Positions 1 through 64,000 of a stretch of 64,000 bases of DNA are shown here, piece after piece. This stretch comes from Siderastrea siderea (taxonomy: Eukaryota > Cnidaria > Anthozoa > Scleractinia > Rhizangiidae), in the NCBI GenBank assembly GCA_964030785.1, contig OZ034969.1:29485901-29549900 (forward strand), in the 5' to 3' direction. Numbering within the stretch: position 1 is the stretch's first letter; every line of letters begins with the position of its first letter. Both the position numbers and the translations under genes were made by a program. The notes beneath the pieces are model-generated. The model did not search any database. It saw only the letters and a list, made by a program, of their open reading frames with translations, and had not been told where the DNA came from.

Positions 1-178
1 CTTGATACAAATAGCGCCGCGTAACCAGTCGACAACATCGCCTGATGAAAACCAGCAGTAGATGGTGGAAACTTCGAGATATACATCACAAGTAACTAAC
101 AACCTTTTTATGACATTATATAACTTTTTCTTCGCCGGCATTTATACCAAGTACATCGAGTGTGAACTTAAGTTACAG
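1..178 (+). repeat. Left end of duplicated block, copy A (5' part, before the transposon)
   Basis: This stretch is repeated, diverged, at 35991-36070 plus 36603-36710 (copy C), and its last 40 bases recur at 22748-22795 (copy B). In the two other copies the sequence after GAACTTAAGTTACA continues directly into the segment that here resumes only at 7389, so 179-7388 is an insertion. The stretch contains a CTGATGA ... GGAAAC arrangement (42-72) with a four-pair stem ACCA/TGGT between them, which resembles a degenerate hammerhead of the kind carried by Penelope-like elements. Confidence 0.8.
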
Positions 179-335
179 CCCCGGGGGGGGGGGGGGTATT
201 CCTTTATATACGCTATATAGGTATGTGCCGCCCGATAGGGTATGGTTTTTAAGGTGCTCAGTCCTTAAATAGGGTATCCTTTTTGGTATTTTTTGGTATT
301 GTGATCCTTAGATGTTCCTTAGATAGGGTCACTAA
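179..335. repeat. Left terminal and subterminal repeats of the 7.2-kb transposon
   Basis: The terminal CCCC plus G-run is followed by ATGTGCCGCC and then by repeated near-palindromic boxes of the form CCTTAAATAGGGTA (about 265-282, with a variant CCTTAGATAGGGT at about 313-328). The same order (terminal run, GTGTGCCGCC, TAGGG boxes) is found inverted at the right end. Such boxes are plausible transposase-binding sites, which is inference. Confidence 0.7.
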
Positions 336-854
336 ATCGCAGTATCCACCTCAACGCGCAAAACGAAAAAGATATGGTCTGTTGAAACTGTACTGCACGC
401 CCGAATACACGTTGTAAAGTTTAACAAAGCGATTTTAAAAGGACGTCTATAGCTTGTGTTGCTATACGTGCGCTCCTCACTTCCACGCAGCCGTCAGGGG
501 CCAGCCGTCATTTGAGTCGTCACCCCGGGGTTGTCACGCAACGCTTCTCCTGACTATTGTTGTAAATTGTAAAATAATAACTGTTAAGAAGACCACGTGC
601 GCGGTGTGCAGTTTTATTCGTTTCTTGTTGTCATATAAATTCTCATCGTATAGTAAAAGCCCAACTAAACATCCAGGCTTAACTCAACAGTACAAATAAA
701 TGTAAAATATCACCTGGTAAAACAATTGAATTACGAAGCAATCCAGGGAAGCGATCAGAGTTCAAGTCCAAAGTGTCAAATGCATTGCCGTCTGGGTCAC
801 CCAGGGTTTGTCATGAACAATAAACCAACACGTGCTCAGTATCCGGGCTCGTTT

Positions 855-1553
855 TCACTCCTGAGTTGCATCAGTTGCACTTAGTGGCGGTCGAATCAGC
901 TCACAGGAAATACCACGGCTACGGATAACCCGAATTAAATCTTCGGCCTTTGGCTTTTCTGTTTCAACGCTAACTGTCAGTGGGACGTTTATTCCGCCCC
1001 CAACGCGCCATCTCCCCTCAGGATCATTGAATGGGCTTCCTGTCACAACACTGAAAGGTAGGCGTTACAAGTTAATTATAATTACACAGTAGTTTCTAAT
1101 GTGCATGTTAAAACCCGAAACGAAGTATAAATGTATTTTCTGCGGTACCTACCACTGAAGTCGTTCAAACGACCACAACGGGTCGACAAGGTCACGCACC
1201 AGATGACCTAGTTGCCCACGGTCATTCAAAATCTTAAACGCCCTTCCCTTCGTCCCGTATTTCTGCATAGCCACAATTCGCTCTCCAATTTCTATTTCAA
1301 AAGTACAGTCGTGGTAACCTTTAGCTACACAACGAATTGCAACTGTATTGATCGCATTATTTGCGAGAGATTCGGACTCCGACAACATTATTCGTACACA
1401 ACTCGGCACAACCACAATTTTAAACCGCTCAGATCTAATTTTAATTAATAAGTTAATATTTTTTTTAAGGATTGAATCTCTCCTCCGGGGATCTTCCAAA
1501 GGCCATATTCCTTCCACTGTTTTGCCCCATTTCAAATCGCGCAAATTAGACAT
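855..1553 (-). CDS. Two-exon antisense gene inside the 7.2-kb transposon, function unknown
   Basis: Exon 1 runs from the ATG at 1553 down to 1153 and exon 2 from 1050 to the stop at 855. The 102-bp intron 1051-1152 has a GTAGGT donor and a TTTCAG acceptor. The codon split TG|T rejoins in frame, giving about 198 residues. The product is basic and soluble in appearance, with no membrane segment or signal peptide. It starts MSNLRDLKWGKTVEGIW, has a central hydrophobic beta-like stretch (FKIVVVPSCVRIML), and ends in a glycine-rich turn (RVGGGINVPLTVSVE) then SRGISCELIRPP. I do not recognise the family. It is transcribed away from the transposase-like gene. Unlike that gene it has no visible break, which suggests it was under recent selection or arrived late. 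It could be an accessory transposon protein or a captured host gene. Confidence 0.6.
1051..1152 (-). other. Intron of the antisense transposon gene
   Basis: Reading the minus strand, the donor is CAGTG|GTAGGT and the acceptor is CTTTCAG|TGTTGTGACA. Removing it joins two open frames without a stop. Confidence 0.6.
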
Positions 1554-1764
1554 AAGGCCAGCGGCACCGTCAGCTGTCCGATAAAAGAGGATTCCCTTTT
1601 TCCTGGCTACGTGCCTTCTAGGGGCCGATGGTACCGCTGGCTAGTCTCCCCGTAGGCCAGGAGTTGCCTGCGGAGGAGGCTAACCGCTGGCCTTGTCAAA
1701 TTCTGATATATTGACAGTTGAATAAATTTTGAGACAGCAGTAGTGAAGTTGACATAACAAATCA

Positions 1765-1884
1765 GGGGTCAATTTAATAAAAATTTCACAAGTGTAATTT
1801 ACAGGTGTAGCCATTGTTTCAGAGGTTGAAAACAATAGCTACGCTTGTAAATTGCAGGTGTAAAAGTTTTATTAAATTGACCCC
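1765..1884. repeat. 120-bp foldback (MITE-like hairpin)
   Basis: The arms GGGGTCAATTTAATAAAA and its inverted copy bracket a short loop at about 1820-1830, and pairing extends for roughly 55 bases per arm with scattered mismatches. It lies within the 7.2-kb transposon, just upstream of the transposase-like gene. No clear target duplication is visible. Confidence 0.75.
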
Positions 1885-4800
1885 AGGATCATCATGAACT
1901 CTGTAAAACAATTGTCGATTGTAGGCTGTAGGCTTGGCTGGAGAAATTTTGTTACGACAGAAAAGTAGCAGCAAAACATTTAATTAATTTGGGGTCTACA
2001 GGTCTCTAAACCGTGGGAAAGGACAAGCGGGGTATTGCAAGAGGTCATTGTACTGAATGAGAATGTGAGGAATACGAGAGCGGTGCGATACGATGTGATT
2101 ACTGTGGCCACACCCCGATGGATCATGTTCCACTTGAACCTTTACCTAAGAGGACCAGATATGACGAGGTACTCACCGGAGAGGAATCAGAGCCAACAGA
2201 CGAAGTTCCCGTCACAGAAGTTGAAGACGATGCATCCGAGGGACCTCAACCTGAGAGGCCAAGGCACGACGAGGGGCTGAAGGGAGCCCCGACCGGAGAG
2301 GGAACAAGGGCAGGCAAAGCAGTGCCACCAAATGGAGCTTCCGTATTAGAAGTAGATGTAGATGTAGCCAGGAAAGACGTAGATGACGAAGTTGGCCGAT
2401 TTCAGAGCCAGGTCGATGACATCACGAAAGTCAGAAGATTCGTTATTAGCAAAGATGACGGAAAACTTTTCGCCTTTTGCAACGCATGCGCTGTGAAAAT
2501 TGTTGCCGGAAAAGAACACAAAGGCCACGATATGTTTTTGCTAAACCAGCACATGGCCACTGCATCACATAAGACGAATGAAGCGATTTGCCTTTCACGA
2601 GAAAGCGAAATTCCCCCAGCCGTTGTAAAGATACAACGAGAAGTAGAAGAAAAGTATCCGCGTGTCTTTTCATTCAAAATCCCAAAATTCTTTTGCACGA
2701 CCTGAAACCGGGAGAGGATGAAGGGAAAGTGTCGTGGTACCCGGAACCGTTTTTTGTATTAAATGAAACGAGGCATAAGAAGGTAACAGGGACATTTCGA
2801 AGTAGCAGCTGTTTGCGGGCTGCAGATGCAGGAACATTCCCGGATGATATGTGTTCAGCTTGTTCTGATATACCAAAATTAAAATCATTCAGGAAACGAA
2901 TCTTGCTGAGGACTGAGAAAATCGGCGAAGATACTAGCGACCGGGACACAACACGTGTACGTAATGAATACCTCACTTCTAAAGAGATGGTGCAAAAGCT
3001 GAAGGAACAGAAAGAGAAACTTGATCAGAAAGATGACAAGCTTTTCTTCATTACATCGGCCGCTGTTAGGCTTCGTATACGTGCTGGAAGTTTAAGAGAC
3101 AAGTTGAGAGAATATTCCCGAAGGGGATCTATAAAAGCTGTTTGTTACAAGTTGCAGAAAGCTGCAGATTTAAGGCAATGCTAGAGACTGTTTCAAGAAA
3201 CCTGCACGTCCAAAAGAATGGGAAACGGTACCAACCTTCCTTTAAGTTCTTTCCTTTAAGTTTCCTTCCTTCTGATGTTGGGAGGACCCAGGATCGCTAC
3301 CTTTGTGGCAATTAACCTAGGAGGCCCTGAAATCCATTCGATTTACCGGTGGCGCAATCAACATCGCGTTGACATAAGTGGAGGGATTCAAGAAAACAAT
3401 TTCAAGAAGCTTGGGCCACTGTACAAAGAAGCGATGGCAAAGGTCAAGTCGTGTTCTGTTCCTGTCTTAGCTGCCGAAGATGAGACAGCTATTATTGGCC
3501 ATGTAACGTACCACCAGGACACGGATGAGCTCTTTGGTTTTTGTGGGGTTAACGGACAACAACATGCATGCCTTGACCATTTTGCTGTTGTGGTTGGAGA
3601 TGGCGAGGAAGGTTTTACTTCAATCGTTAATGCCTTCAAGGAGTATAAGATTGGTACATATGGGAGAGCAATAATGCTCAACCCTCTCCATCCAAATCTT
3701 CCCGTGTTGCTGTCCTCGTTATGCCCACCTGTAACAGGTTTGACCACCAATTCGTTTACCGACAGTGGCAAGAAGTGAAGCGACTCTACGACCAGGAGTT
3801 GAAGAACATCGTAGGTCCCCTTATCGGTAACAGCTCGGATGGCGACTCCAGGAGGCGGAAATTAATGCTGCAGCTAGCCACGGTTGATGTCGGTCACAGA
3901 TTCAGGCCCATTCCTCGAAACCTAGGGTTTATCATTTCGTGCAAAAAGGTGGACACCGAGAATGGTTACGATGTTGAAGACATGTGTGATCAAGATTTCG
4001 TGCACAACCACAAGAAGCTACTTAATCCCTTAGATCACGCATCTCGTGTGCTTAGAATGGGCGACTATCTGATCCACATGAATCATCTTCAATTAGTCAG
4101 TGAAGTCTTTCCTTTTCCCGAACATGGTTTAGGCCTTAGTGACATTGAACGTCGCGACAGGCAGAATTGGAGATCTGCCCAGAAATTAATATTTCCGAAG
4201 GTTCAACGATGTCTCGAGGCCTTGATTAATGGTACAAACCAGGATCGTCCTCCCGATATCACACTACTGGGAACTAAGACGTATCTTTTAATTATCTGGT
4301 ATTACGTAGAGATCTTTTGCAGTAGCGTGGCATCTTTGACAACTAGAATCAAGTACGCAGCCATCGTTACACACTTCCTTGTAATTTGGCGAAACTGGAT
4401 CTATCAGCACAGACGCTTGAGGCTTCGAGTGAACTTTATCTCCAGAGAAACATACACAGATGTCATTTTATCCTGTCCTTTTGCTGTGATGCTTATTGTG
4501 TACATGAGAGATAACTTCCCCCAGGAGGACTGTCGGCTTGACGAAACTGGATCCGATGTGGTGGAGGACTTTTGGAGTAAGAACGGTCAGTGGATGGGGA
4601 ATCATCACAATTACACCTTTGGTGATTTGAGACGCAATACTTCACACATGATTCGTTTAGAGGAGATTCGCGTGGACCCATCTGCCCCTGAATTTGCAAA
4701 GCCGCACCCAAAGCAGGAGAGTATCTGGGAACAGCAGTACGAACGCCCTATCAATATGGTGAATTTGAAGGAGTATCCTGCCGTTGGCGCAGAAACAGAA

Positions 4801-5092
4801 GCATGGAAAGAAGGAATCAACATTGCAAGAAGGTTGGCAAGGTCTGTTGGAATGATACCTGCTACTGACACTGCAGATGAAGACAGCAATGATGACGACG
4901 ACGATGGTCATGAGGGAAGTGAAGGTGATGATGGGAGGAATGCAGGTCGTGAGGATGATTGGTTTTACCGTCCCTTTGAATGCTTGGGGAATACATTTCG
5001 TTCCAACCAGGATGAAGATGACGACCCCCACAGCTGTTCGCCCACCGTTGGTGACGAAGACGGTATTAGTGCTGGAGGTCCATCCATTTCAG

Positions 5093-5232
5093 GTAATGCA
5101 ACAATTTATCTTACAGCTCGACTTATTACTGCATATAAAGGTGTTGAATCTTAAACAATTTGTTATTACTTTCCGCATACAAGCGTTCTATCATACCCAT
5201 TAGTTATTTCCTTTCTATTATACTGTTTTCAG
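5093..5232 (+). other. Intron 1 of the transposase-like gene
   Basis: Donor TTTCAG|GTAATG and acceptor TGTTTTCAG|ATGAGC. The join TCA G|AT GAG restores an open frame from the poly-acidic region into the ELLPLCEGIDD segment. Confidence 0.65.
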
Positions 5233-5446
5233 ATGAGCTGTTGCCACTTTGCGAGGGTATTGATGATGCGCGACCACTCCTTGAAGGCCTGACCGAGCTT
5301 GATTCTGGTGAACGACAAAATGCTGAAGCTCTGCCCAACCGTGGAAAGATTTCTCCTAAAGTTGTCATTCCTGGTGGGAAAGAAGAAGTATACAAGTCCA
5401 CGCTGGTGTCTATATTAAATGAGGATCCTCACTTATCTCACGACAG

Positions 5447-5608
5447 GTATAATTTAGTCGTTTATTCTAAGAATTTGGCCAGTCTAAGTAGCTCTTATTT
5501 TGGCCACAGAGGTCAGAGTTTGATTAGTAAGATTTTAACAATTATAGCTTCAGCGAATAATACAATAAGTCCTAAAATTTGTATTTCTAGTTGTTTTGTT
5601 TGTTTTAG
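5447..5608 (+). other. Intron 2 of the transposase-like gene
   Basis: Donor CGACAG|GTATAA and acceptor TGTTTTAG|ATTGC. The intron is 162 bp, a multiple of three without a stop, so the frame also reads through it; the splice signals argue it is an intron. Confidence 0.6.
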
Positions 5609-6207
5609 ATTGCAAAGAGTTCGCCAACGCCAAGAATACAGAAATGCAGAAGGAGCACCACACCCTGAGGATGACAATAACAGAGTCTCTCTGTTCAACG
5701 ACTATGCGTGGTTAGACAGACGAAATAAAGCATATGTCATTGGCAGTCTTGTCCGTCTTGTTCGTGTTGGAGATCATGGCCGCCAAGACTACAAACGACC
5801 GGTCCCCTACGATGACCCCAAAAAAAGAAAGCAACACATGTTTTGTCCAAGCGTACAACCCCATTGGACCAAATTCATTTGAGGTTACTACGGCCAAGCT
5901 GCTTGAGAATCCTTTCAAAGATATCTTGACTCATGTGAATCTGGAGATTTCTGATACGGCCGAGGCCCTCCTTATCAACGAGGAAGAACATGCCGAGGTC
6001 AAGAAAAGTGTTGCGATGATGTTGGAGCCACGCCGACCACGGAGGAGTACCATGGCCTCTTCAGAATCCCCGTCAAGCAGAGCACACCAAGGGTGCGCCA
6101 TCAATGATGATGGGAGGGTAGTTGTTGAAGTACAGCCAGAGGAACAAACTGAGGGAGGACCGCGCAGGTCAACCAGAAAACGAAATGCGTTTGTGTATGA
6201 CTCGTAA

Positions 6208-7234
6208 TGATTTATAGTAGGAATCCTACACAATTGCATTTCGTTACAGTCAATCTACATCATGCGCCCGGTCCCTAATTGCAGACCGCAGGCTGTAGAC
6301 CGTCAAACAGCCATTTGGCGATTTATCACGTGTAAACTGCCTGCAATTTCACGGCCATATGGCAATTTGTACGGCGAGTCGTAGGAGATGTATCGTTCAG
6401 TTTAGCTGACGAAATCGCCGATAAATCGAATCAAAGTTCGCGCAGGTTCGAAACAGCCGCGATTTTCCGGCGACATATCGTAGTCATTGAGTCAAATAGC
6501 CGGGAAATCACAGGTAAAGTTAACACAAGGGATTTGAAATCGCCACTGAAATTTCACTTAAAATCGCATAAAACATCGCCTGAGTATGCAAACAGGACGA
6601 CCAGTGTGCTTCATTAATGTACGCATATAAGGTTAAAACTGCTGGAATTTTGGCGTTTTACACATGCAATCCACCAACTTCCAACTCCACAAAACAGCAA
6701 ATGTCATATAAATAACGTCAAAAGAAGTATTGTAAATAAGTTGAAATTAGATTAAGTCCGACAACAGCTTCCACAAAAAACGCAAATTTCATGTAAATAA
6801 TTTAGGCAATGTTCATTCTTTTAACGTCCACAGGAGGTTTTGTACGTCTCTTTTAGACTTAGGTCATGTATGCACATCGCCTGTATTCCTGATGACATCG
6901 GAGGTTGAAGAGGAATAATGCAGTGTTCATTATTCATTATAGTTCGACTTCAGGTTTCCGTATATTTTCGTCTTTTACTTTCTAGCTGTGTTTTGGATAT
7001 GAAATTGTAAAGACAATAATAATTATTGTCTTTGGTTCAGTTCTATAAAAAGATAACAGAGGTCAAAATAGTCTGAAAGATAAACCATGATAATTACCCG
7101 GGAGTTATATATGATGGCATATTATTAAACTAGGCTTCGTCTGGTATTCTATGCTTAATGCTAAACGTTCGTGTACAGAGGAAAAGAAATAAAACGACCT
7201 ATCAGTTACACAATTATGAGTTATCTTGTTTCCC
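6208..7234. other. Non-coding 3' interior of the 7.2-kb transposon
   Basis: No open frame of note. AT-rich sequence with a short CAATAATAATTATTG-type palindrome near 7014-7030. Nothing else is recognised. Confidence 0.5.
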
Positions 7235-7388
7235 GGGGTCTTGTTTCCCTTAAATAGGGTAGCATTTCTTGGTTTTGGGCCTTAAAAAGGGTATCAATTC
7301 TCGAAATTCTACCCTTAAATAGGGTCAGGGTTTGAGAACCTTGGCGGCACACACCTCTCCTAAATTGACGGGAGTATCCCCCCCGGGG
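7235..7388. repeat. Right terminal and subterminal repeats of the 7.2-kb transposon
   Basis: Three boxes of the type CCTTAAATAGGGTA lie at about 7249-7262, 7279-7293 and 7310-7327. They are followed by GGCGGCACAC and the terminal CCCCCCCCGGGG. Read inwards, the sequence mirrors the left end, including the GTGTGCCGCC block. Confidence 0.7.
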
Positions 7389-7401
7389 TTACAGCAAAGA
7401 A

Positions 7402-7620
7402 ATGGAAAAGATTACAACTGTTTTAACTTTAGCTATACTTATAAGCGTCTCTTTAATTTTAAGTAAGTTAAGTGAACGTGGTAAACATGTTTACCACAAA
7501 AATCCGCTGAAACTTGATCCACGGCCTACATATAATACTACCGCTATCCACGACCCTGCGAAACCGCTGCCAGCAAGTACCATTGTTATACAGTGGTGTG
7601 TAGACTGTTACGCCGCCTAA
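7402..7620 (+). CDS. Small ORF with N-terminal hydrophobic segment, hypothetical
   Basis: The 72-residue frame starts at an ATG just after the transposon insertion site. Residues 5-23 (TTVLTLAILISVSLILSKL) form a signal peptide or signal anchor, followed by a basic, proline-rich segment (KNPLKLDPRP). Copy B has the same frame, but its ATG is ACG (22808). Copy C keeps the ATG at 36715 but is interrupted after about ten codons. The 7.2-kb transposon sits 13 bp upstream of the ATG, so any promoter in copy A has been displaced. The frame may be the first exon of a longer secreted or membrane protein. Coding status is uncertain. Confidence 0.3.
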   Translation: MEKITTVLTLAILISVSLILSKLSERGKHVYHKNPLKLDPRPTYNTTAIHDPAKPLPASTIVIQWCVDCYAA

Positions 7621-8010
7621 ACTTGTTTTTCGGGATGCAAGCCCATCGCAAAGCGCCCTGTTTTAGTAGGTTGCGAGTAATTATAGTAACCAGAGTTGTC
7701 CTCCTTCCTTGGGTAGAGATAGTACCAATCGATTTTGTATTGTGGGTGAAGACGTCCTTCACCAATTAGGTACTCAGCCCCGAAGAGTGTGTCCACTAGG
7801 AGGATCATCTCTTGGTTCTGCGGGTGGCTATGTTCTACAGGGCACCGCAAACTGTGCTCCACCCCTATAATTCAATCACGATAGAGTGGTTTTACTTGAC
7901 CGTTTAAAGAAATAAAATATGATACTGGGTAAGTGGGAGAATGGTCATTGGTGAGCCATGAAAATACTCAAGTAGGGATCAAGTAACATTCTGTCCTTGC
8001 GATTTTTTAA

Positions 8011-8393
8011 AGGGGCATAGTCACGAGGATTTCGCAGATTTCTGATCAAAACTGAGCTAATATTATCGGTAGCTAACTTTATCCATGCCCAACATTGTGT
8101 TTGAACATTTAAAGAAACAAATTAACTTAATTCCATTTAGAGAAAACAAATCATGACCATTTACTATCGATTTAATGTCAACACGCTAAAAGAATTTGAA
8201 AAGTTTAACCTAATTTTTTCAAATTGCAATCCATTTCCTTCCGTGCCATCCGTACCAACAGACGACAGAAAATAGTCTCAGTGAAGTAATACAGTCTTTG
8301 GTAACAAAACTAGACCATTATTTGTGAGCCTTCTTTGATGTGAGGACATATTTTTCATTTTTAAAGTGAACTAAAAGAGCGTGACTATGCCCT
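8011..8393. mobile_element. 383-bp TTAA-flanked MITE
   Basis: The terminal inverted repeats are AGGGGCATAGTCACG and its complement (one G shorter on the right). TTAA lies on both sides (8007-8010, 8394-8397). Copy C has the empty site GATTTTTTAACACTTGAC at about 38051. A second member of the same family, the same length and inverted, is at 22115-22497. TTAA targets are typical of piggyBac and Kolobok superfamilies. No coding capacity. Confidence 0.85.
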
Positions 8394-8765
8394 TTAATAC
8401 TTGACACGTTCCTGCGCTTGTCATTCAATTGACATCTGTATTTTAACAACAGAAAGATAAAGGCGCAATGGTTTTGCTAACTCTCTGCTGTACAGCATAT
8501 TGAATCTCCTGTATGAAACGCATACAACTGTGTTTGGGTGACTACTTGAGCCTCCTGCAAGACTACGTAATATTCAAGAATGTAAGTTACTATGCCATTT
8601 GAAAATCAACACGAAAACTGGTGGCTGTTTGTCAAAGACAGGCCCTTTCAAGATAGGGTTGAAAGCCTACAGTACAGCCTACAGTTGTGAGCTCCTGCAA
8701 TAGGTTCATGAAACTGACATGAATTTAATTTTGTTCAGTTCTATTAGGTATTATCAGAATAGTTT

Positions 8766-9011
8766 TTGCGTGATCTGTTTTGGAAAGTGCAAAAAATACA
8801 TAGCGCAAAAATGAAACCCGCAAAACGTCAAGCTCTGGACCCGTCTGATTATCACAAAGTGGTTAAAAATAACCATGGAGAACCGCGCAGTGATTTAGTA
8901 TGCAGAATATGTCAAAATAGTCCTCGTCGTTCCACCGTCCTACCGTTAACCCTTTTCAGACCTAGGTGGGGAGAGGAGGAACTGCCAGCACGGACTTTGG
9001 ACGTTCATTAA
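8766..9011 (+). other. Weakly supported ORF shared in part with copy B
   Basis: The 81-codon frame contains MKPAKRQALDP at about 8811. Copy B matches for about 25 codons, then shifts frame at about 23870. The cysteine pair CRIC is kept only in A. It is probably not a functional gene today; it could be an old exon. Confidence 0.15.
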
Positions 9012-11950
9012 TTTTTTTAAGAAGCAAGGTAAGGCCACCACGTTTGGCAACTTTTCCTAAAATCCAGTACCTGGGAACAATTTGACGTCACCATGACAAC
9101 CATATTTTGACAGGCAAGTTTTCCAGAATTTTTTAAACGCAGTGTTTACATTTTTTTTACATTTATTAACTGGAGCAAGGGATTTCCATTGAATTTTTGA
9201 ATTTCTCTACGAATTTTCAACTATTCCCTTCAATTCTGAATTTTTCATGATAACGGGGCTTTAATTTGGAGACCCGACTCAAATCTTACTGTTCATGCAT
9301 CCTTTCTCTTGTGTTCCGCGCTCGCGTCTCGCGCTTCCTAACCACCCCTCCCCCCAGGCTACGAAAGCTGCAATGATGCATTTTAACTCCTAATCAGCAG
9401 CCAACTCAAATTAACCGCCAAACTTTCTTCTCGATTGAAAAAACATATCTCCTGGAATAATGTTTTTCCCGAGTTGAATAACAGTCCCCATGGAAAAATC
9501 CCCACCCACGTCTTGAATAACTAATAGCCTCCTTTTGGACCAAATCAAAGGAAAAATTGCCAAAGCTATTATGCTAGCAGTAAAGCAAACGTCTGGAACA
9601 AATTTTGTTTTCATTGCTTGTTATTTGGTAGTTTACAATAAAACCGGAGCAATCGAAATGGAAGCAGCTGACACATATTAATGAGTCCTCCGAGGAGACA
9701 ACGTGGTATAAAAGTCCACTAATTAATGCAAATTAATAATATGCACAGGATGAGAATAAAAAGGGGAAACACCATCTTGTTTGCGAGACACACACTAAAT
9801 TAAAAGTAACTTCAGCGTTTGTTTAATGGAAATCCATTGTTTTATATTTCACCAAAATATGATATTTTAGAGATTTTTTTATGGAGACTAAAGAATAAAC
9901 TCTGGATCACAAGAGAAGGCCTAGATAGGCGTCAACTGTTGGATGACTTTATTAGCTCAGAAGGACAAATTGCAATAGAAAGCAAGATGGTGGCCATATG
10001 GCCGGTCACGACTATTTGTGATCATAGTACTCAGATTTTCATACATCATACAATAGATAATTGGTAGCATCACACATCAGCTTGTGAAGCGTTATCAGAA
10101 TCGGCCGTGGTCAAACAAGGATCAAATGTCAGAACAGACTTTGTTAGCTCAGATGGTTGAATTGCATGCGCAGTGCGACGTTAGATCATGGCCATATGGC
10201 CGTTGACTTTTTTTGATTATGCTACTATTTTATATATCATACGATAGATAAAAATGTTGGCAGACTAACACATAAGCAGATAAAGCGTTTTCAGAATCGG
10301 CAGTGACCAACCTTGGTACTTGTAGGGACCTCCCTTTTTATAAAAATAGGTGAAAAGATTGAATTCAATTGGGTAAGGCATAACATAATAAGAGTAGAAT
10401 AAAAACTATAAATGTCGCAACGAACAATGCAATAATGACAAGCTGGTGCGGTTAGGGAACGAAGTCATGATGACAAAGCCATTCTTCACAGCATGCATTT
10501 ATAAACGTCACTTGTATTTTCAAATGAAAGGTTTGACACTCTGCACGTTTGTCACGGATATACGTAAACTACGTTTGTTTAAATGTCCAAAATTTTGCGG
10601 GTAAAAATCAGTTGCAGCGAATTGGCCAGAACTTTAATTATTCCAAGGTTTCAATTTGATGGTAGAAAACTGAAGACAGCAGTGCAGCTTGGATATCATT
10701 GTTGCTCGACTGGATATTTCTTCACAAGATCAGAGCAGACCTGAACCTGGTAAGCGAGTGGAAAAGCATGAATTTCATCCTTGCATAAATTTACTGTTTT
10801 CCGATCGAGGATGCTTATACGTCTTTACTCTGATTTCCCTTTTTGATTTTTGATGAAACAAGCAGTACACGTAAAATCCTTATTGTAAAAGGAATTTATG
10901 TGTATTGTAGCATAGTAAAGGTTCTGAGACCAAGATAAAAAACTCCCTTCTGCTCCCCTTAAGAAAAATAGGATATTTTTCTCGGGGAGTGGAGCGGGCA
11001 ACTGCGCACATAGAGAACCTACACAAAGTAGGACAAATAGTACAAGGCTTTTTGCGGATACGAGAGGTTTAATGAAATAGCGACACAAATTAAAGCACGG
11101 AGTTGTCGGTCGGTCGGAGAAAAGATGTAGATCGCTGTGGCTTTTCTCTTCGTGATTTTCTTCTTGTTTGTACTTTTGCTCCCTTGAAATGCCATCTGTA
11201 ATATGCTGCATTCCAAGTTTTGCCGGCGGAGCCGTTCACAACTCGCTCCATGGAACGGAATATCACCGAAGATTAAACTTCCCTTCGTGTTGTTTATACT
11301 CTTTTACAGGTAATCAGTAGCATAGGAAAAGTTTTTTTTAATCTTTATACACGAAAGCTAAAACAGGTGCACGTGTTGTTTTCTGTTTTTTTTTACTTAA
11401 TATAGCATTCGAAAACTCTTTGAAATTTGCATGATCTTTTTATTACCGGGTGCCCGCCATCGCTTATGAGCATATCATTAGGATCATTAGCAACACGAGC
11501 CTGCGAGCAAGCAGCTTACCGGCTATTAGGCCACAGACCGCTAATCTGCTCACAGGTGGTTTTAATTGTTTCGCCTATTCTCCTCGGGGTTTTCAAAGGA
11601 TGCAAGGCCGTTATCGAAATCAATTTCGCGATCACATAGACATTGTTTGAAAAATATCGACACTCTGGAGCATTATCAGGCGTTATTTCGATACCGTTTG
11701 ATACTGTGCACGGGGCTTCTTGGACGGAAAAAGTTGCATGAAATATTCCAGTTCGTATGCAGTTTCTATGAAAAGCTATGAAACGTAATCCTTTTGAGCA
11801 GAAGTAGTCGACAGCGTCTTTGCACAAAATCTACTGTTTTGACTTGAGTTCTGCGGTAACACCTAGCAAATTTTTTGTTATGACCAACTTGTACATAGTT
11901 GGAATGAATTCTCTATCGGTTCCGAACCTTGTGATCACTGAGTTAACCAT
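9012..11950. other. Copy A interior without a recognisable gene
   Basis: It aligns with 23990-26520 in copy B. Open frames here are short and not preserved between the copies. A donor-like CCTGAACCTG|GTAAG at about 10750 (GTAAGTG in B, about 25485) follows a stretch open in both copies and could end a small exon. No start or acceptor could be fixed. Confidence 0.4.
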
Positions 11951-11963
11951 GTTAACTGGGAAA

Positions 11964-12164
11964 AAGCCTGCTAACGGGCTCACTTAGTGTGTTAGTCGCG
12001 CAAGTAATTTGGCGGCGGAGAGGAGATTTGCGAACCGGCGAGCGAAGCGAGTCAGCGAGAAGAATGCCTTTCCTCGCCCCATTCCACTCGGTGGCTCGCA
12101 AATCGCGGCTCCGCCGCCAGGATACTCGCGCGAATAACACATTAAGTGAGCCTACTCGCAGGCT
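11964..12164. mobile_element. About 200-bp inverted-repeat MITE, copy A
   Basis: The termini are AGCCTGCTAACGGGCTCAC and, inverted, AGCCTGCGAGTAGGCTCAC. Pairing continues inwards through GCGCAAGTAATTTGGCGGCGG. AACTGGGAAA occurs on both sides (11954-11963 and 12165-12174), a target duplication of about 10 bp that suggests a Mutator-like mobiliser. It is also present in copy B, so it predates the duplication. Confidence 0.8.
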
Positions 12165-12186
12165 AACTGGGAAATGAAAACAGTCA

Positions 12187-12625
12187 AACCTCCCGGTGCT
12201 GCCACCTTTCCGGTACGCGACCGTTTCTCGACAGCGACCACTTTTCCAACATACCAAACTGTTGTCATTCAAATGGCTATAGTTGGTGCCTCTATAGTAG
12301 GCGACCACCTCTCGTAAGCGGCCATTTTTTGGACTGACAGTTTTAATTTTTCTATTGTTTATAACCTCCGGTAAGCGACCATTTGACACGTGATCCCGTC
12401 TCACCAGTGTAAATAGTCAACTTGTGAGTACTATAAAAGAGAGATGCTAGAGATATGTAGGTGTACGCCAGTCTGTACATGGATTATTGAAAGTAAACCT
12501 CTGAAGCTAGTTAAACTAAGAAATAAAGAAAAATTGCCTCCCTGTGGTTCGACCCCTTGTAAGTGACCACCTCCTGTAAGCAACCACTTAGGATTGACAT
12601 TTTGGGTGGTCGCTTACGGGAGGTT
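12187..12625. mobile_element. Inverted-repeat element with internal GTAAGCGACCA boxes, copy A
   Basis: It begins AACCTCCCGGTG and ends with the inverted CGGGAGGTT. Boxes related to GTAAGCGACCAC occur at least six times, in one orientation on the left and inverted at the right end. It is non-autonomous. Copy B has the left part (from about 26737) but has lost the right terminus. Confidence 0.65.
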
Positions 12626-13830
12626 CAATTTCGATAAAATCTATTTGATTCATGGTAATCAACAAGGAGCGAATTTCCCGTAGTCAGAGTGACACCTTGC
12701 TCGCCCTCCTTCAATTCGATTTTCGTGAAAGTGTTACTCAAGTACATTCAGATCCAAAACAAATTGAACATCACATGCAAAAGTTATCAGGCATGACACG
12801 CTCCAAGCTAAGTTTGCAGTGAATATTCAGTACTCAGTGACTTTTTACAGTACTAAAAGGAATATAACATGAGTACCCCGCTGTAAGTTCTGCCCTGAAC
12901 TTCTTCTATTTTCTCGCTGAATATTTTTGCATGTCCAGTCAATCTTGTTCCTCATTGTTCAAGGATGGTTTTTGGTGATAATTTCAAAATGTAGGTTAAT
13001 TATCGCTTGCTCAATAAACTACTGTCCTGTCGTCTGAAAAGGTTTAATTCCGTCTGCTTGTTTTTGCCAAAAAAATAATAAAGTTTAAAAGAGCTCTGCG
13101 CGTGAATCTGGTCTTCGTTTCATCTTCTTTTCCGGTGGAACTACGAACGCAAAAAAATGTTTCTGCGACTCAGATTTGAAAAATCTAAGTGAACAAATTA
13201 ATTATACGTAACCAAACTCGTTGTCATATTTATATATCATTAAGTGAGGACCGTTAGACAAAGAAAATTCCAATATAAAAATATTAAGGATGCTGACGTT
13301 ATAAATCTTATGCGGCCTGTATACGGTTGTGTCAAATTCCTGTATAAGTTCAAAATAAAGATCTAACATTATACTTTCTTGTAGTTTTTTTTTATTTTTC
13401 GCTGCTACTTTCGACTGTTGCGCAACAACTGAATAATCGTTTCATCAACCTTTCTGTTCGTGATATCCACTACAGACCTATTGTCAGTGGATAAACAAGC
13501 TATGGCTATGAATGTTCAATATTGTCTGAGTTTTGCCAAAAATGCCGGGCTTCGATAGCACTGCACGAAACGTCGTATTGAAAACGGTGTTTTAACAACT
13601 CATCATCAGAGAAAAAATAAACAATCATCTTTTTTCCATAATTCTTTCTATAGAATTGTTTAGAAGCCTAAACATGAAATAAGAAAAAGAAAAAAAGAAA
13701 GGAAAGGAAAAACACGAAACATACAGCTGACGAGTGAATTTCGAAACACAGACAACGTTTACACAAAACTTGTGAACGCGCAAGGTTGTATTAAAATTAT
13801 TCTTTGTCGCGTTCGATGTGGTTGCTCATC
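12626..13830. other. Copy A interior, no gene recognised
   Basis: It matches 27190-28200 in copy B. A segment at about 13560-13612 pairs CACGAAACGTCG with a downstream CATCATCAG, a combination common around Penelope-type repeats. Nothing firm. Confidence 0.35.
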
Positions 13831-13836
13831 TAACAT

Positions 13837-14049
13837 GTGGGGCTCGTTCAAGATTTTAAGAACTTTACGAACGAGGAGGTCGTTTTGATAACGCTCTCAA
13901 AAGTAGAGGTTTTTGAAAACGGAACAGTCCCAAGTGTCAATGTAAAGGGTGACAGGGATTTTAAAGGTCGGGCCCTTTTCATGATACCACCTTGCTACTC
14001 GCTATTAATCGCTTTTGCATCTAAAAGCAGACAATTGGCGGCGAGATAG
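13837..14049 (+). pseudogene. Possible coding exon remnant, broken in copy B
   Basis: Copy A is open for 70 codons (VQDFKNFTNEEVVLITLSKVEVFENG...). Copy B (28206-28420) is nearly identical up to GDRDFKG, then loses frame through small deletions. There is no ATG at a plausible start (the frame opens with GTG). This may be an exon of an old gene or chance. Confidence 0.2.
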
Positions 14050-14329
14050 AAATTTTCTTGTTACGCAACTGGTTGAATAAAAATAAACAACTGAAATTTT
14101 GCTGGGTCAAGTACAGCTGTGGTCCTCACGTGCTGAAAAAGAAACCGGAACGTCTTTTGTTGAATATATCTCTACACGAAGACAACGCCAGAAGGAATTT
14201 ATCGCGCCCCAGTAAACTTCTTTGACTTGCCAAAGTTTTAAGATTCTGAAAATTAAAGTTGAACGTTTTTCTCATTTAATCAGAGCAGAGCACCAAACCC
14301 ACATTAAATTCGAGCAAAGGGAATGTGCT

Positions 14330-15617
14330 GGGCGATCCTAAAACGTGGATGGCGGAATGACGGAACGGCGGAAAATCACCCCAAGTTCTAAAACGCGGAA
14401 CGACGGAAAATCACCCATAATCCTAAAACGCGGAATGCCGGAAAATCACCCATAATCCTAAAACGCGGAACGGCGGAAAATCACCCATAAACCTAAAACG
14501 CGGAACGTTAAAAATTAGAGTAAGCTAATAAATGCGTGAAAGTAACGACCCTCCGAAAGTAACGATGCCCCCAATAGTAGCGACCCCCAAATTGATTCAA
14601 TGCTTATCATCGACAGATAGATGGAAAATTGTAACATGGGTTGGACCCAAAGAATAAAGACGGCAATGGCGTGATTTAAAGACATTGATAACCAAGATAT
14701 CTGTACACGCATACCCAGAGTTCACACATTCGTACTGCCAAAACTTCACGGTTTTTATATACTGGCATTATTTTCATTAGGTTGTCTGAAACCCCGAGTA
14801 AAGCAAAGTATGTAACGTATAAATTACATTCCGCAGTCATTACGCAACTCATGCCGTATGCCATTCCGCAAACTCATGCCGCCTTTTACACCGAGTGATA
14901 CAGTAAGACACGAAATGTAATTTGATCGCCCTGTCAACGACGCGACAGAACTGACAGGTATCCAGAATACACCACGTGTAGATGAGAGCGATAATACCAC
15001 AGCAGCCATTGTAGTTTCGAGAAATATAGTCTGATCTTGTCTCGTATGGCTTTTAAATTGCCCTCACTAAATGGGAGGGGAAGTTCCGACAAATCGCTTA
15101 ATAGAGAAGGTTTGCCGCTATTGATTGGAACCATTTAAAAGACAAAGAGGATGCAATAGGCCAAGGGTTTCAGGGTCCCAGCGGCACACCCCCACCCTAG
15201 AGTACCCCTGCCAGGATTCTTCACACAAAATTTAGGAAATTTGATATTTGAGGCATTCCAAGGTGTTCCGACTAAAGCATGAGTACCAAAGAAGAGAGAT
15301 AATTATGGCAATTAATTCCACACTTTTGAAAAGGGAGACGAACATGTTCATAGCATGCAATGTATTGTCATTTTGAACCAAATGATTGACTTGTACCCTG
15401 CATAACAGGCGTTAATTTAATAACTGAACACGAAGACGAAAGCGAATCAGTGCCATCTTTTTTTGTTTTCTGCGTTATAGGATTATGGGTGATTTTCCGC
15501 AGTTGCGCGTTTTAGGATGATGGATGATTTTCCGCGGTTCCGCGTTTTAGGATTTGGGGCGATTTTCCGCAGTTCCGCCGTTCCGTCATTCCGCCATTCC
15601 GTGTTTTAGGGTCGCCC
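14330..15617. mobile_element. 1288-bp non-autonomous DNA element with 8-bp target duplication and repeated CCTAAAACGCGGAAC units
   Basis: The ends are GGGCGATCCTAAAACG and CGTTTTAGGGTCGCCC-like inverted repeats. AATGTGCT is duplicated on both sides (14322-14329, 15618-15625). Copy B holds the clean empty site at about 28684-28697. Each end carries three to four units of about 35 bp of the type CCTAAAACGCGGAACGGCGG ending in TCACCCATAAT, inverted at the other end. No transposase is encoded. An 8-bp duplication fits hAT, P or Merlin type enzymes; which one is unknown. Confidence 0.88.
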
Positions 15618-16100
15618 AATGTGCTTTGTTAACACGGTATTATAAGTAGATCAGACTCAAACACACTCAAACAAACAGCCCTCGCCAGAATATTCTAGTT
15701 TTCGTTAATTGTTGTTTCGCTTCTTTGGAAGACAGTAAGCTAGATCCAACAATTAAATGGAATAAGGGAAGCTCGGTCTGGTCTTTTTTTCTTGTTTAAT
15801 CATCCGAAACAAAAACCGCACTAAACTAGCAATTTGGTTTGTAAATTTATGCCGATTCATGGCTGGTCGGTTCAATGAAGTGCTAAATTAATTTTGCAAG
15901 GTAATTAATGACCTTTCGGTCCTTTTCATTTAAAGTCAAAGCACGTTCGAGCTTTGTGCTCAGTCAACAACCCACAGCCGAGAGTAAAGAGTTGTGATTT
16001 TATCTTCTTCAGGTCTGACTGAACTCAAGGTTGAGCGGACTTATTCAGCACACAGCTTTTATACCAGTGCAGAGTTGGCAACTTTAGTATACTTAAATCA

Positions 16101-16553
16101 ATGCGGATATCAATGGAACAGAACTTCCCGGAAAACTTTAGAGGAGCGCAGAGGAGCTCAATTACAATATCGGATTTCAGCGAAGAGCTAGCCACGTCTC
16201 AAGCGCACGGTAAATTCCTAGCTCTAGACTTCGGTTTACTGCAGCAGCAATCACCAACTTCTGTTGCGGTCCCATCTACAGAAACCAAGAAAACGCCTCG
16301 TAAAAGATTTAGCAGAAAGTCCCAACAGAAGAGCAGAACCCAAAAGGCTTTGATTCACCTTCAACCAATTAGTGCTTCACTTTGTTTCGGTGGAAAATCA
16401 ACTCTCCGGGGCACCCCGTGGGAAGACGCGCTCAGTAGCTCTGCTGAATCTTCGCAGAAAACTGGAAAGCGCACGATAAAAGCAGAAAAACAAGAGCAGA
16501 GAACTTTAAACGAGACAAGAATTATCGCATTTTGGAAGCAGTTTTTTGGTTAG
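16101..16553 (+). CDS. Conserved hypothetical protein, 150 aa (copy A)
   Basis: The ATG opens a 150-codon frame ending FWKQFFG. Copy B (29168-29623) is also fully open at 151 codons, and the length difference is a 3-base indel (one extra proline in STLR(P)GTPW). Frame preservation with roughly 17 residue differences supports coding. The protein is hydrophilic, with a basic Ser/Lys/Arg-rich centre (PRKRFSRKSQQKSRTQK) that resembles a nuclear localisation signal, a conserved LIHLQPISASLCFGGKSTLR segment, a Ser-rich GTPWEDALSSSAESS segment, and an aromatic C-terminus. There is no signal peptide. A TTTTATA box lies about 38 bp before the ATG in both copies. The family is not recognised. It may be a single-exon gene or the last coding exon of a longer one. 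Confidence 0.5.
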   Translation: MRISMEQNFPENFRGAQRSSITISDFSEELATSQAHGKFLALDFGLLQQQSPTSVAVPSTETKKTPRKRFSRKSQQKSRTQKALIHLQPISASLCFGGKSTLRGTPWEDALSSSAESSQKTGKRTIKAEKQEQRTLNETRIIAFWKQFFG

Positions 16554-17490
16554 CGTAACTCACAAAGAAACCATCTATTGAAGAGCCCAAAAAGGACAGT
16601 TGTGCCGAAAAGAAGGAAATTTACAGTCGCAATCATTCGTGTCTACAGGACGTTTCTCAATCTTTGAATCCTTGCACTGGATTCGGTATCCGACCATTGA
16701 GACTTCCGAGGATGCAAAGGATTGACAAACTGACTCAGTTGCACACGGACAATGAATGAATCTTGTGATAAAAATTCAAGTGTAAAAATCTTTGTCTAAC
16801 ATACAAATGTATTGATCGTCACAAAATTTAAATTCACAGCTGTATAAATTTTGGAAACTGTATCGTCGTATAGCAAGTATAACAGATAAACAAAGAAAAT
16901 CGCAATGTTTTACCGACGCACTCCAACTGTAAGCGCGGTCCCGTTTTGTATGCAGAATTCCGGGGCACTATTGTTGTTCTCAATGGTGAAAGGTTGCCGA
17001 TTACTTGAAAACATTGTCCTTTAAATTTGAAATAAACCGTTAAATTCAACCTACAATATTCTGATATTTAGTTATTTTAAAGCATTAACTTTATTTTCTC
17101 TTCTACGCGTAAATAATTGGTTACCCGCGTTCACGATTTTCACGTTAGCTGGTTCCTGTACTGCGGAACTGATACAATCAAAAAACTGAAGTCTGCAAAG
17201 CACGCGTTTAATTCGAGTTTCCGGTTACTTTAAGTTTGTTTTCACGCTGCTTGTTTCCATAGTAACGTAATGAAAATTTATTTGTCGATTAAGTTGCGGT
17301 CGGTTTTACTTGTCGGCCGTTTTGTTTGTGAATGCCGGTCAAAAGTGACTTCGAGATTAATTGAAATTAATCCGACTAATCTTACAGGAAGGTATGTTCA
17401 AAACAGACATAACGGTAAAATTGCCTAATTTATTGCATCACCAAGATAACTTAATTCACCTACATTTCCAAATCTGTTGTTTGTATTATT
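16554..17490. other. Region downstream of the 150-aa ORF, copy A
   Basis: AT-rich, aligned with 29624-30560 in copy B. Opposite-strand frames here change between copies. Nothing coding is recognised. Confidence 0.4.
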
Positions 17491-19335
17491 TCATCTTTCA
17501 GTGACTATAGTGCTGGGCAATGCTTTATGTCAGAGGTTCCAGTACACTTTTGTGGTATCATTTTAGCGATTACTTTACGTCAAAGCCGATTGTCAGTTGT
17601 GTCAACAAAGCTACTTCATTCGATTACATTTCTCAAATGTGTTTGTTTTGTTTTATGTTTTGGATAATTATAGTGTTGGACAACGCTTACTAAGTTCTCC
17701 TCCCAGTTACCACGTACCATTGTTTTGAATTGTTTGACTTAACGTTTAATCTACGTCAAAGCCGGTTATCCCTGCGTCAACAAGAGAGCGCAATTTCACT
17801 AACACTGCCGGCACAGATGTAAAATTGTATTATCTAGGTTTCAATGATTATAGTGTTGAGCAAACTGTAAAATTTTTTCCTAGGTAAATGCACTGTCACT
17901 TAAGGCTTTATTATAACGGTTGTTTAACGTCACAGCCGAGCATCCTTCGTCATACTCTGAGCTGATTTATATATTTGCTAGGTGCGTCACAGGTCACCAA
18001 GTTTCTGAAACAATTGTGTCACAGGCAAGCCAAGCTGCTACAGATAACTATTTTTTTTGTTACACTTTTTTTACCGAATGACCTTCGGAAATTCAAGTTA
18101 CTTTTAAGTGTCAAAAGCCCATAATATCGTCAATGTTTCATTAAATAGCAGCTTTAAGGGGTACACTAAGTGATTGTCGCGAGAGAGATCCGGTGTCTTT
18201 AAGACCTCAAAAGCCGCGGACAGGACCGTAGACTGTGAATCTGCTGTTGCTAATTTTTTAATTTTCCGGCACGTACCATGCGTACACTTCTCCACTCTTG
18301 TTATGTGTCCTCATGGAGTTTAAGCCCGTTCAGTTTTTCAAGACGCTTATGAAAGAATCGACACTCGCTGTCGACACGTTCTCAGTCTTTGAGTTCTGTG
18401 AGCTTTCTCAGCGTTGACCTCGTGTGTACTTGTTCAAATACAGCAACGGAAACCAAATAATCTTGTTTATTGTTAGCAAGTTTTATTTGTTTAAGTTTGC
18501 TTAAATAAGTGTGCATCTTTCGTTCATGATCAAGAACTAGGGAAGAAACTTCAAGTGAGTAAAATATTGAAACCTTACTACCAAGCCGAGCAGAAATACG
18601 GCTAATTTCTGACATTTATGGGCACCAGATGCCGTAAAGTTGTGGTTGAGATAATAAAAATAAATACGAATTGCCACATGAAGTAGTGAGATATGCTTTT
18701 CTCTGAAATTATTGAATTATTACAAGAGAACATTTCTATGTTATAAAATATCTCATAAGGCCCGTAAGGTTGCTGGGATAATTGTTCTTATGCAAATGTT
18801 GCAATCGGCAAAATTGTGTTGAGTATGTACTTGCGGCATATAAATCAGAGAAGTAAGGTTAAAAAATATTTTATCACAACGACTTATTTCTTCGGAGTAC
18901 GTGATAGCCCTCCCTAGCTTGTTATCTGTCTTATTATAAGTATATATTTTTTCTCCTAAAACGTAAGATTGAGCGAGCAGAGCCAGTGAATAAGCAGCTT
19001 TCACCTGTCGCTGAAAGCACGCAATGCAAACACTGGTTCCTTCATTAAAATATTCGCCTGCAGTTTTACATTGCAGAAATGTGAATTATTTTATTGAATT
19101 ATTTCATTTCAGTGAGTATAATGCTAAATAATGCCTTATTAAGATGTCTTCTAGGCTACGAGCATTGTTTGTTTTGTCATCTTTTTAACGGTTACTTTAC
19201 ACACGTAAAAAACGGCTATTGATCTGTCATCTCTTGAAGACTGACTGATGTTAGTTGCGTCACAGGCCGCCAAAATTCTAGAACTATTGCGCCACAGGAA
19301 CAACAAGCTGCTAAGCTGCAGAACTTTTGAATACA
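17490..19335 (+). repeat. Diverged direct repeats with the box AT(T/A)ATAGTGTTGGGCAA, copy A
   Basis: Units of about 170-200 bp begin with a related box at about 17505 (ACTATAGTGCTGGGCAATGC), 17668, 17846 and 19116. Each is followed by ACGTCAAAGCCG-like and GCGTCA(CAGGC)-like boxes. The first and last are preceded by pyrimidine tracts ending in CAG. The same units occur at the same spacing in copy B (from about 30578), so the internal repetition is older than the block duplication. Confidence 0.55.
18313..18505 (+). pseudogene. 63-codon ORF, interrupted by a stop in copy A
   Basis: It starts MEFKPVQFFKTLMKEST and aligns with the open frame at 31360-31551. In copy A the Trp codon after ELSQR is TGA (about 18415), while the sequence after it still matches copy B codon by codon. 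It looks like a recently lost small frame, if it was coding at all. Confidence 0.3.
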
Positions 19336-20022
19336 GTGACTTGGACCATCAAGAAGCGATCTTATAGTGTCAAAAATCTTTATAGTCCCGACCCGACCGT
19401 AAGGCGCGTAAAGCTGGAATCAGATCGAGATTGAGAGTTTAAAACTTTTTCAGTGAGATCTTTCCAGTCTTGAAAAAAAGCGTTTACCGAAGCTCTCCTT
19501 TCACTTTTGTACAGCCCCCGAATACACCGTCTTCTCATACTTTTTTCCACTTCCAGGCCACCCTCACGTTTTTGCTTCCAGTAGTTATCCTGATCTTTGT
19601 CTTAGTTTTTGCTTAAGACTTTTAGAGAACGAATTTATTTTGTTGTCTATCCAATTGTTTTTTGCTCCGTGTCCTGGTTTTTGGGTCTCTGTTGTACTTT
19701 TTTCGTCTCTGTTGTCTGTCTGTTGTCCTTTCCGCACTCTCCGTGTCCTCTGTCGTACTTTTTTACTTTTTCTTTTTACAGCTTTACTTTTACTTACATT
19801 TTCTCGCCCAGTCAGTCCTCTAAGTGCCCTCTGTCCCACGTAGGTTTCCTCTGTTCGAATATCCTGTCCGATGCCTGATCTCGTTAGTACGATCTGACTC
19901 TGTTAACACGGCGGAATTTTTACGGCCTGTCGATGTTAGTTGCTAAATCTTGTCAAAGAAGGCATCGTCATCTTTCCCTTAAAACAAAAAATAACGGAAA
20001 AGCACGGCCACAAGAGCAGGCG

Positions 20023-20093
20023 TGCACTGGCCGGGAATCGAACCCGGGCCTCTCGCGTGGCAGGCGAGAAATCTACCACTGAACCACCAGGGC
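20023..20093 (-). tRNA. tRNA-Gly(GCC), copy A
   Basis: The minus strand gives a 71-nt cloverleaf with box A TGGTTCAGTGG, anticodon loop CTGCCAC (anticodon GCC), box B GGTTCGATTCC and discriminator A. The anticodon stem CTCGC/GCGAG is fully Watson-Crick here, where copy B has a U-G pair. The acceptor stem GCCCTGG/CCAGTGC has a C-T mismatch at the third pair that copy B lacks. It is probably still transcribable, but charging or processing may be weakened. Confidence 0.9.
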
Positions 20094-20232
20094 TACAAAG
20101 AATCTGAAAATCTTTTATGTTTTCGTGCGCAGGATAGGAGCAAGACAATCAACAGCGGTTTCGTTCACTTGATTCAACTATTTAAAGCAGGTCGCTTCTG
20201 ACTCGAAAAAAAAAGTTGTGCCCATTAGAAAA

Positions 20233-20313
20233 AACAAACAAACAAACAAACAAACAAACAAACCTACCTTACTTCATTCATTCATTTTGTTGTTGTTGTT
20301 GTTGTTGTTGTTT
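20233..20313. repeat. Simple repeats (AAAC)n and (GTT)n
   Basis: A run of CAAA units at 20233-20262 and a run of TGT units at 20289-20312. Confidence 0.85.
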
Positions 20314-20860
20314 TGCGGAAGAGCTATATTATTTCATGACGCTGGAGGAACTTCTTATGAAAGGTATTCATTTTGGCGTGACTTGTATTCAAAGACAACC
20401 GCGTTCACTGATGTTCGACAAAAAAAATTATCTGTGACATTTTTTTATAACTCTCATGAAGGTCCATTTATAGAATTACACACCCTAAGCGGTAACAAAT
20501 CACTTATTTTAACCCCTAAAAGGCACAACGATCACTCTCGTCACTTTTATATCACTGGGGAGTCCCCTCTGGCTCATGACGTTGGATTTAAGCAAGCTGG
20601 AGAACTAATTGAAAGTTTCTTCATCAGGGAACATAATTAAGATTTTTTCCTCGGGTTCAAATGTTAAACCGAGAGGGACAAAAAGTTCAGACTAATAAAT
20701 AAATAAATAAATAAATACTGAAATAAAAATAATAATAATAATAGATTCAGCCAATGCATTTCTTCTTATGTATCATGATTTCTCCGTCAAACGTTCTGTC
20801 AGTCTAACTTGTAAATATATCACAACTATCGCTATATTCTGACACTTTGTGTCTTTACAG

Positions 20861-21008
20861 TGACTTTAATGTTTGTCAGACACACGGGAGAAGCAACTAA
20901 AGGCGCTGAAGGTAATAAACAAGAAGGCAACATCGTCTGTGGAGAAATTGGTGTAGAAAAAGGAAAGCAATAAAACGTGGAAGGAAAATCTGCTGAATGA
21001 CATGCACA
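20861..21008 (+). pseudogene. Broken copy of the coiled-coil exon seen at 34649
   Basis: After the acceptor GTCTTTACAG the sequence matches the copy B exon (EKQLKALKVINKKATSSVEKLV). Here there is a frameshift near the start and TAG in place of CAG after EKLV. Confidence 0.35.
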
Positions 21009-21430
21009 AGGCAGTGCCCCAGGCACCCCAAGTTTCCAGTGTGGATGTTGAAAAAAAATTTGGAAGGTCAACCGTTGTATTATTACAGGGAAACCAAGAA
21101 ATGGGGTTGCTGAACGTACAGTCAGACACGGCTCTAAAGACGGTCGTTTAAATGTTCCTTTGTAAAAAATCAAAATGATCTGTTAACTTCACAGTGGGTC
21201 ACAAGAAGAAGTGAGGATGGTGAACAGTAAGACACGGCCCTGGCGACTTGAATGTCTATGTGTAGTTACTGAACTGTATAGTTCACGTTCAAACACAGGC
21301 ACATTAAGAAATGGGGATGCTGAACAAGCATAAAATCCTGCATGTGTTGGTTTGCTGGTATTGAACACAGTCTAAAAAGTCGGTTTCTGACAACAATCCA
21401 CTTATTCAAGAAAGGATTTCCTATCCAGGA

Positions 21431-22110
21431 TGGCTGCAACATTATTGTTTTCTTATAAGTTGTACTCCTCCCTTTCTCCTCCCCCTTATAGCAGCTGTTA
21501 GTTATTGTGAGCCTGAGTCTGAACCACTCGATTTACTTGAGGCAGCTTTGTCCTAGTCCCCCTTTTGTGAAAAAAAAACTTAGATCAGTACACACATTTG
21601 CGATTCGTTATACCAGAACAAAAAGTTAAGAAAAAAGAAAACAAGAAAAAAACAACAACAAACTTTTAATAATACTATAGCTTGTAGAGAACCAGGAGCA
21701 CTCCGGGATATGGGCTCCTGAGAGAACTAATTTTCTTTTATCAATTTTGTGTAACGTTTTAGTACAGTAATATTAACTGTACCGTTGTTTGTTTTTTTTT
21801 TTTCATAAACTAAGATTTGCTTGAGATGGGTCTTTCTTTTTGCTCCTGCAAAATCCAGGGAGTGACTTAAGTGAGTTTCCCTCACTATATCTCATAATCT
21901 CTCTAATCTATATTTTAGCCTGCATTATTTTATTTGGAGTTCCACAATATAATCGTTCAATCATTAAACATCAGAAAGAACGATAACTATTTGCATAATG
22001 ACCATCACAAAAACATTGCGACTTAATAACTTGGAGGGGTTTTTCCCGGTAAAATTACCATAAGGACCGATACTGGCTATTCACAGGAGAAGTTTTCACG
22101 ACATGCACGC
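21431..22110. other. Unique spacer between copies A and B
   Basis: AT-rich, with A-runs and T-runs (about 21567-21665, 21787-21805). No gene seen. Confidence 0.5.
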
Positions 22111-22114
22111 TTAA

Positions 22115-22497
22115 AGGGGCATAGTCACGCTATTTTGGTTCACTTTAAAAATCAAAAATATGTCCTCACATCAATGAACGCCCACAAATAATGGTCTAGT
22201 TTTGTTACCAAAGACTATATTACTTCAATGAAACTATTTTCTGTCGTCTGTTGGTACGGATGGCACGGATGGAAATGGATTGCAATTTGAAAAAATTAGG
22301 CTAAACTTTTCAAATTCTTTCAGCGTGTTGACATTAAATCGATATTAAAAGGTCATGGTTTGTTTTGTCTTAATAAATTAAGTTAATATGTTCCTTTTAA
22401 TGTTCAAACACAATGTTGGGCATGGATAAAGTTAGCTACCGATAATTTTTGCACAGTTTTGACCAGAAATCTGCGAAATCCTCGTGACTATGCCCCT
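22115..22497. mobile_element. 383-bp TTAA-flanked MITE, second member (inverted)
   Basis: It has AGGGGCATAGTCACG termini, TTAA on both sides (22111-22114, 22498-22501), and the same internal sequence as 8011-8393 read on the other strand, including the same total length. It lies outside the duplicated block. Confidence 0.87.
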
Positions 22498-22807
22498 TTA
22501 AGACCTGATAACACCGCGTTATCACCGATGGTGAAATCTGGATCGCACAAAATTTTAATTTTACTGTTTTCGAGGATTTTTGTTTACCGTTGTCATGGAA
22601 ATATCGATTTTCACAAAATGTAAACCACGCTAAAGCTCAATCCAAAACCAACAGGTTTTGCAAATTTCACGTTGATCCACCAATGAAGACTGTTTAAAAG
22701 CCGATTTAAAAAGTGAGGTATGGTCCCCAAAAAACTGTATCGAAACACCTTAATTCCGGCATTCATACCAAGTACATCGAGTGTGAACTTAAGTTACAAG
22801 AAAGAAA

Positions 22808-23166
22808 CGGAAAAGATTACAACTGTTTTAACTTTAGCTATACTTATAAGCATCTCTTTAATTTTAAGTAAGTTAAGTGAACGTGGTAAACATGTTTACC
22901 ACAAAAATCCGCTGAAGCTTGATCCACGGCCTATATATAATACTACCGCTATCCACGACCCTGCGAATCCGCTGCCAGCAAGTACCATTGTTATACAGTG
23001 GTGTGTAGACCGCCTAAACTTGTTTTTCGGGTTACAAGCCCATCGCAAAGCGCCCTGTTTTAGTAGGTTGCGATTAATTATAGTAACCAGAGTTGTCCTC
23101 CTTCTTTGGGTAGAGATAGTACCAATCGATTTTGTGTTGTGGGTGAAGACGTCCTTCACCAATTAG
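22808..23166 (+). pseudogene. Copy B of the signal-anchor ORF, start codon lost
   Basis: The EKITTVLTLAILISISL segment and the following 50 residues match the 7402 ORF. The ATG is changed to ACG. The downstream frame differs after WCVD because of a 6-base difference (TGTTACGCC is shortened), so it runs on to 23166. Confidence 0.3.
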
Positions 23167-23169
23167 GTA

Positions 23170-26100
23170 CTCAGCCCCGAAGAGTAGGTCCACAAGGAGG
23201 ATCATCTCTTGGTTCTGCGGGTGGCTATGTTCTACAGGGCACCGCAAACTGTGCTCTACCCCTATAATTCAATCACGATAGAGTGGTTTTACTTAACCGT
23301 ATAAAGAAATAAAATATGATACTGGGTAGTGGGAGAATGGTCATTGGTGAGCCAAGAAAATACTTAAGTAGGGATCAAGTAACATTCTGTACGTTCCTGC
23401 GCTTGTCATTCAATTGACATCTGTATTTTAACAACAGAAAGATAAACGTGCAATGGTTTTGCTAACTCTCTGCTGTACAGCATATTGAATCTCCTGTATG
23501 AAACGCATACAACTGTGTTTGGGTGACTACTTGGGCCTCCTGCAAGACTACGTAATATTCAAGAATGTAAGTTACTATGCTATTTGAAAATCAACACGAA
23601 AACTGGTGGCTGTTTATCAGAGACAGGCCCTTTCAAGATAGGGTTGAACGCCTACAGTACAGCCTACAGTTGTGAGCTCCTGCAATAGGTTCATGAAACT
23701 GACATGAATTTAATTTTGTTTCTATTAGGTATTATCAGAATAGTTTTTGCGTGATCTGTTTTGGAAAGTGCAAAAAATACATAGCACAAAAATGAAACCC
23801 GCAAAACGTCAAGCTCTGGACCCGTCTAATTATCACAAAGCGGTCAAAAATAACCATGGGGAACCGTGCAGGTGATTTAGTATGCAGAATATGTCCTCAT
23901 CGTTCGACCGTCCTACCGTTAACCCTTTTCAGACCTAAGTGGGGAGGGGAGGAACTGCCAGCACGGACTTTGGACGTCTATAACTTTTTTAAGAAGCAAG
24001 GTGAGGCCACCACGTTTGGCAACGTTTCCTAAACTCCAGTACCTGGGAACAATTTGACGTCACCATGACAACCATATTTTGACAGGCAAGTTTTCCAGAA
24101 TTTTTTAAACGCAGGAGCAAGGGATTTCTTTTGAATTTCGGAATTTCTTTACGAATTTCAACTATTCCCTTCAATTTGGAATTTTTCATGATAACGGGGC
24201 CTAAGTGTGGAGACCCGATTCAAATCATACTGTTCATGCACCCTTTCCCTTGTGTTCCGCGTTCGCATCTCGCGCTTCCTAACCCTCCCCCCCCCTCCTC
24301 TCTCTTCTCTTTTAGCGCCGGCCACACAGAAAAATTGCCAAAGCTATTATGCTAGCAGTAAAGCAAACGTTTGGAACAAATTTGTTTTCATTGCTTGTTA
24401 TTTGGTAGTTTACAATAAAACTGGAGCAATTGAAATGGAAGCAGCTGGCACAAAATAATATGCACAGGATGAGAATTAAAAGGGGAAACACCATCTTGTT
24501 TGCGAGACACACCAAAAAGTAACTTCAGTGTTTGTTTAATGGAAATCCATTGTCTTATATTTCACCAAAATATGATATTTTAGAGATTTTTTTATGGAGA
24601 CTAAAGAATGAACTCTGGATGTCAAGAGAAAGTCTAGATAGGCGTCAACTGTCAATTGAAACTACTTTATTAGCTCAGAAGGACAAATTTCAATACAAGG
24701 CAAGATGGTGGCCATATGGCCGGTCACGACTATTTGTGATCATGGTACTCAGATTTTTATACACCATACAACAGTTAATTGGTAGCATCACACATCAGCA
24801 TATGAAGCGTTATCAGAATCGGCCGTGGCCGACCCAAGATCAAATGTCAGAATAGACTTTGGTAGCTCAGATGGTTAAATTGCATGCGCAGTACGACGTT
24901 AGATGATGGCCATATGGCCGATTGATCACGTTTTTGTGATTATGCTACTATTTGTGTATGTCATACAATAGATAATAATATTAGCAGCATAACACATCAG
25001 CATATGAAGTGTTTTCGGAATGGGCAGTGTCCAAGCTTACATGGAACCTGTAAGGACCTCTTTTTTTACGAAAAAAAAAAGGTCAAGAGGTTGAATTCAA
25101 TTGGGTAAGGCATAACATCATAAGAGTAGAATAAAAACTACAAATGTCGCAATGAACAATGCAATAATGACAAGCTGGTGTTAGAGACGAAGTCATGATG
25201 ACAAAGCCATTTTTCACAGCATGCATTTCAGAAACGTCATATGTATTTTCAAATGAAAGGCTTGACACGCTGCACGTTTGTCACGGATATGCGTAAAATT
25301 ACCTTTGTTTGAAGGTCCAGAATTAAACAGCTAAAAAATTCAGTTGCAACAAATAATTGAACAGACTTTAATTATTCCAAGATTTAAATTTGATGGCAGA
25401 AAACTGAAGACAGCAGTGCAGCTTGGATATCATTGTTGCACGACCGGATATTTCTCCACAAGATCAGAGCAGACCTGAACCTGGTAAGTGAGTGGAAAAG
25501 CGTGAATTTATCCTTGCATAACTTAACTGTTTTCCGATCGAGGCTGCTTAAACGTCTTTGTTCTGTTTTGCATAGAAGTTGAAAATAGCCATTTGCTTTT
25601 TTGCTTTACACGTAAAATCCTTATTATACAAGGAATTTATGCGTATTGTAGTACAGTAAAGGTTTTGAGCCCAAGACAAACTCCCTTCTGCTCCCCTTAA
25701 GAAAATCATGGAGATTTTTCTTGGGGAGCGGGCGGCTGCACACATGGAGAACTTACACAGAGTAGGACAAACTAGTACAAGGTTTTTTTTCGGATACGAG
25801 AGGTTTAATGAAATGGCGACACAAATTAAAGAACGGAGTTGTCGTCTGGTCGGGGAAAACTTGTAGATCGCTATGGCTTTTATCTTTGTGACTTTGTTCT
25901 TGTTTGTACTTTTGCTCCGGTTAAATGTCATCGATAATATGCTGCATTCCATGCTGCTCTATGGAGCGGAATGTCACCGAAAGATTCAATCCCCCCTCCA
26001 TGTTGTTTATAGTCTTTTATAGTTGATCAGTAACACAGGAAAAGTTTCTTTTTTAAATCTTTATACACGGAGCTTAAACAGGTGCAACTCTTTGAAATTT

Positions 26101-26525
26101 GCATGATCTTTTTATTACTGGGTGCCCGCTTGTAAGCATATCATTAGGATCAATAGGAACACGAGCCTGCGAGCAAACAGCTTACTATTAGACCACGGAC
26201 CGCTAATCTGCTCACAGGCGGTTTTACTTTTTTCGCTTATTCTCCCCGGGTTTTGAAGGGATAGGCCGCTATCGAAATCAATTATGCGATAACATCGACA
26301 TTGTTTGAAATATATCGACAGTCTGGAGCAATATCGGCCGTTGTTTCGATACCGTTCGATACTGCTCGCCGGGCCGTTCTTGGAAGAAAAGGTTGCATGA
26401 ATATTCCACTTCGCATGCAAGAAAATTTTGTTTCTATGAAACGTAATCCTTTTGAGTAGTCGACAGCGTCTTTGCACAAAATCTATTGTTTTGAATTCGA
26501 TTTCGAACCTTGTGATCACTGAGTT
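23170..26525. other. Copy B interior without a recognised gene
   Basis: Aligned with 7860-11953 of copy A. Contains the shifted counterpart of the 8766 ORF, a C-rich tract at 24286-24300 and assorted short frames not shared between copies. Confidence 0.4.
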
Positions 26526-26536
26526 AACTAGGAAAT

Positions 26537-26720
26537 AGCCTGCTAACGGGCTCACTTAGTGTGTTATTCGCGCAAGTAATTTGGCCGCGGAGCCGAGATT
26601 TGCGACCCGGCGAGCGAAGCGGGTCAGCCAGAAGAATGGGGCAAGGAAAAGTACTTTTCCTCGCCCCATTCCACTCGGTATTCGTGCGAATAACACACTA
26701 AGTGAGCCTACTCGCAGGCT
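26537..26720. mobile_element. Inverted-repeat MITE, copy B
   Basis: The same insertion as 11964-12164, with AACTAGGAAAT and AACTGGGAAAT flanks and the same AGCCTGC termini, slightly shortened in the middle. Confidence 0.78.
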
Positions 26721-26736
26721 AACTGGGAAATGAAAA

Positions 26737-27190
26737 CAGTCAAACCTCCCGGTGCGGCCACCTTTCCGGTAAGCGACCATTTCTCGACAGCGACCACTTT
26801 TCCAATATACCAAAATGTTGTCATTCAAATCGCTATAGTTGGTAACTCTGGTAGGCGACCACCTCTCGTAAGCGGCCACTTGTTGGCTGCTAGTGACAGC
26901 AGGAGCCGCTGACAGTTTGAAATCTTCTATTGTTTATAGCCTCCGGTAAGCGACCATTTGACACGTGATCCCGTCTCACCAGTGTAAATAGAGCAGAGTA
27001 GTGCTGTACGTACTTGTGACACCTGGCTCCGCTGTCAACTTATGAATACTATAAGAGATATGCTAGAGATACATGGGTGTAGGCCAGTCTGAACATGGAT
27101 TAATGGCAGTAAACATCTGAAAGTAGCTAAACTAAGAAATCAAAAATTGACTCCCTGTGGTTCGACCCTTGTAAGGGACCACCTCCCGTA
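26737..27190. mobile_element. Element with GTAAGCGACCA boxes, copy B, right end missing
   Basis: The left terminus AACCTCCCGG and repeated CGGTAAGCGACCA boxes match 12187-12625. The inverted right terminus is absent and the sequence passes into the flanking GTGTTATTCAAGTAC. Confidence 0.55.
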
Positions 27191-29160
27191 AGTAGGTGTT
27201 ATTCAAGTACATTCAGATCCAAAAGAAATTGAACATCACATGCAAGATTAACAGGCATGACACACTCCAAGCTAAGTTTGCAGTGAATATTCAGTTCTCA
27301 GTGGCTTTTTACAGTACTAAGGATCATTTTCTCGCTGAATATTTTTGCATGTCCAGTCAATCTTGTTCCTCCTTATTCAAGGATGGCTTTTGGTGATAAT
27401 TTCAAAATGTAGTAATTATCGCTTGCTCAATAAACTACTGTCCTGTCGTTTGAAAAGGTTTAATTCTGTCTGCTTGTTTTTGCCAAAAAAATGATAAATT
27501 TTAAAAGAGCTCTGCGCGGAATCTGGTCTTCGTTTCATCTTCTTTTCCGGTGGAACTACGAACGCAAAAAAATGTTTCTGCGACTCAGATTTGAAAAATC
27601 TAAGTGAACAAATTAATTATACGTCACCAAACTCGTTGTCATATTTATATATCATTAAGTGAGGACCGTTAGACAACGAAAATTCTAAAATAAAAATATT
27701 AAGGATGCTGACGTTATAAATCTTATGCGGCCTGTATACTTTCTTGTAGTTTTTCTTATTTTTCGCTGCTACTTTCGACTGTTGTGCAACAACTGAATAA
27801 TCTTTTCATGAACCTTTCTGTTCGTGATATCCACTACAGACCTATTGTCATTGTATACGCAAGCTATGTCTATGAATGTTCAATATTGTCGGAGTTTTGC
27901 GCCAAAAATGCCGGGCTTTGATGGCACTGCACGAAACGTCGTATTGAAAACGGTGTTTTAACAACTCATCATCAGAGAAAAAATAAACAATCATCTTTTT
28001 TCCATAATTCTTTCTATAGAATTGTTTAGAAGCCTAAACATGAAATAAGAAAAAGAAAAAAGAAAGGAAAGGAAAAACACGAAACATACAGCTGACGAGT
28101 GAATTTCGAAAACACAGGCAACGTTTAAACAAAACTTGTGAACGCGCAAGGTTGTATTAAAATTATTCTTTGTCGCTTTCGATGTGTGTGCTCATCTAAC
28201 ATGTGGGGCTCGTTCAAGATTTTAAGAACTTTACGAACGAGGAGGTCGTTTTGATAACGCTCTCAAAAGTAGAGGTTTTTGAAAACGGAACAGTCCCAAG
28301 TGTCAATGTAAAGGGTGACAGGGATTTTAAGGGTCAGCCTTTTTCATGAAACCACCTTGCTACTCGCTATATCACTTTTGCATCTAAAAGCAGACAATTG
28401 GCGGCGAGATAGAAATTTTCTAGTTACGCAACTGGCTGAATAAAAATAAACAACTGAAATTTTGCTGGGTCAAGTACAGCTGTGGTCCTCACGTGCTGAA
28501 AAAGAAACCGGAACGTCTTTTCTTGAATATAGCTCTACACGAAGACAACGCCAGAAGGAATTTATCGTGCCCCAGTAAACTTCTTTGACTTGCCAAAGTT
28601 TTAAGATTCTGAAAGTTAAAGTTGAATGTTTTTCTCATTTAATCAGAGCAGAGCACCAAACCCATATTAAATTCGAACAAAGGGAATGTGCTTTGTTAAC
28701 ACGGCATTATAAGTAGATCAGAGTCAAACACGCTCAAACAAACAGCCCTGACCAGAATATTCTAGTTTTCGTTAATTGTTGTTTCACTTCTTTGGAAGAC
28801 AGTAATCTAGATCCAACAATTAAATGGAATAAGGGAAGCTCGGTCTGGTCTTTTGTTCTTGTTTAATCATCCGAAACAAAAACCGCACTAAAATAGCAAT
28901 TTGGTTTGTAAATTTATGGCGATTCATGGCTGGTCGGTTCAATGAAGTGCTAAATTAATTTTGTAAGCTAATTAATGACCTTTCGGTCCTTTTCATTTAA
29001 AGTCCAAGCACGTTCGAGCTTTGTGCTCAATTAACAACCCACAGCCGAGAGTAAAGAGTTGTGATTTTATCTTCTTCAGGTCTGACTGAACTCTAGGTTG
29101 AGCGGACTTATTCAGCACACAGCTTTTATACCAGTGCAGAGTTGGCAACTTTAGTATACT
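27191..29160. other. Copy B interior, no gene recognised
   Basis: Aligned with 12730-16095 of copy A except for the 1288-bp element, whose empty site is at about 28684-28697. It includes the frame-broken counterpart of the 13837 ORF. Confidence 0.4.
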
Positions 29161-29167
29161 TAAATCA

Positions 29168-29623
29168 ATGCCGACATCAATGGAAAAGAACTTCCCGGAA
29201 AACTTTAGAGGAGTGCAGAGGAGCTCAATTACAACATCGGATTTCAGCGAAGAGCTAGCCACTTCTCAAACGCACGGTAAATTCCTAGCTCTAGACTTCG
29301 ATTTACTGCAGCAGCAATCATCAACTTCTGTTGCCGTCCCAACTACAGAAACCAAGAAAATGCCTCGTAAAAGATTTAGCAAAACGTCCCAACAGAAGAG
29401 CAGAACCCAAAAGGCTTTAATTCATCTTCAACCAATTAGTGCTTCACTTTGTTTCGGTGGAAAATCAACTCTCCGGCCGGGCACGCCGTGGGAAGACGCG
29501 CTCAGCAGCTCTGCTGAATCTTCGCGGCAAACTGGAAAGGGCACGATAAAAGCGGAAAAACAAGAGCAGAGAACTTTAAAAGAGACAAAAATTATCGCGT
29601 TTTGGAAGCAGTTTTTTGGTTAG
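29168..29623 (+). CDS. Conserved hypothetical protein, 151 aa (copy B)
   Basis: Paralogue of 16101-16553, open throughout, with the same TTTTATA box about 38 bp upstream and the same FWKQFFG terminus. Substitutions cluster in the Ser/Thr-rich linkers, while the basic centre, the LIHLQPISASLCFGGKSTLR segment and the C-terminus are unchanged. One extra proline precedes GTPWEDAL. Copies A and B sit in the same order relative to the tRNA-Gly genes about 4 kb downstream. Function unknown. Confidence 0.5.
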   Translation: MPTSMEKNFPENFRGVQRSSITTSDFSEELATSQTHGKFLALDFDLLQQQSSTSVAVPTTETKKMPRKRFSKTSQQKSRTQKALIHLQPISASLCFGGKSTLRPGTPWEDALSSSAESSRQTGKGTIKAEKQEQRTLKETKIIAFWKQFFG

Positions 29624-30559
29624 CGGAACTTTTAAAGAAACTACCTATTGAAAAGCCCAAAAATTAAGGACAGTTGTGCCGAAAAGAAGGAAATTTATAG
29701 CCGCAATCATTCGTGTCTACAGGACGTTTCTCAACCTTTGAATCCTTGCACTGGATATGGTATCGGACCATTGAGACTTTCAGGGATGCAAAGGATTGAC
29801 AATCTGACTCAGTTACACACAGACAATGAATGAATCTTGTGATCAAAATTCAAGTGTAAGAAACTTTGTCTAACATACAAATGTATTGATCGTCACAGAA
29901 TTTAAATTCACGGCTGTATAAATTTTGGAAACTGTATCTTCGTATAGCAAGTATAACAGATAAATAAAGAAAATCGCAATGTTTTACCGACGCACTCCAA
30001 CTGTAAGCACGGTCCCGTTTTGTATGCAGAACTCCGGGGCACAATTGTTGTGCTCAACGGTGAAAGGTTGCCGATTACTTGAAAACATTGTCCTTTAAAT
30101 TTGAAATAAACCGTTAAATTCAACCTGCACTCTCCTGATCCTTCGATATTTTAAAGCATTAACTTTATTTTCTCTTCTACGCGTAAATAATTGGTTACCC
30201 ACGTTCACGATTTTCATTTTAGCTGGTTCCTGTACTGCGGAACTGATACAATCAAAAAACGATAGTTTGAAAAGCACGTGTTCAATTCGAGTTTCCGGTT
30301 ACTTTGAGTTTGTTTCACGTTGTTTGTTTCCATAGTAACGTTACGAAAATTTATTTGTCGATTAAGTTGCGGCTGCTTTTACTTGTCTGCCGTTTTGCTT
30401 GTGAATGCCGGTCAAAAGTGACTTCGAGATTAATCGAGATTAATCCGACTAATCTTACAGGAAGGTGTGTTCAAAACAGACATAACGGTAAAATTGTCTA
30501 ATTTATCGCATCACCAAGATAACTTAATTCACTTACATTTCACAAATCTGTTGTTTGTA

Positions 30560-32400
30560 TTATTTCATCTTTCAGTGACTATAGTGTTGGGCAATGCTTT
30601 ATGTAAGAGGTTCCAGCACACTTTTGTGGTATCATTTTAGCCGATCTTCAGTTGTGTCAACAAAGCTACTTCATTCGGTTACATTTCTCAAATGTATTTG
30701 TTTTGTTTTATGTTTTGGATAATTGTAGTGTTGGACAACGCTTAATAAGTTATCCTCCCAGTTACCACGTACCACTGTTTTGAATTGTTTGACTTAACGT
30801 TTAATCTACGTCAAAGCCGGTTATCCCTGCGTCAGCAAGAGTGCGCAATTTCACTAACACTGCTGGCACTGATGTAAAATTGTATTATCTAGGTTTCAAT
30901 GATTATAGTGTTGAGCAATTTGTAAAATTTCTTCCGAGGTAAATGCACTGCCAGTTAAGGCTTTATTGTAACGGTTGTTTAACGTCACAGCCGATCATCC
31001 TTCGTCATACTCTGAGCGGATTTATTTACTAGGTGCGTCACAGGTCACCAAGTTTCTGAAACAATTGCGTCACAGGCACGCCAAGCTGCTACAGATAACT
31101 GTTTTTTTTTGTTACTCTATTTGACCGAATGACCTTCGGAAATTCAAGTTACTTTTAAGTGTCAAAAGCCCATAATATCGTCAATGTTTCATTACATATC
31201 AGCTTTAAGGGGTACACTAAGTGGTTATCCCGAGAGAGATCCGGTGTCTTTAAGACCTCAAAAGGCCGCGGACGGGACCGTAGACTGCGAATTTTGCTGT
31301 TTGCTAATTTTTGAATTTTCACGTACCATGCGTACACTTCTCCACTTTTATGTGCCCTCATGGAGTTTAAGGCCGTTCAGTTTTTCAAGACACTTATGAA
31401 AGAATCGACACTCGCTGTCGAAACGTTCTCAGTCTTTGAGCTCTGTGAGCTTTCTCAGCGTTGGCCTCGTGTGTACTTGTTCAAATACAGCAACGGAAGC
31501 CAAATAATCTTGTTTATTGTTAGCAAGTTTTATTTGTTTACGTTTGCTTAAATAAGTGGGCATCGTTCGTTCATGATCAAGAACTAGGGAACAAACTTCA
31601 AGTGAGTAAAATATTGAAACCTTACTACCAAGCCGAGCAGAAATACGGCTAATTTCTGACATTTCTGGGCACCAGACGCCGTAAAGTTGTGGCTGAGATA
31701 ATGAAAATAATACGAATTGCCAAATAAAGTAGTGAGATATGTTTTTCTCTGATTATTGAATTATTACAAGAGAACATTTCTATGTTATAAATTATCTCAT
31801 AAGGCCCGTAAGGTTGCTGGGATAATTGTTCTTATGCAAATGTTGCAATCGGCAAAATTGTGTTGAGTATGTACTTGCGGCATATAAATCAGAGAAGTAA
31901 GGTTAAAAAATATTTTATCACAACGACTTATTTTTTCGGAGTACGTGATAGCCCTCCCTAGCTTGTTATCTGTCTTATTATAAGTATATATTTTTCCTCC
32001 TAAAATGTAAGATTGAGCGAGCAGAGCTAGTGAATAAGTAGCTTTCACCTGTCGCTGAAAGCATGCACGCATTGCCAAACACTGGTTCCCTCATTAAAAT
32101 ATTCGCCTGCAGTTTTACATTTCAGAAATGTGTCAACTGAATTATTTTATTGAATTTTTTCATTTCAGTGGGTATAATGCTAAATAATGCCTCATTACAG
32201 GAATCTTCTAGGCTACGAGCATTGTTTTGTTTTGTATCTTTTTAACGGTTACTTTACACACGTAAAAAACGGCTATTGATCTGTCTTCTCTTGAAGACTG
32301 ACTGATGTTAGTTGCGTCACAGGCCGCCAAAATTCTAGAACTATTGCGTCACAGGAGCGACAAGCTGCTAAAAATGTAAATTTTGCAGAACTTTTGAATA
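30560..32400 (+). repeat. Diverged direct repeats, copy B
   Basis: Same units as 17490-19335, with boxes at about 30578, 30724, 30902 and 32172 and the GCGTCACAGGC boxes retained. Confidence 0.55.
31360..31551 (+). CDS. 63-aa hypothetical ORF (copy B)
   Basis: It starts MEFKAVQFFKTLMKEST and ends in a hydrophobic tail (IILFIVSKFYLFTFA). The counterpart in copy A has one in-frame stop but is otherwise aligned codon by codon. No family recognised and no promoter evident. It may be chance. Confidence 0.25.
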   Translation: MEFKAVQFFKTLMKESTLAVETFSVFELCELSQRWPRVYLFKYSNGSQIILFIVSKFYLFTFA

Positions 32401-32574
32401 CAGTGACTTGGCTCATAAGGAAGCGATCTTATTAGAGTGTCAAAAATCTTTACATTCCCTTCCCGACCGTAAAGCGCGTAAAGCTGGAATCAGATCAAGA
32501 TTGAGTTTATAACTTTTTCAGCGAGATCTTTCCAGTCTTCAAAAAAGCGTTTACCGATGCTCTCCTTTCACTTT

Positions 32575-33060
32575 CGACCTTCATAACAGAGAACAAATCA
32601 AAATTTAAAAAGTTTCACCCTCAATAGACGGCAACGCACTCGCCTTCCTCCAGTCCTCCACCAGCAGTTTTTCTAGACCTCAAGCGCATTATTTTCTTCA
32701 TATAGAACTGGAAAATCACCTTCTATTTGGTAATCAGTATTATTCAACTTACAGTTGAATAACCGTTGTCGGGTTAAATAGTATAAACTATCAACGATAC
32801 GACTCATACATCAGTTTTCTGGAAAGCGGTAGAACTCATCTGTGTTGGCAAAATGTCATCATCACCCAAACAAGCTTGCTATAAGGGCATCAGTTGTGAA
32901 AAGGAAAAACTAGTAAATATGTAGATCAATTCACGGTGCTAAAAGCTTGGCCGGTGTTGCCATCCCAGAATTCCAGTATGTCGCACGCCTTTGGGATATT
33001 TAATAAGTTGCAAGTGTATAACTCAAAACAGGATGCTGCAACAATATTTTCTTTCCTATC
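32575..33060. other. Segment present in copy B but not in copy A
   Basis: The flanks CTCTCCTTTCACTTT and TTCTCATACTTT are close together in copy A (about 19495-19545). Here about 485 extra bases intervene. No terminal repeats or coding frame are recognised, so it may be an insertion in B or a deletion in A. Confidence 0.45.
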
Positions 33061-33654
33061 GTAGTTCTCTTTTTCTTCTCTCTGTCGTATTTTCCTTCCT
33101 CTCATACTTTATCCACTTACAGACCACCCGCACGTTTTTGCTTCCAGTACGTAGTTATCCTCCTCTTTGTCTTAGATTTTTGCTTAATACTTTTAGAGAC
33201 CAACTTTGTTTTGTTGTCTATCCAACTGTCTTTGCTCCGTGACCTGGTTTTTGGGTCCCTGTTGTACCTTTTTGTCTCTGTTGTCTGTCTGTTGTCCTTT
33301 TTTGCTCCATGTCGCACTTCGTTTAGCGTATTATTTTACCTGTCGTGTCATCTTTCGTACTTTTTTACTTTTTCTTTTACTTTTCACTGCTTTACTTTTA
33401 CTCACATTTTCTCGCCCAGTAGGTCCCCGTTGCCCTCTGTCTTACGTAGGTTTGCTTTGTTCGAATATCCTGGCGATGCCTGGTCCAGTTAGATTACGAC
33501 CACTCCGTTTACAGGACGAAATTTTTACGGCCTGTCGATAGTTGCTAAATCTTGACAAAGAAAGGCATCGTCTCATCTTTCCCTCAGCAAAAATAAAATA
33601 ATAATAATGAGAGAAACGGGTCCATGCCTAAGATTTTAAGAAAAAGAGCCAATT

Positions 33655-33725
33655 TGCACTGGCCGGGAATCGAACCCGGGCCTCCCGCGTGGCAGGCGAG
33701 AATTCTACCACTGAACCACCAGTGC
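33655..33725 (-). tRNA. tRNA-Gly(GCC), copy B
   Basis: The 71-nt cloverleaf has a perfect acceptor stem GCACTGG/CCAGTGC, box A TGGTTCAGTGG, anticodon GCC in loop CTGCCAC, box B GGTTCGATTCC and discriminator A. It matches the usual animal tRNA-Gly(GCC) and appears functional. Confidence 0.95.
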
Positions 33726-34035
33726 TACTACCTTTTCTCACAGGCACGTGACACTGGTTTTACTCTAACCTTCTCCAGCTAAGGTGTTAACCACACCCCT
33801 CCCCCTTCAAAAAAGGCAGCTTTTTTGGTGTTTAAACCGTACATGGACTTCACTAAAGGCTGCTTTTATGTGCATGAATTTCTTCAAAAGTCAAATGTTT
33901 AAAATCTTTAAAAGATATCACATTAACAATAGTTTGCGTTTTTTTTGTTTGTTTTTTTTTTTCATTTTTGTCTTCCATCCTCTGCCTCACCTTTGCGGAG
34001 TAGTCATTCACCTGGCAAGTCAGTAAAGCCTTTTT

Positions 34036-34115
34036 AACAGGCTATAATTATTTATCTCTTTTTCTTGGGGAGAGGGCGAAAAGGGGAGGGTGAGAGTGGA
34101 GTGGGGGGTGGGGGC
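34036..34115. repeat. G-rich tract
   Basis: GGGG-containing runs (GGGGAGAGGGCG, GGGGAGGG, GGGGGGTGGGGG) on the plus strand could form a G-quadruplex. There is no gene beside it. Confidence 0.4.
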
Positions 34116-34648
34116 TCCCATATGAAAGTGACTGTGAAAGTGACGGTGTCGATTTTGTACCAGAATTTCATTTTCTGGGTGTCACTTGAATTCTTTATTA
34201 AGGCCTTGAGGTACTAATCCTACGAAAACCGATTAACTGCTGGTTGACAAAAAATTATTCTGTCACATTTTTGGTTTATATACCTTATAAAGGCTTATTT
34301 AGATTTTAACACCCGAAGGGGTACCAAATCACGGACCGGATTTCACCCCTAAAAGGTACGACGATCAGCCCCGTCACTTTTATATGAGAGTCCTAGCCCA
34401 CCTCAGGCTCGTGACATTAGATTTTAAGCAAGTCGTAGAACTAGTTGGAAGTTTCTTCAGCAGATGACATGATGGAGAATTTTTTCTTCGGCATCAAATG
34501 ATAAACCACGAAACGCAAAAAAATTGTAACAAATAAATAACATTTCTTCATGACTCATAGATTCACTCACTTCTCTTAATGCATCATGATTTACCCGTTT
34601 AGCTATGTCACAACGATTGCCATGTTCTGACACTTTGTGTCCTTACAG

Positions 34649-34796
34649 TGAATTCAATGCTCGACATACGGCGTTGGAGAAGCAATTAAAAGTGCTAAAC
34701 ATGATAAACAAGAAGGCAATATCGTTTGTGGAGGACCTGGTGCAGAAAAAGCAAAGCAATAAAACGTGGAAGGAAAATATGTGCAGAGTGTGCTAA
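34649..34796 (+). CDS. Possible coiled-coil exon, intact in copy B
   Basis: The acceptor CCTTACAG is followed by EFNARHTALEKQLKVLNMIN and a Lys/Gln-rich helix (VEDLVQKKQSNKTWKEN) ending at a stop after CRVC. The heptad-like leucines suggest a coiled coil. Copy A has the same exon broken. No upstream exon could be joined with confidence, so the parent gene is unknown. Confidence 0.3.
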
Positions 34797-35290
34797 CGGA
34801 ACGACATACACAGTGCCGTACCCACCGCACCTCAGGTTTCCAGTGCTGGATGTTAAAAAAAGGAAATTAATTTGAAAGGCTCAATAGTTACAAACAGGGA
34901 CACCAAGAAATGGTGATGCCGCGGAACATACAGTTAGACATGGTCCTGCGAATTTTCCTTTTAATCATTTGTAAAACATGTAGAAACAAAAAAGGAGCTG
35001 TTAATGGCATGCTCAAAAAGCTGAAAGGTCACACGAAGTGGTGAGGATGGTGATCAGTACGAAACGGCCCTGGGGACTGTGTCTATGTGGAACAAATTGA
35101 ACTGTCCACTCCATGTTCCCAAACGGACACAGGAATGAGGATGCTGAACAGACAAAATGTATTAAAAACTGGACTGTTAGCAGTATTTTTTCGGAGGGCG
35201 GGAGGGTCAGGGAAACATAACGTTGCTGTATGACTGTGTTTGTTTCCTGGTATTGAACATAGTCTGAAAGTCTTCTAGTTTCCTATCCAC

Positions 35291-35990
35291 TGGGCGCGTC
35301 TTCAGTCGCAAGGTGTCCTAAGACCTTTTGGCCACAATAGTAGATTTCTCAAGATACTACCTTTCGATATTTTGAAGTTGAGAACAGACGAATTCATTAA
35401 CATGTTTGGTCACAGGGAGTCACCGAATATCACTGTAGTGTTAGGACCTTTGTGGTTTCCGAGGGCCAAACTATCTCACTTCCTCTTGGAGGGAGGTAAA
35501 TCATTTGAATTAACAGAAAGCTTCATTCCAAAATATCCAGCTGAAGATGGCGAGAATAGTCGAGGAGGGAGGGCAAATGTTTGATCGGCAGACGTCAGAG
35601 AGAAGAAAAAGATTTGCTCTGACTGAGGATTCCCTGCGAGTGCGGTACAGTCTACTATCTGGTGGACGGAGAGGTCCACGGCAGAAGACAATCAAAGAAC
35701 ACGACAGGGATTTACGACTTTACGACAAACCTCCGCCGTTTCTGAGCACGATTACAAAACTGGCCACTTTCCGCTTTAGCATGAGTTAAGTTTATTGATC
35801 AAGATCCTCATCCGAAGGTCAAGGGACTTATCTACATACGACCTCACCTAAACAACATCAATGAAGACAGATCGACACCGTCAAAAACTCTGCAGCCGAT
35901 CGTCGAAGGAACAGCTTCAAACCTGACAGTGGAGGGAAAACTTCTCACGTGAACAATGAGGATCGAAACGCACCAATCACAGCCGACTAT
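35291..35990. other. Spacer between copies B and C
   Basis: It holds two overlapping open frames (35372-35584 and 35547-35789) without recognised motifs. No counterpart is seen elsewhere in the window. Confidence 0.35.
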
Positions 35991-36031
35991 CTCGATACAA
36001 ATAGTGCCGCCTAACCAGTCGACCTCATGGC

Positions 36032-36074
36032 CTGATGAAGACGAGCAGTAAGTAGTGGAGACGTCGCGATCTAC
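36032..36074 (+). ncRNA. Hammerhead-ribozyme-like motif, degenerate (copy C)
   Basis: CTGATGAA ... GTGGAGACGTCGCGA mirrors the CTGATGAA ... GTGGAAACTTCGAGA at 42-80. In the copy A version a four-pair stem closes between the two core strings. GAGAC instead of GAAAC breaks the core here. Presumably a relic of a Penelope-like terminal repeat. Confidence 0.3.
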
Positions 36075-36602
36075 CAGTCTAGTCCGAAGCCGTTTCTGTT
36101 CGGGCAAACCTGGACCGTGAACCGTGACGTCACCGAAAGAGACTCGCCGCGAACGCTTAGCAAATATTTCCAACTCTGAAATACTTAACACTGAAATATT
36201 TAAGAGATCGTGTATAACAATCGATCATGACAAAATCCCTTTCATGTCGCTACACAAAGGATGCATAGAAAGCTCCACATCGCACTCGGACTCCCACTCT
36301 GCGTCTACAAAAATTATAAGCTCAAAGAAGTGTACACGTCGGGAAAACAACGACGAGCGAAATAAGATAACTAAAAAAGTTATGCCACAAAGTCGTACAC
36401 ACTTACATGATTGAATTCTATCTCATCGGTAAGCAGCTTTTGCAAAATATTTGGCGTAGAAACTAGCAAAATCTAACCAGGGGTTTTTTCGTGCTCAAGT
36501 CATGGGTATTTTGGCAATATTTGCTGGGCGTTCTCTCGCCCATCCATTCCCAGACTTCGCGCGGACGACGGGGCGAGAGAGAAAGCCCTGGGGACTAGGC
36601 TG
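36075..36602. mobile_element. 528-bp MULE-like element with 9-bp duplication and an internal ORF
   Basis: The termini are CAGTCTAGTCC and, inverted, CAGCCTAGTCCCCAGG. The 9-bp duplication GCGATCTAC flanks it (36066-36074, 36603-36611). Copy A shows the empty site (about 74-86). It contains a 97-codon frame at 36124-36414 preceded by a TGACGTCA box. Confidence 0.82.
36124..36414 (+). CDS. 97-codon ORF carried by the 528-bp MULE-like element
   Basis: The ATG lies three bases after a TGACGTC-type box. The frame is hydrophilic and basic (SPKETRRERLANISNSEIL ... KKCTRRENNDERNKITKK) and ends LHD. A GTAAGC donor-like site follows the stop by about 15 bases. No known domain. It could be a 5' gene fragment captured by the element (Pack-MULE style), or chance. 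Confidence 0.3.
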   Translation: MTSPKETRRERLANISNSEILNTEIFKRSCITIDHDKIPFMSLHKGCIESSTSHSDSHSASTKIISSKKCTRRENNDERNKITKKVMPQSRTHLHD

Positions 36603-36734
36603 GCGATCTACATCATAAGTAACTACCGTTTGATAACAGTATATAACTTTTTCTTCGCCTTTTAATTCATTTACACCAAGTGCATCGAGTGTGAACTTAA
36701 GTTACAGCAAAGAAATGGAAAAGATTACAATTGC

Positions 36735-37490
36735 TTTATTAGGACGTTGGCGCAAAAATTTTCTACAACACAGATTCTACTTCGTCATTAATCAATGTCG
36801 CTAAGGACTTCGTAGAATGTCAACCAAACTTCAACTTAAGGTAAGTCTCGTTTAATTTTTCAATTTTTTTTTCATACTTTTGCTACAGTCAGTTTACCCA
36901 TGTCAGAAATGAAAAAAACTGGGGGCTCACCAACGTCGTTTTCGAAATAAAACGCGCGAAAAACTACCCTAATTTTGACAAATCGATCGTCATAACTCGG
37001 CATGGCCTCAGTGGATGTTGGTTGAAAAAGATTTAAAATGATTCGCTGTAGATCCACTTTCTCAGTCAAATGTTATTTAAGTGGGTCTGTCAAGTACAAA
37101 ATTTGAACCGGCGTCATCCTTTCAATTAAATTCAACCTTTTAAGATGGGCTTTTGCCAAAATCGTGCAGCTAAAATAATAGCTCAACTCGATAATGCGTG
37201 GGCAGAAAAGTTGAAAAAAAATCAAACTTCACTGACAACATAGATTTTCTTCAATTTTTCATGAAACGTAGATAATCGATAAAGAAAGCGATCTGTCAAA
37301 AGAAAATTTGGGCCAACGAACATTTAAGAGAGTTAAATCCGTGCATAGGTATTAAAATGCCCACTAGCCCTATGTATCTCTACATTCCTTCAACAGCGCG
37401 TACGCTCAAAGCATGACGTGGCTTGACATCGTGATTTGAATTGCGTGCCCAGTGTTAGGATGCGCAGAAATAATTAGCGTGAACGTGTTT
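36735..37490. other. Unrelated DNA inside copy C
   Basis: It replaces or interrupts the signal-anchor ORF after about ten codons. It contains GGTAAGTC at about 36840, which looks like a donor, but no coding frame is recognised. Its junctions are not sharp, so I cannot say whether it is a transposon. Confidence 0.4.
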
Positions 37491-38118
37491 AATATACTTA
37501 TGATATCGATCGTCTCTTAAATCATAAGTATTTTGAGTAACCGTGGAAAACATGTTTACTGAACGTACAAAAAGCCGCTGAAGGTTGATCCACGGTAATG
37601 CACATTACCGTTATCCACGACCTACGAATCCGCTGCCAGCAAGTATCATTGTTGCAATTTGGAGTTCGAGCGTAGACTGTTACGCCGCCTAAACTTTTTT
37701 TTCCTGGATGCAAGCCCATCGCAAAGCGCCCTGTTTTAGTACGCTGCGAGTAAATATAGAAACCAGAGACAGTACCAGTCGATTTGTGTTGTGGTGATGA
37801 CGTCGTTTACCAAGTGGGTACTCAGCGCCGAAGAGTGGGTCCACTAGGAAGATCATCTCTTGGTTCTGCGGTGGCTGTGTTCTACAGGGCACTGCAAACT
37901 GTGCTCTACCCCTATAATTCAATCACGATAGAGTGGTTTTACTTAAACCGTTTATAGAAATAAAGTATGGTACTGTGTAGTGGAAGAATGGTCATTGGTG
38001 TGGCCAAGAAAGTACTTCAGTAGGGATCAAGTAACACTCTGTTCTTGCGATTTTTTAACACTTGACACGTTCCTGCGCTTGTCATTCAATTGGCATCTGT
38101 ATTTTAACAACAAAAAGA

Positions 38119-38503
38119 TTTGGCAAACATAGGGTCAGCTTTTTAGGGCCAGTGCTATGGTAGAAACTGAGCTCGGAGGTGAGAGAATCAGAGACCATAA
38201 AGATCTTTAAAAATCGAGTCAGAAGTATGAGACTGGACGAACTAATAATGAAACAATGCCATTGCTCACTATGTGATAGTTAGTTAGTTAGTTAGCTAGT
38301 TAGTTTGTATTTTCATTACAATCACTTGAATTAAACAGAAAATTATTCTTTAGATATATATTGTTTAGACATAAGAGCATGTTTTTTAACAATTTGTAAT
38401 ATTATTAGTATTATCATTTAGTGCGTCCCCAATTAGCACCCTGTCTTTACAGGGGGCTAGATCGATTTTGACACGGAAATAAAGTTATTTTTATTATTAT
38501 TAT
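38119..38503 (+). mobile_element. 5'-truncated non-LTR retrotransposon, 3' end only
   Basis: Absent at the same point in copies A and B, where ACAGAAAGAT passes directly into AAACGTGCAATGG. It starts inside a reverse-transcriptase-like C-terminus (SETIKIFKNRVRSMRLDEL ... SLCDS-stop, about 38186-38282). It contains (GTTA)n and ends GGAAATAAAGTTATTTT followed by (ATT)n, typical of CR1/L2-like tails. Confidence 0.8.
38278..38305. repeat. (TTAG)n simple repeat
   Basis: Tandem TTAG units with one TAGC variant inside the LINE tail. Confidence 0.7.
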
Positions 38504-38645
38504 TAAACGTGCAACGGTTTTGCTTACTCTCTGCTGTGTACAGAGAACTTTTTCATCACAGATTTCCAATAATGTGGCTAGCTTTCGGGATCATAATCTG
38601 TGTATTGGTTTTCTCAAGCTAGAATTACTGAGTATACGTAGTTGT

Positions 38646-38680
38646 ACGAAACGTTTTCGGAGCTAAGCTCCTTCTTCAGC
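38646..38680 (-). ncRNA. Degenerate hammerhead-like motif (Penelope-type)
   Basis: On the minus strand CTGAAGA is followed by GGAGC-TTA-GCTCC (five pairs) and then GAAAACG and a short ACG/CGT stem. The order CUGANGA, stem, GAA, stem is the hammerhead core, with an extra A after GAA. No reverse transcriptase lies beside it. Confidence 0.4.
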
Positions 38681-38699
38681 TTACGATGTAAAAATAATA

Positions 38700-39137
38700 G
38701 TTAAAATATTTGCATATAAGCAGATAAGTTCATATATGTCCAGTGTTGAACAGAGTTCGTGTTACAGAACAAAGGAGTGTAGAAAACGGGTACAATGGCT
38801 AGTGAAAATAACAAAGACTTCGTGAAATCCAAGATGTCGGATCGAAGATGGCTGCCTTGTTGCGTTGTGTAGTGTCATCAGATCATGTTGAGGACTTCAA
38901 AGGATACATTTTGGACGTGCTATCTGCCCCCTAAGTTTCATTGTCATAGCTTGAAGGGAGGGGGGGGGGGGTACTTGAATAGGGTTAATCTCTGGCCGGT
39001 CTCGCTATCCTGCTCCCCTGAGTCAGAGTGAGCTGCCGGACTGGGAACATGGTTGATACTTGCTCACCTCGCGACATAGATTTCAATGCTTTCCTGTACC
39101 CGCCCATGGTATTTTAATCTCTTCCCGAACTTAAAGC
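38700..39137. other. Intergenic, no gene recognised
   Basis: Contains a G-run (38951-38970) followed by GTACTTGAATAGGGTTAA. This is loosely like the terminus of the 7.2-kb transposon but not close enough to claim. Confidence 0.35.
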
Positions 39138-39306
39138 CCCGGTTAAACGATCAAGCATTTTTGTCCAACATCGTGTTGGACAAACATGCGTTACTGTTTA
39201 GCCACCTCTCTCAACTTTGCATTTAAATGGTTTTCCATTGTGCGATGTTTGGTCAAACATTGTTTGCTTGTTTTGCCACCGAATGTTTCTTGTGTTAAAC
39301 GGGGCC
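39138..39306. mobile_element. MITE with GCCCCGGTTAAAC termini
   Basis: The left end GCCCCGGTTAAACGATCAAG is mirrored by GTGTTAAACGGGGC on the right. Internally GTCCAACATCG and its inverted relatives recur. No clear target duplication. Confidence 0.55.
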
Positions 39307-40386
39307 GGAGCTTAAGGTTCATATAAGTCATCATCCGGTCCCCGATTTAGACTCCAACCCGTCCCTCATCCTGCCAAACCTATGACCCCTATAACACATC
39401 CAGGCTGCCTGCTTCAAGTTTCGTCATATCAACCTGCTTACCTTGACGTTGGCGTTGGCTTTGGTTTTGGTCTAGCACTTGATCTTCTTCTGCGTCGCCT
39501 TTCCCAGGCGAATGAGAATGCTGGACTGGTGAGCATCGCCAGAAACAAGAATACGAGTATCACCTTTGGGTTCATTTCGTCAGTTTTGGAAAAGGGATGT
39601 CAACTGTCTGGTTAAGAAAATACCGTACGTGTCGGTAATCGGCCCATTCACGACGAATGCTAACTACATCGAACTCAGGCGAAATTTGCATTCACCGCAT
39701 CTGCGAGTTTAAAACGGTGCATGTCAGTGCCGGTGCGACGCTTAAGCATTTTAATCCGAGCTCGAATGGAAATTAAAAACAGAAAAACCTTACAACAAGA
39801 AACAACAGAAGAAAGAAGAGTTTTACAACTTTCTGATTTGAATGGTCATTTGAATGGCCACAGACTCAAAAGATAAGAGCCACTTTGTGCAGTGTGCCAA
39901 AACGTTACTACAAGAAAGTACTGCTTCATAGTTTTCATTTGAATGGTCTCACTGTGGGATTAGATCACGACGCTGAAATGTTAGAGCCATCTTGTACAGC
40001 ATAATAAACATCACCACAGGAAAGTACTGGTCAATATAGGTTTCAGTTGAAAGATCCCACTGAAGGATTTTATCAACAGAGTCAAAGTTAGAACCACATT
40101 AAATAACGTGAGGTGTGACTCATGGCTGTAAGACTGTAAACTTTGAATTTCCGTATTACACGATACGACATTTCTTTCCTTGTCCCCAGGCGCCGGGTTA
40201 GCGCGGGCAAACAAGGCGCGCGGGGCGTCCGGCTGCAGTGCACATATCCCACAGCACTTCGCACCCCATCATATAATAAGGAGGGACACCTGGGGACGGA
40301 GCAGCTGCTTCTTCCCTGAAAAAGAGATTCTTGGCCATCCTAGCTTTCCCCGGCAGTTTGAGGGCACCGCCTTAAACCTGCGAGGA
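39307..40386. other. Intergenic, no gene recognised
   Basis: Only short frames, including a Val/Gly/Phe-rich one at 39382-39615 without family resemblance. Repetitive GAAAGTACTG segments at about 39910-40030. Confidence 0.4.
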
Positions 40387-40395
40387 GAGGGTACT

Positions 40396-40486
40396 CAACC
40401 TCGTTCCCAGGACTCTTTCCCTTTTTTAAATTTGGGGAGCCTCCCCAAATTCAAAAAAGGGAAAAAAAGTCCTGGGAACGAGGTTG
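40396..40486. mobile_element. 91-bp MULE-type MITE (foldback) with perfect 9-bp duplication
   Basis: The termini CAACCTCGTTCCCAGGACTC pair with the inverted right end, and almost the whole element folds on itself. GAGGGTACT flanks both sides exactly (40387-40395, 40487-40495). A related element lies at 46441-46540. Confidence 0.88.
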
Positions 40487-40495
40487 GAGGGTACT

Positions 40496-41110
40496 GTGAA
40501 AGTACTTTATTTACTTGTATGAACACAGCTTTATGACCTTACTAACAAAGGTTCAGAGTGCTGAAGTGACTTTACTTGATCCTTTAAATTTGGCTATGGA
40601 GTAAAAAAGCTTTCACTTATTATGACTTCCTATTATATGTACCGTAGATCCACTGGACACTATCACACTTCCTACTCGAGTAACACTCTAACCTGATTAG
40701 TCACTAGAAACAAGCCACGTCTTTCAATTGGTCGGTTAGTAATCACGCTTGTAATATAACTAGCTGTGCGAGCGAGCAAGACGAACCAAATCCTGCCCTC
40801 TGATTGGCTATCCGAGCGGGTAAGATGGACTTATCTTGCCCGCTGTGACCCGCAAGAAACATTTTCTCTAAGACTGCCTTACCAATGATTTCGTCTGTAA
40901 TTTTCGCTAAAGTATGTTTTGTGACAAGAAAAAGATTTTCCTCAGTTTCTTTCTATTGATGGTGTCCGAAAAAGAAAACAGCTGAAAGCCTCGAAGAGAA
41001 TGAAAACAAAGAAAAGCAGGATGTTGACGAGTTTCGTGAACAGCTCATTATAAAATCAAATTCTTTGCTGTTCTTTTGGCCACACAATAAATCCTTTATT
41101 GACCAAGTTT

Positions 41111-41143
<33 letters not shown>

Positions 41144-42584
41144 TTTGTTCGTTTTTGTGGACCTTGACTTCGTCTCGGTCTGCATCCCATTGGTATTCAC
41201 TGCTTAGTATAGTTTTTGCTGATTTTGATTCATTTTACCAAATGCAGAATTTCTGCATCTCAGCTAAGTGCAGTGGATTTGAGTGTTTTGTTTAGCCACT
41301 GAACAAGATGCAGAATTTCTGCATCCTATTGGTATGAGCAGAACTGTAAGGCACACTTTATACTGATTATGGAAAATTGTGCTGGTCAAATAAAAGTATT
41401 CTTTACTGAACCAGTTTGACTGTTGTTGAGAATATAAGATTTACAATGAATACAGTGGCGGCTTCGAGGAATATCCCCATTCTCAACGGAAAAATAGTAA
41501 GTTTGGAAAAACGCATTTTAGTTTTCTAACGGGTCATACCTAAATTCCACAAATAACGGTATTAAAAATGGAATTTGTGTTTGATGACAGCTTAGAGAAA
41601 CGAGGACTGAGGATACACAGCTTTTTCATGCAATCACAGTTAAGCCTGAACGGCATGTTTTTAGGATGGTTATTCAACAGGATTGCGATTTACAACTTGA
41701 AAAGGCCCTATTTACTTTTCTGAGGCAAAAGCTTCTATGGAATCACTTCAGTTGCGAGACTTTTCTAGGAAAGTTAATTTAACAGAACCTGCGGGACGAG
41801 TGCGACGATGATAAAAAGTTGTTAAAAATCATTAATCTTGAAAAATTCGTTTACTCCTTAGTGCTTAGAAAAAACAACTTCATCACCTGGAACTATGAAC
41901 CCTAAACCACGTGCAATGCTAAAATTTTCTTTCATGTTAATTCAATCGTCTACCGACCGACCAATGTTGACCCAGGAACTTGAGGGAACCGAGACCCCAC
42001 CCGTGACCCGCGTAGCTGGCTGGATTGTTAGCTATTGCTTGCACTTAGCCAAAGTTTGGGTGGCAGAACCTCTAAAACGAGCGGCGAAGCCGGCGAGGGG
42101 AATGGCAAAATTTTACACCCGCGCGCGTCAATAACATCAGCTACGCAAGCTAACTGAGACCCTGAAAATATCTGAACGAGTCTAAGTACTTTGATTATAT
42201 TTGTAAAGGCTTAACAGAGACCTCCTTTGAAAATTCTCTCTCATAGGGTTGACAAAGATCCTCTGATAAGGGAAGTAAGTAAGCGTGCTTCTCCAGGTTA
42301 ATGAGCACCATTTCCCCCCCGAAAATTAGGACTGAAGGATGTGCCCAGCTATTTTCGTCATTTTTTCAGGACTACAATGGACTCCATTGAACGAGTGAAA
42401 AACAAAAACGCTACACTAACTGAGCGATCGTTTGGTAGTTATATGGCCAATTTTTATTTTTTAGATTCGAAACAGGACGTAATAAGTATTGTTTTTTTTT
42501 ACGTTTTCGTTGATGTGTGCAATATATGGCTGCGGTTTCGTTAAGGAATATTGCCTTGAGGTTAATTTCATGATATTCACTAAC
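40496..42584. other. Intergenic, repeat-derived
   Basis: No gene seen. It contains repeated AGATGCAGAATTTCTGCATC palindromes (about 41243-41262 and 41309-41325). A degraded inverted-repeat element at about 42013-42155 has GCTGGCTGGATTGTTAGC and TCAGCTACGCAAGCTAAC ends. Confidence 0.4.
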
Positions 42585-42895
42585 CGAATTTTATTATTTT
42601 ATTATTTATTTATTTATTCAGTTACAAATATGCTAAAGACTGTTATAAAAATATCCTAATATAAGCTACAGAAATCAACTGGTTTACATGATTGCTGTGT
42701 GGGAGCCCAAAGAAGAAAAGTGAGCTTTGACCTTCTTTTTGACAACCCCCAAAGAGAGTTGCGTTCTTTAAGGTCCTGTGGCAGAGAATTCCATAAGGCG
42801 GCACCACTACAGGAGAAGCTGCACTTCAGGTACTCTGTTCTAGGCTTAGGCAATATAAATTTGTTTGTCGACGCAACTCATCAGTTCATCTGAAA
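42585..42895 (-). mobile_element. LINE 3' fragment (reverse transcriptase C-terminus)
   Basis: The minus-strand frame 42853-42656 reads PKPRTEYLKCSFSCSGAALW then NSLPQDLKERNSL, a characteristic C-terminal motif of animal non-LTR reverse transcriptases. Downstream on the same strand is an A-rich tail of AATAAATAAAT at about 42592-42620. The element is 5'-truncated. Confidence 0.75.
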
Positions 42896-43311
42896 AGGAC
42901 GTTACACGGAAAGTCTCTTTAAAGCATTAAACTATGTTTCCAAAAATTATTTCTTCTTCACCCCACGGTGTAAAAGCAATAATTAGTGTGAAAGCAAAAA
43001 CGTTCTGAAAGAAATTCAGAAATATTTTTCCTTGTAAGCAACAACATTTGTTTCCGCAAAAAAATCCTGCTTGTGCCAGTGTAAACCGCGGAGGTTTGAG
43101 GCCAGCCTAGTACCTATGGGTTTCTCTTGCCTTGTTTTGTCCGTTTGAGGCCAGTCTAAGCGTAAAGCGTGAAGCCTAAGGCGGGAGCGGGGGAGTGTTT
43201 CTCGGTCCGTCACCTCGGCATCTACCGGTTGAGGTTATGTCCTCTGTGGTAAACATGTCCTCTGACATAGTGTGATATTCTGGACCAATCATATCGTAAA
43301 AACGGAGAACT
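42896..43311. other. Intergenic, no gene recognised
   Basis: Short frames only. AGGCCAG(T/C)CTA occurs twice (about 43100 and 43148). Confidence 0.35.
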
Positions 43312-43463
43312 AAGTATGATAAAGCAGCGAGGCTGATTCCAGGTAGGGAAGCTATAGATATATATTGAATAACCAATATTTCAAAACTTTTGGAAATATT
43401 GGTTATTCAATATATATAGTTTAATTCCCTTCCATGGAATCAGCCTTGCTGTTTTATCGTATT
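43312..43463. repeat. Foldback hairpin of about 150 bp
   Basis: The arms run from AAGTATGATAAAGCAGC to the inverted AATACGATAAAACAGC. The innermost part AACCAATATTTC/GAAATATTGGTT pairs perfectly around the loop at about 43384-43391. MITE-like; target duplication not evident. Confidence 0.75.
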
Positions 43464-43981
43464 TGATATTTGAAGGCATTGCTTTGCCTAGGTGTAGCCA
43501 AAACTTTACGGTCGTGGAGAAGACAATTTTAATTTGGGAAGGAGTCTTCCAGGGAGTGTTACTAAAGTGAAGGATGGGGAATGGGGAATGGGAAATTGAA
43601 AAATGAAAATGAGAAAATTAAAATGGGAAATTGAAAGTTTGAAATTAGGAACTATGAATTCTGTCAGTGATTATCCAAATCAGTGCCCATCTCTCTTTAC
43701 CTCCCAAGAATATAAACGAACCGACTTTTATAGTTATAGGCGGGAACAAATTCTGAGAAAGGCTGCTATTTAAAATTCTGTTGGCAAACTTGAGGAAAAG
43801 TTGGTGAATACACTTTTTTAGATGAAAATTATGTGCTGAACACGAAAAAATTGTTTGCAATGCTTGATTTTAAGTTTTTGCCCTTCAAATCTGCCTGTTA
43901 AAAACGGACCCAAATACCTGTCATGGAAACGAGGCTAACGTGTTAAGCCAATTTGGAAATTATTTTGAAAGTATAATTATC

Positions 43982-44842
43982 ATAGCGGAGCCAGCGCGCT
44001 GCGGAGCTCCATTGCTAAGGAAATTTAGTAACCTATCAAGCCAAAAAATTTTGGTAGTGACGTAGTAGTCACGTGACCGTCCGTCCGTACGTCCGTCCGT
44101 CCGCACCACAGGGCTACAATACACTTCATACACTGGATATAACCCTGTGCTGAATCCCGTGTGTTTTCGGCGCGAAATCGCAGTAAATCGCATGTTGACC
44201 CGCGTTGTAGCAAAACAAGCAAAGACAACAAAAGTCAAAAACAAATTTGTTAATGGAAAAAAAAAAGTTCAAAAGAACACTCAGTTGTCTCTTTGGTGGA
44301 AGGGCAAAAGTTCAATCTAGGCGAAAGAAATTAGGCGATAAAGTTCAGGCAAAAAGTTCAAATTTGCCTCGTCGGTTCTGTTCAAACTCGGTCGGCACAC
44401 CGCTTGAGTTCGCAGCTTTTCGCAGCGGTTTCGACGCCAAATATAGCAGAGCTAGTGCTTTTTGGTTTTTTCTGTCCACAACCATGGTTTTTACGGCGTT
44501 TCGGACACATTTTGCCAGGAAAAACACCAGCATTTTCATGCTGATAGGCAGCTTGCCACGAAGAAAGAAATAAGTATTAAAATTAACTTCTAAAATAATG
44601 TTAGACGCCCCTGGCCTAGTGGACTGGTCACCGGCATCTCACGCCGACGAGCCGGGTTCGACACTCATCGGGAGCAAGAATTTTTTCTTTTTTTTCTCTG
44701 TTTTTTTTTTTTTTAATAAAACGACTTGGATGAGAGTATTTTCACAAATTAATAACTGCCAGCAAAAACAAAACAAAAAAAGACAAAACAAAACAAAAAA
44801 CAAAAGCAAAAAACACAAAACAAAAAGGGGGGCTCCGCTTTT
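43982..44842. repeat. Probable dispersed repeat with (CCGT)n core
   Basis: Starts AGCGGAGCCAGCGCGC, contains CCGTCCGTCCGTACGTCCGT (44078-44101), and ends near GGGGGGCTCCGCTTTTAGG. The GGAGC-rich ends are inverted. I recall the translated piece TDGRTDGRSRDYYVTT as recurrent in coral genomes. Limits uncertain. Confidence 0.45.
44604..44680 (+). repeat. tRNA-derived SINE head
   Basis: Box A TGGCCTAGTGG (44612-44622) and box B GGTTCGACACT (44655-44665) are at tRNA spacing. The segment is followed by T-runs (44681-44714) that would stop RNA polymerase III. The cloverleaf stems are not clean, so this is a SINE or tRNA relic, not a tRNA. Confidence 0.6.
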
Positions 44843-44849
44843 AGGCTTG

Positions 44850-46440
44850 GCTAAATCTATATATTTATTTTTTAATTTTAAAGCTCTGCGCTAATAAATT
44901 TTGCTTCTTGAGACTCTATCGTTGTGCATTTGTGGATGGACAACTTGCAATCAACTGTGTTTTGCTGCGTGCAGGGCAAAAAGCTTTTCGGCATTTTCAG
45001 AATCGATTCAGAAATACACTGCTCCAAAAATATACATAAACGCCATACAGTGTACAGTGTTCTAAATCTGAAGTAATGATTTTAACAATGGGATCACACT
45101 TTGCTGCTATTTTACATCATTTTAATATAGCACTACTGTTCATACAGGCAAACCTATTCATATGCTTTTTAAAGTATATACTTTTTAAAGCATTAAAGCT
45201 TTGGCTTAAAAGCCAAAACGTAATAGTATGAGAGTTTGTATGGTATAGAGCTGAAATTCGATCGAAAACTGATCGGTGGTTTTCCACCAAAAATGGATTA
45301 AAATCGCAATAAAGTTTGAAAAACCTTACCTGTCGTATATTTGCTGTGTTTTTACCGCTTTTTCGAGCTTCTGGAGGCCGTTTTGGGCGATTTCCTGCTT
45401 AACGGTCGATGAGACGCCATGTCACGTACTAAAGAGAAGACAAGGTAGGAAAACGGAAATTCAAATTTCCCAACCGATATTCGAGGTCCCGATCGAAATG
45501 CCTGCTAAACATCAATTTAATCCACGTTTAAAACAAGCCTTTGTACACAAGATTGTTACCACATTTATTTCTTTTCTGAAGTTCCCTTTATATAGCCGGG
45601 AACATAAATGTCGCCTCGTTTTGTAGCTAAAAGTCGGATAAAACAATTTCAAAACAAAACTTAAGTTAGTTTGTGCAAGTGGAACTCTTGAAACTTCGAA
45701 ACTCAATTCAAGTGAAGCGACCGAAGCGTGCCTATTTGCTTACATTTTTGAATTGTCAGGTGCGCTGCCAGTAAATTCCCTTGGTCAATCTCTTTTTTTA
45801 GAAAAAACAAGCTCGCGTGTTTGTGTTGGGCCTCAGCTTATAGCCGAGTAAATACGAGATCTCAAACTTCGAACAGTATGAAAATGTGGTAATTTAGTTC
45901 CTTAACTATTTCAAAATCTGCTGGCTTCCCAGTCTCAGTAATCAATTATTTCGTATTCGAATTGACCCAGTCAAGCTGGATGGAAATCAAAATGTTCTCT
46001 TACAAAAACCAATACTTCAGTTTGCAAATTAAAAAGGAAAACAGAAACAAGCTTCATAAGCATAGGAATTCGGGTGAAGTAAGTCGAGTTGCGTTCATTG
46101 CAGAGTCCATCATTTGTATCATTTCTGGAGTGCTTGATCGGGAAATTTGTATCACGGCTAAGTAAACCCAGCGCAGCAACAACGCAAATAACATCCTGCT
46201 AAGCTGGAAGTAGCAAAACAGCGCATTCGAATCAGAATTACGAAGCAGCTCGGGGGAGGTTCTCCCACTTTTATGCCATAGCGGTATGTGCTGCCGTCTA
46301 TGGCAAAGGGTTTGGTTTTCAAAGCCCAACCCAAAAACTCACATATTACCCCACCCCCCCCCCCCCCCACTCCACTTACTCCCCTTCTCCCGAGCTCCAC
46401 AGAGGTACATCCACACTGGACATCACCAACGATCAGCGAT
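44850..46440. other. Intergenic region upstream of the TRAF gene
   Basis: No coding frame recognised. A C-run of 17 with flanking CACC lies at about 46349-46367, within 270 bp of the TRAF start. Confidence 0.4.
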
Positions 46441-46540
46441 CCTCGTTCCCAGGGTCCTCTCTCTTCATCCTCTCTCTGGGGTCCTCCCTGGGTGGATGCT
46501 CTCTCGACGGATGAAGAGAGAGGATCCTGGAAATGAGGTT
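46441..46540. mobile_element. MULE-type MITE next to the TRAF start
   Basis: CCTCGTTCCCAGGGTCCTC and CTCTCTTCATCC are inverted at GGATGAAGAGAG ... CCTGGAAATGAGG. It is a relative of the 40396 element. It ends about 70 bp before the ATG, so it lies in the promoter or 5' leader. Confidence 0.65.
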
Positions 46541-46611
46541 GCCTTATCTGCAGCGTCAGCACTTGTAATGTTTTCACGCACGTATTTTCACTTTTCGCTT
46601 TGGCGTTAACC

Positions 46612-49600
46612 ATGGAGTCGGAGACAGGTCAAGTCAACGTGTATGAGCCGGACGGCTACGATTTTGAGTTTTTAGACAAATTGTCTAAGGACCAAGAATG
46701 CCCAATTTGTCACGCTGCGATGCGGAATCCTGTGCAGACGACAAAATGTGGCCATCGGTTCTGCAAAAATTGCCTTTTGCGAACATTCAGGTGACGTGTT
46801 TTTGTCAATATTTCTCATCTAGGTCAGAACTTCTCGTTTGTTCATCATGCAGTATTACCTTGCAGTTTATTTTATTACCTTCATACCTTTATTTATTCAA
46901 TCATTTATTTATACACGGTTAAAATACATCAGGTAATCTTACAGTACAACTAAAAATACTGATCTGTTAAACAGATCTAAACCTTGTAGTACTACCTAAA
47001 CCTGCTTTCCATGAATGCAGTGATTTAAAATTGAAAAATTTCATTTATGTGATTTTGTAAGTTCGAATGTGATGTGTTCAGGAATCGAACAGGGTAAAAT
47101 GACAGATTCCCGGACAGGTGTCACAGTGATATGTGTTCCCCCGAACACATATCACTAGTGATATGTGTTTCCCCTCAAACATGGCGGCCAGTGTTTTGTG
47201 TTTCCCCCACACCCCTCCCTTCCAGAAACCGAGTTGCGAAAAATAAAAAATTTCGCAACTAAAAAAGGAAAACTATATCTATTGCAATGTTTGTGACAAT
47301 TTCTGAATCTCCCGAGGACGCAAATGCGGTATTTTTATCCTGATTTATCCTGAGCTGGTTCAGTCGGTTTATTAAAATTTCCCGGTTTAGTAATGTTCGC
47401 TTATGTCACTGTTATCCAGTTCGCCACTTGCTTAAATTTTAAGTTTTTCAACCTTCAATTTGTGTCGCTCTGCTCGATTTGAATAGTCATTCAATCCTAC
47501 GAAACAGCAGAGGTGGTGAATCAGTGGTAAATTCAATTTGAGACTTTGCGTGACTCAGTGAGACGATCGTTTTTCTTGTGCGAGCTAAGCCTGAGAACTT
47601 TTCAATTTTTTGAATGAGAGAACGAGCTTTTAGAATTTTTGAATGTCATCCCGAGACTTTTTATGATAAACTTATTTCTCGAACATAACAAATTGAGTTC
47701 AGCTGCTTATTGACATTTATAACTCGAGTGATATTAGCGAGGCACATCATAGCTATAAGATTAATTTTCAGATAGCCTTGTAAGAGGTCAACAGAAATTT
47801 TGTCAACACTCAGGAACATGGAGAAAGCTTTGCAAAACGATTGAGACCCAGAGACGGCTTGAGAAAAAATCGAAACCTTGAGACTGGTTTGCAGAAAAGT
47901 CGAAAATCCAAGACACAGAAAATTGCTCAACTTAGCCAACTTTCCAAAGCACATTTGTGTTTTGTTTTTGGTCGCTTTGAAACCATTTGGAGGCTTGGAT
48001 GCATAGCTTCGGTGTTTTGTGTTTCCCTACCGGGGAAACACATATCACTAGTGATATGTGTTCGTTGGGACACATCACGGGGGAACACATATCACTGTGA
48101 CACCGGTATAGGCAATCGAACGTTCGGAAATCGAACTCAATCTGAACGAAATTGAAGGAAATCGAGCTGTGTGTTCGTTTGATTTCCGAACCAATCTCGA
48201 GAACTTTAAATTTGAACAAATCGGACCCAATTGAGCCCAATCCATTGGATTGTGTTTGGTCTGAAGCCATTTCTCCGGGATTTCTGTGGTTACTAAATAC
48301 CTGAATTAAATCGAAATTCAGTTTGATTGGGTGATTGGGTGATTGGGTGACAAACCTGATAGTGGAAAATGTCACAAAATGTAAAGGTTTTTGCGTGACT
48401 AGTACAATACTGCACGTCTTGTTACAAAACGAGCGGATCCGTTCGGATAGTTCGCAGTTGTTTTTGAGATGTTACTATCTTAAGTCTGGGAAATCGTGTT
48501 TTTTTTCGTAATAATACAATGAATGTAGAATTAAGAATACTCACATAATTAAAGAGAAACAGACGTTGGGCTAGTTTTTGCGTTTATATAAGTTGTTTGA
48601 GTTTATTGAAAAGCTTGAGATTGATAATCATACTTTCGTGTCAGAAATCATGCCAACATTACAGCTATGTAAACATTGTACTAATTGAATTATGAAAATC
48701 AAATTTTTACATAGCTTTTCGTGTCAAGAAAAGCTCACGAATTAGATCGTTCTAAAAGGCTAAGCGAAAGAAAACACAAAACATTTTTGCAGCTAAATGA
48801 GAAGGATTTCAAGAATCCTTCTGGTGATCATCAAAGAACAAACATCATTTGCGAAGTTCAGAATAACGTCAGATCAATAAATCGTCAGATCAATGTCATA
48901 ACCACGAATACATTCAACTGTTGGAACTGACTACGAAATTAAACTGACATGAACTACAGAAACCAAAAACACTTCAATAACGGTCGATTCTGGAGAGCTC
49001 AATAACGGGAAAGAGTCAGGACTCTTCTGGCAATGATGCATGGAATATTTAATTTATTAAATACGCTCGTACGGGGAAAATCCTGACTGGCCGATAATTC
49101 CGAGCAACATATATATCTGTTCAAAGTAAACCGCATAAAACTCAAACTGAAAACTGTAAATAAACCCTTGAACTCTGTAAGATGTGGATGATTTTTTGAT
49201 AGTTTATAACTTAAACCCGTACCAAATGAAAACGTACACAATCGCCTTTCGTGGACTTTATTAATTATGACGAATTATCTCCCCCAGTCAACTTATGCAT
49301 AAAGAAATGTTTGCCCTTCTAGATCAGAAACATCAACACACAAAGACTTCTTTGCAATCTTTTCGACAGCAACCAAACTTAACAACCAATTCCTTTCCTC
49401 GTCCAGTTCTTCCTAACCCGCTGGCGAAGGCCAACCTAAACTGAAGACCAACGAGTCCTAACACGCACCTGAGTAAACATTTCCTTCCGATTCCTTCTTG
49501 CGTTGTCTTTGCAAATCAAAATCTACGATATTTTCGAGGATCCAAACACTCCGATTAATTCTTTATCCATAGACTGCGCAAAACTTGGTTAAGAGCCCTG

Positions 49601-52600
49601 AAAACTGGTCTATTACACTTCGAAGGATTCTACTTTGAATGGCTTTGTGGGCTTGTTGCCAAAAAGTTAACACACTAACACGACTGTTTACGCCAGGACA
49701 GCCCCAATAGTTCTCAGTTGCTATAGCAACTGCGAACTAATAATGACATTGTGCATGAGGAATGTGGCAAGCCTGTATCCAGAAAAATATGTAAATAAAT
49801 AAACAAATAAATATAGTAACTCACAACATAGGTGCTGACAAAGGAATGTCAGGATGCTTATTCCAAAAACTGCCTGTCCCTGAGCACATTAGGTTGCCAA
49901 GAGGGCTACTTTTTTAATGGGGAGGAATTAACACGTCAGATTGTCTGCAGCAATCGCCTGTTAACTGGTTTGATCATTCCATACACCTTTGTGGATGATA
50001 GTGCTCACCTTCACATTCATAACTGACAGCCTGGACAATTTAGCCTATATTTGCATGTGTGAGACCAGTGTTACCTAATGTAGGCTTGTGTGGACAGGAT
50101 GAGAAGCAAAAGGCCCTGTTTAGGGATTTGTTGGAATGTAAATCATACACCGTGACAAGCAATCTGAGTTAAATTTGTAATCGCGTGAACAATTGTTATA
50201 ACATTCTTCACATTCACCTAGCATAATTTTTGACTGTGGGCAAACAGTGTGAAAATGCAGTGCTTGTATAGTCGTCTGTGCAAATCCTTGCTTACAACTT
50301 TTGTATAACCAGCAAATGTTTTAGCACTAATTATTTTCAGCTATGGTAACTTACCCTATCAGGCCTTCTGACAGGGTGCGGGAGAAAAATTAAAATTGTG
50401 CGGGATTTTGGGGGCAAATTGTGCGGGGAAAAACGTCGATTGTGCGGGAAATTGTGCGGGATTGCGTGATCTTGTGACGAACCAAATATTAAATCTCCAG
50501 TGTTCTAGCCAGACCCCACAGGGAGGAAATTCTGTATAAATGAAAAATGCGACTAAATTTCTTCCTTTGGCGATAGAAATATACCCAGCAGTTTCCAATT
50601 TGTGGCTTTTTTTCTTTAACCAAAGCGTAGTTTAACTCAAAACTAAAACTGTGTCTGTATAAACAAAATCATGTTGCGTGACGCAATAAAGTAAATTCTG
50701 CTGATTTGTAGATAAATTTTAGCTCTGAATACGAGATAGATGCGGAACACCAAGTTGACAGTACACGGACAAATGATGAAGAAAGTGCTGTCCTGGCCAT
50801 ATCTGCTAATAACCCGCTAACCAACGAAGAATGAATCGCTCAACGCAAAAAGGGAAAAAAGGCAAACTAAGAGCTGGAACAGCAAATTAAGTAATGATTG
50901 GCCTTGGAGGGCAGCGAAGAAGCCGGAATAATGAGCTTCGCCCATGATTGTTTACATTTTTGATGTTATTTCGCACGTTCGGTCTTCACCTACGTTAGTT
51001 TTCCTGCTCTCCGCTTCTCGCATTTGAGATTTGTACTCAAGCTCTTGTAGAAATGGAGATTTTAATAAAGCATTCCTTTGTTCATTTATTTATTTTACAG
51101 TGAAGTAAATGTGGAAACTGCGATATTGCTTACGTTTTGTCCATTTCTGTGACCAGCATTAACAATAACAACAATTTATAACACTAGTGAATCAGAAAGG
51201 CAATTATTTTCTAAAGGACATTGATGAGAATTATAAGCACGAGAGTTTGTTAGTATCGCTTCAACTGAGATTATCTTACCAATTGTTTTTCTCGCTTCAA
51301 TGTGCGAGCAGTTTCCTCAGATCCTACGCGCGAGCGGAAATGTACAAATTATGTAAATCAACCGGCCCTCGCTACTTAACTCGCGACTCGAGACTTCACC
51401 GCTCATCGCTCGCACTTCGATCTTCTTGCGGCCTTTTTTCGCACAACAAGTGGTAATAAAAGAAGAAAGAAACTGCTTGCAGTCTACTTCAACGGAGGAT
51501 ATGAACAAGGGATCTCTGCACAGTAATGTTTTAATTTTGTTACACTCGAGTGATTTAAAATGACTCAAGATAAAATTCTTATAGCGAGGCATGTTCATAG
51601 ACTAGAATAAGGAATAATGGCAATGGTTTGTTATTGTGGAGAAAGCGCGTTCGGTTCCGCTGAAGGAGGACTAATTCTATAAATACGGTCTTTAATTTTA
51701 AACCCTAGGCTGATTTGGGCACCGCTTACATGTAATAATTCGCAAAGGTAATAATGTTCTGCATACCGCATATCACGTATAGGGCTTCACAAAAAGTAGT
51801 TCATGTGGCAGGGTAATCTGTGGTTAATTGGCCGTTGAATCATTGGAAATACGCAAAAAGCTATCATTTGATCGGAAACCTTCTTCTGCAACAACAAATC
51901 TTTGCTTAAAATCATCGAGCTTAGTATTGAGTCTGTTGTCAGTGCTTGGAAGGCTGCCGCTTTGCTCGCTATTGCTTTACAAAATCCACTCAGTTCGTCT
52001 CTTTTCCTCTGGTCACTCGTGGTCAAAAAATGCTCTATTATGTAGTGATACCTCTTGTGATTCATTTATTTGGTTACTACGTCTCGGAGGAATACGAATG
52101 GTCGACAGTTTTCTGTACATCTTCGAGAGCTCAAAAGAAATATAGCTCCGATAGAGATAGCACGAGACTGCGAGTTCTTGATTTGATGTCACAAGGTGAC
52201 TAGTCCCATGCCTTCACTGCTTGACCCTGAATCAAAATGGTGTCTGTTTTCGCCCGATTTTCTGTACTTCAAACGCGCACAGAGAATCAGGGATTAAACC
52301 AAATCCAAAACTTTTTGTGATAAAGTGCTCCAAATGATAACAGAATTTATTTGACAGGGAAAAAAATTTTGGGGTTAGGTGCACTTTAATATTATTATCT
52401 CCAGTTGTCTATTTTGCACCTTTTTTGATCAGTAGGGTGTAAAATTTTCTTTCCTTGAAATGGGAGGTGGCATCCTACATTACTGTCATCCTTATAATAA
52501 TTATAAGGATCGATAACAGTATCTCAAAATATCATGGTAGTTGATTGTTCATGTGTGATTTATAGTGTGAATGGGTCTCCAGACAGGCCTTCCAATTGAC

Positions 52601-55600
52601 AGCGAGAGACTGGCCTGATTTTCAGCTTGTGACACTTTCAAAACAGTGCCTGATGAGAGTATCAAATGGGAAAAAGTGGCTTTTATTTAATATGTGGGCA
52701 GTGAGAAACAATTTTTTAAAAAATTATTAATGTAATACGCAGTCTATTAACATTAGGCCCTCTGGTGCTTTGTTCGCCTCGCTTGTGCACAATTAAGCAA
52801 ATCTCCCTCCAATCATAAGTCCCTGTCCCCCTCAAGAAAATAAGCCCACCAAAAAAGCCCTTTGGAGAAATGTAAGCCCAGGGTGTGTTATCAGAATTTT
52901 ATGGTATAAATTCAGCATTTCACGAAAGAGAAAAAATCAGAGTCCCTGGTGGGAGTGTCACACCAGCCAGGCGCTCGAACCACTGAGCTACCGGGAGTCT
53001 CGACTCATGGCAAGCTAGTTTGTATTTCCTAGGTTCATTAGGTTGACACCTTGAGAGGTGTCTTAGCAATCCTTAGTGCTGAGGTGTGCTCAGGACTGTT
53101 ACACTCCTAGAGTAACCCTACATGGTAGTGCCAGGGTTACCCTGCCTCCTTATAACAGATGGCTCTAAAGCTGGGAGGCTTAAGCTGTTAAACTCATAAT
53201 TAGATATCCAAGGGTCCTTTTCTGTCTAGTAGGATTATAAGTTGAGAATGCTATATAGTCTTGTTATGTCTAAGTCTGCACTTTTATGGGTAATAATGCA
53301 GTGGCCAACCCAAAATTAAGAAGAATTCCTTCCTACCTTCTTTCTTCCAAGTTATACTGGAATGGCATTTTAGCCGCTATAGCCATTTGCACAGTAAATC
53401 GAGCTCATCTTATACTTCAAGTTTCAGACAATCAGTGATGTTTGATTTCCATATGCAAGGCAAACAAAATTAATACAAATTATGTGGAACAAAATCATTT
53501 GACTTAGTTTGATTCTATTACACTGTACATGTATCGGTGTACATTCAATTTCAGCGTAATATTTGAACTCACAACAGTTCAACAATTGATACATTTAATT
53601 AGCAAACACAAGTGGAAGACAGTAATTGACTGAGAAAAAAAATGGAAGCTGCTTACACAAAGCTAAATTATTGATGTTAAATGGTCAGATCGTTGTCATG
53701 GACAGGCAAATAGGCAAAACAGCACTGTTTGAAATTGTCGTTTTGTTTTTGCCTTGCACTTATAGGAGTCCTCAATAATCTTTGCGTAAACCACAAACAA
53801 AATCAGCCTACTGTTTTTTTAGTCCATTTTTGAACTTTTTTGATCAGAAAAATTTTTTTTTAACAGGTCAGATGACGTGAATTTCAATTGCCCAATGGAT
53901 AATACAACTCTTCCTAAAGAGGGAGGGGTGAGTAGGGTTCATTCCACATTATATTAACACATGTAATTAATAGCATTGCAGTGGGATTGCTAGAACGTAG
54001 TATTCCCAATACTTCTTACGCTCCCTGAAAACTTGAAAAATTGTGTTTTCATCTGGAGATGAAAATCACCAGACTTGTGCAAAAGGCAAGACCGTCAGTC
54101 GAAATTAGTCCAGAGGGGGTAGTAGACTATGTATCAACAGCATTTAACTTCATGAATTGGCTCAAATGAGCCTTTGATTAAATATTTTCTTCATTGTTTT
54201 ACTATCAATTAAGCTTCCTTCTTTTTACTACATTTGTACGTGTATCAGTTACATTGTAAATGCTTATTTAAAATTAAAGGATTTTTGTGTGACTTACATG
54301 TACATTGTAGCTGCCCTCTAATTGTAAATCCTACAAAAAATAATTTAACCTCTCCAATTCAGTCAGGTGGGGTGCAGTGGTGTACTGGTCGGCGCGTTGG
54401 ACTAATGTGATCAGAAGGATGGTGGTTGGGGGCACAGTCCCTGCAATGGTGTTGTTTCCTTAGACAAGAATCTTAGTAACCCACATTGTCTTTCTTCACC
54501 CAGATGTACAAACAGGTACTGGTGGCATACTGCTGAGGGTAACCCCGCAATGGACTAGCGTCCCATCTAGGGAGGAGTTGCAAATATGTTATTAATCTCA
54601 GTTGCTTCATGCTACAGAAACTGGGTTAAGCTCTGGCCATGTGGGCTTTCTTGGCTCACGTGTGACTTTACTTTTAGTTCTTTTACCTAAATCATTCAGG
54701 CAATAGAATGATGGTAACACTGATCAGAACCAACAATAAATGGTGGCTAAGTCACAGAATGTGGAACCATTAGTTACATGAAATGTTTGTTAACTCTGCC
54801 AAATTTTAATGATATTGGTTTGAGGTATTATACTCTGCTTTCCAGACAACGTGTGTGATCTGGTTCTGCTGCGTATCAATGGAACATTTAAGTGTTCAAC
54901 TGAAAGGTTCTACTTGTGCTGCATTGTTGCCAGAAATTCACTAGAGTTTCCTCTAAAGTTTGCTTGATTGAAGCTGGTCTGATTGTTCTTGAAATACATC
55001 GATTGATCACTCAGCTGAAGAGCTGTTTGACAGTTTATGCTGTCCTACTTGATTCCAATAAATTGCAGTTGTGACATCACCATGAGTACATTTCTAATTG
55101 TCATGTACATGTATGTGAAGATGTTGATTTTTGTGAGCATGCAGTGGCTTCCTTAAATTATTTTTGGCAGCTTTTAAATGCACAGGACAATGGAGTCAAA
55201 AATTTATCCCCCCCCCCCTGCTCACACACCTATGATGGGAATGAAACCTCAAGGAAATGATTAAGAAAAGCACTTAAAATTCCAGGAAAACATGACATGT
55301 TTCCTTAGAATTAATTTGTTATGTATCTAACAAGAAGCCCCCCTTAGACAACTTGTGGAATACAAAAATTACAATAATTTATACATGTATATCACTTTGC
55401 TAATTAATAATGCCACAAAATCATTGGTACAATTAGGTTAAAAAGGAGATAACTGTAAGTAAATTAAGCTCTTTTTGATGGCGTAGGACGATAAAGTTGG
55501 TTACAGTCAAAATACTCAGCACGTTCTGGCTCGTTGTTTAGGAATGATTTTCATTAATCGCGAAGGGATTGCATTATTGGAATCAAAATTCCATTTTATA

Positions 55601-58600
55601 ATTGAAGTTTGAAGTCTTCCAATGGTAGACTCTTTTGAAGTAGTGAATATTGATTGGGTTGTTACTTACACGAGCCAGAAGTTCGCATGCAAAATATGAA
55701 ACCATTGGCGGCTGCTGGTTTTGGTCGGTTTGGCACTATGGGTAATTTTTTCTCAATTTTCAGGAACATTTTTTGTGCATTTACAGCACACTTGCTTTTA
55801 AGAAATTATTCTTCCGACAGTTTTATAACAGCAGTCTGCTTCTTCACTTGTAAAGGTACTTGCGATTAATGCTGTTATGAGAGTAAACAAATCAGGTCAG
55901 ATACAACAAGCCGCCAACAGTCTGCGACTTGGACGTGAACATTTGCCTGATGTCAATGATAAACCAATCAGCATTCCTTTAACTGGAACACGGCTTAACC
56001 GTTGGAACATTATAATATTCAATTTGAAAGTGGAATTTTGATTCCAATGATGCAATCTGTTCCCAATAAATGAAAGTCATTCCCAAATAATAAGCATCTC
56101 AACGCACTCAATATTTCGACTGTAACACTAAAGTGAGATGTGCCTTGTATGCACTTTGTGCAAGCCTTATAAATGGCTCCCATGATGGAGGGAAATGGGA
56201 CTTTCAGCTCTTATAAAAGCACCAATGATGCAATGTACCTTTCATTCTTAAGAGCCCCCATTTGGGAGGACTTGTGTAGGTTTGAAAAGTGCATTTTTAC
56301 ATTGTGTAGAAAGAAATAATTTGGCGTTACTATTGAATGCTTTCCCTTTTTATAGCTGAACTTTTATGAAATAGGATGTGATTTAGGAAAAAAAAAAGCT
56401 CTAGGGAGGGTTCTTTTTGACACCACCACACAATAACCACCCCCATGCAAGAGCACTTGGGGTTGTTTGCAGACTCTTTTGTCGTCCATTTATTATCTTT
56501 AACCTTCTAAGCCACAATGTCAAGATGCATATTCTCCTCACTGTTCTCCATGTATTTCTTGGCACTAGTTGGGAGAATATGATTAAACATCAAGATGATT
56601 TACAGGGTTGCCACAGTCAGGGAAAATCAGGGAAGGAGGAATTTTTTTCAAGGTGAGGGAAAACGTTAAGTCAGGGAATTTTGCATCACGTCGGGGAAAT
56701 TCTTGAATTTGTGTTATCTCGATAGGTGGCAACCCTGTTTTATCTTTGGTGGTCATTTTCTTTATTCTTGTCACCTGCTAGTTTGATCACTCTGAGGTGG
56801 TGATACTGTAAAGAGAAATTAGATGCTTGCCACTATTATATTTCAAAAATCTTACATTTTAAAAATCGCAATAAAGTAGAAAAGTTTACTTTTAACTCAC
56901 CTGTTAAGCTGTATCTTTTTCAAATTATGCTTCTAAGATTCAACATTTCCCCTCTCTTACATTTTAAAAATCGCAATAATACTAACAGATTAATGGGACC
57001 TCAAACTACATGGCAATTTAAATTGGTTGCTGGGGAAATGGCTAAAACGCCTGGAAAACATAGTACCTAACTATACGTAGCCTCCTTAAGGCGACTTATG
57101 AAGTGAATGCAAAATCACAATAATTCGTCTGTTAAACTAATGAATGCCACAAAATGGTATTAAGGAAATCCACCTCGTTGATTTCGTGGTGAACACCAAA
57201 ATGAGACCCAGCTTTGCTTCCTTTTTGCGTCCACTGGATACTAGACTAAAGAGATCATCTTTTTTTTTTTTTTACCTAGTTTTTTGACGATTTGGCCTGT
57301 GGGAGGAGTATACTCTCTCTTCGTGTAAAATGTAGAAGGAGTGGTAGAGGATGTGTGTGGAATGACGAACTACGTAACTACGAGGTAACGCGTGTATTTA
57401 CTTTTTTTGCTGTTCCTCAGCTGAATGTTATATAAGTATAACAAAAATGTGATGATATATTCTTAATATGTTCAACAATAGGTACCACGCGTTTGTAAAT
57501 TATCGTCACAATAAATTAAGGAAAAAGTTGAGTATTCTTCCAACAAACCAGTCATTTATTGAGCCGACAGTTAAGGTGGCCGAACACAGTTTTCTTGTAC
57601 CTATGCGTTATTTATCGTTATTTTCAAACCACTGGCAGTTGGGCAGCCAAATTGGCAAGGTGCAAGTTCAACTAAAGAAGATTGTATTTTGATATGTTTT
57701 ATTGGACAAGGTACCGTTACCATGGCAACACAGCTGGTAGTAAGCCGGCATTAAATAATGGGTTTGATTTATTTTCGGAAAATCCAGTCGTTAGATTTTT
57801 TCCATCATTTGTCTCTAGAAAACTAAAAAAAATACTGGCCTATTGACACTAGTCTCGTGAAATTTTGACAGAGAGATCTCCTGTTATTTTGTGTTTTGCA
57901 CTTTAACGTTTTCTGAACATGCCCTCTGTCAGATCTCAATTTTTGTTTGCAGGCGAGCTAAGCGTGTTCCGAACTATTATTCTACCAAATTTCATGAAAT
58001 TCTAATGAGCGGTTCCGTAGAACTCAGTGCATTTCCACTTAATCGTGCAGTCACAATTTTCTGGTTAACTGCGCATGCGCTCCATTTGACAGGATTCTCG
58101 ATCTTTCTCGATCCACACAAACAATCCCAGAAAGGCAGGGTATTTTCCAAGAGTAATACCTTTAATACATTGAAAAACAAACGTTTTTGACACATAACAA
58201 ACTGTTTGATTGTTAAGACGGAAAAAACACTTGCACAATCTTCACTGAACAAAATGAAATGATCGCTGTACAGGCGCCAACAGGCGCATGCTTGTTTTAC
58301 TCAAAGCCTTGTGCGCGCGCGCTTATTCACGTCAGCAGTACAAATCGTAGAGCGCGCGCAAACTGTGTTCAGACACCTTAAAGGGGCAGTCTCATGGCGA
58401 TTTTCCTATCTTCTTTTTCACAAGTTTGATTAATTTATATCAAAGTACCTTGCTCATACATGAATTGCTTTTAGACCACAAGGGGACAATATTAAATGAA
58501 TTTTCAAAAGAAAAAACAAGCCAAAATTAGTTTTAAATATTTTATCTCAGACATAAGGCAGAAACTTGAAAAATTCTGCCAGAAGTTTTTAAGTCGCACG

Positions 58601-59027
58601 CCATTTCTGTCATTTCCATCCTGGCCATCCCTCTCCAGACATACTTATTATAGTTTCCATGTACTGGAATACCCATTTTAATACTACTGGACCATTATTT
58701 TTAGGCTTCCATAGATAAAAATGTGTCTTTTCGCTTTCCACAGTCAGTGATACTAGAAATTGATGAGACTGCCCCTGCCCCCGACAAAAAAGTTAAAAAA
58801 TTTGATTTGAAGAAATGACTGCAATCGGTTTCTGATTTGCCGCGGTACCATCTCGATTTCTTTCGCAGGCCCACTTTATAAAATGTGATCTTGAAGATGT
58901 GATCTGTGGTGAGTGTCAGAGAAAGATGGAAAGAAAGTCCCTAGCCCCACACGAGACATTTGAGTGCCCCGAAAGGAGGGTGCCGTGTCAGTACTGTAGA
59001 GAGGAGTTTCCCTTCTGGCACACAGAG
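46612..59027 (+). CDS. TRAF-family adaptor, first four coding exons (TRAF6/TRAF4-like), 3' end not in window
   Basis: Exons 46612-46790, 53867-53927, 57280-57384 and 58869-59027 join in phase to 168 residues. The RING finger is C30-x2-C33 ... C46-x-H48-x2-C51-x2-C54 ... C68-x2-D71, with the Asp ligand (CPMD) typical of TRAF RINGs. TRAF-type zinc fingers follow: C98-x6-C105-x11-H117-x3-C121, C128-x2-C131-x11-H143-x4-C148, then C155-x2-C158 with H166 starting the next. Known TRAFs are cytoplasmic E3 ubiquitin ligases and adaptors of TNF- and Toll-type receptors acting through NF-kB and MAP kinases. The DNT after the last RING ligand and GHRFCK resemble TRAF6; the fingers also resemble TRAF4, so I do not fix the member. 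The exon 4 donor is GAG|GTAAGG. The remaining fingers, coiled coil and MATH domain are not found before 64000. Confidence 0.88.
47117..48104. mobile_element. 988-bp inverted-repeat element with a 26-bp perfect palindrome near each end
   Basis: Both ends read GGTGTCACAGTGATATGTG inwards, followed by TTCCCCCG. A perfect palindrome centred on CACTAGTG lies at 47144-47169 and again at 48037-48062. TGTTTTGTGTTTCCC follows on the inner side of both. The interior (47240-48000) has no transposase. No obvious target duplication. Confidence 0.8.
50385..50468 (+). repeat. Short tandem TTGTGCGGG(A) repeats
   Basis: Five spaced copies of TTGTGCGGG or GTGCGGGA occur in about 80 bases, with AAAA or TTTT spacers. 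Confidence 0.7.
52945..53000 (-). repeat. tRNA-like relic / SINE fragment
   Basis: On the minus strand GACTCCCGGTAGCTCAGTGG has a good box A. No proper box B or anticodon stem follows, so it is not a tRNA gene. Confidence 0.45.
54365..54670 (+). mobile_element. tRNA-derived SINE
   Basis: The head CAGTGGTGTACTGGTCGG ... GCGTTGGACTAATGTGATC is a degraded tRNA promoter. The body has CACATTGTCTTTCTTCACCC, GGTAACCCCGCAATGGACTA and GCGTCCCATCTAGGG, a conserved body I recall from widespread aquatic-invertebrate SINEs. Family name not assigned. Confidence 0.65.
56603..56737. mobile_element. MITE with CAGGGTTGCCAC termini
   Basis: CAGGGTTGCCAC at the left is inverted at GGTGGCAACCCTG on the right. 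Internal repeats of GTCAGGGAA on one strand. Typical of hAT-like MITEs in animals, but no 8-bp duplication is evident. Confidence 0.7.
57385..58868 (+). other. TRAF intron 3
   Basis: Donor TACGAG|GTAACG and acceptor TTTCGCAG|GCCCAC. Carries a TTAA-type MITE relic (58382-58776). A 74-codon frame at 57468-57692 has no recognisable motif. Confidence 0.8.
58382..58776. mobile_element. MITE related to the TTAA family (AGGGGCAGTCTCAT termini)
   Basis: TTAA precedes AGGGGCAGTCTCATGGCGA, and the right end is ATGAGACTGCCCCT. The right TTAA is not present (GCCC follows), so the duplication has decayed or the target differs. Termini resemble AGGGGCATAGTCACG of the 383-bp MITEs. Confidence 0.55.
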
Positions 59028-59516
59028 GTAAGGCTACGTAAAACATTTATACACCTCATTACGTGTTGGGCAATTTTAGCCCAGCCATGTCAGGATGTGT
59101 GTATAGTAAAACGTCCCTAAAATCTGCCTTCAGTGAGTGCTGCCGAAGTTTTCGAACTTTCTTTAAGCGGTAATTATCACCAAAGGCACATTGTAAAACA
59201 CTACTCTAAATGCTTTGAAGGTTTCTTTGCCTCAACTGCAAACTTTGTTGTTCCTTTTTATGTTTTTTTTAATGAAAGCATTGTCCTGTTTTTTATTCTA
59301 AGTTTGGTGCCGCAAACGCTAGTTCGCAGCGGCCGATTTTGTTCTTTGCTGACGCATTATCTCCTCACTCTGTCTGCTTTGTCAGAGAAACAACTAGGCT
59401 ACGGGGCGCCAAATGCGACCAAAAAGATCATCACCCTTGTGATCAATCGTTCCTTAAAATCTATATCACAACTGGTGATAAATACATAACTTTGCTTAAT
59501 ATATATATATATATTT
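59028..59516. other. Sequence 3' of TRAF exon 4
   Basis: Starts with the exon 4 donor GTAAGG. Ends in (TA)n at 59498-59514. No further TRAF exon seen. Confidence 0.5.
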
Positions 59517-59636
59517 AACAATTATTCTACGAGGGCGCCGGCCCTGGATATCGAATGATAGATAACCAACGAGGCGCGTAGCGCCGAGTTGGTTATAATC
59601 ATTTGATATCCAGCAAGCCCGAGTAGAATAATTGTT
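59517..59636. repeat. Foldback hairpin, first copy
   Basis: AACAATTATTCTACGAGGGC pairs with GCCCGAGTAGAATAATTGTT, and TGGATATC/GATATCCA and ACCAACGAGGCGC continue the arms. The same unit with its downstream 100 bases recurs at 59986. Confidence 0.8.
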
Positions 59637-59748
59637 TTATTAAGAACTTAACCACTATTAAAAAAAAAATGAAGAAAGAACGGGAAAAATGAGAAAAGAA
59701 ATTTAAACGGAACAAGAATCGATCACACGACTGAACGAAAAAGGTGCC

Positions 59749-59980
<232 letters not shown>

Positions 59981-59985
59981 TATTT

Positions 59986-60093
59986 AACAATTATTCTACG
60001 AGGGCGCACTGGATATCCAATGATAGATAACCAACGAGGCGCGTATCAGGGTATATCATTTGATATCCAGCAAGCCCGAGTAGAATAATTGTT
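59986..60093. repeat. Foldback hairpin, second copy
   Basis: Same arms as 59517-59636 with a shorter centre. The following 100 bases (GGGAAAAATGAGAAAAGAAA and beyond) match 59680-59745, so a unit of about 230 bp is directly duplicated around the microsatellite. Confidence 0.8.
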
Positions 60094-60199
60094 TTATTAA
60101 AAACTTAACCACTATTAAAAAAAATCGAGAAAGAACGGGAAAAATGAGAAAAGAAATTTAAACGGAACAAGAATTGATCACATGACTGAACGAAAAAGG

Positions 60200-61159
60200 C
60201 GCGAAAACCTTGCCAAGTGTTGCAGCGTTTCATTGCAAAGCTGAATGAATTAATGAAAACTGCTCGAAAGTGAACAAAGTAGCACACGTTTAGGAAAAAA
60301 TCTTCTAATTATAGGCTCTGAAATATGGTAAATGTTTGATTTTTCCTGAACATTGCTGTAATCATCGTTCAAAGCGGATTGAAGATGTACAATTTCACCA
60401 TATAGCTTCTGGAGTTGAAACTGAACAAGTTTGTAATCCGGCTGTTCGCACAACGGAGCCATCATGTGCGTGTTTGATCGAACTGAAGACAGAACAAATT
60501 TGAACAGTTGAACTTGAAGAGGTAATTTCTATGCAGCTCAGAAACAAGATTACTGTAGCGAGAACATTAGAATTCACCATCATAGTTTGTTAAACGCAAA
60601 GCGCAAAATGCAGTTGTTCTCGGTTTAGAGGTTGCGGACGGAATGGTAAAAACAACATTCAAACAACTGGAAAAGCGATTCAACTCCGTTTACATGGCAC
60701 CCGATTTCTATCTGAGCATTTGGACCTGTTGGAACACAGAGCTACAACAAGTGCAGGTAAAACAGTGTCAATTTTGCGTGTTAAAGCCGAAAAACAATCT
60801 CGCCCTTCCTTCTTGGTAGTTTGCAGCTGTACTTTTTAATACTTGTTTAGACTGCTTCATGATTTTCGCACCAACTAGCATGAATGCTCCTGCCCCATTT
60901 CACTGTGTTTTATTTTATGTCTCGTCTTGATATTTTGAAGTGGAAATCCTTTCTGAGAAAGCTTACCGTTTGTTCAATTTCAATGATCGACGTGACGATC
61001 GATGAAAGAAATTATAATTGTAAACACAACGCTTAATGCTTAATTTTCTATTTCTGCACAGTTTCTTCAAACAATTTTGACTTGTGTTAGACGACGCTGT
61101 TGGTGATGCTTTGCGGTGACGCTGTTGGAATTTCTGCTTGATTTAAATTCGCTGCCAAG
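60200..61159. other. Intergenic, no gene recognised
   Basis: Short frames only. CGACGTGACGATCG is a small palindrome near 60989. Confidence 0.4.
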
Positions 61160-61307
61160 TGATTTTTCTCGTCCATTTTTATCGCCGGGTCGCTCGCGAG
61201 GAAAAAACTTTCAGCTCACTTTGTTGTTGAGTGTTCATTGACCATATTTGGTCGCAGCAGGTATATGAGCTGATAGCCTAGCTCCGTTGAGCCAATCAAA
61301 ATGCTAG

Positions 61308-61311
<4 letters not shown>
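61160..61311 (+). repeat. Left arm of an inverted repeat flanking the Penelope-like element
   Basis: The arm TGATTTTTCTCGTCC ... ATGCTAGAAAT is the near-perfect reverse complement of 63850-64000. The right arm runs off the window, so its full length is unknown. Confidence 0.9.

Positions 61312-61344
<33 letters not shown>
61309..61344. repeat. (TA)n microsatellite
   Basis: Tandem TA at the inner edge of the left inverted arm. A second run is at 63805-63822. Confidence 0.9.
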
Positions 61345-61347
<3 letters not shown>

Positions 61348-61499
61348 CATCAAAAACATCATTTGTCTAGATCTTTTCTCCAGAAATAAGCATATAAAAC
61401 CACAAAAAAACTGGAAATAAGACTTGCCGATATTTCGAAACAATAAATGCTTAAAAAATGCGTGACAATGGAAGTTTTGAAATCTAAAATAAACAGTTG

Positions 61500-63609
61500 C
61501 TATTGCATGACGGGTTTGAAGTTTTTGAGCAGGAATTTGTTTGCGTGTCTACAGGAGGTTATTAGTTCATTTCGTTTATTGAGTGAAGCCAAATCAGGTC
61601 TGCAGATTATAAAATACTTCTCCCACAGGCACAAGTTACAGCGATTTGAAGCGGGATTGTATGGGGCAGCTTGCTTTAGGATCTGTTTTGGTGTCTTTCA
61701 ACTGCCAAATGTATTTACTTAGCTCGGTATTGAGTCTCTTGCTCGGGTGATTAAAGAAAGCTTTGTGGTTGGTGAATCTAGTCTTAAAGGAGTGTTCAGT
61801 AAGGCCTACGTAGGTCTGATCAGGCCTATTGTCTACCGTTGCCACAGTCGCTTGGCATACCACGGATTCCTTGAGACAATTCCCAGCCAAAGGGCAGTCA
61901 GCTGGTTTCCTACAGTTGCATGTTTTTGATGGCACAATCTTCTTGTGAAGGATTGACTTATTATGGCCGTCGATGTTTTGTTTGAGGTTGGTCATGCAGC
62001 TGTAACTGATTTTCACTGTGTTACGGTTGAAGATCTTGTGTAACACGTGGCCCTTTGGGAATTCTTCGTCGAGAATCTTTAGGAAAGTCCGTCCGATGTT
62101 AGTGGCGACATTTTTACTGAACGGGGGGTTGTACCAAATGATATCTCTGTGGCGATTCTTTCTATTGGAGTTTGGCGGTTCTGATGCGGTTGGCGGTGAA
62201 AATGCAAGGCGGTACTTGTATCTGCTGTCGTTAAGGGCTTTTTGATAGAGTGGAACTGCTTTGTCGAATGAATCTTGGTCATATAAAATCTCGGAGAGCC
62301 GTTTATTGATGGACTTTGGGATGTTTTTGATGATCTGCGGTGGGTGGTTAGATTTCTTGTGGATGTAAAGTGGGATGTTGCTGGGCTTGGTATAAGGCAT
62401 GTATGTACCGTTGCATGGAAAGGTCGAGAGTGACGTCGAGGAAATCGACGATTTTTTTGTTGGCTTCAATTGTAATTTTAAGGCCATTCTTACTGAAGAT
62501 GGTACACAGATCTTTCTTGATTAGCTCTACTTGGCGAGGCGTTGCATTTGTAATTCCGAGGCCGTCATCTGTGTATAAGCCGAAGTTGTTACCATGTTTC
62601 TCTTTGATTTTGTGGAGGAGAAAAGCGCCAACGAGCTCACATGATTCAGCACCTTCATAGCTACCCATGGTGACATCGAAGAGATTAGACGATGCTTTCT
62701 TGCCCCATGGTTCACCAGAATTGTAAAGGAGGGATTTTTTCGCATGTAGGATGATGCGCCTTTCATTGTCAGTGATGTTATCGTAGTTACATGCGAATTC
62801 TAGCGCGGCATTTAAAAGGTCGATTGAAATGGATGGATAAAAATCAACTACATCAAAAGCGATGAACGAGTAGTTTTCCTTGTTGTGTATGCTGTTAAAC
62901 CAGCTTAAAACAGCTTTAGTGTTTTCCATTGATTTAATCTGAGCTTGGTAACAATGTTAGTGTTTATTCGCTCAAGGATTTGTTTGCTGATTTTTCCGAT
63001 CTCAGATTTGGCGGGGTTGACGAGGCGACATGTGGGATTGTCGACAAAGTTGGGTTTGTGATCTTTAAGGGTGATGAAGGCTTCTCGTTTGGCAGTGATA
63101 TTAACTCGGTCTTCTAGATCAAGTTTTTTGGCAATGCTTTTGGCTTCAACCTCGATAGGATTCGTGGTGTTTGGGGTCACTTTCTTGTAGGCCTTTGTGA
63201 TGTTCTTCTGGAGGAGATCATTATAAGTAGATGTGCCCATTTTGTAGAAATTTGTGGTCTTGTCGGCGGGTATTAAAAGCTTATCAGTCGTTTTGATGTT
63301 GGTTTCAATGTCTGATGAAAGCTTTTGCTGAAACCAGCACTTGACCTTTCTGAATTTGATGTTTTCGATCATGTTAAGTAATCTCCTCTCGAAATTTGAC
63401 ATAGCTGGAATTTGCGGAGGTGTATTCTTAGAGTTGAAACCAAACGTTTCTTTCTGGTTGCCTTTAGCATCAGGGTTGAGGAAGAAGTATGCTTTCCATC
63501 TCATCCGTTTACAGAGGTGTTCGGTTTTGTCAATCAGCTTACGGTTGTAATTTTTCTCAGATGGTAGAGGAATGTTCTTTGTGGAGTCGTCGAACCTTGT
63601 TGATTCCAT
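61500..63609 (-). pseudogene. Penelope-like reverse transcriptase with GIY-YIG-like C-terminus, three frameshifts
   Basis: From 63609 the frame gives the N-terminal part (PADKTTNFYKM, LKDHKPNF, CRLVNPAKSEIG). It breaks at about 62930 in an A-run (NQWK/NTKAVLSW). Reverse transcriptase motifs follow: A, FDVVDFYPSIS (about 62855); B, TMGSYEGAESCELVGAF (about 62650); and the catalytic C, YTDDG (62575-62561). The frame breaks again at about 62415, before NGTYMPYTKPSNIPLY. A cysteine cluster (CNCRKPADCPLAGNC) and a GIY-YIG-like TYVGLTEHSFKTRFTNHKA follow. A third break at about 61655 precedes the C-terminus [17 protein letters not shown], ending at TAG 61502-61500. All breaks are single-base and catalytic residues are intact, so decay is recent or partly sequencing error. 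Confidence 0.85.
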
Positions 63610-63649
63610 TATAACAGTCGTTGCGTAGAGTGCTCAACGTTGAAGGAGC

Positions 63650-63687
63650 TTCAATATAATGCTATATATATATAGCATTATATTGAA
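63650..63687. repeat. 38-bp perfect palindrome
   Basis: TTCAATATAATGC at the left is the exact inverse of GCATTATATTGAA at the right, around a (TA)n centre. It lies between the reverse transcriptase start and the hammerhead-like fold and may mark an inverted junction of two element pieces. Confidence 0.9.
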
Positions 63688-63705
63688 TCTTATATATATG
63701 ATGGA

Positions 63706-63763
63706 GTTTAACTGATGAGTGGGTCACCTCTTCAGTGGCCTACGAAACAAGTTTGTGTTAAAT
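63706..63763 (+). ncRNA. Hammerhead-ribozyme-like fold of the Penelope-like element
   Basis: Stem I is GTTTAA (63706-63711) with TTAAAT (63758-63763), followed by core CTGATGA (63712-63718). Stem II has nine pairs, GTGGGTCAC/GTGGCCTAC with two G-U. Then come core GAA (63744-63746) and a short stem III ACAA/TTGT. The base at the cleavage position (63757) is G, where active hammerheads have A, C or U, so this copy is probably inactive. It is on the opposite strand to the reverse transcriptase. Confidence 0.6.
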
Positions 63764-63849
63764 GTCCATTCACTCAAGCTTTGAGTAGTTCACCAACTGG
63801 TTCATATATATATATATATATTTATTAAAAACTGGACTAGGTATATTGG

Positions 63850-64000
63850 ATTTCTAGCATTTTGATTGGCTCAACGGAGCTAGGCTATCAGCTCATATAC
63901 CTGCTGCGACCAAATATGGTCAATGAACACTGACAACAAAGTGAGCTGAAAGTTTTTTCCTCGCGAGCGACCCGGCGATAAAAATGGACGAGGAAAATCA
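63850..64000 (-). repeat. Right arm of the inverted repeat, cut by the window end
   Basis: Reverse complement of 61160-61311 with a few differences (TTGTCAGTG versus TTGTTGAGTG). The match is still in progress at base 64000. Confidence 0.9.

Follow-up and report, generated by a model that had tools for sequence, protein, structure and literature searches.

Is the 7.2-kb stretch near the left edge of this coral DNA a mobile element and, if so, to which lineage of transposases does it belong? The stretch lies in a window of 64,000 nucleotides (the whole piece of Siderastrea siderea DNA that was analyzed), for which a first-pass annotation had proposed a DNA transposon of a possibly undescribed family. 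The evidence described in the following sections makes it probable that the element is a degenerate DNA transposon of the cut-and-paste type. Its transposase would be distantly related to the P element transposase and represent a deep lineage that is nameless in the libraries searched.

Insertion Site and Target Duplication

The 7.2-kb stretch is a complete DNA transposon on the plus strand (180–7387, or 179–7388 under a 6-bp reading of the duplication), as the first-pass annotation held, with inverted tips, a flanking duplication, and two unoccupied paralogous sites. TTACAG flanks both ends, at 173–178 and 7389–7394. The flanking DNA is part of a segment repeated in the window, and because this segment runs on without the element at 36701–36708 and 22793–22800 (both plus strand), it provides classical evidence of insertion. 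The first site reads AAGTTACAGCAAAG. The second (GTTACAAG) reads AAGTTACAAGAAAG and is empty with two bases altered. At the 36.7-kb site, about 100 bp of left flank and 37 bp of right flank align, and on the right the paralogue is interrupted at that point; at the 22.8-kb site, 43 bp of left flank and 606 bp of right flank align. A 27-mer of the flank occurs three times in the window at up to three mismatches (two exact occurrences and one with a single mismatch) and in none of 100 shuffles. The segment that is the source of the empty sites measures about 2 kb and is present in three places (7389–9500, 22111–24295, and 36605–38537); it is partly inverted and interrupted, with 81–95% identity in the longer pieces.

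Readings of the duplication from 3 to 11 bp were listed, and lengths of 3–8 bp all restore the empty site, the longest being 8 bp. Symmetrical CCC tips result from both the 6-bp reading (TTACAG, tips CCCCGGGG) and the 8-bp reading (GTTACAGC, tips CCCGGGG). In the maximal reading, the copies of GTTACAGC occupy 172–179 and 7388–7395, whereas the minimal symmetrical reading is TTACAG. The 6-bp duplication of the first-pass annotation therefore fits the empty site, but its length is not fixed, since the 6-, 7-, and 8-bp readings of this one copy each reproduce that site. If the true length were 6 bp, chance agreement at the two outer bases would have a probability of about 1/16 (our own estimate, with equal base use). 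The target stagger is probably 8 bp; 6 or 7 bp also fit. End structure and duplication length rest on n = 1, because a single copy of the element was seen with its ends.

Element Ends and Internal Repeats

The tips read CCCCGGGG starting at 179 and CCCCGGGG ending at 7388. The earlier description of inverted termini of C plus G-runs is accurate, with the qualification that the runs are unequal. The left tip (180–196, plus strand) is CCC followed by 14 G, and the right tip (7378–7387) reads CCCGGGGGGG on the minus strand, with 7 G. Thus, CCCGGGGGGG is common to both inverted tips and the G-run is longer on the left. The run of 14 G (183–196) may stem from slippage or from the assembly, or it may form a four-stranded structure. 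Farther in, inverted repetition is conserved only in part: AGGTATGTGCCGCC at 219–232 (plus strand) matches 7343–7356 (minus strand) at 13 of 14 positions.

A subterminal repeat, CCTTAAATAGGGTAT, is located at 263–277 and recurs, also on the plus strand, at 317–331 (three mismatches), 7248–7262 and 7280–7294 (one mismatch each), and 7313–7327 (two mismatches). At up to three mismatches, these are the five copies in the 64 kb, and all five lie within about 150 bp of an element end. Shuffled sequences contain 1.88 copies on average and 3 of 100 reach five, so the position of the repeats, not their number, is telling. Further copies of the element ends did not exceed the chance level in the 64-kb window. 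In a search for element copies elsewhere, a 17-base end piece matched 3 viral and 14 prokaryote contigs; these matches were rejected as chance, as all are short (17–25 bases) and isolated. The transposon also harbors a 120-bp fold-back repeat at 1765–1884 (55-nt arms, 85% complementary). It looks like a miniature element nested in the larger one, and its edges possibly bear a short CAG repeat.

The Transposase Gene

The transposase coding region, as placed by its relatives, covers about 2013–6207 of the plus strand. It contains the large zinc-finger gene, the D, D, E-like motifs, and the two introns recognized in the first-pass annotation. The N-terminal frame (2013–2702) encodes a cysteine-rich start (CDYCGHTPMDH), an acidic stretch, and a zinc finger. 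One protein, P0089 from Desmophyllum pertusum, matches 2013–2489 (27% identity, E = 1.9e-10), and the rest of the transposase is matched by many relatives. P0089 and the window N-terminus have in common the start GKDKRGI.RG.CT and the motif C.YCGH.P..H. The zinc finger (2478–2570) was located by its pattern, C-x2-C-x20-H-x5-H, which is present in one of eight relatives checked (P0134). Between 2490 and 2690, the N-terminal frame joins the next frame through a frame change or an intron.

The following segment (2678–3727; 79–81% identity to relatives by tblastn) contains a Cys motif, a helical stretch, a helix-turn-helix (GGPRIATFVAINLGGPEIHSIYRWR, 3281–3355) that aligns with AGPRAYNHLY..RTTLYRWL of the P element, and the first catalytic D (AEDETA, 3479–3481), which aligns with D230 of P. 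The core then continues in another reading frame up to the first intron (3703–5092; 85% identity to P0001) and includes the second catalytic D (SSDGDSRRR, 3838–3840), a DxxH motif (DFVH, 3994–4005), and the catalytic E (GSDVVEDFW, 4564–4566), which aligns with E531 of P in an extended alignment. These correspond to D288, D408, and E652 as the catalytic residues in the numbering of P0007. In an alignment of 122 relatives, from which the chimeric P0142 and P0094 and all proteins shorter than 400 aa are excluded, the catalytic residues are conserved in 111/111, 115/116, and 99/101 of the rows with a letter, and the D and H of DxxH in 115/116 and 116/117.

Two GT-AG introns of 140 bp (5093–5232) and 162 bp (5447–5608) interrupt the gene, and their removal keeps one open frame. 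The exon between them (5233–5446) is continuous in frame with P0100. The last exon (5609–6207) encodes, from about 5682, a C-terminal domain considered BAH-like by the predicted fold of P0100; for this C-terminal piece, 33 of 38 aligned proteins passed a filter of 140–260 residues, and 15 of the 33 were used. An inverted repeat with 28-nt arms (82% complementary) surrounds the transposase stop codon at 6179–6245. The reading frame is broken by an in-frame stop at 2058–2060 and by frame changes near 3178, 3258, 3715, and 5830, so the transposase of this copy is inactive as it stands. Judged from its sequence, the copy is degenerate and cannot make the enzyme, unless the breaks are assembly errors. 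Full-length relatives are present in protein collections.

The element carries a second gene on the minus strand (855–1552; exons 1552–1153 and 1065–855), with a GT-AG intron and an open frame of about 198 aa. Two relatives were found, with 77% and 66% identity over 35% and 40%. One of them, P0161, lies on a contig of 2,439,274 bases, and the same figure is listed for P0047, a transposase piece with 90% identity. The minus-strand gene may travel with this transposase subfamily.

The Protein Family and Its Distribution

A search with a 501-residue query yielded 99 proteins. A profile built from an alignment of 44 relatives yielded 194, of which the best 120 were listed, among the best 7992 candidates scored. 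Among the 159 proteins of both searches (the best 120 of 194 in the second), at least 34 have 990 or more residues. The named hosts among the matches listed are the cnidarians Clytia hemisphaerica, Oculina patagonica, and Desmophyllum pertusum, the brittle star Amphiura filiformis, the mussel Mytilus edulis, the sea spider Nymphon striatum, and the liverwort Riccia sorocarpa. Close named relatives include proteins of stony corals. In a FastTree phylogeny of 112 rows, branches are deep and the liverwort protein falls inside a well-supported group of nine; one row, P0098, has a long branch and is unreliable. Profile searches of a genome-contig collection and of viral contigs returned 63 and 108 pattern stretches, respectively, none of which was confirmed as a relative.

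Some clusters represent up to 306 database sequences, which fits a multi-copy element. The large spliced gene could suggest a host gene or a domesticated transposase rather than a mobile element. However, the empty sites already contradict this explanation, and together with the inverted tips and the flanking duplication they delimit the gene exactly. In addition, the copy is frameshifted, and a host gene would have to account for relatives in such numbers. Thus, this explanation is hardly credible, and the locus is treated below as a transposon.

Pfam matched none of the eight window pieces (including 2061–2705) and had few, mostly marginal, matches among the relatives. The most frequent was PF21787, the N-terminal RNase H domain of TNP type, found in 4 of 44 relatives (best E = 5e-4); the other 40 have no match at E up to 1. 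Two other Pfam families match 2 of 44 relatives each. In P0142, PF21787 scores above the cut-off through three stretches. This protein from N. striatum is a chimera in which the first RNase H segment is represented by three stretches, and its C-terminus has a weak exonuclease-like match (Pfam Viral_alk_exo/YqaJ). The chimera is perhaps a gene-model artefact.

The few named matches are titled “hypothetical,” “uncharacterized,” or “unnamed.” This agrees with the first-pass view of an undescribed family whose coral proteins are uncharacterized, but the fold search described in the next section links the family to the P element. It is quite possible, although we lean the other way, that the family is already catalogued, for example in Repbase as “P” or under another name, and is absent only from the open libraries searched. 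Repbase has P among its superfamilies, and a protein family of this size may well have come to the attention of repeat annotators. However, no description of this transposase family was found in the literature titles and abstract openings searched, and none of the Pfam models of 2025 covers the family, with PF21787 touching a few members.

Probable Relationship to the P Element Transposase

The fold over the helix-turn-helix, the split RNase H domain, and the helical insertion domain is predicted to be of the P type. The top matches of the fold search are P, Transib, and RAG1, and the RNase H fold that the first-pass annotation suggested looking for is predicted, together with a helical insertion domain like that of P transposase. 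The two structure models have only three alignment rows in common, but come from one family and one method.

A sequence search against the P element structures gave no match at E up to 10. An hhalign comparison, using 106 of the 122 alignment rows and a P transposase sequence typed in and checked against PDB, gave a score of 34.9 (P-value 0.002, probability 13%), compared with 19.1 for the reversed P sequence and 28.0 for the best of 100 shuffles. The default alignment comprises 77 columns and runs from the helix-turn-helix as far as the first D. A permissive alignment covers 494 columns and places AEDETA on AFDEM (D230), SSDGDS on VSDLGT (D303), GSDVLEDFWS on NQDIVEHFFG (D528, E531), and YVEIFCS on WFDIFNS (D444, N447). 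The equivalence of the second D and the E to those of P comes from the permissive alignment only. That alignment does not place DxxH on D339–H342 of P, so this equivalence rests on place. In the part of the source drawn on here, the P superfamily signature consists of catalytic D, D, and E with [C/D]xxH after the second D (PMC8230255); the family has D, D, and E, with DxxH after the second D.

Two features of P differ. The residues contacting GTP in P are given, in the sections consulted, as D528, K385, K400, V401, S409, F443, D444, and N447 (PMC7776569). The position of D528 is D in 92/102 rows, and that of D444 is acidic in 99/110 (E in 84, D in 15). N447 is N in 0/110 rows and F443 is F in 1/110. 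In a less certain register, K385 is K in 3/114, K400 is K in 3/116, V401 is V in 3/116, and S409 is S in 16/114. By sequence, the GTP contacts of P thus appear mostly changed in this family. As for the THAP domain, none is among the Pfam families listed for the window pieces or relatives (25 of 27 families in one listing). The THAP C2CH spacing pattern does not occur in the window frame 2061–2702 or within the first 400 residues of any of 159 proteins, many of which lack the N-terminus.

In its predicted fold and active site, the element would operate like a P element. It is not filed as one, because the searches revealed no THAP domain and the GTP contacts are changed. The same two differences would favor a separate superfamily with a 6-bp TTACAG duplication that has only the general RNase H and insertion-domain fold in common with P. 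The fit of the 6-bp reading to the empty site and the many members without a PF21787 match point the same way. Such a separation seems rather unlikely to us. The simplest interpretation is that of a sister lineage, deep and unnamed, within the P group of transposases.

The comparison of the first-pass annotation to IS3EU and Dada was built on a duplication of 6–7 bp, yet 8 bp fits equally well, and it finds no support here. No integrase of the IS3-like kind that IS3EU would have is among the Pfam families listed, an absence that excludes nothing; the fold search leads to P. Dada elements resemble the coral element in their zinc fingers, DxxH signature, introns, and overlapping duplication length (6–7 bp). 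However, in the available part of their description, Dada-U6 and Dada-U1 are without terminal inverted repeats (PMC3706591), whereas the coral tips are inverted. The same part locates all Dada elements with clear ends in small RNA genes (PMC3706591), whereas Rfam and ARAGORN found no RNA gene at the coral site. In the window, the RNA genes found are limited to two minus-strand tRNA-Gly (gcc) genes, at 20022–20093 and 33655–33725, far from the insertion site. Catalytic spacing also differs: Dada-U6_DR, as far as it is described there, has D-D and D-E distances of 68 and 176 (D567, D635, and E811; PMC3706591), compared with family medians of 120 and 242. A Dada assignment is therefore very improbable.

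Proposed Mechanism and Implications

Under the preferred reading of a remote P relative, the N-terminal cysteine-rich part, the zinc finger, and the helix-turn-helix would bind the subterminal CCTTAAATAGGGTAT repeats. The bound N-terminal parts could then pair the two element ends, helped by the long N-terminal helix. The putative RNase H core, which carries D, D, and E and, like P, a helical insertion domain, would cut at the CCCGGGG tips. The cut ends would be joined to target DNA at positions that are probably staggered by 8 bp. The BAH-like domain at the C-terminus may serve to direct the complex to specific chromatin.

A broader interpretation is offered tentatively and with some doubt, namely a widespread, unnamed eukaryotic superfamily that has the P fold but no GTP pocket or THAP domain, either through loss or from the outset, and uses a BAH-type reader to steer insertions. 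If true, this family would show the P machine before its dependence on GTP, or how it does without GTP. The P transposase insertion domain is reported to be the sole one known to bind GTP (PMC7776569) and is called unique (PMC8230255), in the parts of both sources used here. Comparing the full-length members of a broad sister family with this predicted fold and altered GTP contacts would allow tests of how GTP dependence arose. The family would also provide a name for many proteins now called “uncharacterized” in the genomes of corals, mussels, brittle stars, and liverworts, and supply a family profile likely missed by transposon surveys that rely on known models. Should the BAH-like domain prove real, it would point to a DNA transposon whose insertion is guided by chromatin.

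Comparison with Known Systems

The coral family resembles the Drosophila P element (PDB 6p5a and 6pe2) in its predicted fold and in the order of its D, D, DxxH, and E motifs. It also has D where P has D528 and an acidic residue where P has D444. The P element duplication is 8 bp, which is possible for the coral element. In contrast, P uses a THAP domain and GTP, neither of which is seen in the coral family, though many relatives are N-terminally incomplete. The two Ds are separated by 100–140 residues in the family and by 73 in P. The coral element is also larger (7.2 kb, compared with 2.9 kb for P) and has CCCGGGG tips and a BAH-like C-terminus.

THAP9 and zebrafish Pdre2, as far as the source portions used here describe them, resemble the coral element in the P-type fold, predicted in the latter, and in the catalytic triad, and an 8-bp duplication is compatible. 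Zebrafish THAP9 is said there to keep the GTP-contact residues, and THAP genes carry a THAP domain, features that the coral family does not show. Transib and RAG1 match the coral family much more weakly than P does.
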